Under the pieces are notes generated by a model. The model saw only the letters and a program-made list of their open reading frames with translations, had not been told where the DNA came from and ran no database searches. A program made the translations under genes and the position numbers. A stretch of DNA of 39,365 bases from a virus. Location: the IMG/VR virus record IMGVR_UViG_3300046692_000351, positions 1 to 39,365 of that record; one strand, 5' to 3'. Positions 1-39,365 of this stretch are shown here, piece by piece. Every line of letters starts with the position of its first letter. The first letter of the stretch is position 1.

Positions 1-161
1 CGGCGACCCTTGCAGAAGCGGTCAAGGCTGCCGAGCTGGCGCCCGCCGAGGTGCCGACGGTCGTGGAGACCAAGGTAACGGCCGACGAGCCTGTGGCTCT
101 TCCTGTGGCCCCGCAGCGCCGGCGTCCGCAGCTCTCGGTCATCCAGGGCGGTGCAGTATGA
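1..161 (+). CDS. C-terminal tail of an unidentified protein (5' end outside window)
   Basis: An open frame runs in from the window edge (reading from base 3) and stops at a TGA at 159-161. The visible 52 residues are rich in Ala, Glu, Val and Pro, then basic (QRRRPQL), and end in GGAV; this looks like a low-complexity tail. The stop overlaps the ATG of the next gene (ATGA at 158-161), so the two are almost certainly co-transcribed. No domain is visible, so function is unknown. Confidence 0.75.
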   Translation, partial: ATLAEAVKAAELAPAEVPTVVETKVTADEPVALPVAPQRRRPQLSVIQGGAV

Positions 162-394
162 GCGCCCGCCTGGTCAAGAAGGTATTGGCGCTGTCGAAGG
201 ACAGGCATCACAAGCCCGTGGTCATCGGTATGCGATCCGGGCGGACCTACGTCGGCGAGCTGGTCAGCGCCGATATCGGCAATGGCATCGTCGAGATCCA
301 GGTGACGGACAGCGTCAGCAACAAGAGCTGGACCGCCCTTCTCGATATCGACCTCATCGAGGCCGTGGAGCCGCGCTGGGATATCGCCGCATGA
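158..394 (+). CDS. Small protein with an Sm/LSm-like motif
   Basis: 78 residues. Residues about 20-52 read as an Sm1 motif: hydrophobic residues, G at about 26, G at about 32, then L, D and N in the usual spacing (core GRTYVGELVSADIGN). The second Sm motif is weak (DIDLIEAVEP) and lacks the usual RG. The Sm fold (Hfq, archaeal Lsm) binds RNA as a ring; a phage member could act on RNA or simply be a structural SH3-like barrel. The assignment rests on motif spacing alone. The gene overlaps both neighbours by 4 bp (ATGA), so it belongs to the 0-1.4 kb operon. Confidence 0.7.
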   Translation: MSARLVKKVLALSKDRHHKPVVIGMRSGRTYVGELVSADIGNGIVEIQVTDSVSNKSWTALLDIDLIEAVEPRWDIAA

Positions 395-1062
395 GTGAGC
401 TTGGTTATTTCGAACAGTGGCTCGTCGGCCGCGAGTGGAAGCCAGGTGAGCTGAGCTCCATTATCGCCCTGCCCTCTCGCGGCATGGGCAAGTCGGTATT
501 CCGGGAGCTCTTCATGCAGCAGCCGCTGCCGCTGCCGCTGCCGAGGATCACCGGCACGACCGCCAACACAATCGTCGTGGATGAGCTTTCGAGCCTGACG
601 ATCGATACGCTCAGGGACGCGATGGACTCTGCGAGCGGTGGGCTTCATGGGTGGCTCGATGACGCGGATCTCTACAGGGAGATACCTCGAACCGAGAAGG
701 TCGGCAGCGCTTGGATCCTTAATGACGACATTCGCGCCTCTTTCAAGGACGAGGAGTTTCCTGACGCCGATACCTTCGTCGTGCTGGAGAAGCTCGACCG
801 GAAGGATCCTCGCCATCCTAACCCCGCGGCCGGCGACGTGAGGCGGTGGTTTATCTTGCAGGGTCACAAGAAGATCCAGGTCAAGAACCTCAGCCAGGGC
901 AAGCGCCGGGCTGAGCAGCTGCACCGGCAGACGATCGCCAGGATAAAGAGCGACCGCGAGAACGCAGCCCACCAGGCATTCCTCGCCCATGAGGAGGCGA
1001 TGCGTATCGCCGCTGAAAACGAAGCGCACCTGCAGGCCCATCCCGCGTTTGGAGGATTCTGA
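391..1062 (+). CDS. Hypothetical protein, 223 aa, HPAFGGF tail
   Basis: The start is the ATG at 391, overlapping the previous stop (ATGA); the same frame is open upstream to 151 but that part overlaps the 158-394 gene. The N-terminal half has a PSRGMGK stretch reminiscent of, but not matching, a P-loop, and a VVDELSS segment at about residues 61-67. The C-terminal third is a charged helix rich in Arg, Lys and Glu. It ends in HPAFGGF, one of four similar tails in this operon region. I do not recognise the family. The stop overlaps the next ATG (TGATG at 1060-1064). Confidence 0.8.
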   Translation: MSELGYFEQWLVGREWKPGELSSIIALPSRGMGKSVFRELFMQQPLPLPLPRITGTTANTIVVDELSSLTIDTLRDAMDSASGGLHGWLDDADLYREIPRTEKVGSAWILNDDIRASFKDEEFPDADTFVVLEKLDRKDPRHPNPAAGDVRRWFILQGHKKIQVKNLSQGKRRAEQLHRQTIARIKSDRENAAHQAFLAHEEAMRIAAENEAHLQAHPAFGGF

Positions 1063-1409
1063 TGACGGAGGAAGAAAAGAAAGTCCGTATCCGGGAGCTG
1101 AACGATGCGCTGCGCTTCCACGGCATCGTGCGCAATGGAAAGATCATCCTCACCGGTGATCTCGCCTATGAGACCGACGACGCCGAGAAGATGACCAAGA
1201 TCATCAAGGCGTTGCGCGCCTTCGACGACTTCAATGAGGACAACGACCCGCACGGCGAGCACGATTGCGCCAAGTTCACCGTCGATGGCGAGGAGTTCAT
1301 CTTCAAGGTCGATTACTATGCCTTGGACGAGGAGACCCTTTCGGAGCACCCGGAGGATCCCAACGTCACCATCAGGGTAATGTCAGTCTTCTATTCACGC
1401 GACTATTGA
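1062..1409 (+). CDS. DUF3768 family protein
   Basis: 115 residues. The sequence has the hallmarks I know for DUF3768: an N-terminal RELNDALR helix, then hydrophobic strands, the block AFDDFNEDNDPHGEHDCAKF at about residues 50-69, a FKVDYY strand and a TIRVMSV strand near the end. The family is common in alphaproteobacteria and their plasmids and phages, has no established function, and is usually about 100-120 residues, so this one is complete. It starts inside the previous stop (TGATG). The shared family with rhizobial replicons supports an alphaproteobacterial host. Confidence 0.85.
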   Translation: MTEEEKKVRIRELNDALRFHGIVRNGKIILTGDLAYETDDAEKMTKIIKALRAFDDFNEDNDPHGEHDCAKFTVDGEEFIFKVDYYALDEETLSEHPEDPNVTIRVMSVFYSRDY

Positions 1410-1462
1410 CGACCGTCAGGAAGGCGCTCACTCCCGAGCGCACTCCTGCAAGTTCTGCGCTA

Positions 1463-1491
1463 TAAACAATAAGTAAGAACTTACTTAGAAC
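1463..1491 (+). promoter_or_regulatory. Class I promoter/operator palindrome
   Basis: The inverted repeat AAGTAA-GAAC-TTACTT lies at 1471-1486. It fills the 17-bp gap between TAAACA (1463-1468) and TAGAAC (1486-1491), which sit where sigma70 -35 and -10 boxes would be. The next start codon is at 1504. The same arrangement recurs through the window, including an identical TAAACA box before the 27.1 kb copy. Confidence 0.7.
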
Positions 1492-1503
1492 ACGGAGAAG
1501 ACA

Positions 1504-1722
1504 ATGCCGGATGCCAACGTTCTCGACGCCCTGTTTGAGGCGGCGCTCGAACACGAGTTCTTCCCAAAAGGCACGATCATGAAGCGTCGTTTCGAAGGCG
1601 CTCATGGCCCTGGGGCGACCAACGACATCCTCTTTGAGGATCAGAAGACCGGCAAGACCTACCGGATCACGGCCGAACTGCAGCCGACGCCTGTCGATTA
1701 CGGCCGCTCCGTAGGCGCCTGA
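1504..1722 (+). CDS. Hypothetical protein, 72 aa
   Basis: First gene after the class I site, with GGAG nine bases before the ATG (cacggagaagacaATG). Residues 1-25 look helical (LDALFEAALEHEFF) and residues 40-60 alternate as beta strands (DILFEDQKTGKTYRITAEL). I recognise no family. It is followed after 4 bp by the next ORF, so the two are likely translated from the same mRNA. Confidence 0.75.
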   Translation: MPDANVLDALFEAALEHEFFPKGTIMKRRFEGAHGPGATNDILFEDQKTGKTYRITAELQPTPVDYGRSVGA

Positions 1723-1726
1723 GACG

Positions 1727-2014
1727 ATGAGCAAGCGGGTCAAGGTCGGCGATATCGAGATCGGGGTGATGAGTAACCCTCTTCCCGAGAAAACCAATTG
1801 GATCGTCTACCGCTACCGGCCCAGGACCAACGAATACCTATCGAAGCAGGAAGCCTACACCGAGGTTCAGGCCGAAAACCTATTCGCGCTGGTCGTCGGC
1901 CAGGAAGAGCTTCGACAGAAAAGGGCAGCAGCAGAGGCGGCTGTTGCCGAGAGCGGCCCAGCGCTGGCTTTGCGCGGGCACTACCACGACCACCCTTTCT
2001 TCGCGAGGTTCTGA
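1727..2014 (+). CDS. Hypothetical protein, 95 aa, HPFFARF tail
   Basis: The beta-rich N-terminal half (VKVGDIEIGVM, WIVYRYRPR) is followed by a long helix rich in Glu, Ala and Arg (residues about 45-80). It ends in GHYHDHPFFARF, resembling the tails HPAFGGF, HPNYGTF and STFGAF of three other proteins in this region. No family recognised. The start at 1727 lies 5 bp after the preceding stop, and the following gene starts 2 bp after this stop. Confidence 0.75.
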   Translation: MSKRVKVGDIEIGVMSNPLPEKTNWIVYRYRPRTNEYLSKQEAYTEVQAENLFALVVGQEELRQKRAAAEAAVAESGPALALRGHYHDHPFFARF

Positions 2015-2015
2015 A

Positions 2016-2267
2016 ATGAGCGTCCAAAAGCGCAAGCGCGAACTCCTGCAGCTGGCGCGCGCGATATGTCCGAAAGCCACTATCGAGCACTCCGGCCATC
2101 ACCTGCAAATCACCATCTTCGGGCCGAACGGCTCTCGCAAGGTGTTTTGCGCCTCAACAGCCGGCGACCATCGCGACACCAAGAACGTCAAGCGCGACCT
2201 TTTGGCTGCGGCCCGCGCGATCGGCTTGATCGCAAACCAAAACGAACCTCCCGCTTCCCAGCGCTGA
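2016..2267 (+). CDS. Small HicA/YcfA-like protein
   Basis: 83 residues starting at ATG 2016; the frame is open upstream but overlaps the previous gene. The layout is a basic helix (KRKRELLQLARAI), a strand, SGHHLQITIFGPNG (about residues 26-39) and a C-terminal helix (VKRDLLAAARAIGL). This alpha-beta-beta-beta-alpha order with a GHH element is the double-stranded-RNA-binding-like fold of HicA toxins, where the His is catalytic. No HicB antitoxin follows, so it may be an orphan phage domain and not a toxin-antitoxin module. The fold assignment is by pattern. Confidence 0.75.
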   Translation: MSVQKRKRELLQLARAICPKATIEHSGHHLQITIFGPNGSRKVFCASTAGDHRDTKNVKRDLLAAARAIGLIANQNEPPASQR

Positions 2268-2308
2268 GAGTTCTAAAATAAGCAACATCTAAAGAAAGAG
2301 GAACGGCA

Positions 2309-2860
2309 ATGGGCTACTCCATGAACGGCGAAAACAAAATCCAGATGGCGAAGGCTTTCGCTGCCGGCGCACATGGCGCGATCAAGCAGGTTCGAAAATA
2401 CACCGGCGAACCTTACATCGTTCACCCGGCAGCCGTTGCCGCGATCGTCGAGGCGGTGCCGACCCACACCTGGCAGATGGTCTGCGTGGCCTGGCTCCAC
2501 GACACCGTGGAAGATACCGGCGTGACCCTCGAGCTGATCAAGGAATTGTTCGGGCGCGAAGTCGAACAGGGTGTCTGGCATCTGACGAATGTAGCCAAGG
2601 AAGCTGGCAACCGCGCTACTCGCTTCAAGCTCAACCTGGAGCGGCTCGCCGTCGCGCCTGATTGGGTCAAGACGGTGAAATGCGCCGACCTCTACGACAA
2701 TACCGGCTCCATCGTGAAGCACGATCCGACGTTCGCGCGGGTTTATCTCAAGGAGAAGGCCGAGACCCTCGAGATCCTGCGCGGCGCTGACCAGATTCTC
2801 TGGGATATGACCTACGAGCAGCTCGGCAATGAAGCGCTCAGCCTGGGTAACGCGGCATGA
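2309..2860 (+). CDS. HD-domain hydrolase of the SpoT/MESH1 type
   Basis: 183 residues, close to stand-alone MESH1 enzymes (about 180). The sequence shows the (p)ppGpp-hydrolase signatures in order: AxxAHxxxxxxVRKYTGEPYIVHP at about residues 18-40, HDTVED (H64-D69, the exact HDxxED motif), and KCADLYDN at about 123-130. Such enzymes remove the 3' pyrophosphate of ppGpp or hydrolyse NADPH. No synthetase or TGS domain is present. In a phage it could erase a host alarmone signal or neutralise a toxic alarmone synthetase; that is inference. GAGG 9 bases upstream supports ATG 2309; ATG 2321 is an alternative. It overlaps the next gene by 4 bp. Confidence 0.85.
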   Translation: MGYSMNGENKIQMAKAFAAGAHGAIKQVRKYTGEPYIVHPAAVAAIVEAVPTHTWQMVCVAWLHDTVEDTGVTLELIKELFGREVEQGVWHLTNVAKEAGNRATRFKLNLERLAVAPDWVKTVKCADLYDNTGSIVKHDPTFARVYLKEKAETLEILRGADQILWDMTYEQLGNEALSLGNAA

Positions 2861-3399
2861 GGGGCGCAATCAACATCTACGAGATCGAGACCCTGCCGGA
2901 TGGACATACCACCCTGCAGGTGATCTCCATCCAAGACGCGCTGGAGGGCGAGCGGTATTTCGTGCGCCTGGCCGACGGCGCCGACGACTACGAGGACACG
3001 CCGTTCGAGGACTATCCGCAAGCCTACGCCCACTATCGGAACACCTTGCGCACCCTCGGCATCAACGTCGCCTATTGCGCGCCGCAGGTCGACTTCTCCT
3101 TCCTCGAGGAGGACAAGAAGGCGAAGACCTGGGTCGAGGTCTTCTACGACTTCCACAGCCAGTTGTCCTATTGCAAGGCTGGGACCGAGCCGGCGACGGC
3201 CGTGCGCGACAAGTTCATGGCCAACCCCGAGTTCAAGGAGTTTGCCGCGGAGATCTTGGCCGAGACCGGAGAGAAGGCCGACTGGATCCATGCGACCATT
3301 CGCACCACCTGCAGGCGGGTGTTGGCGAAGGAACAGGTCGAGGCGAAACGAATGATCGAGGAGCAGTTAGGCGCTCTGTCCACCTTCGGGGCTTTCTAG
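2857..3399 (+). CDS. Hypothetical protein, 180 aa, STFGAF tail
   Basis: Starts within the previous stop (ATGA at 2857-2860). The N-terminal part is beta-rich and acidic, the middle has FYDFHSQLSY and the C-terminal 60 residues are helical with many Glu and Lys. It ends in GALSTFGAF, a variant of the aromatic-Gly-x-Phe tail seen on three neighbours. No family recognised. It is the last gene of the unit beginning at 2309; a 110-bp gap with a class II promoter follows. Confidence 0.75.
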   Translation: MRGAINIYEIETLPDGHTTLQVISIQDALEGERYFVRLADGADDYEDTPFEDYPQAYAHYRNTLRTLGINVAYCAPQVDFSFLEEDKKAKTWVEVFYDFHSQLSYCKAGTEPATAVRDKFMANPEFKEFAAEILAETGEKADWIHATIRTTCRRVLAKEQVEAKRMIEEQLGALSTFGAF

Positions 3400-3433
3400 G
3401 GATCTTCGCGGCCGAACTCTATCCTGCTCACAC

Positions 3434-3475
3434 CCTACCGCACTCCAATGCTGCGACTGTTAAAACTTGAACATA
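3434..3475 (+). promoter_or_regulatory. Class II promoter-like element
   Basis: CCTACCGCA at 3434-3442 is followed 18 bp later by TAAAAC (3461-3466) and then T-N3-ACAT. The same two blocks at the same spacing recur before the genes at 7392, 7828, 10093, 19456 and, with CGAAGA/CGAAGC in place of TAAAAC, 20647 and 21462. The first downstream gene starts at 3509. Confidence 0.6.
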
Positions 3476-3508
3476 CGCAAGTGAGCAATGCACAGGAGGA
3501 CAGTCGCA

Positions 3509-3928
3509 ATGGTGAACGTGCCGAATATCGAGCGCGTTATCGCATCGATCAAGGGTGAGCTACCTGAGACGCGCGATCTGGGTTTCAACATGGCTGCCTA
3601 TGTCTATCAGGCAGGCCGCAATCTTCCCGACCATTCCGGGCGAAACCTTTCCTGGGTCGCCTGCGTCGGTGGTCACGCCTACATCCTCGATGTCGGCTGC
3701 ACCTTCGAGCAGGCAAAGCATGAAGATCCGAACGAGATCGAGGAGATCGCCCAGCAGTATCTCGGGCTGAGTGATGAGCAGGCGAACGCCCTCTTTTTCG
3801 ACTTGCCCATTGGCTTGACGCTGGAATGGATCCCCGTTTCCCACGTCATCGAGGTTCTGGAGCGCCTGGCGCGCACTGGTGAAGTTCTCTGGTTCGAAGG
3901 AGAGAGCCATGTCGCAGAAGCTGCCTGA
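3509..3928 (+). CDS. Hypothetical protein, 139 aa
   Basis: The ATG at 3509 is chosen because AGGAGG lies at 3494-3499, nine bases before it; an in-frame ATG at 3488 has no such site. The protein is a mixed alpha/beta domain with the segments YVYQAGRNL, LSWVACVGGHAYILDVG and SHVIEVLERLARTG. No metal or P-loop motif is visible and I do not recognise the family. It overlaps the next gene by 20 bp and leads a run of five small genes ending at 5180. Confidence 0.8.
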   Translation: MVNVPNIERVIASIKGELPETRDLGFNMAAYVYQAGRNLPDHSGRNLSWVACVGGHAYILDVGCTFEQAKHEDPNEIEEIAQQYLGLSDEQANALFFDLPIGLTLEWIPVSHVIEVLERLARTGEVLWFEGESHVAEAA

Positions 3929-4202
3929 CGGCTGGACGGAAACGAAGGGTGTCTCCTGCGCCGGCTGGGACATCTGGGCGGCGTTCAACCTGTCCCGACC
4001 CGAGGGTCAGCGCTTTGCCATATTCCGGCGCAGGATCGCCGAGCAGGAGCACCTGGACATGGGCACTGTTTACCCGACGACGACCCAGCTCGACGCAGCG
4101 CTCGACCGGATCCGTCGGACTTTCTCCGAAGGCAAATACACCTTCGACGACCTGTTCCCCGAGGAGCAGCTCACCCGTCACCCCAACTATGGAACGTTCT
4201 GA
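3909..4202 (+). CDS. Hypothetical protein, 97 aa, HPNYGTF tail
   Basis: Start at ATG 3909, preceded by GGAGAG (3900-3905). The first half is DGWTETKGVSCAGWDIWAAF-like, suggesting a compact beta domain; the second half is helical (LDAALDRIRRTFSEG). It ends in RHPNYGTF, close to HPAFGGF (391-1062) and HPFFARF (1727-2014) although the bodies of these proteins are unrelated. Its stop overlaps the next start (TGATG). Confidence 0.75.
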   Translation: MSQKLPDGWTETKGVSCAGWDIWAAFNLSRPEGQRFAIFRRRIAEQEHLDMGTVYPTTTQLDAALDRIRRTFSEGKYTFDDLFPEEQLTRHPNYGTF

Positions 4203-4561
4203 TGAAGGTCTATATCGCAGCCATCACCCACAAGCAGGGCATCAACCTCTATGCCGGCGCGACCAAGGCTGAGCTGCTCTCCCAGCTCGCCGGTTATGTC
4301 CGCGAGCAGGGCGGCCCGGTCGAATGGGCAGGCTCCTACGAGCCGGCAAGCCAGGACGAAATCGACGCCATGAGCGACGAGAAGGTCGTGGAGCTCTATT
4401 TCGAGGGTCACCCGTCGGAGTTCATCGACGAGGATTCGTCCGAGATCTCCGAGTCGGTATGGATCGTTTCGAGCGCCGGTGGCGCTGCGACGAAGGTGGA
4501 TTGGGACGACTCCTATCGTCCGCAGGGCACTGCGATCTCCAGCCAGGAGGTAAAGCATTGA
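4202..4561 (+). CDS. Hypothetical protein, 119 aa
   Basis: Begins MKVYIAAITHKQGINLY, an edge strand typical of small alpha/beta phage proteins, followed by a helix (TKAELLSQLAGYVREQGG) and an acidic region around residues 58-85. No motif identifies a function. The start overlaps the previous stop; its stop TGA (4559-4561) overlaps the TTG start of the next gene. Confidence 0.75.
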   Translation: MKVYIAAITHKQGINLYAGATKAELLSQLAGYVREQGGPVEWAGSYEPASQDEIDAMSDEKVVELYFEGHPSEFIDEDSSEISESVWIVSSAGGAATKVDWDDSYRPQGTAISSQEVKH

Positions 4562-4971
4562 CCGAGGCAACGAACATCTGGACCCAGGTCAAGCTCGATC
4601 CGGAGCTGGCGCCGTTCATCACCTTGGCGCCGGCTGACATAGCCTACCTGGCCGAGCTGGCAAGCCACGCCGAGGATCCCGTTGCCTGGCTGACCGAAGA
4701 GCTACACGGCCGCGCCCGCAAGAAGCGCGACTTGAAGGCTTTCCACAAGACGAAGCGCAAGGAAGAGGATGCGAAGCGCATCGGCAACCCTGGCTCATGG
4801 CCGACCACCCGCCTGCCGGTGAAAACGCAGCCGTGGCAGAACGAGGACGGCAAGTCGATGCGGTTCGGCCACATCTTCCACTATGACTATCTCATCGTTC
4901 ATGCCACTGACGGGACCACGACCGTCTACGACACGATCGAGGAGCTGGTCGAAGAATGGAGCGTGGACTAA
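4558..4971 (+). CDS. Hypothetical protein, 137 aa, TTG start
   Basis: I place the start at TTG 4558 because a full AGGAGG (4545-4550) lies seven bases upstream and the frame upstream overlaps the 4202-4561 gene. The N-terminal half is helical with a basic patch (GRARKKRDLKAFHKTKRKEE), the C-terminal half beta-rich (GHIFHYDYLIVHATDG) and acidic at the end (EELVEEWSVD). The basic linker could bind nucleic acid; otherwise unknown. The stop overlaps the next ATG (TAATG). Confidence 0.75.
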   Translation: MTEATNIWTQVKLDPELAPFITLAPADIAYLAELASHAEDPVAWLTEELHGRARKKRDLKAFHKTKRKEEDAKRIGNPGSWPTTRLPVKTQPWQNEDGKSMRFGHIFHYDYLIVHATDGTTTVYDTIEELVEEWSVD

Positions 4972-5180
4972 TGACGACCCATACCAACATGGGGCGGTTC
5001 GAGAACGACCGCGAGGCTACGCACCTTATGACTTGCGAGGACTGCATCCTACCTCCGGGACCGGGATGCGGGCACAAGTGGGTTATAACCTGCGACGAGC
5101 ATTATGTGGAGAATAGCCACTACAGCTATTACGAGGCCAGGTGTCCGGCTTGCGGAAAGGTCAACAAAGACGCCGCTTAG
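4971..5180 (+). CDS. Small zinc-ribbon-like protein, 69 aa
   Basis: Two Cys pairs are visible, CEDC (residues about 22-25) and CPAC (about 58-61), plus single Cys residues in GCGHKW and ITCDEHY. This fits a small zinc-binding domain, perhaps a zinc ribbon whose ligands are the C-x2-C pairs. Such proteins are frequent in rhizobial phages and mostly uncharacterised. It is the last gene of the 3.5-5.2 kb run and is followed by a hairpin. Confidence 0.75.
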   Translation: MTTHTNMGRFENDREATHLMTCEDCILPPGPGCGHKWVITCDEHYVENSHYSYYEARCPACGKVNKDAA

Positions 5181-5195
5181 GCTTCGATTTCCTGA

Positions 5196-5222
5196 CCACC
5201 GATAATGGCTAGTTATCGATGG
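5196..5222 (+). terminator. Hairpin after the 3.5-5.2 kb operon
   Basis: Arms CCACCGATAA (5196-5205) and TTATCGATGG (5213-5222) pair with one mismatch around a 7-nt loop, 16 bp after the last stop codon. There is no U run, so it may be a processing or mRNA-stabilising structure and not an intrinsic terminator. Confidence 0.45.
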
Positions 5223-5390
5223 TTAGACATGCCGCCCGCAACTCCCACCAATGACGGAAGCGAGGAGTCGGCCAGCTTCCGTTAACCTTTCATTAAGCTT
5301 AAGTTTCAATGGTTTATTAACGCGGTAGCTAGTCCACGTCCGCGCAGCTATCGGCTGTGGACTCTGCATACGAGCCGGACGAGGCCAAAC

Positions 5391-5419
5391 CAAGATATAA
5401 GTAATCGTTTACTTATGTT
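5391..5419 (+). promoter_or_regulatory. Class I promoter/operator palindrome
   Basis: ATAAGTAA-TCGT-TTACTTAT (5397-5416) is a perfect 8-bp-arm inverted repeat. It occupies the 17-bp interval between CAAGAT (5391-5396) and TATGTT (5414-5419, -10-like). It lies 50 bp before the tail spike start at 5464. Confidence 0.7.
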
Positions 5420-5463
5420 TGTGCCGAAGATAGAATCGAGGTTTCTTAAACCGGACCTCACCC

Positions 5464-7311
5464 ATGAAGATCTTCGCCAAGGGCACCATGCTCGGCAACC
5501 CGCTCCTGTCGAGCGAGGTTGTTATTCCTGTCTTCACCGCCCCGACGATGCCTCCCTCTTACACCCAGCGATCGGGCGCGGATGAGAAGTGGGGCTTTCT
5601 CGACTTCATGGTGACGGACGCCGGCGCTGCGGTTAACTCCCCTGTCGGCCGCGTCCTCGTAACAAACGCGCCCTCGCCCAACGCGCTCTACATCATGACC
5701 GGCGACACGGCCGGCCTGGCGATCGTTCCTGACACCGGTATGATCTACGTGACCAATGGCTCGCTGCTGACGCCTGCTATTCGCACCATCACCGTCACCG
5801 CGATCAACCTCGCCGGCTTCGCAAGCACGACCATCCGCATTGCGGTCGTGGGCACGGCCACCAATGTCATCTACATCGATCCGACGGCCGGCGACGACAG
5901 CAGGACCGGCATCAAGCCGTCGCAGGCGATCAAGACCTGGGCGGCCCGCACTGCGAAGGGCTCAGGCACCAAGACCTACGCCATTCGCCGCGGCACCGTG
6001 CTCGATGCGGCAATGGTGCTCGCCAACAACGAGACCGTTCGCTGCTACGGCGACCCCGCCCTGCCGGCGCCGAAGGTCACCACGACCTCGGCTTTTGGGC
6101 TCACTGGCACCGATCTTTCCGGCGCCACCGTGCAGGACGTGGATATCTCGGCCGGACAGCGCGCCGTTCACATCAACCGCGGCACGAACTTCAAGGCGTT
6201 CCGCTGCGTATTCCGCGTGCCGACCGATGGCATCAACCGCGCACCCTTCTATTCGACCCAGCTCACGGGCCTGGTGTTCCGGCACAATTGGGTGCCGGCG
6301 AACTCCTATGGCGACAACGTCTATTGCCGCGGGCTGAAGAACGCGGAACTCGCCTATAATCTGCTGGAAACGCCGCTCGGCAGCACGTCCGACAATATGC
6401 AGATCACCTCGGAGCGCAACGTCCTCTACCCGTGCGCCGATGTCTGGATCCATCACAACACGATGGTCAACGTGGGCGGCACGTCTGCGAAGGGCAACTG
6501 CGTCATCGAGGGCTGTGTGCGGGCGCTGGTCGAGAACAACGACTTCAGCGGGCTCTATTTCTGCATGTCCTCGGTCGCCACCTTCAACACCATCCGCAAC
6601 AACCGGATGGGTAAGGCGACCTACAGCTCCAACTCCTTCACCATGGGCATCGGCTCGTCCTATGATACCGGCGAGCAGTCCTGGTATGACAATCGCCTGT
6701 CCGGTCCGGGTAATCGCGCCTTCTCGATCTCCGGCACCGGTGAGGCTGCAGGTGCGCCGCTCTTCTCGCGCTACGACCTGGAGATCAACGACAACATCGG
6801 CGAGGGTCACACGACCTTCTTCTTTCAGAACCGCCTGATGTCCGGCTATTTCCAGTATAACGTCGGGCAGAACAACGTCTCCAATACGGTCTCGGGTGCG
6901 ACGACCGTTGCGACGGGCGGCGACTATACGACCCGCACGGTGACGCCGAACTTCCTCAACGCCGGTGAGGGCCCGGTCTGCCTGGAGAGGGCTCGGATTA
7001 CGGGCTTGGTCCAGGAGGGGCAGACGGTGACGGCCAGCGAGCCTGTGTTCGCCGGCGCCGTATCGCTGCAGTATCAGTGGCGCCTCAACGGCAAGTATAT
7101 CGCCGGCGCAACGAGCCAGAGCTTCACGATCCCGGCAGGCTACGGCGCTCAGATCTCCGATCGCGTTCCGACCTTTGCCACGACGGGCTTTCCTGGCGGG
7201 GCGGCTGGCGAGCTGTCGTGCGTCACCCGCGGCGTTGACGCTGCAGGCAACGTGATGATCGCCCCTGCCCTGTTTGCCAACAACGAAGCCTATATGCCGA
7301 TCGCTGCATAA
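5464..7311 (+). CDS. Tail spike/fibre with parallel beta-helix
   Basis: 615 residues. After about 130 residues of beta-sandwich-like sequence comes VIYIDPTAGDDSRTG, the entry segment common to right-handed beta-helix (pectate-lyase-like) phage spikes. Next are about 300 residues of N-rich helix rungs with IHHN, VENNDF and IRNNRM turns, then a C-terminal Ig-like module (QYQWRLNGKYIAGATSQSF). Such proteins bind or cut capsular or O-antigen polysaccharide. No catalytic residues can be assigned by eye. The second large fibre (12613-16230) shares the helix style and the Ig-like ending but is not a simple duplicate. It is driven by the class I site and is expected to be a late virion gene. Confidence 0.85.
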   Translation: MKIFAKGTMLGNPLLSSEVVIPVFTAPTMPPSYTQRSGADEKWGFLDFMVTDAGAAVNSPVGRVLVTNAPSPNALYIMTGDTAGLAIVPDTGMIYVTNGSLLTPAIRTITVTAINLAGFASTTIRIAVVGTATNVIYIDPTAGDDSRTGIKPSQAIKTWAARTAKGSGTKTYAIRRGTVLDAAMVLANNETVRCYGDPALPAPKVTTTSAFGLTGTDLSGATVQDVDISAGQRAVHINRGTNFKAFRCVFRVPTDGINRAPFYSTQLTGLVFRHNWVPANSYGDNVYCRGLKNAELAYNLLETPLGSTSDNMQITSERNVLYPCADVWIHHNTMVNVGGTSAKGNCVIEGCVRALVENNDFSGLYFCMSSVATFNTIRNNRMGKATYSSNSFTMGIGSSYDTGEQSWYDNRLSGPGNRAFSISGTGEAAGAPLFSRYDLEINDNIGEGHTTFFFQNRLMSGYFQYNVGQNNVSNTVSGATTVATGGDYTTRTVTPNFLNAGEGPVCLERARITGLVQEGQTVTASEPVFAGAVSLQYQWRLNGKYIAGATSQSFTIPAGYGAQISDRVPTFATTGFPGGAAGELSCVTRGVDAAGNVMIAPALFANNEAYMPIAA

Positions 7312-7322
7312 GCCTTCGGGAT

Positions 7323-7366
7323 CCTGCCGAACGCCAAAGTCGAATGAGCTAAAACTAAATCATCAA
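7323..7366 (+). promoter_or_regulatory. Class II promoter-like element
   Basis: CCTGCCGAA (7323-7331), an 18-bp gap, TAAAAC (7350-7355) and AAATCATC follow directly on the tail spike stop. No recognisable gene begins for more than 400 bp downstream, so this copy may transcribe a non-coding RNA. Confidence 0.55.
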
Positions 7367-7758
7367 GAGCGAACGAGAAAGAACGCGAACGATGAAGACG
7401 CTCAGTCGGCTTTGAGGGTGGCTACCTCGACCAAAAATAGCCCGGCAATGGACAGAGCCGTTATCCCTCATACGGTAGGCGTGCCGCTATAGGAGATGGG
7501 CAGAGCAAATAGAGCCCTACCTCCCGGACGCTGATTCCGACTGTCGCCCGTCCGTCAGGATAATCTGGGTGAAAAGACTTCAGCCCCTATGCCTCGAATG
7601 GTCCGGTCCACCGGCCGCAGTCGTTGTCAGGGGAATGCTGCTTGATTGCTCACGATCCTCTCCCACGCTGGCCTCACCGTGTAGCCGGGACTCCCCAGAA
7701 CCGGAGAGTGATCAATGAACAATCGGCTTAGCTACCTAGCTAGATAGCCCGCTCATTA
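7367..7758 (+). other. Transcribed-looking gap without a convincing gene
   Basis: About 390 bp between two class II promoters. It contains only tiny ORFs, for example MKTLSRL at 7392-7415 and a 14-codon frame ending at 7492, neither with a convincing ribosome-binding site. It ends in a TAGCTACCTAGCTAGATAGC cluster (7729-7748). A small non-coding RNA or a leader is possible; no known RNA family is recognised. Confidence 0.35.
7729..7748. repeat. AGCTA-box cluster
   Basis: Overlapping copies of TAGCTA/AGCTA in TTAGCTACCTAGCTAGATAG, one of about eleven such clusters in the window. This one stands just before the class II promoter of the AAA ATPase gene; a partner cluster follows that gene at 9674. 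Confidence 0.6.
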
Positions 7759-7805
7759 CCTGCCGCACGCCGAGTGCGACAGCGCTAAAACTCGTTCATC
7801 AACAA
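7759..7805 (+). promoter_or_regulatory. Class II promoter-like element (AAA ATPase gene)
   Basis: CCTGCCGCA (7759-7767), an 18-bp gap, TAAAAC (7786-7791), then TCATCAACAACG. It stands 37 bp before the start codon at 7828, compatible with a short leader. Confidence 0.6.
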
Positions 7806-7827
7806 CGACGCACACGAAAGGTCGAGC

Positions 7828-9609
7828 ATGTCCAACACTGATCGCGGTCAGGAACTCCTCAAGGAACTCCGCAAGGACAAGATTGAGGTCATCACCGAAA
7901 CCGGTGAATATCGCCACTTCAAGCTGAACGGCGTGGAATACCTCGAGTTCATCGAAGGCGGCTACACTCTCGCTATGTTCGATGACGCCATCTCGGCCAC
8001 GCTCGGCTACGGAGCGCAGGACCATCGCAACATCTACCGCCTGACGTTCCTGGCGACCTACGAAAAGAAGCTGTTCGAGCGGATGAAGCGGGTTCAGAAC
8101 CGCGTCGAAAGCCATTCGTCCTACAAGGACACGATGGGCGTCATCACCCTCTTGCGAGCCGCGGGCAAGCTGGTCGAGGAAGAGCGCCAGAAGCGTTTCG
8201 ACGACGGCGTTACGACCTACGACGACCTGCCCTTCCTCTTTGCCGAGGACGATCGCGTCACCTGGCTGAACCCCGACGAGATCCAGGTCGGCGGCTACTA
8301 CAAGGGCGCCGATGCCAAGCGCAGCTGGACCGGCGGATTCATGCAGTTCAACGTGGAAGTGGTCGTCAAGATCAGCGAATCCATCTCGCGCGCCATGATC
8401 TCTGCGACCGTTCCGGAATTTGCGGGCACGGTCGAGATCGCCAAGCTGCCGATCACGAAGCTGGTTGCCGGCTCGCGGACCGAACGCGAACTGCTCGAAC
8501 GCGGTCAGCTGTTCGCGACCGTCGCAGCCGGTCATGCCTACGTCGACTACTCGGGCGCGATCGTCAAGCCGTCCTGGTGGTCTGACACTGTGATCCGCGC
8601 CGATGGCCGCGTCATGATCGACCCGGCGTCAATGGGTCGTATCGATAGCGAAGGCTATAAGAACGCCAAGAAGCGCGTCATGCAGCAGAAGGGCTATCGC
8701 GACGACGACGAGTCCGAGGTCAAGATCGAGACGGTCGACGAGAAGGATCTGTTTGCCTGCTCGCCTTACGTTCTCGGCTTCTCCTTCCGCGCCAAGACCT
8801 GGGGCATGATGCGCGTCTCCGGTCTCAAGCCGATCGATTGGGCGAAGGATGCCTTCGAGCGCTTGGTCCTGGAACAGAAGACCAAGAAGCGCGTCCGTGG
8901 TCTTGTTCAGAACTCCGGCGACTCCTTCTCCGACATCATCGGCGGCAAGGGCGGTGGCTGCGTCTTCCTGCTGCACGGTGAACCTGGGCAGGGCAAGACG
9001 CTGACGGCCGAAACCGTCGCTGAAGACCTGAAGCGGCCGCTCTATTCGATCTCCGTCGGCGAGCTCGGCACCGATCCGGACCAGCTTGAGAAGCGCCTGC
9101 GCGAAATCCTTGACCTGGCAACCGTCTGGAACGCGGTTCTTCTCCTCGACGAAGCCGACATCTTCCTCGAGGCCCGCGACGAGAAGGACGTGCTGCGCAA
9201 CGCAATGGTCGGCGTGTTTCTGCGCCTGCTCGAATACCATCAGGGCGTTCTCTTCCTGACGACCAACCGCGTCCGCAACATCGACCGCGCTTTCTACAGC
9301 CGTATCTCCGTCGCGATCGCCTTCACGAAGGCTGACCTCGGCAAGCGCGTGAAGGTCTGGACCAACCTGCTCAAGGCAGCCGGTCTGACCATCACCACCG
9401 AGGACATCGCGAAGCTTGCCGACGCCGATCTCAACGGTCGCCAGGTCAAGAACGTGATCCGCACGGCCTCGACGATGGCAAAGCTCGACGGTGAAGCCGT
9501 GACGTATGAGCGCCTGGTCGAGGAGATCGAGGAAGCCACCCGCTTCGAGCGCGAAATGCTCCAGGCGCCTGACTACCTCAGCAAGCCGAAGCTGAAGGCC
9601 GTCGCCTGA
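7828..9609 (+). CDS. AAA-family ATPase, 593 aa
   Basis: The C-terminal half is an AAA+ module: Walker A GEPGQGKT at about residues 384-391, Walker B LLLLDEADIF with D441/E442, sensor-1-like TTNR and an arginine in FYSRISV. The N-terminal 350 residues are a large beta-rich domain with a WSDTVIRADGRVMID segment. A long N-terminal substrate domain before a single AAA module recalls the eukaryotic and bacterial BCS1/DUF7025-type AAA proteins more than phage helicases or clamp loaders. It probably remodels a protein, but the substrate is unknown. It is a single-gene unit with a class II promoter and a strong terminator, bracketed by AGCTA boxes, so it looks like a movable cassette. Confidence 0.85.
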   Translation: MSNTDRGQELLKELRKDKIEVITETGEYRHFKLNGVEYLEFIEGGYTLAMFDDAISATLGYGAQDHRNIYRLTFLATYEKKLFERMKRVQNRVESHSSYKDTMGVITLLRAAGKLVEEERQKRFDDGVTTYDDLPFLFAEDDRVTWLNPDEIQVGGYYKGADAKRSWTGGFMQFNVEVVVKISESISRAMISATVPEFAGTVEIAKLPITKLVAGSRTERELLERGQLFATVAAGHAYVDYSGAIVKPSWWSDTVIRADGRVMIDPASMGRIDSEGYKNAKKRVMQQKGYRDDDESEVKIETVDEKDLFACSPYVLGFSFRAKTWGMMRVSGLKPIDWAKDAFERLVLEQKTKKRVRGLVQNSGDSFSDIIGGKGGGCVFLLHGEPGQGKTLTAETVAEDLKRPLYSISVGELGTDPDQLEKRLREILDLATVWNAVLLLDEADIFLEARDEKDVLRNAMVGVFLRLLEYHQGVLFLTTNRVRNIDRAFYSRISVAIAFTKADLGKRVKVWTNLLKAAGLTITTEDIAKLADADLNGRQVKNVIRTASTMAKLDGEAVTYERLVEEIEEATRFEREMLQAPDYLSKPKLKAVA

Positions 9610-9638
9610 TACCACGGGCGGATCCCACTGAACCTGAG

Positions 9639-9664
9639 ACGGGCGCTTTCGAGCGCCCGTTTTC
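9639..9664 (+). terminator. Intrinsic terminator after the AAA ATPase gene
   Basis: A 9-bp GC-rich stem ACGGGCGCT/AGCGCCCGT with a TTCG tetraloop is followed by TTTTCG, 30 bp after the stop at 9609. Confidence 0.9.
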
Positions 9665-9673
9665 GTTTGGCTG

Positions 9674-9702
9674 GATAGCTCGTTAGCTACCTATCTAGGA
9701 AG
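9674..9702. repeat. AGCTA-box cluster
   Basis: GATAGCTCGTTAGCTACCTA followed by TCTAGGAAGC. It runs into the 3' end of the leftward gene 9691-9978, so the repeat even supplies that gene's stop codon (CTA at 9691-9693 read as TAG). Confidence 0.55.
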
Positions 9703-9978
9703 CTGACCCAGGATCCATTTGTTGCCCTCACGGTTGCCGCAGCCCATGCACCGCAGCCGTGATGTGAGTGAGCTAAGGTAGGTGCCCTTGCCCCACTTCT
9801 GCGACAGATCCCAGCGCTGCACCCAGCCGGTGCGCTCGCATTTGGAGCAATAGCCGCCCAGGGCATGCCACTCGGGTATGTCATCGAATGTGGTGTGCAA
9901 TGGGTCTTGCAGCGGGCCGAGGTAGACCACCTCCCCGCGCCTTGGGCGAACGCCTTCCATTCCGTGCCGTCGTTTCAT
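9691..9978 (-). CDS. Zinc-ribbon protein, 95 aa
   Basis: Two C-x2-C pairs, CSKC (residues about 44-47) and CMGC (about 77-80), flank a conserved-looking core GWVQRWDLSQKWGKGTYLSS and are followed by GNREGNKW. This is the pattern of a small treble-clef or zinc-ribbon protein family frequent in Rhizobiales genomes and phages, of unknown function. AGGAA five bases before the ATG at 9978 supports the start. It is the only leftward gene in the first 16 kb, has its own sigma70-like promoter and sits between two rightward units, which suggests an acquired cassette. Confidence 0.75.
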   Translation of the reverse strand: MKRRHGMEGVRPRRGEVVYLGPLQDPLHTTFDDIPEWHALGGYCSKCERTGWVQRWDLSQKWGKGTYLSSLTSRLRCMGCGNREGNKWILGQLPR

Positions 9979-9984
9979 GTTCCT

Positions 9985-10013
9985 ATTTTGTTCATGTCCG
10001 GCTATAGAGTCAA
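9985..10013 (-). promoter_or_regulatory. Sigma70-like promoter for the zinc-ribbon gene
   Basis: On the minus strand TTGACT (10013-10008), a 17-bp gap and CAAAAT (9990-9985) precede the start codon at 9978. It matches neither class I nor class II and looks host-type. It overlaps the upstream flank of the divergent class II element at 10025. Confidence 0.4.
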
Positions 10014-10024
10014 TCCACTCATCA

Positions 10025-10075
10025 CCTACCGCATTCCAAGCGAGCGATTGCTAAAACTGATCATCAGCAACGCAC
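10025..10075 (+). promoter_or_regulatory. Class II promoter-like element
   Basis: CCTACCGCA (10025-10033), a gap of 18 bp, TAAAAC (10052-10057), then TGATCATCAGCAACGCAC. It stands 36 bp before the ATG at 10093 and starts the eight-gene run to 11871. Confidence 0.6.
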
Positions 10076-10092
10076 AAAGCGAGCCAAACGAC

Positions 10093-10428
10093 ATGCGCAA
10101 GACGATCACCGAAGCCGAATACACCGAGCACCTCGGCAATAACCTGCAAGAAGCCTTCGAGCTCTGCGCCGGCCTCACCTACCTCGAAGTCATCAAGACC
10201 TGCGACGATATCAATCCGGTGCAGGTTGTCGGCCGGCTCGTAACCTTCGAGAGCCGCTGCGCGATCACATCGGTTGAGCACATCTTCCACCACGTCGATG
10301 GCGTGCAGGTGATCGACGCCTGCCTGACCGAAGGTTCCGCAACCGAAGAATTCATCGCCTATGACAACCTTGACGCCGCACGCTCGCACGCCGTCGAGCT
10401 GCTCGCGGTCCTGACCGACCATGTGTGA
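10093..10428 (+). CDS. Hypothetical protein, 111 aa
   Basis: ATG 10093 is chosen because the class II promoter ends just before it; the longer in-frame ORF from 9865 would cross that promoter. The protein has an acidic helical N-terminus (ITEAEYTEHLGNNLQEAFEL), strands VVGRLVTFESR and HHVDGVQVIDACL, and a helical end. No family recognised. First gene of an operon of small proteins. Confidence 0.7.
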   Translation: MRKTITEAEYTEHLGNNLQEAFELCAGLTYLEVIKTCDDINPVQVVGRLVTFESRCAITSVEHIFHHVDGVQVIDACLTEGSATEEFIAYDNLDAARSHAVELLAVLTDHV

Positions 10429-10437
10429 GATGGCAGC

Positions 10438-10851
10438 ATGACCATCATCACCAACCCCAAAGAAGGCACTATGGGCGCGGCGCGCACGATGGTCGAGATC
10501 CTTTACGACCATATAGACCGCGGCGCTGGGCGGATCGACCTTCCCGCCTTTACGTTGACCTGGCGTCTCGGCGAGCACCGCCTGGGCGACAGGTGCAGGG
10601 GCCAGGTGCTGACCATCGAAGACTTCGCCATCCACCGTGGCGCTAGCCGCTGGACCATTGCGCGAATGTTTGCAGCGACCATTATTCGCGGGCGCTATCC
10701 GATGCCGCGAATTCCTATCGCCTTTCTCCACTACCAGGCGCCGAACCTGGCGCTCGGTGACTGCCTGAAGGCGCTACACTTTCAACCCTACAGGATCGGC
10801 GATCGCCTGGACTACTGGCACATTGTCGATGGACAAGGAGAACTCCTCTGA
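10438..10851 (+). CDS. Hypothetical protein, 137 aa
   Basis: Begins 9 bp after the previous stop. It contains a helix-turn-helix-like stretch, GASRWTIARMFAATIIRGRY (about residues 68-87), and ends with strands (YWHIVDGQGELL). The helical segment could bind DNA but that is weak. A second in-frame Met at residue 12 is a possible start. Its stop overlaps the next ATG (TGATG at 10849-10853). Confidence 0.7.
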   Translation: MTIITNPKEGTMGAARTMVEILYDHIDRGAGRIDLPAFTLTWRLGEHRLGDRCRGQVLTIEDFAIHRGASRWTIARMFAATIIRGRYPMPRIPIAFLHYQAPNLALGDCLKALHFQPYRIGDRLDYWHIVDGQGELL

Positions 10852-11063
10852 TGGGACTCTCGACAAAAGGACCGATCAGCAAGTGGGAAGGATCCTGGGC
10901 TGACAAGATGGCTCAGGAGCGCGGCGCGCGTGACGCGGCTGCCGGCCTTCCCTACAGCGCCAATCCATACGACGCCAAGAATCAGCGGCTGGCCTGGTCG
11001 ATCGGACACAATGGCGCTCGTGCAACCATTTACCTGCTGGAGAGCAACAATGGCATACGGTGA
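10851..11063 (+). CDS. RMF/CrpP-like small protein, 70 aa
   Basis: The core GARDAAAGLPYSANPYDAKNQRLAWSIGHNGAR has the pattern of the ribosome modulation factor family, in which A-x3-G-x(2,3)-G-x4-NPY is followed by about 10 residues and a W-x2-G helix. E. coli RMF dimerises 70S ribosomes in stationary phase, and small RMF-like proteins of alphaproteobacteria and phages are mostly unstudied. A ribosome or RNA target is a reasonable guess. It overlaps its neighbours by one base upstream and 14 bases downstream. Confidence 0.75.
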   Translation: MGLSTKGPISKWEGSWADKMAQERGARDAAAGLPYSANPYDAKNQRLAWSIGHNGARATIYLLESNNGIR

Positions 11064-11310
11064 CTACGACGGCCCCAACAAGCCCGATAAGGGTCACGAG
11101 AACGGCTCCTGCAACCGCACCCGCTGCCAGGCGAGCCCGGCACGCTGGTATAACCACGGCTCCTACTCCTGGTATTGCGACAGCTGCCGCAACCAGATCG
11201 AGTTCGACACCTTCAACCTGCGCGACTGGCAGCGGAACTTTCAGCCGCGGCTGAAGCACCCCATGTTCGAGACCCGCGAGATGATGGATGCTCGCAAGGA
11301 GGCGGCATGA
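11050..11310 (+). CDS. Cys-rich zinc-binding protein, 86 aa
   Basis: ATG 11050, with GGAGAG 5-10 bases before it, is chosen over the longer frame because it gives a compact domain. The domain shows CNRTRC (residues about 21-26) and CDSC (about 43-46) around WYNHGSYSWY. This C-x4-C...C-x2-C pattern with a central WYN(H) recurs in phage and alphaproteobacterial small proteins and probably binds one zinc ion. It contains an internal KHPMFE but not at its C-terminus. It overlaps the neighbouring genes by 14 and 4 bp. Confidence 0.75.
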   Translation: MAYGDYDGPNKPDKGHENGSCNRTRCQASPARWYNHGSYSWYCDSCRNQIEFDTFNLRDWQRNFQPRLKHPMFETREMMDARKEAA

Positions 11311-11546
11311 ACAAGACCGTCACCTTCGGCAAGGGTAGCGTCACGTTTCATAACGACGAGGGCGAGCAAATCGGACCCGCCTACCCCTGCACCGAATTCG
11401 AGCTAACGGTCGAGGATCCTGAGCCCGTCATCAAAACGAAGATCAAGTGGTATGTTGGGACGACCGCCGATAAGGAAGGCAAGCTCACCAACTGGACCGC
11501 GGATAGTAAAGGAGGATTGAAGCCATGCCCCAATACCGTGTCGTGA
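11307..11546 (+). CDS. Hypothetical protein, 79 aa
   Basis: Starts inside the previous stop (ATGA). Almost wholly beta-stranded: VTFGKGSVTFHNDEG, EFELTVEDP, TKIKWYVGTTADK. It looks like a small beta barrel or sandwich. No family recognised. The last 22 bases overlap the next gene in a different frame. Confidence 0.65.
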   Translation: MNKTVTFGKGSVTFHNDEGEQIGPAYPCTEFELTVEDPEPVIKTKIKWYVGTTADKEGKLTNWTADSKGGLKPCPNTVS

Positions 11547-11761
11547 CGGAGATAACCGTCGAAGCCGATGACCCGAAGCAGGCAGCGATGAAGGTCTTCG
11601 CCCTGCACGACACGCTGACGCCCGAGGATTATCGCGTGTTCGATCCTGCCTCTGTGAGCAAGGACGTGTTCCTCGACCCTGACGACAAGGACGAGGCTCG
11701 CCGGGCTTACGCTGCAGGCGAATACTTCGCAGAGGTCAGTATCTCCGAGGTTAAACCATGA
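11525..11761 (+). CDS. Hypothetical protein, 78 aa
   Basis: Begins MPQYRVVTEITVEADDPKQA, a strand-helix pattern common in small phage proteins built as ferredoxin-like domains, and ends in a strand (FAEVSISEVKP). GGAGG (11511-11515) lies just upstream of the ATG. Function unknown. The stop overlaps the start of the following mini-gene (ATGA at 11758-11761). Confidence 0.75.
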   Translation: MPQYRVVTEITVEADDPKQAAMKVFALHDTLTPEDYRVFDPASVSKDVFLDPDDKDEARRAYAAGEYFAEVSISEVKP

Positions 11762-11871
11762 ACTACTTCCGTTATCATTGGGAGATGTTCACTACTGAAG
11801 GTGATTGGTTATTCGGTGGAATAGCCTGGGCCATTGTCCTCAGCACGATCTACTTCAAAACCTTCAGCTAA
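11758..11871 (+). CDS. 37-aa single-span membrane protein
   Basis: ATG 11758 overlaps the preceding stop and the frame runs to a TAA at 11869-11871 that leads directly into a terminator. The peptide is MNYFRYHWEMFTTEGDW followed by a hydrophobic span of about 16 residues (residues 18-33) and a short end. Translational coupling and the terminator make it very likely real. A role at the membrane, for instance superinfection exclusion or lysis timing, cannot be told from sequence. Confidence 0.7.
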   Translation: MNYFRYHWEMFTTEGDWLFGGIAWAIVLSTIYFKTFS

Positions 11872-11898
11872 GGCGCCACGCTAGGCGCCTTTCTTTTT
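11870..11898 (+). terminator. Intrinsic terminator of the 10.1-11.9 kb operon
   Basis: AAGGCGCC/GGCGCCTT 8-bp stem with loop ACGCTA, followed by TTCTTTTT. The stem begins within the stop codon of the last gene. Confidence 0.9.
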
Positions 11899-11947
11899 GG
11901 CTAATGCAACAAAGGGCGCGCGTTGCAGCGGGCGGATCCCTAGGTAA

Positions 11948-11972
11948 AAGTAAGTAAGCATTTACTTACTTA
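11948..11972 (+). promoter_or_regulatory. Class I operator palindrome (extended)
   Basis: AAGTAAGTAAGCAT followed by TTACTTACTT: the AAGTAA-GCAT-TTACTT core (11952-11967) is extended by one more GTAA/TTAC half-turn on each side. It precedes the tail fibre unit (TTG start at 12023). Confidence 0.65.
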
Positions 11973-12022
11973 ATCAGACCTGATAATTATTGTGGATTCT
12001 CAGATAAAAAGGATCCACGGCC

Positions 12023-12298
12023 TTGACTGAACGCTTCAATTCTACTGCGGCATCCGGCGAGAGCGGCCCTTTCTCGCCTGCCGGCGAAGTCATTCTTCAG
12101 CTGAAGGCTGAGGATCCCAGGGCGAAAGTCGCCATCAAGGCGCGTGTTGATCTCGCGGCCGATTGGGAGACCGTCGCGATCCTCGATCGCGCATTGCCTG
12201 ACAATAGGTTCGCCAGGCTCCCCAAGTTTCCGCACCTCAAGCTTGAAATCGTCCGCAACGTCGCCGGCAAGCTCGTCTCCGTCCGGGACGACAGCTAA
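12023..12298 (+). CDS. Hypothetical protein, 91 aa, TTG start
   Basis: The only start near the class I site is TTG 12023, with AAGGA at 12009-12013. Residues 1-20 are Ser/Gly-rich, then strands EVILQLKAED, KVAIKARVDLAADWETVAIL and HLKLEIVRNVAGKLVSVRDD follow. It looks like a small beta domain co-expressed with the tail fibre, possibly a virion accessory protein. Its stop overlaps the next ATG (TAATG). Confidence 0.7.
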   Translation: MTERFNSTAASGESGPFSPAGEVILQLKAEDPRAKVAIKARVDLAADWETVAILDRALPDNRFARLPKFPHLKLEIVRNVAGKLVSVRDDS

Positions 12299-12612
12299 TG
12301 CTTCGGCTTCCCCTGACTCTGCCGGTGCATGAGCGGACGCGACTGCGGTCGTCTAAGCACGTCGCGCCTGTCGTTCAGCAACCCGAAATCCCCGCGACCG
12401 GCTCTGCTCTGCTGCTGAGCGACGGCGCAACCTTCGCCCTTACCGACGCCCCGACCGCCTACGACCTCGCCGTTCATTACGCCGGCGACAGGGTGCTCAG
12501 CGATCTCCCCATCCGCATCGAAACGACGAGTGACGACCTGCTCCTCGTTATCACGAACGCCGGACCTTCCCTGGTCACTCTCGGCGATCTCCTCAACATC
12601 CTGGAGACCTAA
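12298..12612 (+). CDS. Hypothetical protein, 104 aa
   Basis: Starts inside the previous stop and ends one base-step before the tail fibre start at 12613, so the three genes form one tail unit. Strand-rich (ALLLSDGATFALTDA, LPIRIETTSDDLLLVI) with a helical end (LVTLGDLLNILET). No family recognised; a minor tail or fibre-attachment role is inferred from position only. Confidence 0.7.
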   Translation: MLRLPLTLPVHERTRLRSSKHVAPVVQQPEIPATGSALLLSDGATFALTDAPTAYDLAVHYAGDRVLSDLPIRIETTSDDLLLVITNAGPSLVTLGDLLNILET

Positions 12613-15600
12613 ATGGCCGATCGCCGCTTCATCAACCAGCTCCAGATCGCATCACCCGAGGCGATCGCAACCGGCAACCTGATTATCGAATCCAATGGAC
12701 AGGAATATCGCGCGACGACGGCAGTCCTCGGCGGCGTGCATCTGTTCTTCCTCGACGAAGACAACCGCACCCCGGTCGTGCAATTCCGCCTGACCAGCCC
12801 CGGCAGGACGGTCGAAAACGTCCCTGTGACCCTGACCGTAACCGCGCCGAACGGAACCGTCACGACGAAGCCCGCGACCACCGACGCCCTCGGCAATGGT
12901 CAGTATGATTTCACCGGCATCCTGGCACGCGGCCAGACCTACACGATCGAAGCCCGTGCGGCGATCTACCTGACCGCGACGACGCAGAAGACCATCAACG
13001 CTCTGTCCGCGCCGATCGACCCGGTCACGGCCACTTCGACGGGTAAGGTTGGCGACACCATCACCGTCAACGCGCTGAATTTCGACGGCAGCCCGACCGG
13101 CTACCGCTACCGCTATCTGCGCGGCACCTCCTACATCATTCCGGGCGCCGAAGGTCCGATCTACACGCTGCAGGCCGACGACGACGCCGATATCATCACG
13201 GCTCAGGTCCAGGCGACGAATGCAGGTGGCGACAGCCCCTGGTATCCCGCAAACGGCATTGGCCCGGTCTCCAACAAGACCTCCGCTCTGGTTGCCGCTC
13301 CCGTCATCAGCGGCCCCACCACGCCTGGCAGCCGGCTCACCGTCACCGCGCCTGGTTCCGCAAGCGAGAACGCCGTCGTTAAGTCCGACGAGTGGCAGAT
13401 CAACCAGGCGAAGATCCCGGCACTGAAGGCTCCCCTCACCCGCTATCTTGCCTCCTCGACGGGCGTCTCTGCGCCGACGACCTATCCTGACGGCAACAAC
13501 CACCACGGAGTCGGGCTCTCTTCGGCAGCATACGCAGGCACCAACACGTTCAGCTTCTCGGTGGGCATCAACGCCACGGAGAACGACTATATCGCCACCC
13601 AGATTGGCGCGGCCGGTGGCAACGAAGGTGCCCAGCTTTACAACATCGCCATCCGGCACCTCAACACGAACAGCTCGATCCGCATCAAGATGTTTGCCGC
13701 GAAGTATCGAGGCGGCGTGCTGGTCGAGGAAGTCCAGATGGCGAAGGTCGGCGCAGCTGCCGGCACGGAGCTGGGTGAATTGTCTGCAGCTGCCAATGCT
13801 ACCTCGCAGTGGACGCTCACGCACGATTTCGGCGAGTGGCTGGACAGCGATTGGCTCGTCTTCCGGCAGCAGGCCCGCAATATCTCGACGACCTCGACCA
13901 ACAACTATCAATGGGATCCGCGTGCAGGTGCGTCCTACGCCACCCTTCCCATCGGCAACGTCCAGGATCTGCAGAAGACGCTGGCCGTCTTCACGACGCG
14001 TGCCGACATGGCAGGCAAGAAGGTCCGGCTCGCTCGCACCTTCTCCAATCGCAACAATGACGTAATCGCCTATTCCAACGAAATCACCCTCGATGCGGCA
14101 GCCGCTCCGACCCAGGCTCCGGTGAACACGGCGCTGCCGACGATTGTCGCGAGCTCCGATCGTTCCAATACCACCTGGCAGATCGACCTTGGCGCATGGA
14201 GCAACCAGCCGACCGGCTACAGTGTCCAGTGGCGCGCCAACGGTGTCGATATCGCCGGCGCCACGCTGATGAGCTACAAGCCGCCCTCCGCTCAGGAAGG
14301 CCAGACGATCACCTGTGCCGTGACGCCGACCAATGGCGTCGGTGCAGGAGCTACGGTCGTCACCGCGGGTAAGGTTGTTCAGACGGCCGCAGCCTTTTGG
14401 AACATTGCGACCGGCAACGACCTCAATGACGGTCTGACGGCTGAATTTGCCAAGCAGAACCTGACGGGCACCGACACTATCCCGTCGGGCGCTACCGCTA
14501 TTCTGAGCGGCGACTTCGGCACGCGGTTGAGGCTCGGTAGCAATCGCACCTACGAAGGTTTGGGCGCTGCGCTGACCTCGATCGGCTCGACCAACGTCGC
14601 CTATGCCATCAACCACTACGATGACGACGGCTCGATCAGCCGCAGCAACGTCATCGTCCGCAAGATGCGCATCACCTCTGGCGACCGCGCCATCATGGCT
14701 CGCCAGGGCGGCAACTGGCTGATCGAAGACGTGGTCATCGACAGCGCCGGCTTCAATCCGGTCGGCTCGGCCGAGAACGCATCCGGCATCTACTTCTACC
14801 GGAACAACGGCATCACGCTGCGCCGCGTTCAGCTGCTCCGGGTGATGTCTGACGGTCTCTACTCCGACACCAACGACAGGGTCACGGTCGAGGACTGCCT
14901 CTTCCGTCCGGTCATGACGGCCGAAGGCGACACCATTCAGACCCGTGCTGACCGCAACGACAGCAATGGCGCGCCTGGTCCGCACCAGAAGGGCTTCCTC
15001 ATGCGGGGAACCTTCCTGGACATGCACTCGATCAAGACCTCGTCGGGCAAGGGCTGTCTCGTCACCAACATGCACGACTACATCCTGATCCAGGACAACA
15101 TCCTCGATGGGAACAACTTCGTCCATGGCACGGATGAGGGCGACAACCAGGTCTTCTGCCGCAACGTCAGCCGCTATTCGCGCAAGAACACCTATTCGTT
15201 CGGCTACGGCATTGGTGGCTATGACAATCAGCCGGCCTCGCACAACCACCAGCTCTACGACAACAGCTGGTATGACATGAACCGGGCGCTGTCGTTCACC
15301 GGTATCTCGGTGACCGGCTACACCGGCACCAAGTCCGGTCGCGTCGACATCGTCGCCCACGACGAGACGGTCATCAAGTGCGCCAACGGTGTGCGTATCG
15401 ACCGTCCGACCTCGGGTCGCTTCCGTGGCTTCGTCTTCCACAACGTCAATAAGTCACTCGACCGGACGCTGACGACCCTGCCGAGTGGTGGTGATATCCA
15501 GACGTTCATCTGGAGCGACCACTTCATCTACACCGGCAGCATCGCAGAGCCGCCCAAGGTCTTTGCACGCGCACAGATCACCGGCAACCGTGTTTCGGGT

Positions 15601-16230
15601 CAGGTTCTGTCGGGTCCGGATACCATCTTCGACACGGCAGCCGTTCTTGCGGCCTTCCCGACGGCGCAGATCACCCGCTCCTACCAGTGGCGCCGGCACA
15701 AGCCTGCCGTCCAGTGGGCAAACTGGACGGGCGTTCACCTCGGCTGGCTGTGCGAATGGATCGACGGTGCCACCTCGTCCAGCTACACGGTCACGGATGC
15801 GGATCAGGGCTGCCTGGTCAGCCGTGTCGATCGTATCCACCTGACCTTCACCGAGGGTGGTGTGCCGAGGACGGTGACGGCTCTGGCCTACGATGGCACC
15901 TACGCCACCTCTCAGCCGATCCTGCGCACCGGAGACCACGCTGTTGCCCTGTCGGCAATGCCGACCTCTGGTAACGTCTCTGCAGCGGCTGGAGAGGGCG
16001 CCGTCGTTCTCGACCTGCCGGCGCTGCTGCCTGGCGAGACCCGCACGCTGCTGCATCCTAGCCGCGGTTATGACGCCTACACGGGCACGGCTGTCACTCT
16101 CGACGCCAACGGTGACCTGGTGCGCGGCGCCGGGGCTCTGACGGCCGGCAATACGGTCAGCTTCAAGATCAGGCAGAAGCGGGGCATCGACGTGATCGAC
16201 ACCTCGGCCTCTCTGACGGTCGTTGCATAA
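12613..16230 (+). CDS. Very large tail fibre/spike, 1205 aa, beta-helix and Ig-like modules
   Basis: The order visible is: an N-terminal domain (1-70); an Ig-like strand module (about 70-220, with YRYRYLRGTSYIIPGAEGP); a beta-sandwich of about 220 residues containing the STGVSAPTTYPDGNNHHGVG region; and a second Ig-like module (about 500-590, VQWRANGVDIAGAT). Then comes a right-handed beta-helix with N/D turns (about 600-970, RKMRITSGDRAIMARQGG, VTVEDC), a third SYQWRR Ig-like module and a C-terminal beta domain. This is a receptor-binding or depolymerase-type protein. The third module resembles the C-terminal module of the 5464-7311 spike. Catalytic residues cannot be assigned. Late gene, class I controlled, with its own terminator. 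Confidence 0.9.
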   Translation: MADRRFINQLQIASPEAIATGNLIIESNGQEYRATTAVLGGVHLFFLDEDNRTPVVQFRLTSPGRTVENVPVTLTVTAPNGTVTTKPATTDALGNGQYDFTGILARGQTYTIEARAAIYLTATTQKTINALSAPIDPVTATSTGKVGDTITVNALNFDGSPTGYRYRYLRGTSYIIPGAEGPIYTLQADDDADIITAQVQATNAGGDSPWYPANGIGPVSNKTSALVAAPVISGPTTPGSRLTVTAPGSASENAVVKSDEWQINQAKIPALKAPLTRYLASSTGVSAPTTYPDGNNHHGVGLSSAAYAGTNTFSFSVGINATENDYIATQIGAAGGNEGAQLYNIAIRHLNTNSSIRIKMFAAKYRGGVLVEEVQMAKVGAAAGTELGELSAAANATSQWTLTHDFGEWLDSDWLVFRQQARNISTTSTNNYQWDPRAGASYATLPIGNVQDLQKTLAVFTTRADMAGKKVRLARTFSNRNNDVIAYSNEITLDAAAAPTQAPVNTALPTIVASSDRSNTTWQIDLGAWSNQPTGYSVQWRANGVDIAGATLMSYKPPSAQEGQTITCAVTPTNGVGAGATVVTAGKVVQTAAAFWNIATGNDLNDGLTAEFAKQNLTGTDTIPSGATAILSGDFGTRLRLGSNRTYEGLGAALTSIGSTNVAYAINHYDDDGSISRSNVIVRKMRITSGDRAIMARQGGNWLIEDVVIDSAGFNPVGSAENASGIYFYRNNGITLRRVQLLRVMSDGLYSDTNDRVTVEDCLFRPVMTAEGDTIQTRADRNDSNGAPGPHQKGFLMRGTFLDMHSIKTSSGKGCLVTNMHDYILIQDNILDGNNFVHGTDEGDNQVFCRNVSRYSRKNTYSFGYGIGGYDNQPASHNHQLYDNSWYDMNRALSFTGISVTGYTGTKSGRVDIVAHDETVIKCANGVRIDRPTSGRFRGFVFHNVNKSLDRTLTTLPSGGDIQTFIWSDHFIYTGSIAEPPKVFARAQITGNRVSGQVLSGPDTIFDTAAVLAAFPTAQITRSYQWRRHKPAVQWANWTGVHLGWLCEWIDGATSSSYTVTDADQGCLVSRVDRIHLTFTEGGVPRTVTALAYDGTYATSQPILRTGDHAVALSAMPTSGNVSAAAGEGAVVLDLPALLPGETRTLLHPSRGYDAYTGTAVTLDANGDLVRGAGALTAGNTVSFKIRQKRGIDVIDTSASLTVVA

Positions 16231-16232
16231 GG

Positions 16233-16260
16233 ATGGCGCCTTCGGGCGCCATTTCTCTTT
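16233..16260 (+). terminator. Intrinsic terminator after the tail fibre
   Basis: ATGGCGCC/GGCGCCAT with a TTCG tetraloop, followed by TTCTCTTT, three bases after the stop codon. It also faces the end of the leftward gene at 16264. Confidence 0.9.
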
Positions 16261-16263
16261 GGG

Positions 16264-16440
16264 TCATGCCCAAAGGCTCGGTGTGTCCTGCAGATATCGC
16301 AGGCCGACCCCTATACCGATGATCCACGGTGCCAGACGAGCCACCAGGAATATTGTGAACAGCAGCCACACCTCGAGGCGACCCGACGCCTCGCCGCGTA
16401 TGGCCCAATGGGTAAACTCGAATTTCAGGAATTTCTTCAA
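16264..16440 (-). CDS. 58-aa membrane protein, TTG start
   Basis: Reading leftward from TTG at 16440, the peptide begins MKKFLKFEFTHWAIRGEASG (TTG read as Met) and continues with a hydrophobic span of about 25 residues containing WLLFTIFLVARLAPWIIGIG. It ends YLQDTPSLWA at a TGA (16266-16264). A GGAG motif seven bases before the TTG supports the start. Length and one transmembrane span would fit a small holin-like or regulatory peptide, but no family is recognised. The overlapping longer leftward frame gives an arginine-rich nonsense-like protein and was rejected. Confidence 0.6.
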   Translation of the reverse strand: MKKFLKFEFTHWAIRGEASGRLEVWLLFTIFLVARLAPWIIGIGVGLRYLQDTPSLWA

Positions 16441-16476
16441 TGTGGTGCTCCGACAGACAAATTCGTCGGCACCACA
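16441..16476 (-). promoter_or_regulatory. Hairpin covering the ribosome-binding site of the 58-aa gene
   Basis: TGTGGTG...CCGAC (from 16441) pairs with GTCGGCACCACA (to 16476), interrupted by a 2-nt bulge. On the leftward transcript the GGAG of the membrane-protein gene lies inside one arm and the start codon directly follows it, so the structure could shut off translation until melted. Confidence 0.5.
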
Positions 16477-16617
16477 ATGGCAACCTACTCACCTTTCAGG
16501 CGGACGGTCAATTGCAATGGCTGATTGAAGTCAGGGTATTTGCGAGTATTCCCCCGACGCACCTACACTATTTTGATGGCTTGCCGACATTTAACCATTC
16601 GCTGATATAATTCCTGG

Positions 16618-17652
16618 ATGACCAAGCCACCCAGGAAGCCGCGACCAATCGGTCTCAACAAGGAAACGGAAGAGCCTGCCCTCAAGAGTGGGCGGATCAG
16701 GCGCCGTGCCGATTTTAAGAAGCCCGAGCTTCTCCTGGAGCCGATGCCGGCGCGAGTTGACCCGTGCCTGGCACAACTGACCATGCGGCCGCCCAAGGGG
16801 AACGATTGGCGCTACGAGATAAAATGGGACGGCTACCGCGCCCATATTCATCGTGAACCGAAAGGCGTTCGGATCCTTACCAAAAACGGGCATGACTGGA
16901 CGCACAAGTTCCCAGCCATAGCGGAAGCAGCCCTTGCCCTAACCCCGACCACCTACATCATGGATGGAGAGATCGTGGTGCTGGACGAGGAAGGTCGCTC
17001 CGATTTCAATCTCCTGGTCAGGTCACTCGGAGGGCGCAATGGCAATAAGGTCGCCGATAACGCGATCTGCATGGTGTTCGACCTTTTCTATCAGAATGGC
17101 CGCGACCTTCGCAGAATGGATTATTCGGAGAGGCGGCAAATGCTCGAAGAAGGTCTGGCCGGCGCCACTGGTGCCATCAGGCTGTCCGAGGAGTTCGACG
17201 TTGACCCCGACATCCTGCTCAGGAAGGCTTGCGAGCTCGACCTCGAAGGTATCATCGCCAAGCGTGCGGATGCATTGCACATGCCCGGCAGAACGGGCAC
17301 ATGGCGCAAGATCAAATGCGTGCAGTCCGACACCTTCCAGATCGTCGGATACGAGCCCTCGAGCTCGCCTGGCCTGCTGGCGAGCCTTCTGTTGGCGCAG
17401 GAGAATAACGGCAAGCTTCGCTACACCGGATCGGTCGGCACCGGGTTTAAAGAGCGGGATCTCCGCGAGCTCAAGGTAGCCCTGGACACGCTGAAGGTCG
17501 CCAAGCCGGTCATTCCGCTCAGGACCACCCGGAAGAACCTAGTCTTCACCAAACCCACGCTCTACGCGGAGATCCAATACCGCGGATGGACGACGGACAA
17601 CAAGCTGCGCCATCCATCCTTTAAGGGACTACGGTCACCCGAAGACATGTGA
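16618..17652 (+). CDS. ATP-dependent DNA ligase (LigD/LigC type)
   Basis: 344 residues. Nucleotidyltransferase motifs are in order: motif I EIKWDGYR with the AMP-accepting K69; DGEIVVLDEEGRSDF (III); VFDLFY (IIIa region); EGIIAKR (IV); and WRKIKC (V). An OB-fold follows, with FQIVGYEPSSS and LRYTGSVGTGF. It lacks LigD polymerase and phosphoesterase domains, and length and style match the ligase domain of alphaproteobacterial LigD/LigC nick-sealing enzymes, not T4- or T7-type phage ligases. It was probably captured from a host. A TATAAT (16606-16611) lies only 7 bp before the ATG, so the mRNA may be leaderless; no Shine-Dalgarno is visible. It could seal nicks in replicating phage DNA. Confidence 0.9.
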   Translation: MTKPPRKPRPIGLNKETEEPALKSGRIRRRADFKKPELLLEPMPARVDPCLAQLTMRPPKGNDWRYEIKWDGYRAHIHREPKGVRILTKNGHDWTHKFPAIAEAALALTPTTYIMDGEIVVLDEEGRSDFNLLVRSLGGRNGNKVADNAICMVFDLFYQNGRDLRRMDYSERRQMLEEGLAGATGAIRLSEEFDVDPDILLRKACELDLEGIIAKRADALHMPGRTGTWRKIKCVQSDTFQIVGYEPSSSPGLLASLLLAQENNGKLRYTGSVGTGFKERDLRELKVALDTLKVAKPVIPLRTTRKNLVFTKPTLYAEIQYRGWTTDNKLRHPSFKGLRSPEDM

Positions 17653-17722
17653 CGATGGATCTCGACAAGATTCCTCACCTGCGGTAGGTCTAAGGGCTCC
17701 CGGAACGGAAGAGGAACGGGCA

Positions 17723-17953
17723 ATGATCAGAAAGCCCAGGCAGATCACACCCTATGCTGACCGCGACCTCGATTGCCAGGCCGCACTGGAAGACGCCTTT
17801 CAGCACATGGTTCGCCTCGCCATCACATCGGGCTGGGATAAGATCGAAGCCATCACGGCGCTCCAGGAGCTCGCCTTCGCGCATCTCTCCACAGAGGACG
17901 ACAACTTGCGCACCACGCTCGCCATACTCCAGGCCGGTCTCACCAAGCACTGA
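17723..17953 (+). CDS. Hypothetical helical protein, 76 aa
   Basis: GGAAGAGGAA is upstream and the ATG at 17723 starts MIRKPRQITPYADRDLD. The rest is two or three helices (CQAALEDAFQHMVRLAITSGW, KIEAITALQELAFAHL, LRTTLAILQAGL). The pattern D-C-x-A-L-E-x-A-F followed by GW and a helical hairpin is familiar from short Rhizobiales proteins without known function. It stands alone between the ligase and an AGCTA-box cluster. Confidence 0.75.
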   Translation: MIRKPRQITPYADRDLDCQAALEDAFQHMVRLAITSGWDKIEAITALQELAFAHLSTEDDNLRTTLAILQAGLTKH

Positions 17954-17988
17954 GCTGCCTAGCTAATCAGCTACCTAGGCATATAGCC
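17954..17988. repeat. AGCTA-box cluster
   Basis: GCTGCCTAGCTAATCAGCTA continues CCTAGGCATATAGCC between the ends of two converging genes. It includes one CCTAGG. Confidence 0.55.
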
Positions 17989-18209
17989 TATCGGCGTCTG
18001 GGCACCGCCCGCTCCACAGACCTGGGCGACACAATCGAGGCAGCCTTCCGACCACACCGGCACTTAAAGCTCTGGCCTATGGCGTTACCATCAGGTGGGA
18101 GGGTAGTCATATCCAGCTCCTCGGATAGACCACAGGGGTCGCAATAGAGGTCGTAGCGCATCCCCATCCTAATCATCCCGCCCCAGGTCGAGTTATCACT
18201 CTTCTCCAT
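17988..18209 (-). CDS. Small zinc-binding protein, 73 aa
   Basis: Leftward ORF with CDPC (residues about 23-26) and CRC (about 50-52) within YDLYCDPCGLSEELDM and SFKCRCGRKA, the ligand spacing of a small zinc ribbon. It ends in a basic tail (RSVERAVPRRR). It converges on the 17723-17953 gene. The start region is poor in Shine-Dalgarno signals and is followed upstream by the ACCTTTACA repeats, which could regulate it. Function unknown. Confidence 0.65.
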   Translation of the reverse strand: MEKSDNSTWGGMIRMGMRYDLYCDPCGLSEELDMTTLPPDGNAIGQSFKCRCGRKAASIVSPRSVERAVPRRR

Positions 18210-18223
18210 TGAGTTGCACCGCT

Positions 18224-18427
18224 ACCTTTACATACAACCGGCCAAGACCTTTACATCAGGCAAGGCTCGGCCACCAAACAGGCCAGAAATAGATATTCCG
18301 GCCATCAACCATGTAAAGGTCGACCTTGTCGAAAACCCACCATTTCCGGGACCGACCTTTACAGGAAGTTTACCTTTTCTTTACACGAACCCTCGTTTTC
18401 GACTTTTTGCTCAAACTGTAAAGATAG
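18224..18427. repeat. ACCTTTACAT iteron-like repeats
   Basis: Copies of ACCTTTACA(T) lie at 18224-18233, 18247-18256, 18311-18320 (inverted) and 18355-18363, with a related TTTACA at about 18380 and an inverted TGTAAAGAT at 18418. They fall in gene-free DNA directly upstream of the leftward zinc-ribbon gene. Repeats of this size and density are typical of replication iterons or of multi-site operators. Confidence 0.5.
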
Positions 18428-18485
18428 CTGAGCACTCACCTGACGCTGACAATCGATCACAGCGAGTCACAGACGCGATCCCTGA

Positions 18486-18732
18486 CATAGAGACGATAGA
18501 CAGAACGTCTCGACAAACCGACGCAGTGTATGACGCTCTATGAGAACGACACCAAAAGCGCTGGCCTGCAAAGGGCGAAAACATATTCGAGGTAAAGACG
18601 AGACAGACGCTCATAGATAGGTGACACCTGATCATAGAGAGACAGACCTATAGAGACCGGAACCTCGTAAGACAGTCGGTGCGTATAGAGAGGTGTCAGG
18701 TGCGTGTAGAGGTGAGCGTGTTTGCGTAGAGG
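18486..18732. repeat. Degenerate (C/T)ATAGAG repeats, partly about 21 bp apart
   Basis: CATAGAGA at 18486, CATAGATA at 18612, CATAGAGA at 18633, TATAGAG at 18649, TATAGAGA at 18684, TGTAGAGG at 18705 and CGTAGAGG at 18725, plus one inverted copy near 18536. Several are spaced 20-21 bp, i.e. on one face of the helix. A small perfect palindrome AGGTGACACCT lies at 18619-18629. Open frames here translate to low-complexity repeats and are not credible genes. Confidence 0.45.
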
Positions 18733-19002
18733 AAACGGAAAAGCTGGGAATCGTCGAGAGGAGGTATTGCGCCGCGCCGCGGTTCTCCACGGCAAACTCA
18801 GGCACCCCATCACCTCCCACCCCAGACCACGGCAACCGAACCCGTCCGCACCCTGATTGCGTCCCAAGCTACCCTGTGCGAAACAGCAGATCTCGATTTC
18901 GAGCGCTGTCACCCGGAGCGCTCAAGAGGAGAGCCTAGACATCTCTCCCCTCTTTCGTAGTTGCTGATGCCGGCGATCGGGTGTGAACCGGACAACTCTA
19001 TA

Positions 19003-19040
19003 GGGCGGCTTGGTCTTCAATGACCGGTCGCCCTTTCTTT
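19003..19040 (+). terminator. Terminator-like hairpin in gene-free DNA
   Basis: GGGCG...GGTC (from 19003) can pair with GACC...CGCCC (to 19033), followed by TTTCTTTTC. No gene ends just before it, so if real it would terminate an untranslated transcript from the repeat region. Confidence 0.45.
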
Positions 19041-19113
19041 TCTCCCGGAATTTAGGAACGGCCAGCTTTTGGTATACCGGTAAGCGGGAATGCTGGCCGG
19101 AGGAGATCCATCA

Positions 19114-19269
19114 CCTAGGTCTGCCCAAGGGAAGGGAGAGGAGGTTACACCGTCTATTAGGTGTATCTAACTAGGTTCATATAATAATAACTTTACGATA
19201 GATGGACGGGAATGAAGACGGGAAAGGAAGCTTCCGGCACGCTCCTAGGCTCGCCGCGGTTCACCTAGG
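19114..19269. repeat. CCTAGG palindromes (first three of nine in 19.1-22.2 kb)
   Basis: CCTAGG occurs at 19114, 19244 and 19264 and again in spacers at 20460, 20530, 21336, 22060, 22099 and 22158, often within CACCTAGG or CCCTAGGG. About one per 4 kb would be expected by chance and CTAG is usually avoided in bacterial DNA. All nine are intergenic. Confidence 0.55.
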
Positions 19270-19363
19270 TTCGCTGCCCAAGGTTATCCCAAGGGCCGGC
19301 CATGTATTAGAGCCCCGGCGCTGGCTCCCGCCCGTGTATTGCCCGCTCCGTCCCCGTCCCTCA

Positions 19364-19416
19364 CCTCGATACTTCCAAGAAGCGTTGTTGTAAAACTTAA
19401 TCATCGAAAGCGAAAC
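19364..19416 (+). promoter_or_regulatory. Class II promoter-like element
   Basis: CCTCGATAC (19364-19372), an 18-bp gap, TAAAAC (19391-19396), then TTAATCATCGAAAGCGAAAC. An 18-base block of it (19399-19416) is repeated exactly on the minus strand at 23310-23293 before the GG-free gene. Confidence 0.65.
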
Positions 19417-19455
19417 GACTTTCGAACAACAAAGCAACGCTGAAAGGTTACTGAA

Positions 19456-20367
19456 ATGTCGAAGAAGAACACCGCAAAGTCCGCACCCGCTTCTGCTGCC
19501 GAACTCGTTTCGATGGAAGAATTCTTCAGCCAGGCCGCCGGCGCTGTCGCCGACATGGGCAAAGAGGCTGAAGAGATCGCTGCGGCCGAGCTCGCTGCCC
19601 AGGAAGCCGCACGCCTCGCCGCTGAAGAAGCGGCCAAGAATGCTGCCTCTGAAGAAGGCCAGGAAGGAACCGGCCAGGAGCCGGCCACCAATGAAGATCC
19701 GGCCACCGATGGCGAGCCGACCGCACCCACCAAGCGCGTCGACGGCGTGCTCAAGGAAATGAAGGCTGAGTTCGAGCCGGAAGCGAAGGAAGCCAAGAAG
19801 GTCGAGATCGTCACGTCCTTCGAAGACCGCATCGCCTTCGAGAAGGCCCAGCCGGGTCTGTCCTCGAAGATGGTGCCGAACCTCGAGGCCGAGCAGAAGA
19901 AGATGGCGACCATCGGTGCTGCCGGCCTGTTCCTCGCGATGGACATCGACCCTGGCTTCATCAACCGCGAGGTCTCGACCGGCTCGAGGTTCAACGTCTA
20001 CGCCCTGCAGAAGGTCAACGACCTGATCGTGGCGCTCGACGGCGGGTTCATGCAGAACGCCATCAACAAGGCGATCGTGCAGAGCCTGTTCAACTTCCGC
20101 GACGCCGGCATCCCCTTCACGGGCAACGCAGCGCTCGCTGCCGCATCCGACAAGGTCAAGGCCGACCGGGCGATCACCAAGCACCTCGTTCGCCATACGG
20201 TGAGCGCCAACACCGCCTCGACCCAGAAGAGCAGCACCATGACGGCGCTGAAGACGCTGGGCATCGTCGAGAACACCGGCACGCGCGGCAACGAGGTCTG
20301 GACCTTGACCGACACGCCGGCGACGCGCCGCCTCGAGGAAATCGTCCGCGGTAAGGCTGCAGCCTGA
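19456..20367 (+). CDS. Hypothetical protein, 303 aa, Ala/Glu coiled region plus folded domain
   Basis: Residues 15-100 are low complexity (Ala/Glu-rich helix, then Glu/Pro/Thr-rich linker). Residues about 120-300 form a compact, mostly helical domain with FINREVSTGSRFNVYALQKV and VNDLIVALDGGFMQNAINKA. Its C-terminal end, MTALKTLGIVENTGTRGNEVWTLTD, looks like a winged-helix recognition helix and wing. A DNA-binding or structural role is possible. No family recognised. Single-gene unit with class II promoter and terminator; strong codon bias suggests high expression. Confidence 0.85.
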   Translation: MSKKNTAKSAPASAAELVSMEEFFSQAAGAVADMGKEAEEIAAAELAAQEAARLAAEEAAKNAASEEGQEGTGQEPATNEDPATDGEPTAPTKRVDGVLKEMKAEFEPEAKEAKKVEIVTSFEDRIAFEKAQPGLSSKMVPNLEAEQKKMATIGAAGLFLAMDIDPGFINREVSTGSRFNVYALQKVNDLIVALDGGFMQNAINKAIVQSLFNFRDAGIPFTGNAALAAASDKVKADRAITKHLVRHTVSANTASTQKSSTMTALKTLGIVENTGTRGNEVWTLTDTPATRRLEEIVRGKAAA

Positions 20368-20390
20368 CACCAACAACCAGAGGGAAGATT

Positions 20391-20416
20391 AGGGCGCTCA
20401 TCGTAGCGCCCTTTTC
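20391..20416 (+). terminator. Intrinsic terminator
   Basis: AGGGCGCT/AGCGCCCT stem with loop CATCGT, then TTTTC, 24 bp after the stop at 20367. Confidence 0.9.
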
Positions 20417-20579
20417 TATGGGCTGGATTTAGGGTTCGGGGATGGGGAACGGCAGCTGCCCTAGGGGTCCACCGACAGGATTTTCTGTCGGTTACGGAAC
20501 TGCCCTTGCCCGAGGCCACCCGCGGCGACCCTAGGGCGAGGTTTAGGCCCTCCCCTGCCCCAGGCATACCCTGCCATCA

Positions 20580-20625
20580 CCTGCCGCAACCCTACGGTCG
20601 ATTTGCGAAGCTCTTCGTGTCAGCA
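20580..20625 (+). promoter_or_regulatory. Class II promoter-like element (variant)
   Basis: CATCACCTGCCGCA (block at 20580-20588) is followed 17 bp later by CGAAGC instead of TAAAAC, then a CAGCAACAC leader and AAGGAG. It shares the 'TTGCGAAG' variant with the 21397 copy. Confidence 0.5.
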
Positions 20626-20646
20626 ACACAAAGGAGCAAAGCTCAA

Positions 20647-21033
20647 ATGACCTCTCGCACCGAACTCACCGCCATGATCGCCGGCTTCCTCAACGCCCGC
20701 GGCACAATCACCGTCTGCCCAGACTACATGAAGGCTTACCCCTGGGCGACCGAGCAGGACTGGAAGGACGCGCTGCAGCGCCATCACGTTGCCCTCGAGC
20801 TCGCCGGCCTGGTCGGTCAGGAAGACGACACCATCGACCGCGAGACCAACCTGGTCACGGGTGAGGAACATTCCGCGGTCTACGCCTACTACATGGGCGA
20901 CGACGAGGATGTGTCCGACGTGACCGATCTCGACCGGCACGCCTACGAGCAGGACATCATCGCGATGACCGACGCCGGCCTGATCGGCGACTGCTCGGCC
21001 CAGGCGATGTATTGGGCAGGAGAAGCCGCATGA
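20647..21033 (+). CDS. Hypothetical protein, 128 aa
   Basis: ATG 20647 has AAGGAG 13-8 bases upstream; the longer frame crosses the promoter. The protein is acidic with helices around PWATEQDWKDALQRHHVALELAGLVG and AYEQDIIAMTDAGLIG. The middle VTGEEHSAVYAYYMGDDED is strongly acidic. Two similar helical halves suggest a small repeat domain. No family recognised. Its stop overlaps the next ATG. Confidence 0.8.
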   Translation: MTSRTELTAMIAGFLNARGTITVCPDYMKAYPWATEQDWKDALQRHHVALELAGLVGQEDDTIDRETNLVTGEEHSAVYAYYMGDDEDVSDVTDLDRHAYEQDIIAMTDAGLIGDCSAQAMYWAGEAA

Positions 21034-21284
21034 CCAACAACCTCAAGACCGTGCTCATCACCTTCGCCGAGAAGCCGACACCCGATTACCCTCTCGCCGT
21101 CGTCATCATCGACCCGGCCAGCAACTGGCCCAGGCACCGCAGCCAGGAATACCTGGTCCGCTCCATCCGCGACGGGCGAATTCTCGCCAACGGGATGTGC
21201 ATGGGCGCACACCGAGCCGCGGCACCAGGCGACATCACCTGGCCGGTCAACCCGAAGCTCGACGAGCGCCTGACCGACGTGTGA
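21030..21284 (+). CDS. Hypothetical protein, 84 aa
   Basis: Coupled to the previous gene by ATGA at 21030-21033. Strands VLITFAEKP, LAVVIIDPASNWP and a segment YLVRSIRDGRILANGMCMGAHRA are visible. No motif gives a function. It is followed directly by a terminator. Confidence 0.75.
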   Translation: MTNNLKTVLITFAEKPTPDYPLAVVIIDPASNWPRHRSQEYLVRSIRDGRILANGMCMGAHRAAAPGDITWPVNPKLDERLTDV

Positions 21285-21289
21285 CCGGC

Positions 21290-21319
21290 AAGGGTCTGGT
21301 TCCGGCCAGGCCCTTTTCG
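21290..21319 (+). terminator. Intrinsic terminator
   Basis: AAGGGTCTGG pairs with CCAGGCCCTT (one G-U pair) around TTCCGG, followed by TTTCGG, 5 bp after the stop. Confidence 0.85.
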
Positions 21320-21396
21320 GCCGCTCGGCCACTCACCTAGGCCAGGCCAAGGGCGGCTCCCTTCCCGGCCGCGGCCCGCACAACACCCGGCCATCA

Positions 21397-21445
21397 CCTC
21401 GATACAGCCGCGCTTCTGACTTGCGAAGATCAATCATCGATCAAC
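21397..21445 (+). promoter_or_regulatory. Class II promoter-like element (variant)
   Basis: CCTCGATAC (21397-21405), 18 bp, CGAAGA (21424-21429), then TCAATCATCGATCAACGC and AAGGAG. The CATCACCTCGATAC block matches the 19364 copy, the CGAAG box the 20580 copy. Confidence 0.55.
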
Positions 21446-21461
21446 GCAAAGGAGCAAATCG

Positions 21462-21590
21462 ATGAACAACGACCGCGTCACCCTCAAAGACATCGCGCGT
21501 GATGGCGCCGCCTTCCTCTCCGTCAGCCTCTTCATCATCGCCATCAGCATCGCCTGCGTCGCGATGAAGCCCGTCGTATTGCCTGTGTAA
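21462..21590 (+). CDS. 42-aa membrane protein
   Basis: AAGGAG lies eight bases before ATG 21462. The peptide starts MNNDRVTLKDIARDGAAF and continues into a hydrophobic span of about 17 residues (LSVSLFIIAISIACVAM), ending KPVVLPV. It is the only gene between its own class II promoter and an AGCTA cluster. A small inner-membrane peptide; function not predictable. Confidence 0.75.
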   Translation: MNNDRVTLKDIARDGAAFLSVSLFIIAISIACVAMKPVVLPV

Positions 21591-21594
21591 GCCT

Positions 21595-21626
21595 TTAGCT
21601 ATCCAGCTAAAGAGCTACTAAGCTAG
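21595..21626. repeat. AGCTA-box cluster
   Basis: TTAGCTATCCAGCTAAAGAG is followed by CTACTAAGCTAG, four boxes in 32 bp, placed between two single-gene units. Confidence 0.6.
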
Positions 21627-21661
21627 AAACTGCAAACAGCAACGCCAAGAAAGGCACCGAA

Positions 21662-22000
21662 ATGTCCTACGTCACCGAAGTTTTCATGAACCGTCAGATC
21701 CGCGAAGCCGCTGTCAGCCTCGACATCGTGCAAGCCGCGCAGAACCACAAGCTGCCTGCAGACAGCAAGAAGCACGTCCTGCTCGCCCGTGTCCTGAAGG
21801 ACCACGCCGATCGCCTGCAGCGCCTGGTCGCCGAGCAGACGGTCATGAGCCCTGACGAATTCTTCCGGCGCGCTTTCGATCGTGTCCGCGAGATGCGGGC
21901 TGAAGCTGCACTCATCGCCACCATGCGCCGCGAGAAGCGCGAACGTGACACCCTCGAGCGCGAAACCGTCATGCAGGAGATGGGTCTGATCGCCGCCTGA
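21662..22000 (+). CDS. Hypothetical all-helical protein, 112 aa
   Basis: The sequence is almost wholly helical, with long amphipathic segments (residues about 28-65 and 70-108, e.g. HVLLARVLKDHADRLQRLVA and FFRRAFDRVREMRAEAALIA). It is rich in Arg and Glu and ends in a coiled-coil-like REKRERDTLERETVMQEM. It has no Gly until residue 109. Possibly an oligomeric or RNA/DNA-binding helix bundle. Weak class II traces (CTAGAAACT...CAGCAACGCC) precede it; a clean terminator follows. Confidence 0.8.
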   Translation: MSYVTEVFMNRQIREAAVSLDIVQAAQNHKLPADSKKHVLLARVLKDHADRLQRLVAEQTVMSPDEFFRRAFDRVREMRAEAALIATMRREKRERDTLERETVMQEMGLIAA

Positions 22001-22014
22001 CACGCCTAGAGACG

Positions 22015-22043
22015 ACCGCAGCTCTCACGGGCTGCGGTTTTGT
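22015..22043 (+). terminator. Intrinsic terminator
   Basis: ACCGCAGC/GCTGCGGT stem with an 8-nt loop, then TTTGTC, 15 bp after the stop. Confidence 0.85.
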
Positions 22044-22410
22044 CTGGGCTTGGGTGTGCCCTAGGGGCAAGGGCACGGATTTGGGGAACGGCAGCGCGCC
22101 TAGGGATCCGCGGTCAGGAACGGGGCGACAGGGGAACGGGTATAGGGGTAGGTCGCCCCTAGGTGTGCCCATGGGTGCGGGCGCGCCTCCCTGCCCGCGT
22201 GCGCCCTCGCGCCTATGCGCCTGCGCCCCGCTTGCGCGTGCGTGACGCGCAAATGACTGCTCGATATCGAGCGCGATAGCGTCTGGTCGACTCACAGAGA
22301 GTCACTGGCTGGCTTGGGTGCGTTCTGTGAGTCATTGCTCATCTCAGCATGACAAACGCGCTGTATGAGCTTCTATAGCGCTGCCCGTTTTTCGACATGA
22401 GCGCAAACGC
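22044..22410. other. Gene-free spacer, 370 bp
   Basis: The first 200 bp is GC-rich with three CCTAGG sites and a GGGGAACGGCAGC block also found at about 20443. After about 22240 the base composition changes abruptly and GACTCACAGAGAGTCAC (22289-22305) and a second GAGTCA (22329) appear, resembling a GAGTCACAGA at 18464. No credible gene. Confidence 0.4.
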
Positions 22411-22437
22411 AAAAAGCGCTCTTTCGAGCGCTCTTTT
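22411..22437 (-). terminator. Bidirectional terminator
   Basis: AGCGCTC-TTTC-GAGCGCT hairpin flanked by AAAA on the left and TTTT on the right. On the leftward strand the stem is followed by TTTTTG, 22 bp past the end of the 34-aa gene. Confidence 0.85.
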
Positions 22438-22458
22438 GTTTCGTATTTTCGAATGTTC

Positions 22459-22563
22459 TTAAAAGCATTTCAGGTAGACGATTGCTCCGATCGCTAAAGC
22501 GTAACAGGTGCTGTTAGCGATAAGCAGGATCTTGAATTCGATAGTCCTCATATATGCGCGCAT
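22459..22563 (-). CDS. 34-aa small membrane peptide
   Basis: Leftward frame from ATG 22563 to TAA 22459: MRAYMRTIEFK followed by a hydrophobic stretch to CF at the end. It sits exactly between a class I palindrome 12 bp upstream and an intrinsic terminator downstream, and is preceded by GAGAGAAC, the same unusual GG-free ribosome-binding sequence used by the 22636-23235 gene. The unit architecture is the main evidence that it is expressed. Confidence 0.55.
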   Translation of the reverse strand: MRAYMRTIEFKILLIANSTCYALAIGAIVYLKCF

Positions 22564-22574
22564 CGTTCTCTCAT

Positions 22575-22590
22575 ATGTAAGCGCTTACTT
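22575..22590 (-). promoter_or_regulatory. Class I operator palindrome
   Basis: ATGTAA-GCGC-TTACTT with the longer GTAAGCGCTTAC fully palindromic. One arm deviates (ATGTAA). Oriented to serve the 34-aa leftward gene. Confidence 0.55.
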
Positions 22591-22594
22591 ATGT

Positions 22595-22620
22595 GAGAGT
22601 GCGCTATTATGCGCACTCTC
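22595..22620 (-). terminator. Perfect 10-bp hairpin after the GG-free gene
   Basis: GAGAGTGCGC-TATTAT-GCGCACTCTC, 16 bp past the leftward stop at 22636. There is no U run on either strand, so it may act as a 3' stabilising hairpin. Confidence 0.55.
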
Positions 22621-22635
22621 TGCTTTAGCTACTGC

Positions 22636-23235
22636 TTATGCAGCTTCTTGTTCGTTCTCTTCGCTTTCGTCTTCGATTTCGACTTTCGCAAAGTCGATCT
22701 TGAACGCTACGCAAAGCGCTTCTGCGAGTGCTGTTAGGTCGACGCTGAAAGCGTTCTTGATATCGTGACGATGCTTGATGATATTCAGCGTCAGGAGCGC
22801 GTCTCTGCTCGTCTGTGACTGCGCAGCGATCGTTTCAGTGGTCTGAATGAGATTGCGCACATAGACGAGGTGCTTGACGCTGTCGTCAACTGTCACGTCT
22901 CGCGAGATAGACGCTTCAATCATCGCTTGTGTCAGAACAACGTCATGACGGTAGCAGTTGATCGCGGTGCGAAAGATCGCATAGGTGTTTTCGTTCAGGT
23001 CTTTCGCGTTCAGCGTGACAGCTTGAGACGCGAACTTGACGACTTTCTCACATGCATACATCGCTCTGGTGAAGCGCTCTGCGTCGACGTTGGCGTCTGT
23101 CAGCATGTCAGCAAGCTTTTCGTTAGAAAGCATAGTAACGAGCTTGCGAAGCTTCTTCTCATTCGAAGCGCTGCAGTTGTTCAGAAGAGCAGAGTTAAGA
23201 CGTTCAGACATTGCGACTGCGAAGACGTTAGACAT
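22636..23235 (-). CDS. 199-aa protein with no Gly, Pro or Trp; GG-free mRNA
   Basis: Leftward ORF from ATG 23235 to TAA 22636. Its 199 residues contain no glycine, no proline and no tryptophan, because the coding strand has no GG dinucleotide and no in-frame CCN. It reads as mostly helical: an N-terminal helical region (SNEKKLRKLVTMLSNEKLAD), a middle (EKVVKFASQAVTLNAKDLNE), a segment rich in Ser/Thr/Gln (TIAAQSQTSRDALLTLNIIK) and an acidic tail (EIEDESEENEQEAA). The ribosome-binding sequence is AAGAGAGAAC instead of a GGAGG type. A class II promoter with an 18-base block identical to the 19399 copy lies upstream (23293-23340), so it is probably early. It has the even, long-ORF look of a real gene; function unknown. 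Confidence 0.85.
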   Translation of the reverse strand: MSNVFAVAMSERLNSALLNNCSASNEKKLRKLVTMLSNEKLADMLTDANVDAERFTRAMYACEKVVKFASQAVTLNAKDLNENTYAIFRTAINCYRHDVVLTQAMIEASISRDVTVDDSVKHLVYVRNLIQTTETIAAQSQTSRDALLTLNIIKHRHDIKNAFSVDLTALAEALCVAFKIDFAKVEIEDESEENEQEAA

Positions 23236-23292
23236 AGTGTTCTCTCTTTCGTGTAGAACGTTGCGTTAGTCGAAAGCGTTGCTGATTTGTTT

Positions 23293-23340
23293 GTTTCGCT
23301 TTCGATGATTTGACTTTATCGAAGTCTTAGATTGGTTCAA
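23293..23340 (-). promoter_or_regulatory. Class II promoter on the minus strand
   Basis: Minus-strand TTGAAC (23340-23335), 16 bp, TAAAGT (23318-23313), then AATCATCGAAAGCGAAAC (23310-23293), the last being an exact 18-base copy of 19399-19416. It lies about 60-105 bp before ATG 23235. Confidence 0.65.
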
Positions 23341-23398
23341 TCGAACTGATGGGGATGCCTTCCGCACTGGCGACGCTCCGGTGAACCTATCCTCCTCA

Positions 23399-23520
23399 GC
23401 CAGCTGCCCAGCTATCTAGCCAGGTGGGAGATCCGAACTCTCCACTCCCCTACCCCGGCCGATGTTCCCCGGTGTCCTAACCTCCTCTGATGGCTGGGTA
23501 GCTAAATATCTGCCTAGCTG
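23399..23520. repeat. Two AGCTA-box clusters before the tRNA genes
   Basis: CAGCTGCCCAGCTATCTAGC (from 23401) and GGGTAGCTAAATATC...CCTAGCTG (23496-23520). Between them lies CT/GG-rich DNA with no ORF of note. Confidence 0.5.
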
Positions 23521-23546
23521 CATGTAAGTAAGTGTTTACTTATCTT
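23518..23546 (+). promoter_or_regulatory. Class I promoter/operator before the tRNA cluster
   Basis: AAGTAA-GTGT-TTACTT (23526-23541) fills the 17 bp between CTGCAT (23518) and TATCTT (23541-23546). The first tRNA begins 33 bp downstream. Confidence 0.7.
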
Positions 23547-23578
23547 CGTGAGGATGATACGGATTTGCTCACTGCTGA

Positions 23579-23654
23579 CGCGGGGTAGCTCAGTTGGGAG
23601 AGCGCTGGACTCATAATCCAGAGGTCGTCGGTTCAAGTCCGATCCCCGCAACCA
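23579..23654 (+). tRNA. tRNA-Met (anticodon CAT), initiator-like C1-A72 mismatch
   Basis: A 76-nt cloverleaf: acceptor CGCGGGG/CCCCGCA, TA, D stem GCTC/GAGC, anticodon stem CTGGA/TCCAG around CTCATAA, T stem GTCGG/CCGAT, discriminator A and an encoded CCA. Position 1 (C) cannot pair with position 72 (A); this mismatch is the hallmark of bacterial initiator tRNA. The D arm, in contrast, is of the elongator type and the anticodon stem has GGA/TCC instead of GGG/CCC. A CAT anticodon could also be read as tRNA-Ile2 after lysidine modification. Class I promoter upstream. Confidence 0.9.
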
Positions 23655-23658
23655 GCAT

Positions 23659-23734
23659 TGGAGTGTAGCTCAGTCGGTAGAGCAGGTGACTGTTAATCAC
23701 CGGGTCGCAGGTTCGAGTCCTGCCTCTCCAGCCA
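23659..23734 (+). tRNA. tRNA-Asn (anticodon GTT)
   Basis: A 76-nt cloverleaf with D stem GCTC/GAGC, anticodon stem GGTGA/TCACC around CTGTTAA, T stem GCAGG/CCTGC, discriminator G and encoded CCA. The acceptor TGGAGTG/CTCTCCA has a T-T mismatch at position 6-67. Four bases after tRNA-Met, so processed from the same precursor. Confidence 0.95.
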
Positions 23735-23744
23735 GTTTCAACGT

Positions 23745-23818
23745 GGGTGTGTAGCTCAATGGTAGAGCAGCGGTCTCCAAAACCAAAGACGAGGGTTCGA
23801 TTCCTTACTCACCCGCCA
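23745..23818 (+). tRNA. tRNA-Trp (anticodon CCA), structurally weak
   Basis: A 74-nt cloverleaf with loop CTCCAAA, discriminator G and encoded CCA. The acceptor GGGTGTG/CTCACCC again has T-T at 6-67; the anticodon stem GCGGT/ACCAA keeps only three pairs, and the T stem GAGGG/CCTTA has a G-A mismatch. It may be decaying or need host-specific tolerance. Confidence 0.85.
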
Positions 23819-23848
23819 ATTCCAACGCAGGCTGACTGAGAGATTTGC

Positions 23849-24319
23849 ATGTCCACCTACAAGAACGCCGTCTGCAAGGGCTCAATTTGGCTTGGCAACG
23901 GTTGCGGCGTCTGTGAGCGCTGCGAGGAAGAGCGCACCACCATGAGCCACAAGCAGCAGCACGAAGCCGAGAAGGCAGATACCTTTGTAGCTACCGAGAT
24001 ATCTAGCCAGGCAGCTACCTCCCCTATTCCTGGCCACGTTCAGGGCCTTCCTGTCGCCGGCTACGCGCCGAATGTCGATCAGTGGAAGGTGGACATCATG
24101 AACGCGAACAAGCTGCTCGAGGAGCGGGTTCTGCGCCGCGTCGATGAGCTCTTCGCCATGTTCGATGCGCCGCCCGACGGTAGCGACAATCCTCCCGAAC
24201 ATCAGCCGTCCGTCGACAAGGCAAGCGTCATGCTTGCGCGCCGGCACTTCGAGGACGGCTTCTATCGCCTGAACCGCGCCGTCATGCGCCCCAAGCGCAT
24301 CAAGGGCGACCTCGCATGA
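23849..24319 (+). CDS. Acb2/Tad1-hairpin-like protein, candidate cyclic-nucleotide sponge
   Basis: 156 residues. Residues 68-150 have the pattern of the Acb2/Tad1 hairpin domain: a GY near the start (GYAPNV), a long helix VDIMNANKLLEERVLRRVDE, a short loop, then a second helix VMLARRHFEDGFYRLNRAVM ending RPKRI. Phage Acb2 sequesters CBASS cyclic (oligo)nucleotides and Tad1 binds Thoeris gcADPR signals. Residues 1-30 carry CKG...GCGVCERC, a small Cys cluster not expected in Acb2, so the true start may be ATG 23942. The DNA for residues about 46-58 is itself an AGCTA-box cluster. It overlaps the next gene by 4 bp. Confidence 0.75.
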   Translation: MSTYKNAVCKGSIWLGNGCGVCERCEEERTTMSHKQQHEAEKADTFVATEISSQAATSPIPGHVQGLPVAGYAPNVDQWKVDIMNANKLLEERVLRRVDELFAMFDAPPDGSDNPPEHQPSVDKASVMLARRHFEDGFYRLNRAVMRPKRIKGDLA

Positions 24320-24825
24320 GCGTCGTCGTCTACGACACCAAGCGCCGGCTGATGGTCGCTGACAGCCGCGCCTATTCCGGCAGCCCGCGTCCGATGGGCA
24401 CCAAGATGAAGATCCACCGGATCACCGAAGGCCCGTTCAAGGGTGCGCTGCTCGGCATCACCTCCTGCGTTCCTGGCATGGGCGAAGAGTTCAAGCAGTG
24501 GGTCACGGAAGGCATGAGCAAGGAAGCCTTTGGTCCGAGCAATCCGGACTTCGAGGCCCTCCTGGTGCTCGCCGACGGCTCGGTGATCCACTTCTACGAC
24601 GCCTACTATCCGTCCGGCCCGCTCGAGAGCGACTATTTCACCATCGGCTCGGGCGGCAAGTATGCGCTGGGCGCCATCAGGGCCGGCGCAGACGTGTTCG
24701 GCGCCGTTGATGCGGCAATCCAGTGCGATCCCTTCTGCGGGCTGCCTGTGGTGTCCCTGCAGCTCGATCCGGCCGACACCAATCAGCTCTCCCTCGCCTT
24801 CCCCGAAACCTCGGTAGCTGCATAG
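24316..24825 (+). CDS. HslV/proteasome-beta-like Ntn-hydrolase fold protein, 169 aa
   Basis: Starts MSVVVYDTKRRLMVADSRAY, the first strand pair of HslV-like subunits, followed by KIHRI, GALLGITSCVPG, a helical pair and FTIGSGGKYALGAIRAGADV. That last element is the classical 'GSGG-x-YA-x-GA' helix of HslV. An ICDPFCG-like ending (QCDPFCGLPVVSL) is also typical of phage members. HslV matures to an N-terminal Thr nucleophile; here the second residue is Ser and no propeptide is apparent, so proteolytic activity is uncertain. Phages of many hosts carry this orphan protein. It is translationally coupled to the Acb2-like gene (ATGA). Confidence 0.8.
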   Translation: MSVVVYDTKRRLMVADSRAYSGSPRPMGTKMKIHRITEGPFKGALLGITSCVPGMGEEFKQWVTEGMSKEAFGPSNPDFEALLVLADGSVIHFYDAYYPSGPLESDYFTIGSGGKYALGAIRAGADVFGAVDAAIQCDPFCGLPVVSLQLDPADTNQLSLAFPETSVAA

Positions 24826-24847
24826 CTATCCAGCCCGAAAGCTATTT
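24812..24847. repeat. AGCTA-box cluster
   Basis: CGGTAGCTGCATAGCTATCC then AGCCCGAAAGCTATT. It covers the last codons of the HslV-like gene and reaches the start of the next. Confidence 0.55.
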
Positions 24848-24848
24848 A

Positions 24849-25055
24849 ATGCTGTCTCGCACTCTTCAGGTCGTCAACGGGGCTGTTGCCCTTTTGGTCG
24901 TCGCCCTGATTATCGCCTACGCCTCGGTCGCGGTCCCGGTTCTTCTCGGGGTGTTCGCTGGCTTCCTGCTCGTCTTGTGGATCCTCTCCCACTTGGCCGA
25001 CGGCGTTTATCTCGTGGGTCGCTGGCTTCAGAAGAAGTTCGGCAAGGATCAATAA
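24849..25055 (+). CDS. 68-aa membrane protein with two hydrophobic spans
   Basis: From ATG 24849: MLSRTLQVVNGAVALLVVAL opens a first hydrophobic segment that runs almost without break into a second (VAVPVLLGVFAGFLLVLWIL), followed by HLADGVYLVGRWLQKKFGKDQ with a basic C-terminus. Two spans and a charged tail resemble small class II holins, but lysis genes are not adjacent. A longer frame reading from 24723 overlaps the previous gene and is unlikely. Confidence 0.7.
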   Translation: MLSRTLQVVNGAVALLVVALIIAYASVAVPVLLGVFAGFLLVLWILSHLADGVYLVGRWLQKKFGKDQ

Positions 25056-25060
25056 ACAGA

Positions 25061-25084
25061 AAGGCCCGGCATAAACCGGACCTT
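25061..25084. terminator. Hairpin between converging units
   Basis: AAGGCCCGG/CCGGACCTT, one mismatch, loop CATAAA. On the minus strand it is followed by TCTGTTTATT, so it serves mainly the leftward par unit. Confidence 0.6.
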
Positions 25085-25085
25085 C

Positions 25086-25120
25086 GGTAGCTCGGTAGCT
25101 GGAAAGCTATCGGGCTATTT
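25086..25120. repeat. AGCTA-box cluster
   Basis: CGGTAGCTCGGTAGCTGGAA then AGCTATCGGGCTATT. It covers the 3' end of the leftward RHH gene. Confidence 0.55.
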
Positions 25121-25378
25121 ACGTTTCTGCTCGCGCTTCCAGGCGTTGAAGCACTCGATCAGGAACTTCGACATTGGCATGCGCTGCTGGGCGGCCGTCA
25201 TCTTGAACTCCAGGTGCCAGTCGTGCGGCATGTTGAAGGTCATGCCGACCGGGCGATCGCCTTTCATGTTGTTGGCCGCTGCGACCGGCTCCTCAACGGC
25301 AGCCTGGGGCAGGAAGGAGGAGGGCGCTGTCTTTCTGGGCGGGGCTGCGATGGCCGCGCGTGTGGTTTTCTCGTTCAT
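25115..25378 (-). CDS. RHH-type partition partner of ParA, 87 aa
   Basis: The N-terminal half is disordered-looking (TRAAIAAPPRKTAPSS...). The C-terminal half VGMTFNMPHDWHLEFKMTAAQQRMPMSKFLIECFNAW is a ribbon-helix-helix domain: beta strand, helix A, MPMSKFL turn, helix B. The start overlaps the parA stop by 4 bp (ATGA). An RHH centromere-binding protein directly after a ParA without an HTH domain is the type Ib plasmid partition layout (ParA/ParG-like). Confidence 0.75.
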   Translation of the reverse strand: MNEKTTRAAIAAPPRKTAPSSFLPQAAVEEPVAAANNMKGDRPVGMTFNMPHDWHLEFKMTAAQQRMPMSKFLIECFNAWKREQKRK

Positions 25379-26022
25379 GCTGCCTCCTCAAGGCTGTTCA
25401 CAACTGCGACGACTTCAGCAGCCACCAGGTCGGCCGCCTCTTCCATGCGGCTCGTATTGAGGCCCTGGACCTCGGATAGCGCGTAGCCGTGGTTCTGGCT
25501 CTTCTGGTAGCTATGCTTGAGCGTGATGTTCTGGGATGCGACCCGGAAGTCTTTCAGGTATTCGCGCGCCTCGGCGATCGCGAGCTTGGAGTCGGTGATC
25601 TTCGACAGGACGAAAATGATCTTCTCCCGCTTGACGCCTTTGGCGACGAGCTCCTTGGCGAATGCGAGCTGCGGCTCGAGGTCGTCGAGGGAAAGGCCGG
25701 TCGGCACGACCACGACATGGGAGCGAAGAGCGATTTCGAGAGAGGATTGAACCGAATCCGGCCGGCCATCGGCAACGACCAGGTTATAGTCCTCGCGCGG
25801 CAGAAAACTTGGTTGATGGTAAGCCTCGGCTGTGATCAGCGGCGTGATGCCGGCATCGGTGCGGATCTTGCACCATTTGACCGATGTCAGCTGTGTGAGG
25901 TTGAAGTCGGCAATCAGCACGGTCCAGCCGGCGACCGCATAAGTTCTGGCGATGAGACGGGCGAGGGTGCTTTTACCAACCCCGCCCTTCTGCGACAGGC
26001 ACGATATGATCAGGTCAGCCAT
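25375..26022 (-). CDS. parA: ParA-family partition ATPase
   Basis: 215 residues, typical of small type Ib ParA. The deviant Walker A KGGVGKST (K12-T19) carries the signature lysine, followed by VLIADFNLTQ (switch region; D43 is expected to coordinate Mg), VVADGRPDSV as Walker B and VVVVPTGLSLDDLEPQL. No N-terminal HTH is present. ParA moves plasmid DNA over the nucleoid with a centromere-binding partner, here the downstream RHH protein. A par pair in a phage is usually found when the prophage is maintained as a plasmid. Leftward unit, starting in AGCTA-box DNA. Confidence 0.9.
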   Translation of the reverse strand: MADLIISCLSQKGGVGKSTLARLIARTYAVAGWTVLIADFNLTQLTSVKWCKIRTDAGITPLITAEAYHQPSFLPREDYNLVVADGRPDSVQSSLEIALRSHVVVVPTGLSLDDLEPQLAFAKELVAKGVKREKIIFVLSKITDSKLAIAEAREYLKDFRVASQNITLKHSYQKSQNHGYALSEVQGLNTSRMEEAADLVAAEVVAVVNSLEEAA

Positions 26023-26070
26023 CTATCTATGTCCCTATCTAGCTATCTAAGGCAGTAGCTATATGGCTGA
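26021..26070. repeat. AGCTA-box cluster upstream of parA
   Basis: ATCTATCTATGTCCC then TATCTAGCTATCTAAGGCAG then TAGCTATATGGC. It occupies the parA upstream region and could also be its operator or centromere. Confidence 0.5.
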
Positions 26071-26086
26071 TTCTGGTTAAGGGAGT

Positions 26087-26530
26087 CTATACGCCGGCAT
26101 ATCCCTTCATCATCATTTCGCGCCGGCGTTCGAAATAATCGGCATCGGGCGGTCCGTCGGCCGGCTCGAACCAGTCGAAATCGAAGATCTCCTCGAGCTG
26201 ATCCTTGTCGACCTTCAAGACCCGGTAGCGGTAGTCCTTGGCGTCGAACTCGAAGCGGTTGATGGCCTCGCATTCCTTCTTCGAGACGCCGTGCTTCTTG
26301 AACACCTCCTCCTCGTAGTCGGCGCCATACTGAGCGAGGTGCATGTTGTCGATCCGGAAGTATGCCCATTCGATCGGCAAGCGCAGCTCGCGCACCGCTT
26401 CGAAAGTGGGCGAGGATCCAGGAGCGGCAAACGAGACAGGCGGCGCGATCGCGATCCTGACATCGCGCTGATCGGGGCGAGGGGCGATGTTAGCCACCCC
26501 AACCCGGCGCGTTCCACAATAGACCTGCAT
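26087..26530 (-). CDS. Hypothetical protein, 147 aa
   Basis: The second half is charged and rich in aromatic residues (YGADYEEEVFKKHGVSKKE, FDAKDYRYRVLKVDKDQLEE), ending in a short hydrophobic-Gly tail (MMMKGYAGV). The start at 26530 overlaps the stop of the upstream kinase gene by one base (TGATG on the minus strand), so the two are co-translated. No family recognised. Confidence 0.75.
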   Translation of the reverse strand: MQVYCGTRRVGVANIAPRPDQRDVRIAIAPPVSFAAPGSSPTFEAVRELRLPIEWAYFRIDNMHLAQYGADYEEEVFKKHGVSKKECEAINRFEFDAKDYRYRVLKVDKDQLEEIFDFDWFEPADGPPDADYFERRREMMMKGYAGV

Positions 26531-27087
26531 CAGTGGACCCGCCCGATTACGGCGACGAGCTTCTCCAGCAGATCCTGGCGAGCAGCTGCCGGCTCCAGTC
26601 CGCGCGCCAGGCCATCGTTGTTGATGCGCGCGTGGCAGAACTCAGGATTGAAGCGGTCGAACTCATACTGAGAGGGGCCGGCAAGCGGATTGACGATCTC
26701 GAGGACGAGGGCGCCGTGAGTGCGCCAGTAGAGACCCTGCTCGCGCCGCACGGAGCCGAAGACGGAGTAGGAGCCCTCGGGCCGGGCGTTGTGGCTCATG
26801 ATCGGGATGATGTCGCCGCCGAACTTCTCTTCGAAGGCGTTGCCGATCTCGCCGAGAATCTCGCGAACTTCCCATTCGCGGCCGTTGAGCACGACCTTCT
26901 GCTTCTTGCCTTCCTGGGTGAAAACCTGTTCGGCCGTCAGTCCCAGGTAGTCCATGCCGATCTTGCGCAGCGGCAGGCCGTCGTCAGCCAACTCGTGACC
27001 GTAGACCTCGTTGATGATGTCGGCAGCGGTCGACTTGCCGGATCCAGGATGCCCGCAAAGGGCGATGTTCTTGGGGATGTGGTGCAT
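26530..27087 (-). CDS. P-loop nucleoside-monophosphate-kinase-like protein
   Basis: 185 residues. Walker A GHPGSGKS at residues 12-19 follows a short beta strand (NIALCG), and a helix-rich middle with KIGMDYLGLTAEQVFTQ and REILGEIGNAFEEKFG is like the nucleotide and lid regions of phage dNMP kinases. RTHGALVLEIVNPLAG could be the strand before the third motif. The best guess is a deoxynucleotide monophosphate kinase supplying dNTPs; another adenylate-kinase-fold function is not excluded. It is led by a class I site 9 bp upstream and an AGGAG site. Confidence 0.7.
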   Translation of the reverse strand: MHHIPKNIALCGHPGSGKSTAADIINEVYGHELADDGLPLRKIGMDYLGLTAEQVFTQEGKKQKVVLNGREWEVREILGEIGNAFEEKFGGDIIPIMSHNARPEGSYSVFGSVRREQGLYWRTHGALVLEIVNPLAGPSQYEFDRFNPEFCHARINNDGLARGLEPAAARQDLLEKLVAVIGRVH

Positions 27088-27095
27088 AGCTGCTC

Positions 27096-27124
27096 CTAAT
27101 AAGTAAGTGCTTACTTACTGTTTA
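27096..27124 (-). promoter_or_regulatory. Class I promoter/operator palindrome
   Basis: On the minus strand TAAACA (27124-27119), 17 bp filled by the AAGTAA-GCAC-TTACTT palindrome (27116-27101), then TATTAG (27101-27096). The start codon is at 27087, so the leader is extremely short. Confidence 0.7.
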
Positions 27125-27148
27125 TAGCGAGCGGGAGCAGCTTGGTGC

Positions 27149-27190
27149 ATAGATAGCTCGATACCTGTCGAGCTACCTAGCTATTTAGGC
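27149..27190. repeat. AGCTA-box cluster
   Basis: ATAGATAGCTCGATACC then TGTCGAGCTACCTAGCTATT. It runs into the 3' end of the leftward 61-aa gene. Confidence 0.55.
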
Positions 27191-27370
27191 ATAAACGATA
27201 GGTTCGTCGTCCTCGCCGGCGAGCTGGGCGATACGCATGGCAAGCGAGCGGCAGCGCCGCTCCAGCTCATGGTTTTCCTCCTGAAGCCGCTGAAGTTCCG
27301 CATGCAGGTGATCCGCGGACATGATGGAGTGCCCGCGTTCGTTGAAGAAGTGGATCGGATCGACCTTCAT
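27185..27370 (-). CDS. 61-aa coiled-coil protein
   Basis: ATG 27370 overlaps the helicase stop by one base (TAATG). After MKVDPIHFFNERGHS comes a heptad-type helix, HLHAELQRLQEENHELERRC, with Leu and Ile in a/d positions up to RIAQL. It ends DDEPIVYA. A short dimeric coiled coil made in the same transcript as the helicase; it may be a helicase accessory factor. Confidence 0.7.
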   Translation of the reverse strand: MKVDPIHFFNERGHSIMSADHLHAELQRLQEENHELERRCRSLAMRIAQLAGEDDEPIVYA

Positions 27371-28941
27371 TATGCAGCCTTGCGTTCGAAGATTCCCCAA
27401 GGGAAGTTGTCGTTTGCGGGCAGAATGCCTTCGACAAAGCCAGGCGTCGCCCGGACGATACCTTCACGACGCCTTGCGTGATCACGCAGCGTGCCGTTCA
27501 GGTTGATGGAATAGTCAGCGATGAACGTGACATTCGGCCCAAACTTCTTATAGCGAAGACCACGACCGATCCGCTGACGAAGTTCGACCTCAGCCTTCAT
27601 TCCACCGCCGAGCTGCACCAGGCCGATCGCCGGGCAGTCGACCCCGACATCGAGGATCTTGGTGCCGATGACGACATCGATCCGGCCGGCAGCCAGATCA
27701 GCCAGGCGCGCCTTGCGCTCCTTCTGGTCATCGTCGCCGCGCAGGAACACGACACGCAGCCCGAAACGCTTGTAGAGCGCCATCAGATTGTCGCCGGCCT
27801 CGGTGCGCGCAACCAGGGTGAGGGTAGGGAGCCCGTAGCGCTTCGCCATCATGGCGTCTTCGAGCATGACCTTGTGAAGAGGGGAGGTATCCCTGACATA
27901 GGCCAGCGTATAGGCGCGCTCGAAGGGCGAGGACTTGTGCAGGCCCTTCGGCGCCTCGCAATCGCGGAAAACGAAGTAGGGCTTGGCGAGAATGCCACGC
28001 TCGATCAGCAGCGACTCCGGAATGTCGATCAGGACGGGACCGAAGGCGGCCATCAGGCGCATATTGTCCGCAGCCGAATCCTTCATGAAGGGCGTGGCCG
28101 TCAGAGCAACTCGGATCGTGGCGTTCTTGCAGTGGCGCAGGATCTCGTAATAGGAGGTGCCGCCCGCTTCATGGGCTTCCTCGCCGATCACGACCTCGAC
28201 CAGCTCCAGAAACTTGACGATGGCAGCCCGGCGCTTGGCCTTCTTGTCGAAGCGATCCTGTGCGAGGCGAGCGATCTCGGCTTCAGTGATTTCGGAGTTG
28301 CCGTTCTTGCGCTGGTGCGCAGACTTGACGACTGCGCGGCGCTCGGCAGCGAGATCCGGAACCTCGAGCGCCTGGACGAGGGTCTGCACCATGCCGAGGT
28401 TGACGCCGCGCACGAACTTCATTTCGCCGTCGCCGATCTGCCCGGTGTTGAAGCCGATCTCCTGCAGCTGATCGTCCATCTGGTAGAGCAGAATCCCGCG
28501 CGTGGTCAAAAACAGCGTCATGCGCTTGAAGCGGGACATGATCAGCTTAGCGATCTTCGACTTACCACCGCCCGTGGCGACACGGATGATGCCGGCGCCG
28601 TGCTTTTCGACCTGGCGCAGCGCCTTCATCTGGTAGTCGTAGCGCGGATCGTCGTTGCCGAACTCGTCAACGATCGGGTTTTCGGGGCCGAGCGGGGTGG
28701 CATGCGGCTTGAAGACCTCGTAGACCGTGTGGCCGATGCGCTCGAGCTCAGCCTTGACCGTGTAGGCAAAGCCCGCCGGAAACGTATTCTTGGTGATCGA
28801 GAAGAAGCTTGCCGTGCCGGAGAAGCCCAGGCCGCCCTCTTCCTTGTAAGAGAGGAGGGAGGCCACAAAGTTCTTCACCTCCCTCGGAGGATCTCGAAGC
28901 TGGGCAACGACGGCGTTGCGGGCGATCGTTACGACTGCCAT
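27370..28941 (-). CDS. SF2 DEAD/DEAH-like helicase (UvsW-like)
   Basis: 523 residues. Motifs in order: Q-like YDYQMKALRQ (about 101-110), Walker A ATGGGKSK (122-129), motif II GEEAHE (253-258) with Glu in the place of the usual DEAH Asp, motif III ALTATPF (279-285), motif V TKILDVGVDCP (427-436) and motif VI QRIGRGLR (456-463). Such enzymes unwind branched DNA or RNA; T4 UvsW is the best-known phage relative and acts in recombination and origin silencing. The GEEAHE variant changes the Mg-binding Asp to Glu and may lower activity. Class I promoter upstream, shared with the divergent ParB-like gene. Confidence 0.85.
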   Translation of the reverse strand: MAVVTIARNAVVAQLRDPPREVKNFVASLLSYKEEGGLGFSGTASFFSITKNTFPAGFAYTVKAELERIGHTVYEVFKPHATPLGPENPIVDEFGNDDPRYDYQMKALRQVEKHGAGIIRVATGGGKSKIAKLIMSRFKRMTLFLTTRGILLYQMDDQLQEIGFNTGQIGDGEMKFVRGVNLGMVQTLVQALEVPDLAAERRAVVKSAHQRKNGNSEITEAEIARLAQDRFDKKAKRRAAIVKFLELVEVVIGEEAHEAGGTSYYEILRHCKNATIRVALTATPFMKDSAADNMRLMAAFGPVLIDIPESLLIERGILAKPYFVFRDCEAPKGLHKSSPFERAYTLAYVRDTSPLHKVMLEDAMMAKRYGLPTLTLVARTEAGDNLMALYKRFGLRVVFLRGDDDQKERKARLADLAAGRIDVVIGTKILDVGVDCPAIGLVQLGGGMKAEVELRQRIGRGLRYKKFGPNVTFIADYSINLNGTLRDHARRREGIVRATPGFVEGILPANDNFPWGIFERKAA

Positions 28942-28978
28942 TTGTTTTCCTTCAACTTGCCTATTGCGTTCTGCGGAG

Positions 28979-29007
28979 GTTATAGTAAGTAATCTCTTAC
29001 TTATTCG
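28979..29007. promoter_or_regulatory. Class I site between divergent genes (bidirectional promoter)
   Basis: AAGTAA-TCTC-TTACTT (28987-29002). To the right TATTCG (29002-29007) is -10-like and GTTATA (28979) -35-like; to the left TACTAT (28987-28982) is a good -10. One palindrome can therefore control the helicase (start 28941) and the ParB-like gene (start 29019) together. Confidence 0.7.
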
Positions 29008-29018
29008 GAACCGTCCAT

Positions 29019-29765
29019 ATGCGCAAGATTGAATATCTGAACGTCGCCGTCACCGAGCTGCGGAAGAATCCCTGGAACACCAACAAGGTGAGCCCGGAAA
29101 ATGAGCTCAAGATCCGCGAGAGCCTCAATCGCAATGGCATGTTCAAGCCGATTGTCGTTCGCGAAGTCGAGGGCGTGCCTGGATTTGAAATCCTGGGCGG
29201 CGAGCACCGCTGGGAACAGGCGATCGAACTTGGCGAATCTGAGGTGCCGGTTGCCAACCTCGGCGTCATCTCTGAGAAGCAGGCCAAGGAAATCGGTCTC
29301 ATCGACAACGCGCGGTATGGATCCGATGACACCTTGGGGTTGGCTGATCTGCTGAAGGAGATCGGTGATGTTCCTGAATTGCAAAGCTTTCTTCCTTATG
29401 GACAGGCTGACATTGACGCTATTTTCAATGCGTCAGTTATAGCGCTGGACGACTTGGAGATTGACGAAAGCTTCGAAAAGGCACCGGAAACGGAAGACGA
29501 AGCACCGCTTCCCAAGGTCGCCAAGACCCACGCTCAGATGCGCTTCAAGGTTCCGATCGCAGACGCCGAGCGCATCACGGCTCTCATTGCCAAGACCCAG
29601 AAGGATCACGGCTACACGACCGAGGATGAGCTGACGAATGCCGGCGACGCGCTGGTCCATCTCCTCGGCGATCACCTGCGGCGCGCGGCCGGCGCTCTTG
29701 CCTATAACGACGACGAAATCGAAGCCACGCTGGATGCGGCGCTGGCAAACCCGGATGATATCTGA
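29019..29765 (+). CDS. ParB/Srx-fold domain protein (first of two)
   Basis: 248 residues. The N-terminal 100 residues are a ParB-N fold: VAVTELRKNPWNTN, then IRESLNRNGMFKPIVVR and ILGGEHRWEQAIELGESEVPV (the GGEHR box, about residues 62-66), then SEKQAKEIGLIDN. The C-terminal part is a helical linker and a second domain without the HTH of plasmid ParB. Such proteins are CTP/ATP-using or nuclease-like enzymes near phage packaging genes and in DNA-modification systems. It overlaps the next gene by one base (TGATG). Confidence 0.85.
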   Translation: MRKIEYLNVAVTELRKNPWNTNKVSPENELKIRESLNRNGMFKPIVVREVEGVPGFEILGGEHRWEQAIELGESEVPVANLGVISEKQAKEIGLIDNARYGSDDTLGLADLLKEIGDVPELQSFLPYGQADIDAIFNASVIALDDLEIDESFEKAPETEDEAPLPKVAKTHAQMRFKVPIADAERITALIAKTQKDHGYTTEDELTNAGDALVHLLGDHLRRAAGALAYNDDEIEATLDAALANPDDI

Positions 29766-30439
29766 TGTCTGAACCCAACCACGCCATTGAAATTGTCGAT
29801 ATCGGCTGGCTGAAGGAATACGAGGCGAACGCCAAGAAGCACCCCGACGACGAAGTCGCCAAGCTTGCGACCTCGATCGAGAAGTTCGGCTGGACGGCGC
29901 CGATCATCGTCTGGAAGGATGGCGTCATCATCGCTGGTCACGGCCGGCGCAAGGCAGCTCTCAAGCTCGGCCTGAAGAAGGTTCCGGTCATCGTCCGTCG
30001 CGACCTGACCAAGACCCAGGCCGACGCGCTGCGCCTGGCTGACAACCGTGTCGCCGGCACGCAGTATGACCAGGCCGCGATCCAGATTGAACTGCAGCGC
30101 CTGGCTGATGAACTGGATGGTTCGTTTGAGCTGTCCGACATGGGCTTCACCGACAAGGAGCTCGACTTCTCGCTGGGCGACCTGGCCGAGATCTCCGACG
30201 ACCTCTTCGTCGATGACATCTCCAGCGCTGTCGAAACCCAGAAGGAAGAGAACAAGGTCAAGGTTGAAGCGGTCGACGACACGGCCGCTCCCGTTGGCGA
30301 TGCCCTCGGCTTCAAGCGCGTCACGATCGAGGAGAGCCGCAAGCTCAAGGGCTTGATGGCCCAGATCGAGACCCGCTCCGGCAAGTCCGGCGTGCAGGCC
30401 CTGATCCATGTTCTTTCTGCAGCCGTCGAAGTTAAGTAA
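29765..30439 (+). CDS. ParB/Srx-fold domain protein (second)
   Basis: 224 residues. The ParB-like block is at residues 1-95: EIVDIGWLKEYEANAKKHPD, VAKLATSIEKFGWTAPIIVW, GVIIAGHGRRKAALKLGLKK (GHGRR box) and ADALRLADNRVAG. This version ('pay attention to GHGR ... RLADN') is the one that commonly sits next to DNA methylases and terminases in phages. The C-terminal part is acidic and helical. It ends in a TAA that is already part of a class I-like sequence. Confidence 0.85.
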   Translation: MSEPNHAIEIVDIGWLKEYEANAKKHPDDEVAKLATSIEKFGWTAPIIVWKDGVIIAGHGRRKAALKLGLKKVPVIVRRDLTKTQADALRLADNRVAGTQYDQAAIQIELQRLADELDGSFELSDMGFTDKELDFSLGDLAEISDDLFVDDISSAVETQKEENKVKVEAVDDTAAPVGDALGFKRVTIEESRKLKGLMAQIETRSGKSGVQALIHVLSAAVEVK

Positions 30440-30449
30440 GGAATTACAT
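30434..30449 (+). promoter_or_regulatory. Degenerate class I palindrome at a gene junction
   Basis: AAGTAA-GGAA-TTACAT overlaps the stop of the second ParB gene and ends exactly at the ATG of the next. No room for a promoter ahead of the start, so it may be a decayed site or an operator/translation signal; the GGAA is also the likely ribosome-binding site. Confidence 0.35.
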
Positions 30450-30878
30450 ATGTCGAATGTCGTTTCACTTCTCACCCGCAAGCCCTGGCACGAGGAGCAG
30501 GCTGAAAAGCGGCGCCAGCGCCGGGCCGAGGGTCGCAAGAAGAGGAAGGAGCTGTCCGAGGCAAAGGCCGATCACAAGGTAACCCAGCTCGCGATGCTCG
30601 ACGAGATCCGCAAGCTGGTCGAGGAAGACAAGTTCGAAGGGCTGCTGATCGTCGGGCGCGATCCGAAGACCAAGAATTTCTACAACGACTTCGTCCTCGA
30701 TGTCACCACCGTCCCGCTCAACGACTACTACGCCTATTCCGGCGTCCTTGCGACGCTCGCAACCGAGCTCAACCAGTGCGCCACGATGGCACCGGCGCTA
30801 ATGGCCGACGGGTCGACGCTCGATCCGTATCTGGAGCCGCCCGAGGTCGTCTACATGGAGGGCGACTTCGATGACTGA
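30450..30878 (+). CDS. Hypothetical protein, 142 aa
   Basis: ATG 30450 is favoured by GGAA eight bases upstream; the open frame to 30408 overlaps the ParB gene. It starts MSNVVSLLTRKPWHEEQ, then a strongly basic helix (AEKRRQRRAEGRKKRKELS) and an alpha/beta part (LLIVGRDPKTKNFYNDFVLD). A nucleic-acid-binding N-terminus is likely. Overlaps the ABC ATPase start by 8 bp. Confidence 0.75.
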   Translation: MSNVVSLLTRKPWHEEQAEKRRQRRAEGRKKRKELSEAKADHKVTQLAMLDEIRKLVEEDKFEGLLIVGRDPKTKNFYNDFVLDVTTVPLNDYYAYSGVLATLATELNQCATMAPALMADGSTLDPYLEPPEVVYMEGDFDD

Positions 30879-31500
30879 TTATATCATCACCCGCAAGTTC
30901 AACACCTCTGTCGAGCGCACGCCGCGCGTCCTCGAAATCGCTGAAGCCTTTGGGCTTGGCCTCTCCGACAAGGAGTTCGTGGTCTATGACGGGCTGAAGA
31001 TCACCATCAATCTCGGCGATGTCGTCTACATCAAGGGTCAGTCCGGCTCAGGCAAGTCTCTGCTGCTGAAGGATCTCACCGCCCAGATGACCGCAGGCGG
31101 CCTCAAGGTCGCGGATCTGAACAAGATCGAGCTGGAAGAGCGCCCGGTCATCGAGCTCGTCGGCAAGACGACTGTCGAGGCAACCGATCTGCTCGCCAAG
31201 GCCGGCATCTCCGACGCCTATATCTACCTGCGCAAGCCTTCCGAACTGTCCGACGGCCAGCGCTACCGCTTGAAGCTCGCAATCCTGATGGCGTCGGACG
31301 CCGATATCTGGATCGCTGACGAATTCGGCGCCGTGCTCGATCGCACGACGGCAAAGCTCGTCGCCTTCTCGATGCAGAAGGTCGCCCGGCGCATGAACAA
31401 GACCTTCATGATCGCAACCACCCATGACGACCTGGTGGAAGAGCTCGGCCCGTCGCTGACCATCACCAAGCGCTTCCGCGAGAAGGTCGAGGTCGCATGA
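30871..31500 (+). CDS. Stand-alone ABC-type ATPase (COG2401-like)
   Basis: 209 residues. Walker A GQSGSGKS (56-63), ABC signature LSDGQ (126-130) in SELSDGQRYRLKLAI, Walker B IWIADEF (146-152), D-loop AVLD and H-loop H185 in TTHDD: a full nucleotide-binding domain. There is no membrane partner. The start FNTSVERTPRVLEIAEAFGL and the phrase PSELSDGQRYR are what I know from COG2401 proteins, in which an ABC ATPase is fused to an acetyltransferase-like domain. Here that second half is probably the separate 32406-33275 gene. The cellular role of COG2401 is unknown. Overlaps the Tad2-like gene by 4 bp. Confidence 0.9.
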   Translation: MTDYIITRKFNTSVERTPRVLEIAEAFGLGLSDKEFVVYDGLKITINLGDVVYIKGQSGSGKSLLLKDLTAQMTAGGLKVADLNKIELEERPVIELVGKTTVEATDLLAKAGISDAYIYLRKPSELSDGQRYRLKLAILMASDADIWIADEFGAVLDRTTAKLVAFSMQKVARRMNKTFMIATTHDDLVEELGPSLTITKRFREKVEVA

Positions 31501-31784
31501 ACTACGGCCAGGCACTTGAATTCGTGAAGCGGGGAGGGGTCGCCAGGCGCCAGGAATGGAAGCCGGCGCAGATCATCTACCTCGAGCAGGGCTCGCGCGA
31601 TGGCCTGAAGGGCCACAAGCGCCTGGCTGCCGTCCTTAACGCTGAGCTGTTCCAGGACGGCGACAAGGGCACGGTCACGCGCCTGCCGAACATCAACATG
31701 AAGACGCCGGCTGGTGAGACGCTGACCGGATTTAACCCCTCCCAGCTCGATCAGCTGGCCGAGGATTGGGAGATTGTGGAATGA
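31497..31784 (+). CDS. tad2: DUF2829 / Tad2 (Thoeris anti-defence 2) protein
   Basis: 95 residues, the usual length for Tad2. The family features are clear: N-terminal MNYGQALEFVKRGGVARRQEW (the MNFGEALExLKxGxxVxRxGW pattern), a strand IIYLEQG, a loop with charged residues, LPNINMKTPAGETL and the C-terminal signature QLDQLAEDWEIVE. Tad2 tetramers trap the gcADPR signal of Thoeris and block NAD+-depletion immunity. The whole family is present without truncation. It is sandwiched between the ABC ATPase and small genes of the same operon, all overlapping by 4 bp. Confidence 0.9.
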   Translation: MNYGQALEFVKRGGVARRQEWKPAQIIYLEQGSRDGLKGHKRLAAVLNAELFQDGDKGTVTRLPNINMKTPAGETLTGFNPSQLDQLAEDWEIVE

Positions 31785-31978
31785 GCAAGTTCGTCACCAC
31801 CAAGGATATCGTCATTCCAGCCGGCACCGAGGTCGATTTCGCGCCGGTCAGGACCGAATATTTCACCCGTCATGGCGAGGCCCTGATTGGCTTCGACAAG
31901 GACACGACCGGATCGCTGCGCTTCGATTGGGAAGAAGCTGAGCAGCTCGGCCTTATTCGGGAGCGCGCCGATGGCTAA
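31781..31978 (+). CDS. Hypothetical protein, 65 aa
   Basis: Start coupled to the Tad2 stop (ATGA at 31781-31784). Two beta-rich segments (VTTKDIVIPAGTEVDFAPV and EALIGFDKDTTGSLRFD) and a short helix. No motif visible. It could be a small partner of the preceding genes. Overlaps the HAD gene by 8 bp. Confidence 0.7.
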   Translation: MSKFVTTKDIVIPAGTEVDFAPVRTEYFTRHGEALIGFDKDTTGSLRFDWEEAEQLGLIRERADG

Positions 31979-32294
31979 CCGCGGCTGGTATGGCGTCGAC
32001 CTCGACGGGACGCTGGCGACCTACGATCACTGGCGCGGCATCGATCATGTGGGCGAGCCGATCATGCCTATGATCCGGCGCGTTCGCGAGTGGCTCGACC
32101 GCGGCGAGGAAGTCCGCATCTTCACCGCGCGCTGTGCCGGGCCGGAAAACTGCAGGCCGGCGATCGAGAAGTTCTGCCTGGAACATATCGGCGAGATCCT
32201 GCCGATCACCAATATCAAGGATTTTGGCCTGATCGAGCTCTGGGACGATCGCGCGGTTCAGGTCGTCTACAACACCGGTGAGCGGGTCGGCTGA
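31971..32294 (+). CDS. HAD-superfamily phosphohydrolase, 107 aa
   Basis: ATG 31971 gives MANRGWYGVDLDGTLATYDH with the motif I DLDGT (D10 nucleophile, D12 acid/base). Motif II is probably the T of RIFTARCAG, and motif IV is DFGLIELWDDRA. The length is short for HAD, with no separate cap. Phages often carry this type near nucleotide metabolism genes; it may remove phosphate from a (modified) nucleotide or polynucleotide 3' end. No lysine motif III is obvious. Overlaps both neighbours. Confidence 0.85.
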   Translation: MANRGWYGVDLDGTLATYDHWRGIDHVGEPIMPMIRRVREWLDRGEEVRIFTARCAGPENCRPAIEKFCLEHIGEILPITNIKDFGLIELWDDRAVQVVYNTGERVG

Positions 32295-32416
32295 TGACGC
32301 TCACCATCATTCTTCTCGTGCTGCTTGTGCTTTACCTCGTGCATGACGAAGTGAAGTTCAGGGAGCGCTGGGAAGAGCTACACAAGCTCAAGGGCAGCGA
32401 GGACGATGCTTCCTGA
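32294..32416 (+). CDS. 40-aa single-span membrane protein
   Basis: ATG 32294 lies inside the HAD stop (TGATG) and the frame ends at 32416 within the next gene. The peptide is MTLTIILLVLLVLYLVHDEV with a hydrophobic N-terminal span, then a charged helix FRERWEELHKLKGSEDD. N-in/N-anchored topology with a cytoplasmic coiled tail is likely. Overlap of both neighbours by a few bases supports translation. No family recognised. Confidence 0.65.
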   Translation: MTLTIILLVLLVLYLVHDEVKFRERWEELHKLKGSEDDAS

Positions 32417-33275
32417 TATCGAGACACTGATCGAGCGAAACGCGAGCCCTCGCGCAAATTTCGCGCTCACGGATGAAATGTTCGTGGAGCGCGGAACCAA
32501 GGCGGATTGGGAGCTTCTGCACGATCTCCACTACAAGGCCGAGGGCCTGCCGATCGGGCCGCAGTTCTGGAAGCTGACGCTCGCCGGGCAGACGATCGGC
32601 GTCCTCGTCGTCGGCATGCCGAAGGGCATGCTGAAGGAGAGGCACCTGGTCTTCAAGAAGTTGGCGCCTGGCTCCGGCGAGACGACGCTGACCAACACCA
32701 ATCGCTACCACTACATCAACGCCAATTTCCGCGTGGTCTCGCGCTTCGTCATCGACACGATGTTCCGCGGGATCGGCGCCGGCTACCGGATGATGAACCT
32801 GGTCGCGCGCATGGACGGTCACAAGTTCATGGAGATTCAGTCCTCGATGTCGAAGTTCAACGCCTTCGGTCAGAAGGCAGGCTTCCGCTTCGTCAAGCCG
32901 ATGAACGCCAACAAGTTCGACACCGGTATGAAGTTCTTCCGCGGTAATTTCGAATCCACGCCCCAGGACTTCGAGGCGGTGGTCAACGAGCTGGAGAACT
33001 CGCCGCGGTTCGAACAGCTGTTTGCGGCCTGCAAGGAATTCTACCAGAAGAACTCGGCGACCGAGAACACCGGTGCGGCCCGTGATGGTGCTGACGCGCG
33101 TGTGGCAGCTATGAGCCCGCGGGATATCATCAAGGGCATTCAGCAGATGAGCCTGGCCTCGCCTATGTATGGCGTCTTCCAGAACCCGGATCTCGGCCGC
33201 ACGCTGCCGGAGCGTTTACCCCTGACTGCTTTCGATCGGCAGCAGCCGACGGCAAGGCTGGTGCTTAATGGCTAA
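32406..33275 (+). CDS. GNAT-fold acyltransferase-like protein (Mom/COG2401 C-domain type)
   Basis: 289 residues. Residues about 25-165 form a GNAT-like domain: ERGTKADWELLHDLHYKAEG, LTLAGQTIGVLVVGMPKG, NANFRVVSRFVIDTMFRGIG with the acetyl-CoA loop RGIGAG (121-126), then MDGHKFMEIQSSMSKFNAFG and AGFRFVKP. This arrangement is that of the acetyltransferase half of COG2401 and is also reminiscent of phage Mu Mom, a GNAT-fold DNA base modifier. The C-terminal 120 residues are a helical extension. Its place next to an ABC ATPase and two ParB-like proteins fits a base-modification or nucleoprotein system; substrate unknown. Confidence 0.7.
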   Translation: MLPDIETLIERNASPRANFALTDEMFVERGTKADWELLHDLHYKAEGLPIGPQFWKLTLAGQTIGVLVVGMPKGMLKERHLVFKKLAPGSGETTLTNTNRYHYINANFRVVSRFVIDTMFRGIGAGYRMMNLVARMDGHKFMEIQSSMSKFNAFGQKAGFRFVKPMNANKFDTGMKFFRGNFESTPQDFEAVVNELENSPRFEQLFAACKEFYQKNSATENTGAARDGADARVAAMSPRDIIKGIQQMSLASPMYGVFQNPDLGRTLPERLPLTAFDRQQPTARLVLNG

Positions 33276-33522
33276 GCCGCGCCGCACCGAGAAGCAGAAG
33301 GAGCTGATGGGACTGATTCTGAAGGCAGCCGGGGAGGGGAGGTATCTCACGCCTTCTGAGCTGCATGAGAAGATCTCCTACGAGGCGAGCTACGGAGCGA
33401 TCCGGATCTCTATCAAGTTTCTCGCCCATCAAGGCATGATCGAGAAGCGCCCGGTCGGTAACTATGTGCATCTGGTTCCGACTATGAAAGGCTACGATTG
33501 GTTCCGCCCGGCAGCTTCATGA
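33268..33522 (+). CDS. Winged-helix DNA-binding protein, 84 aa
   Basis: Helices RRTEKQKELMGLILKAAGEG, TPSELHEKISY (helix 2), GAIRISIKFLAHQGMI (recognition helix) and a beta wing EKRPVGNYVHLVPT make a compact winged helix. It could be the regulator of the local palindromes, as it is the only clear HTH-type protein of suitable size next to a class I site. It overlaps the GNAT gene by 8 bp. Its last codons lie within the arm of a long inverted repeat. Confidence 0.75.
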   Translation: MAKPRRTEKQKELMGLILKAAGEGRYLTPSELHEKISYEASYGAIRISIKFLAHQGMIEKRPVGNYVHLVPTMKGYDWFRPAAS

Positions 33523-33626
33523 ATTCCCGTCCATTCACTGTCTATTAGTAACATCTAGTAAGTAAGTAATTAATTACTTATAATATGACAGTGAACGGAC
33601 GGGAATGAAGATCCTCCGGGCGGAAC
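33501..33626. repeat. Long inverted repeat around a class I operator
   Basis: Outer arms GTTCCGCCCGG (33501-33511) and CCGGGCGGAAC (33616-33626) are exact. Middle arms ATTCCCGTCCATTCACTGTC (33523-33542) and GACAGTGAACGGACGGGAAT (33587-33606) pair over 20 bp with one mismatch. CTTCAT/ATGAAG lies between. The loop carries the class I palindrome at 33564-33579. The left arm codes for the C-terminus of the winged-helix protein. Confidence 0.85.
33555..33584 (+). promoter_or_regulatory. Class I promoter/operator before the terminase genes
   Basis: The perfect palindrome AAGTAATTAATTACTT (33564-33579) is followed by a consensus -10, TATAAT (33579-33584), with CTAGTA 18 bp before it. A further half-site TTACTTACTT lies at 33651-33660. 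Confidence 0.75.
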
Positions 33627-33673
33627 AGCCGCGTCTGCGGACATAAGGATTTACTTACTTTTTGGAAGAGAGA

Positions 33674-34333
33674 ATGTCTGAGGAAGTCGAAGTCAAGGAA
33701 GAGGCAAAGGACGCAGCTGCCGCGGGCGCTAAGCGTATGTCCGATGCTGACTTCGCTGAAGCAAAGGAGCTTTACGAGCTTGGCAAGGCCGGGCTGTCGG
33801 AGCTCGCCGACCAGTTCGGTGTTTCGCGCCAGGCACTCTCCCAGCGTTTAAAGAGCGCAGGAGCGGTCAAGGGCTCTCGGGCGCACGAGGTAGCGGCTGC
33901 GGCTAAGAAGGCTGTCACCGGCGCTGCTGGGTCATCTGCTGCTGCAACCGCGGAACGCTTCGCGGACAAGCGCGGCGAGTGGATCGAAGAAACGCGCATC
34001 ACCGGCTTTCGCCAGCTCAAGCTCGCGCGCCAGCTCGCCCAGAAGGTGGTTCAGGATGCGCTGTCTGCCGGCCGCTCGATCGCGACTACCGACGATGAGC
34101 TGAAGGCCGTCATGCGCCTCAACAAGATCCTCTGCGACAACATCGAGTCCACGCTCAACCTGCTCGAAGCCGACAAGCACGTCGATCAGAACGACCTGCC
34201 GTCGCTCAACATCGAGGATCTGACCAACGAAGACATCCTGAAGCACCATATCGGCACCGGCGCGCTCCCCGAGGGCTCGACGGTCGACGATATGCTGGCC
34301 GATGAAGCCGATCCGGGACTGATCGATGAGTGA
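33674..34333 (+). CDS. terS: Terminase small subunit
   Basis: ATG 33674 is chosen (GGAAGAGAGA just before it); a TTG at 33662 is less likely. 219 residues: an acidic start, then an HTH, SDADFAEAKELYELGKAGLSELADQFGVSRQALSQRLKSAG (about 22-62) with the GVSRQALSQRL recognition helix. Next come a coiled region of Ala/Lys, a helical oligomerisation core (FRQLKLARQLAQKVVQDALS) and an acidic C-terminus. TerS binds the packaging (pac/cos) site and hands DNA to TerL. The neighbouring long inverted repeat is a candidate binding site. Its stop overlaps the TerL start by 8 bp. Confidence 0.85.
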   Translation: MSEEVEVKEEAKDAAAAGAKRMSDADFAEAKELYELGKAGLSELADQFGVSRQALSQRLKSAGAVKGSRAHEVAAAAKKAVTGAAGSSAAATAERFADKRGEWIEETRITGFRQLKLARQLAQKVVQDALSAGRSIATTDDELKAVMRLNKILCDNIESTLNLLEADKHVDQNDLPSLNIEDLTNEDILKHHIGTGALPEGSTVDDMLADEADPGLIDE

Positions 34334-35594
34334 GATCGCCTCTCTCAAGCTTCATCGCCTGCAGAAGGTGGTCATGAACGACCGGCATCGCTTTCGCGTT
34401 GTCGTCGCCGGCCGTCGTTGGGGCAAGACGCAGGTCTCGAAGATCTCGCTCATCAAGTTTGCCGCGGTAAGGCAGAAGCAGCTGATCTGGTATGTGGCGC
34501 CGACCTACGCGATGGCGCGCGACCTGATGTGGAAGCCGCTCAAGGCAGCCATGCCCAAGGGCTGGATCAAGAAGATCAACGAGAGCCGCATGGAAATGCT
34601 GCTCATCAATGGCTCCGAAATCTCGCTGAAGGGCGCCGACAAGCCGGATTCGCTGCGCGGCGTCGGTCTCGATTTCGTGGTTATCGACGAAGCCCAGGAC
34701 ATCAAGGAAGAGACCTGGGAAGAAGTTCTCATGCCGACGCTGGCCACGACCAACGGCCGGGCGCTCTTCATCGGCACGCCGAAGTCCTACAACTGGCTCT
34801 ATCACCGCTTCATGCTCGGCCAGCGCGGCCCGATGGTCAAGGATCACCGCAAGCGCCTGGTCGCCAATGAATGGATGAGCTGGCAGTTCCCGACGATCAC
34901 CTCACCGTTCATCCCGCGCAAGGAAATCGAGGCGCGTCGACGCGACATGGATCCTCGCTCGTTTCGTCAGGAATTCGAGGCGAGCTTCGAGACCATGTCC
35001 GGCCGCGTCTACTATCCTTTCAACCGCAATGAACATGTCGGCGACTATCCGTTCAATCCGAAGCTGCCGATCTATATCGGCATGGACTTCAACATCGACC
35101 CGATGTCCTCGGTCATCATCCAGGAGCAGCCCGACGGCGAGATCTGGGTGGTCGACGAGGCGGTCATGTATGGTTCGAACGTCCAGGAGACGGCCGACGA
35201 ACTGTCCAGGCGCTACTTCCGCTACTTCAACCAGATCTCGATCTATCCGGACCCGGCCGGCAATAACCGCAACCACGACCGCGGCGAGTCGTCGCTCGAC
35301 ATCCTGCGCGAAGCCGGCTTCAAGCGGATCTACTTCAAGCGCAAGCACCCGGCCGTCCAGGACCGCATCAACGCGGTCAACCGTCTGCTCTACACTGCAG
35401 AGGGCGAGACCAGGCTGCGCGTCAATTCCACCTGCCGTAAGTTCATCGATAGCCTCGAGCAGACCATCTACAAGGAAGGCACCAACGAGGTCGACAAGAC
35501 CCAGGGCAACGAGCACGCGACCGACGCTTTCGGCTATTATGCGGACTTCCGTCACCCGATGAAGAAGAGCCTCATCCTTGGTGTTTCGATTTAA
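34326..35594 (+). CDS. terL: Terminase large subunit
   Basis: 422 residues. Walker A AGRRWGKT (28-35), with the phage-typical GRRxGKT form, Walker B VVIDEAQD (about 118-125), motif III IGTPK (149-153), and a RuvC-like nuclease domain beginning YIGMDFN (D254) with further acidic residues in VVDEAVM and a final ATDAFGYY. This is the packaging ATPase and nuclease that cuts concatemers and fills the capsid. The length is normal and all the key motifs are intact. It overlaps TerS and is followed by a class I site before the portal gene. Confidence 0.95.
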   Translation: MSEIASLKLHRLQKVVMNDRHRFRVVVAGRRWGKTQVSKISLIKFAAVRQKQLIWYVAPTYAMARDLMWKPLKAAMPKGWIKKINESRMEMLLINGSEISLKGADKPDSLRGVGLDFVVIDEAQDIKEETWEEVLMPTLATTNGRALFIGTPKSYNWLYHRFMLGQRGPMVKDHRKRLVANEWMSWQFPTITSPFIPRKEIEARRRDMDPRSFRQEFEASFETMSGRVYYPFNRNEHVGDYPFNPKLPIYIGMDFNIDPMSSVIIQEQPDGEIWVVDEAVMYGSNVQETADELSRRYFRYFNQISIYPDPAGNNRNHDRGESSLDILREAGFKRIYFKRKHPAVQDRINAVNRLLYTAEGETRLRVNSTCRKFIDSLEQTIYKEGTNEVDKTQGNEHATDAFGYYADFRHPMKKSLILGVSI

Positions 35595-35596
35595 GC

Positions 35597-35625
35597 TTGC
35601 AACTAAGTAAGCACTTACTTACAAT
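35597..35625 (+). promoter_or_regulatory. Class I promoter/operator before the portal gene
   Basis: The clearest copy: TTGCAA (35597-35602), 17 bp containing AAGTAA-GCAC-TTACTT (35605-35620), then TACAAT (35620-35625). The start codon follows 27 bp later. Confidence 0.8.
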
Positions 35626-35651
35626 AGGGCTTCATTGACCCAGGGATAACC

Positions 35652-37283
35652 ATGCCTTCGACGACCGCACAGAACGACGCCATGAGGGAATTCTTCGATC
35701 GCCGGCACCCCGGCTATCTGGAGAACCTTCCGCATTGGCGCTTTCTCGACGCCTGCTATCGGGGCGGCCGCGACTGGTTCTACGAGAACATTTTCCGCTA
35801 CTTCAAGGAAGGCGAGAAGGAATTCGACAAGCGCGTCGAGCGCGCCTATCGGTTCAATCATACCCGCGAGGTCGTGGAGCTCGTCCAGAAGTATCTCTTC
35901 AAGGGCGAGATTACCCGCAACACCGCTGATGCGCCCGATGTCGTCACGCAGTTCTGGCAGAAGGCCATGCGGGGCGGCGCCAGCATCGATCAGTTGATGC
36001 GCCTGGTCTCCGTCAACAATTCGACGGGCGGCCGAGTCGCCATCGTGGTCGACAACAACTTCCAGGGCGAGGTCGAGGTTGCCGAGGGCGTCACGCGTCC
36101 GGTGTCGATCGCCGAAGCCAAGCAGCAGAATTTCCGGATCTACGCCTATACGGTGCCGGTCAAGGACATCCTCGATTTCGCATATGACGAGGATGGCGAT
36201 GGCGAGCTTCTGTGGGTGAAGCTGCGCGAGGTCGTCCGTGACGACAAGGATCCTTTCTACTCGAGCGGCGACCTGGTCGAGCGCGTCCGGCTGTGGACCC
36301 GCACGGGCTGGGAACTCTATCAGGAGATGGAGACCGGCGAGACGACGATCTTTAATGGCATCCGCACGCCGGTCAAGAAGGTCGAGCTGGTCGACTTCGG
36401 CTATCACGAGCTCGGCTTCGTGCCTGTCTATTTCGCCGACCACACGATCAACGAGAACCCTTATCGCGTCACCGGCCTGATCGATGACATCGCCTATCTC
36501 GATCGCGCGGTCGCCAATTACCTTTCGAACCTGGATGCCATCATCCAGGACCAGACCTTCTCGCAGCTCGCGATCCCTTCCCAGGCGATCCAGTCGGGCG
36601 ACGACATGTTCAACAAGGTGCTCGAAATGGGCACCAAGCGCATCTTCGTCTACGACGCAGGCGCCGGCTCGGGCTCCAAGCCTGAATATCTGTCGCCGGA
36701 CCCGAAGCAGGCGGGCGTGATCCTTGCGGTGATCAACAAGATCATCAACGAAATCTACAACACCGTCGGCCTGGCCGGTGAACGCACGAAGGAAGACAAC
36801 GCCGTCGGCATCGACAATTCGTCCGGTGTCGCAAAGGCATATGACTTCGAGCGGGTGAACTCCCTTCTCCTGGCAAAGGCTCAGTCCTGTCAGAACGCGG
36901 AAAACTGGATGGTCAAGACCGTCCTTGCCTGGGCGGGTGAGAAGCCGCTCAAGGATGAACTCGTCAGCTACCCGACGACCTTCGACATCATGGGTCTCAA
37001 CGATGAGCTTGTTACCGCCGAGGCACTGGCGAAGCTCCAGGGACCGATCGAAGTTCGCCGCGAGCAGATGAAGTCGGTGGTCGACAAGATCTTCCCGCAG
37101 CTCAAGAAGGAACTGCGTTCGAAGCTCCATGCCGACATCGACAAGTGGCTGGAAGGCACTGACCTTCTGCCGCTGCCCACTTCAATTGGTGGCGCCAAGG
37201 CCGCTGCCGCTCCCAATCGCCAGGGCGAAGTCACTTCGAAGACGCCCGCCAAGCCTACCACGACCAAGGCTGCAGCCAAGTAA
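35652..37283 (+). CDS. Portal protein
   Basis: 543 residues, located between terminase and scaffold/capsid as usual. The N-terminal segment with YRGGRDWFYENIFRYFKEGE, a conserved VELVQKYLFKGEITRN clip region, central strand-rich part and a long helical region (QAGVILAVINKIINEIYNTV) match the portal family. It ends with a Lys/Ala/Thr-rich tail (TPAKPTTTKAAAK) likely disordered. The portal dodecamer forms the DNA gate and connects TerL to the head. The family is inferred from size, order and general fold features, not from an absolute motif. Confidence 0.8.
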   Translation: MPSTTAQNDAMREFFDRRHPGYLENLPHWRFLDACYRGGRDWFYENIFRYFKEGEKEFDKRVERAYRFNHTREVVELVQKYLFKGEITRNTADAPDVVTQFWQKAMRGGASIDQLMRLVSVNNSTGGRVAIVVDNNFQGEVEVAEGVTRPVSIAEAKQQNFRIYAYTVPVKDILDFAYDEDGDGELLWVKLREVVRDDKDPFYSSGDLVERVRLWTRTGWELYQEMETGETTIFNGIRTPVKKVELVDFGYHELGFVPVYFADHTINENPYRVTGLIDDIAYLDRAVANYLSNLDAIIQDQTFSQLAIPSQAIQSGDDMFNKVLEMGTKRIFVYDAGAGSGSKPEYLSPDPKQAGVILAVINKIINEIYNTVGLAGERTKEDNAVGIDNSSGVAKAYDFERVNSLLLAKAQSCQNAENWMVKTVLAWAGEKPLKDELVSYPTTFDIMGLNDELVTAEALAKLQGPIEVRREQMKSVVDKIFPQLKKELRSKLHADIDKWLEGTDLLPLPTSIGGAKAAAAPNRQGEVTSKTPAKPTTTKAAAK

Positions 37284-37377
37284 CCGGCCGCGCCTGACCC
37301 TGTTTTGGTCCGAGATACTGGACCACCCGACTACGCCTACCCGCAACGCCCGAGAGAATGGGCAAAGGAGACTGTAA

Positions 37378-38340
37378 ATGAAGACCGCAATCGCAACCGC
37401 AGGCGCAATCTACGCATCGTCCATGACGTATCCGGGTGCGCCTCAGATCATGTTCGCCCCTGAGAACGGCTCTGGCTCTGGTGGAGCTGGTGACGCCGAC
37501 GCGATCGCTGCTGCCGCTGCAGCCGCTGCCGTCGAAAAGCATACCCAGGAAGTCGCAGCAGCTGAAGCTGCCGCTGCCGAGGCCGCTGCTGCTCAGGAAC
37601 TGCAGGAAGCCGAAGACGCCGCTGCCGCTGCTGCTGAAGCCGGCAAGGATCCGAAGACGCTCGCCGACGAGAAGGTCAAGCTTCTGCGCGAGGTCATGGA
37701 CAAGAAGAACAAGCTCAAGGCCGCCGAGCAGGCTGCCAAGGATGCCGCGGCCCAGCTCAAGGCATTCGAGGGCGTGGATCCGGCCAAGTATCGCGAACTC
37801 CTCAAGAAGGAACAGGAGACCGAACTCGCCGCTGCTGAAGCCAAGGGCGATTTCGATCGCGTGAAGGCTGTCATGGCCGACGAACACGCCAAGGAAAAGA
37901 AGACCCTCGAGGAGCGCATCGCGGCGCTTGAGGGTGCGCTCGGCGACAAGGACAAGACCATCGACACGCTGACGATCGGCAACGATTTCGGTCAGTCCAG
38001 CTTCATCAAGGAGTCCCTGACTCTGACCCCGACCAAGGCGCGCCAGCTCTACGGACCGCATTTCGAGGTCAAGGACGGCCAGACCGTCGCTTATGACAAG
38101 CCGAAGGGTATGGCGAACCGCAATCCGCTGATCGACGCTTCCGGCAATCCGCTGGTGTTTGATGAAGCCTTCAAGCGCATCATCGAGCTCGATCCGGACA
38201 AGGAGTCGCTCCTGAAGGCGAAGGTGACGCCGGGATCTGCCTCGGGCACCACGTCCCAGGCCAGGCCCGCGGCCACGCAGAAGACGGTCGCTCCGCTCTC
38301 CGGCGTCGACCGTATCCGGGCCTCCTTCGAAAAGAAGTAA
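37378..38340 (+). CDS. Scaffold protein
   Basis: AAGGAG 8 bases before ATG 37378. 320 residues: about 45 residues of Gly/Ser/Ala, then a long Ala/Glu/Lys-rich coiled coil (about 45-195) containing VKLLREVMDKKNKLKAAEQA and HAKEKKTLEERIAALEGALG. The C-terminal third is more folded (NDFGQSSFIKESLTLTPTKA, HFEVKDGQTVAYDK). This layout of coiled scaffold plus a capsid-binding end, immediately upstream of the capsid gene, is that of phage scaffolding proteins (DUF6651-like). No protease motif seen. Confidence 0.85.
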   Translation: MKTAIATAGAIYASSMTYPGAPQIMFAPENGSGSGGAGDADAIAAAAAAAAVEKHTQEVAAAEAAAAEAAAAQELQEAEDAAAAAAEAGKDPKTLADEKVKLLREVMDKKNKLKAAEQAAKDAAAQLKAFEGVDPAKYRELLKKEQETELAAAEAKGDFDRVKAVMADEHAKEKKTLEERIAALEGALGDKDKTIDTLTIGNDFGQSSFIKESLTLTPTKARQLYGPHFEVKDGQTVAYDKPKGMANRNPLIDASGNPLVFDEAFKRIIELDPDKESLLKAKVTPGSASGTTSQARPAATQKTVAPLSGVDRIRASFEKK

Positions 38341-38370
38341 CCCTAACTCCTGACTTATAGCGGAAAAAGT

Positions 38371-38386
38371 AAGTAACTGCTTACTT
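38371..38386 (+). promoter_or_regulatory. Class I operator palindrome before the capsid gene (distal copy)
   Basis: AAGTAA-CTGC-TTACTT, extended to GGAAAA...TTTTCC on both sides. It has no good -10 box, so it may be an accessory operator or, with the extended arms, the terminator of the scaffold transcript. Confidence 0.6.
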
Positions 38387-38410
38387 TTCCCTTGCGCGCA
38401 CGCCTGTTGT

Positions 38411-38447
38411 TGGACTATTGTAAGTAAGTGCTTACTTACGTAGTCCA
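38411..38447 (+). promoter_or_regulatory. Class I operator palindrome before the capsid gene (proximal copy)
   Basis: AAGTAA-GTGC-TTACTT (38422-38437) nested inside TGGACTA (38411-38417) and TAGTCCA (38441-38447), giving a long near-perfect dyad. It lies 45 bp before ATG 38482. The capsid gene is the only one with two palindromes, as expected for the most strongly expressed late gene. Confidence 0.7.
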
Positions 38448-38481
38448 CGACGGGCTACGTGCATTTAAGGAGAATTCACGT

Positions 38482-39365
38482 ATGCCGCTTCTGATGACCG
38501 AAGCCGCAAAGCTGGCCGAAGACGATCGCCAGCGCGGCATTATCGAGGAACTCCTCGACAAGGACGAATTTTTCGCCCTCGTGCCCTTCGTTCGGGCCAA
38601 GGACGACACGTTCAGCTACACCCGCGAGCTCGCTCTGCCGGGCGCCGGCTGGATCGACCCCTACGATGATATCGAAGAGTCGACTGGTCAGGTCGAGAAC
38701 ATCAGCACCAAGATCAAGATCCTGGCTGGTCAGTTCGATATCGCCAACTTCATCTCCGAAGTTAAGTCCGACATGTATGATCAGATCGCCGTCCAGGCGA
38801 AGTTCAAGATCAAGGCTGTCGGCCGCGACTTCAAGAACGTCCTCATCAACGGCGACGCCGCTGTCAATGCCAAGCAGTTCGACGGCCTGCGCAAGCTGGT
38901 TGTTGCTGACCGCACGCTGACGGCCGGCGCAAACGGTGCGGCTCTTGCCTACTCCGCTCTCGACGAGCTGAAGGATGCTGTTCCGCTCGGCTGTGACTTC
39001 CTGATGATGCGCTCCGAAACCTGGCGCGTTATCCGCGAGCTCAACCGTCTGCACGGTGGTAACACCGCCGAAATGATGATGGTCGAGAACTTCGGTGCTC
39101 CGATGCGCTTCTACGACGGCACGCCGGTCATCATCAACGACTACATCTCGAAGACCGAAACTCAGGGCTCCAGCTCTCTGACGACTTCGATCTACGCAGT
39201 CCGTGCAAACGAAGTCGACGGCTTCCATGGCCTTTGGGCTGGCGATGCCGCTGGTGTTCGTCTCGAAGAAATCGGCACGAACTTCAACAAGGACTCCAAG
39301 CGCTGGCGCGTCAAGTGGTATACCGGTGCGGCTCTCCGCGCTACCCACGCCGTTGCTCGCCTGAA
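38482..39365 (+). CDS. Major capsid protein (3' end outside window)
   Basis: AAGGAG 8-13 bases before ATG 38482. 294 codons are visible with no stop. It begins MPLLMTEAAKLAEDDRQRGI and has the segments FSYTRELALPGAGWIDPYDD, IANFISEVKSDMYDQI, KAVGRDFKNVLINGD and DFLMMRSETWRVIRELNRLHGGN. The strand-turn FYDGTPVIINDYI is typical of HK97-fold capsid subunits close to the C-terminus, so only a short piece should be missing. Its place after a scaffold and under two class I sites agrees. Codons are strongly biased, fitting high expression. Confidence 0.85.
   Translation, partial: MPLLMTEAAKLAEDDRQRGIIEELLDKDEFFALVPFVRAKDDTFSYTRELALPGAGWIDPYDDIEESTGQVENISTKIKILAGQFDIANFISEVKSDMYDQIAVQAKFKIKAVGRDFKNVLINGDAAVNAKQFDGLRKLVVADRTLTAGANGAALAYSALDELKDAVPLGCDFLMMRSETWRVIRELNRLHGGNTAEMMMVENFGAPMRFYDGTPVIINDYISKTETQGSSSLTTSIYAVRANEVDGFHGLWAGDAAGVRLEEIGTNFNKDSKRWRVKWYTGAALRATHAVARL

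Follow-up and report, generated by a model that had tools for sequence, protein, structure and literature searches.

A GG- and CC-purged transcription unit and its ordinary paralogue in alphaproteobacterial phage-plasmids and prophages

Introduction

Why should one gene of a virus, together with its leader and ribosome-binding site, be written without two adjacent G residues? The question arises from a 39-kb virus record (39,365 nt, analysed over its whole length and referred to here as the window), in which a transcription unit read leftward, on the minus strand, had been predicted from its letters to lack GG over 810 nt where about 40 would be expected, and to encode a protein of 199 amino acids without Gly, Pro or Trp. 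The original prediction also placed the leader and the ribosome-binding site (RBS) inside the avoidance, held that selection acts on nucleotides, and offered several possible causes. Here we describe this gene, designated B, its homologues and an ordinary paralogue, designated A. The observation holds and extends beyond its first description: a ban on CC, the ordinary paralogue and conservation of the ban across the family are all additional.

Results

The plus strand of the window has no CC over exactly 810 nt (Table 1), and the leftward strand is therefore free of GG over the same distance; elsewhere in the window no run without CC is longer than about 154 nt. The C frequency of the tract itself predicts 40.4 CC, and the probability of finding none is 7e-16. 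Among 200 copies of the window generated with a second-order Markov model, the longest CC-free stretch averaged 113 nt and never exceeded 220 nt. The leftward open reading frame (ORF) encodes 199 residues with zero Gly, Pro and Trp. Synonymous recoding of B with phage codon usage (20,000 draws) gave a mean of 20.9 GG and a minimum of 10, so the loss of GG in B is not due to missing Gly and Trp. CC is scarce in the B mRNA as well, with 10 in the window against 37 expected and 0 in most relatives. Removal of both dinucleotides from the unit leaves the encoded proteins nearly without glycine, proline and tryptophan. The length of the tract, the composition of the protein and the inclusion of the leader and of the RBS GAAAGAGAG in the avoidance were thus correctly predicted, and neither the Markov nor the synonymous-codon null ever reproduced the tract.

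A further GG-free tract of 197 nt (18366-18562), proposed as possibly related, does exist; it is non-coding, contains CC and lies beside CCTTTACA repeats, and its kinship with the B unit found no support. The repeat CCTTTACA occurs four times, in direct and inverted orientation, in the non-coding stretch 18225-18363 (0.36 expected) and may be iteron- or operator-like.

Table 1. Features of the B unit, its paralogue and its convergent neighbour, with positions in the window.
Feature	Position	Strand	Remarks
A gene, 303 aa, normal Gly, Pro and GG	19456..20367	+	Ordinary paralogue of B
Unit 2, 112 aa, convergent neighbour of B	21662..22000	+	9 GG (18.3 expected), normal CC
Intergenic block rich in GG and CC that separates the convergent units	22027..22229	.	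Sequence
Terminator-like hairpin AGCGCTCGAAAGAGCGCT with GC/CG steps, distal end of unit	22415..22432	-	T-tailed on the plus strand too
GG-free tract of leftward transcription unit	22548..23357	-	Plus strand without CC, 810 nt
Palindrome GTAAGCGCTTAC within unit	22577..22588	.	Single or double copy in relatives
GG/CC-free hairpin GAGAGTGCGC-ATAATA-GCGCACTCTC behind B gene	22595..22620	-	Sequence
B gene, 199 aa; Gly, Pro and Trp absent	22636..23235	-	Sense strand 0 GG, 10 CC; homologues in 27 phages/prophages
GG-free RBS GAAAGAGAG	23242..23250	-	Sequence, alignment
Putative core promoter TTGAAC-16-TAAAGT	23313..23340	-	Read by eye; consensus scan did not return it
Regulatory element TCTAAGACTTCGATA at upstream edge of tract	23317..23331	-	Conserved in most relatives
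Invariant block GGAAGGCATCCCCATC just upstream of tract	23348..23363	-	Alignment of 11 relatives; carries last GG before tract

The close relatives of the window are Rhizobium and Sinorhizobium phage-plasmids of 117-122 kb with ParA, ParB-like and RepC genes (PMC12509600, PMC5537653). They comprise V1VFA-S, B1VFA, RHph_X66, the plasmids pLM21S1 and pRlX6, and IMG/VR contigs. We gathered 27 homologues of B from alphaproteobacterial phage-plasmids and prophages. GG is nearly absent from 26 of the 27, and ordinary Gly and GG contents, which would count against the original prediction, are not what the homologues show. Pooled over the 27 genes, 22 GG were observed against 580 expected under synonymous recoding, and 110 CC against 1012, a ban almost as strict as that on GG. 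Seventeen of the 22 residual GG sit in L169 alone, a lineage of 67% GC in which the ban has been lost. The L169 B gene (2033-2641) holds 17 GG and 49 CC, yet its protein has just 2 Gly and 1 Pro; this low content is a footprint of the earlier constraint. With L169 set aside, 5 GG and 61 CC remain, although the null makes CC only 1.75 times commoner than GG (nominal P 1e-7, ignoring shared ancestry). Within the ORF, CC has been regained in the window copy (10) and in L004 (28), where GG numbers 0 and 2, respectively. The B ORF of RHEph10 runs against this excess of CC over GG, with 1 GG and 0 CC.

The locus is unique in the complete genome of V1VFA-S (59% GC), where the longest stretch without GG and CC measures 1277 nt and the next 72 nt; in Markov copies such stretches reached at most 102 nt. 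Outside the tract there are 8054 GG and 8330 CC, and about 1.3 of 118 kb (~1%) is purged. Across the carriers, which are mostly GC-rich (49-67% GC) and deeply divergent from one another, the ban covers 0.6-1.7 kb.

DNA motif scans returned mostly unrelated contigs and one new member, L074. A search of the genome contigs with the B profile gave no match, and one with the A profile added Faunimonas and Methylocystis. A GG-free stretch of 448 nt in L043 (69% GC) was considered as a member and dismissed as a simple tandem repeat. Annotation of the genes varies: in RHEph10 (JX483881), B is annotated on the wrong strand, as the antisense ORF gp148 (99198-99761, minus), and A lies at 96333-96941 on the plus strand, apparently in another frame than the annotated gp142. 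In the plasmid prophage L013 (pRlX6, NZ_CP140813), the B gene carries an early one-base frameshift and the annotated coding sequence starts elsewhere; either this is a sequencing error or B is dispensable in the plasmid state.

The small ORFs that follow B differ by lineage, range from 51 to 231 aa and mostly have no detectable similarity to one another. Among the 13 that we compared, none encodes Gly or Trp and two encode Pro. Leaders, ribosome-binding sites, spacers and out-of-frame positions also obey the ban. As leaders, spacers and unrelated small ORFs are all covered, the ban acts on nucleotides, in agreement with the original prediction. In cases where neither dinucleotide could arise from the choice of codon, codon usage in B is near that of the genome, with a mild shift towards A/T. 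The replacement codons comprise GCG, GCA and GCT in about equal numbers for Ala, and ACA and ACG for Thr; two-fold C/T sites have near-genome values, and the most enriched base in the purged tract is A, not T. Compared with codon-permuted or dinucleotide-shuffled versions, the real messages show equal or better folding, and the idea that the RNA is simply kept unstructured was rejected.

Paralogy between A and B was detected at the level of sequence, profile and phylogeny. A blastp search with L074 B matched window A (E=5e-13) and window B (2e-6), and hhalign comparison of the B and A profiles gave E=1e-5 to 1e-8. A was found in every B-carrying genome examined. The A-profile search gave 22 loci; in 21 of them a purged tract lies no more than a few kb from A, and the remaining one, L169, has a B gene that has lost the ban. 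In a tree of 49 sequences, a single branch separates the A and B clades (100/100 support, 100% of 200 bootstraps), with long branches within B. B is an anciently duplicated, GG-purged paralogue of A; the two split once, and the ban follows B. Identical 18-nt strings, AATCATCGAAAGCGAAAC, are present in the window in the leaders of A (19399-19416) and B (23293-23310), and the duplication therefore seemingly took in the leader. Where A has Gly, B frequently has Asn, Asp, Lys or Glu.

A is modelled, with fair confidence (pLDDT 82.7), as a helical domain and a C-terminal winged-helix-like part; the AlphaFold model of window B alone was unusable (pLDDT 48). Foldseek matched part of A weakly to ArsR-type repressors (E ~0.2, prob ~0.8) and found no convincing PDB match for its long helical N-terminal part. 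The best viral fold match of A is A0A7S5RLS2 (E=4.7e-7), whose 188 aa equal the length of B in the RHEph10 group. No significant sequence family match for A was found in Pfam or PHROGs, and sequence searches with B in Pfam, PHROGs and PDB gave nothing convincing beyond a weak hit to PHROG 32000 (E 0.0018), which has no assigned function. With structural matches this weak, DNA binding by A or B is putative.

Promoters and terminators of the B units were predicted from sequence alone. The RBS is GAAAG-like and could presumably pair with CUUUC at the 3′ end of 16S rRNA. In an alignment of 11 relatives, GGAAGGCATCCCCATC, whose first letters vary slightly, is followed by about 18 variable letters and then by TCTAAGACTTCGATA. 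The GG ban starts within or right after GGAAGGCATCCCCATC, and the CC ban at the letters preceding TCTAAGACTTCGATA; in L171, the last CC lies directly upstream of the putative -10 box. The G001 unit runs for 1.6 kb from the promoter element across three ORFs with one GG and zero CC, and its ban stops about 30 nt past a T-tailed hairpin. Two cases depart from a pure transcript rule. In V1VFA-S and pLM21S1, the terminator-like hairpin is followed by about 200 nt more of purged sequence; in the RHEph10 group, purging seems to begin upstream of the likely core promoter.

Several neighbouring features were recorded in the window. The distal, unpurged part of the unit contains a possible ORF for a 30-aa membrane peptide after B (22457-22549, minus). 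A tRNA cluster (Met-CAT, Asn-GTT, Trp-CCA; 23579-23818) adjoins the B promoter, its third member being annotated as pseudo-CCA in relatives. A GG-rich intergenic repeat of 50 nt occurs at 20431-20480 and 22070-22119 (76% identical), one copy lying between the convergent units.

Unit 2, which converges on B, carries a bias of its own. In L002, L003 and pLM21S1 it has 2 GG against 15-18 expected (0 of 5000 shuffles) with normal CC, and the depletion is relaxed in the Rhizobium lineage. A 101-aa ORF in L170 has 0 GG against 9.7 expected, and 30 CC. Sense-strand GG is avoided in both convergent units and CC solely in the B unit, and the ban is strictest for sense-strand GG. Because unit 2 is short of GG on the strand that encodes it while its CC count is normal, the pattern points to RNA or to the non-template strand. 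With the convergent neighbour GG-depleted on its own sense strand, the strand-specific packaging or priming rule that had been put forward was not upheld.

Profile searches for PIN and PemK/MazF families, with positive controls, found none in seven phage genomes. Pfam scans of most non-structural V1VFA-S proteins showed no MazF/PemK or PIN/VapC among the families listed (25 of 30 in one scan). The RegB profile PF10715 was silent in the seven genomes, and its controls were equally silent. An RtcB RNA ligase is encoded in 11 of 16 genomes, and a separate RNA-ligase match occurs in a few more; some of the latter are probably DNA ligases. V1VFA-S (MT778838; L010-L012) has a set of anti-defence and repair genes, which encode Tad2-like and Acb2/Tad1 domains, RtcB, an RNA ligase, NadM, a nicotinamide phosphoribosyltransferase and a protein annotated as (p)ppGpp synthetase/hydrolase. 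RtcB, RNA ligase and Tad1/Tad2-like domains would suit phages facing RNA damage and nucleotide-signal defences; they name no agent.

Discussion

We tentatively favour the view that the B message is kept free of the targets of a GG-directed (and CC-directed) activity that disables ordinary messages, with B replacing A, and give it a substantial chance, somewhat short of even. In this scheme, whose RNA level, agent, timing and replacement step we infer, an RNA activity recognising GG, and for the B unit also CC, would operate during some phase of infection or lysogeny. It would cut, bind or block ordinary messages, either as a host defence or as the phage's own shut-off. The B message, with no target site even in its RBS, would continue to be translated; A's message would be lost, and the role of A, a putative DNA-binding protein, would pass to its relative B.

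Speaking for action on RNA are the pooled deficit of GG and CC, the coverage of leaders, ribosome-binding sites, spacers and some ten dissimilar small ORFs, the edges of the G001 unit and the start in L171. To these are added the loss of sense-strand GG in unit 2 and the L170 ORF, the excess of residual CC over GG, the way the ban tracks B, and near-normal usage of the other codons. RtcB and RNA-ligase genes fit RNA damage as a recurrent stress; against this, RNA-repair genes are commonly carried by large phages. Also against the RNA reading, a GG-specific RNase alone leaves the CC ban unexplained, and purging overhangs the hairpin in V1VFA-S and pLM21S1 and precedes the promoter in the RHEph10 group. 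A GG-directed RNase, one of the causes originally listed, comes near this reading, but PIN and PemK/MazF searches of seven genomes yielded no such agent.

The main rival places the ban on DNA. A protein binding GG/CC, perhaps A itself or a nucleoid-type silencer, would coat and silence the DNA, while the B unit, encoding a countering paralogue, would lack its sites and always be transcribable. This would account for the joint absence of GG and CC, for the purged DNA upstream of promoters and behind terminators, and for B being a paralogue of A, which is modelled with a C-terminal winged-helix-like part (its PDB matches being weak). It thus does better than the RNA reading on CC and the overhangs, but worse on the strand-specific loss of GG from unit 2, which, like the L170 ORF, is short of sense-strand GG only. 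Residual CC, moreover, greatly exceed GG, and we know of no two-letter DNA-binding specificity this strict; on balance we consider this explanation unlikely, though a serious contender. Less probable again is escape at transcription elongation, with a factor that halts RNA polymerase wherever the non-template strand or the nascent transcript contains GG and leaves B as the sole readable unit. Its strand preference would be that of the RNA reading, and the CC ban of L171 does begin at the putative core promoter, with that of other lineages beginning near it, but the CC ban itself stays unexplained, no such factor came to light and unit 2 is relaxed in the Rhizobium lineage. Alc and Nun, which stop RNA polymerase, do so by other cues.

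The remaining explanations run into the details of the purge. A deaminase-like activity on transcribed CC/GG could continually erase them and make selection unnecessary; it would treat both strands, coding and non-coding, alike, and the frequent replacement of A's Gly by Asn, Asp, Lys or Glu in B is in keeping with it. However, the Ala, Thr and two-fold replacement codons are not C-to-T products, A rather than T is the most enriched base, and no deaminase is known to us in these phages, so that we hold targeted mutation to be very improbable. The avoidance of internal Shine-Dalgarno-like sites in a very highly translated early gene, suggested originally, can point to GG as the core of such sites and to the alternative GAAAG type of RBS. 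It fits poorly, because the unit's own RBS and CC are purged too, as are the 3′ spacers, and GG is only mildly depleted in the capsid gene and other genes of the phage; we see little prospect for it. Slimmer still are the prospects of avoiding an NGG PAM or a restriction/modification site, another of the initial proposals. Loss of GG from both strands would indeed remove every NGG PAM in the tract, but since the purge takes up no more than some 1% of the genome (~1.3 of 118 kb), this does not fit: the motif is present throughout V1VFA-S, cutting elsewhere would still kill, and unit 2 is depleted on a single strand. Helical proteins can do without Gly and Pro, yet chance, or a protein simply needing no Gly, Pro or Trp, has a negligible probability in view of the tract statistics (P = 7e-16), the Markov and synonymous nulls, 26 of 27 homologues, the non-coding parts and the unrelated ORFs.

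Returning to the favoured action on RNA, a bolder form of it can be imagined. Messages would be shut off almost globally by mere GG (and CC), under host or phage control, and one 'licensed' unit without those letters, carrying a rewritten putative DNA-binding protein, would be expressed throughout. Such a two-letter code for self and non-self mRNA has a fair chance, though one well short of even.

Whatever it is, an agent acting on GG/CC must have policed the B unit for a very long time. A dinucleotide ban held through deep divergence and laid upon nearly all ORFs of the unit implies a so far unrecognised activity that reads pairs of adjacent letters very strictly, and its discovery would reveal a new host defence, a new mechanism of phage take-over or a new rule of RNA handling. 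In B, the members of a protein family have been recast with Gly, Pro and Trp left out, and the pair of A and B, one ordinary and one purged, supplies its own control and brings the question within reach of one infection experiment.

Literature searches for a dinucleotide-purged unit returned no relevant precedent; such a unit seems to be undescribed. The phage-plasmids pLM21S1, B1VFA, V1VFA-S and RHEph10 are carriers of it, and the available text of their descriptions contains no mention of a purged unit (PMC5537653, PMC12509600). Part of A resembles ArsR-type winged-helix repressors weakly by Foldseek, whereas A as a whole has no significant Pfam or PHROGs match and its N-terminal helices no convincing PDB match. 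Phages may also lack, or have few, sites for restriction enzymes, CRISPR PAMs or toxin RNases. This is similar in that selection removes a short motif; it differs in affecting whole genomes and longer motifs, where the present case concerns a dinucleotide, in one unit, with an ordinary paralogue nearby. T4 RegB cuts GGAG in early mRNAs, mostly at Shine-Dalgarno sites, and needs context and structure (PMC3014915). There, too, a short GG-containing motif decides the fate of phage messages, and some messages are resistant; the target of RegB is GGAG, while the B unit is without nearly every GG and CC throughout. In kind, T4 RegB is the nearest precedent.
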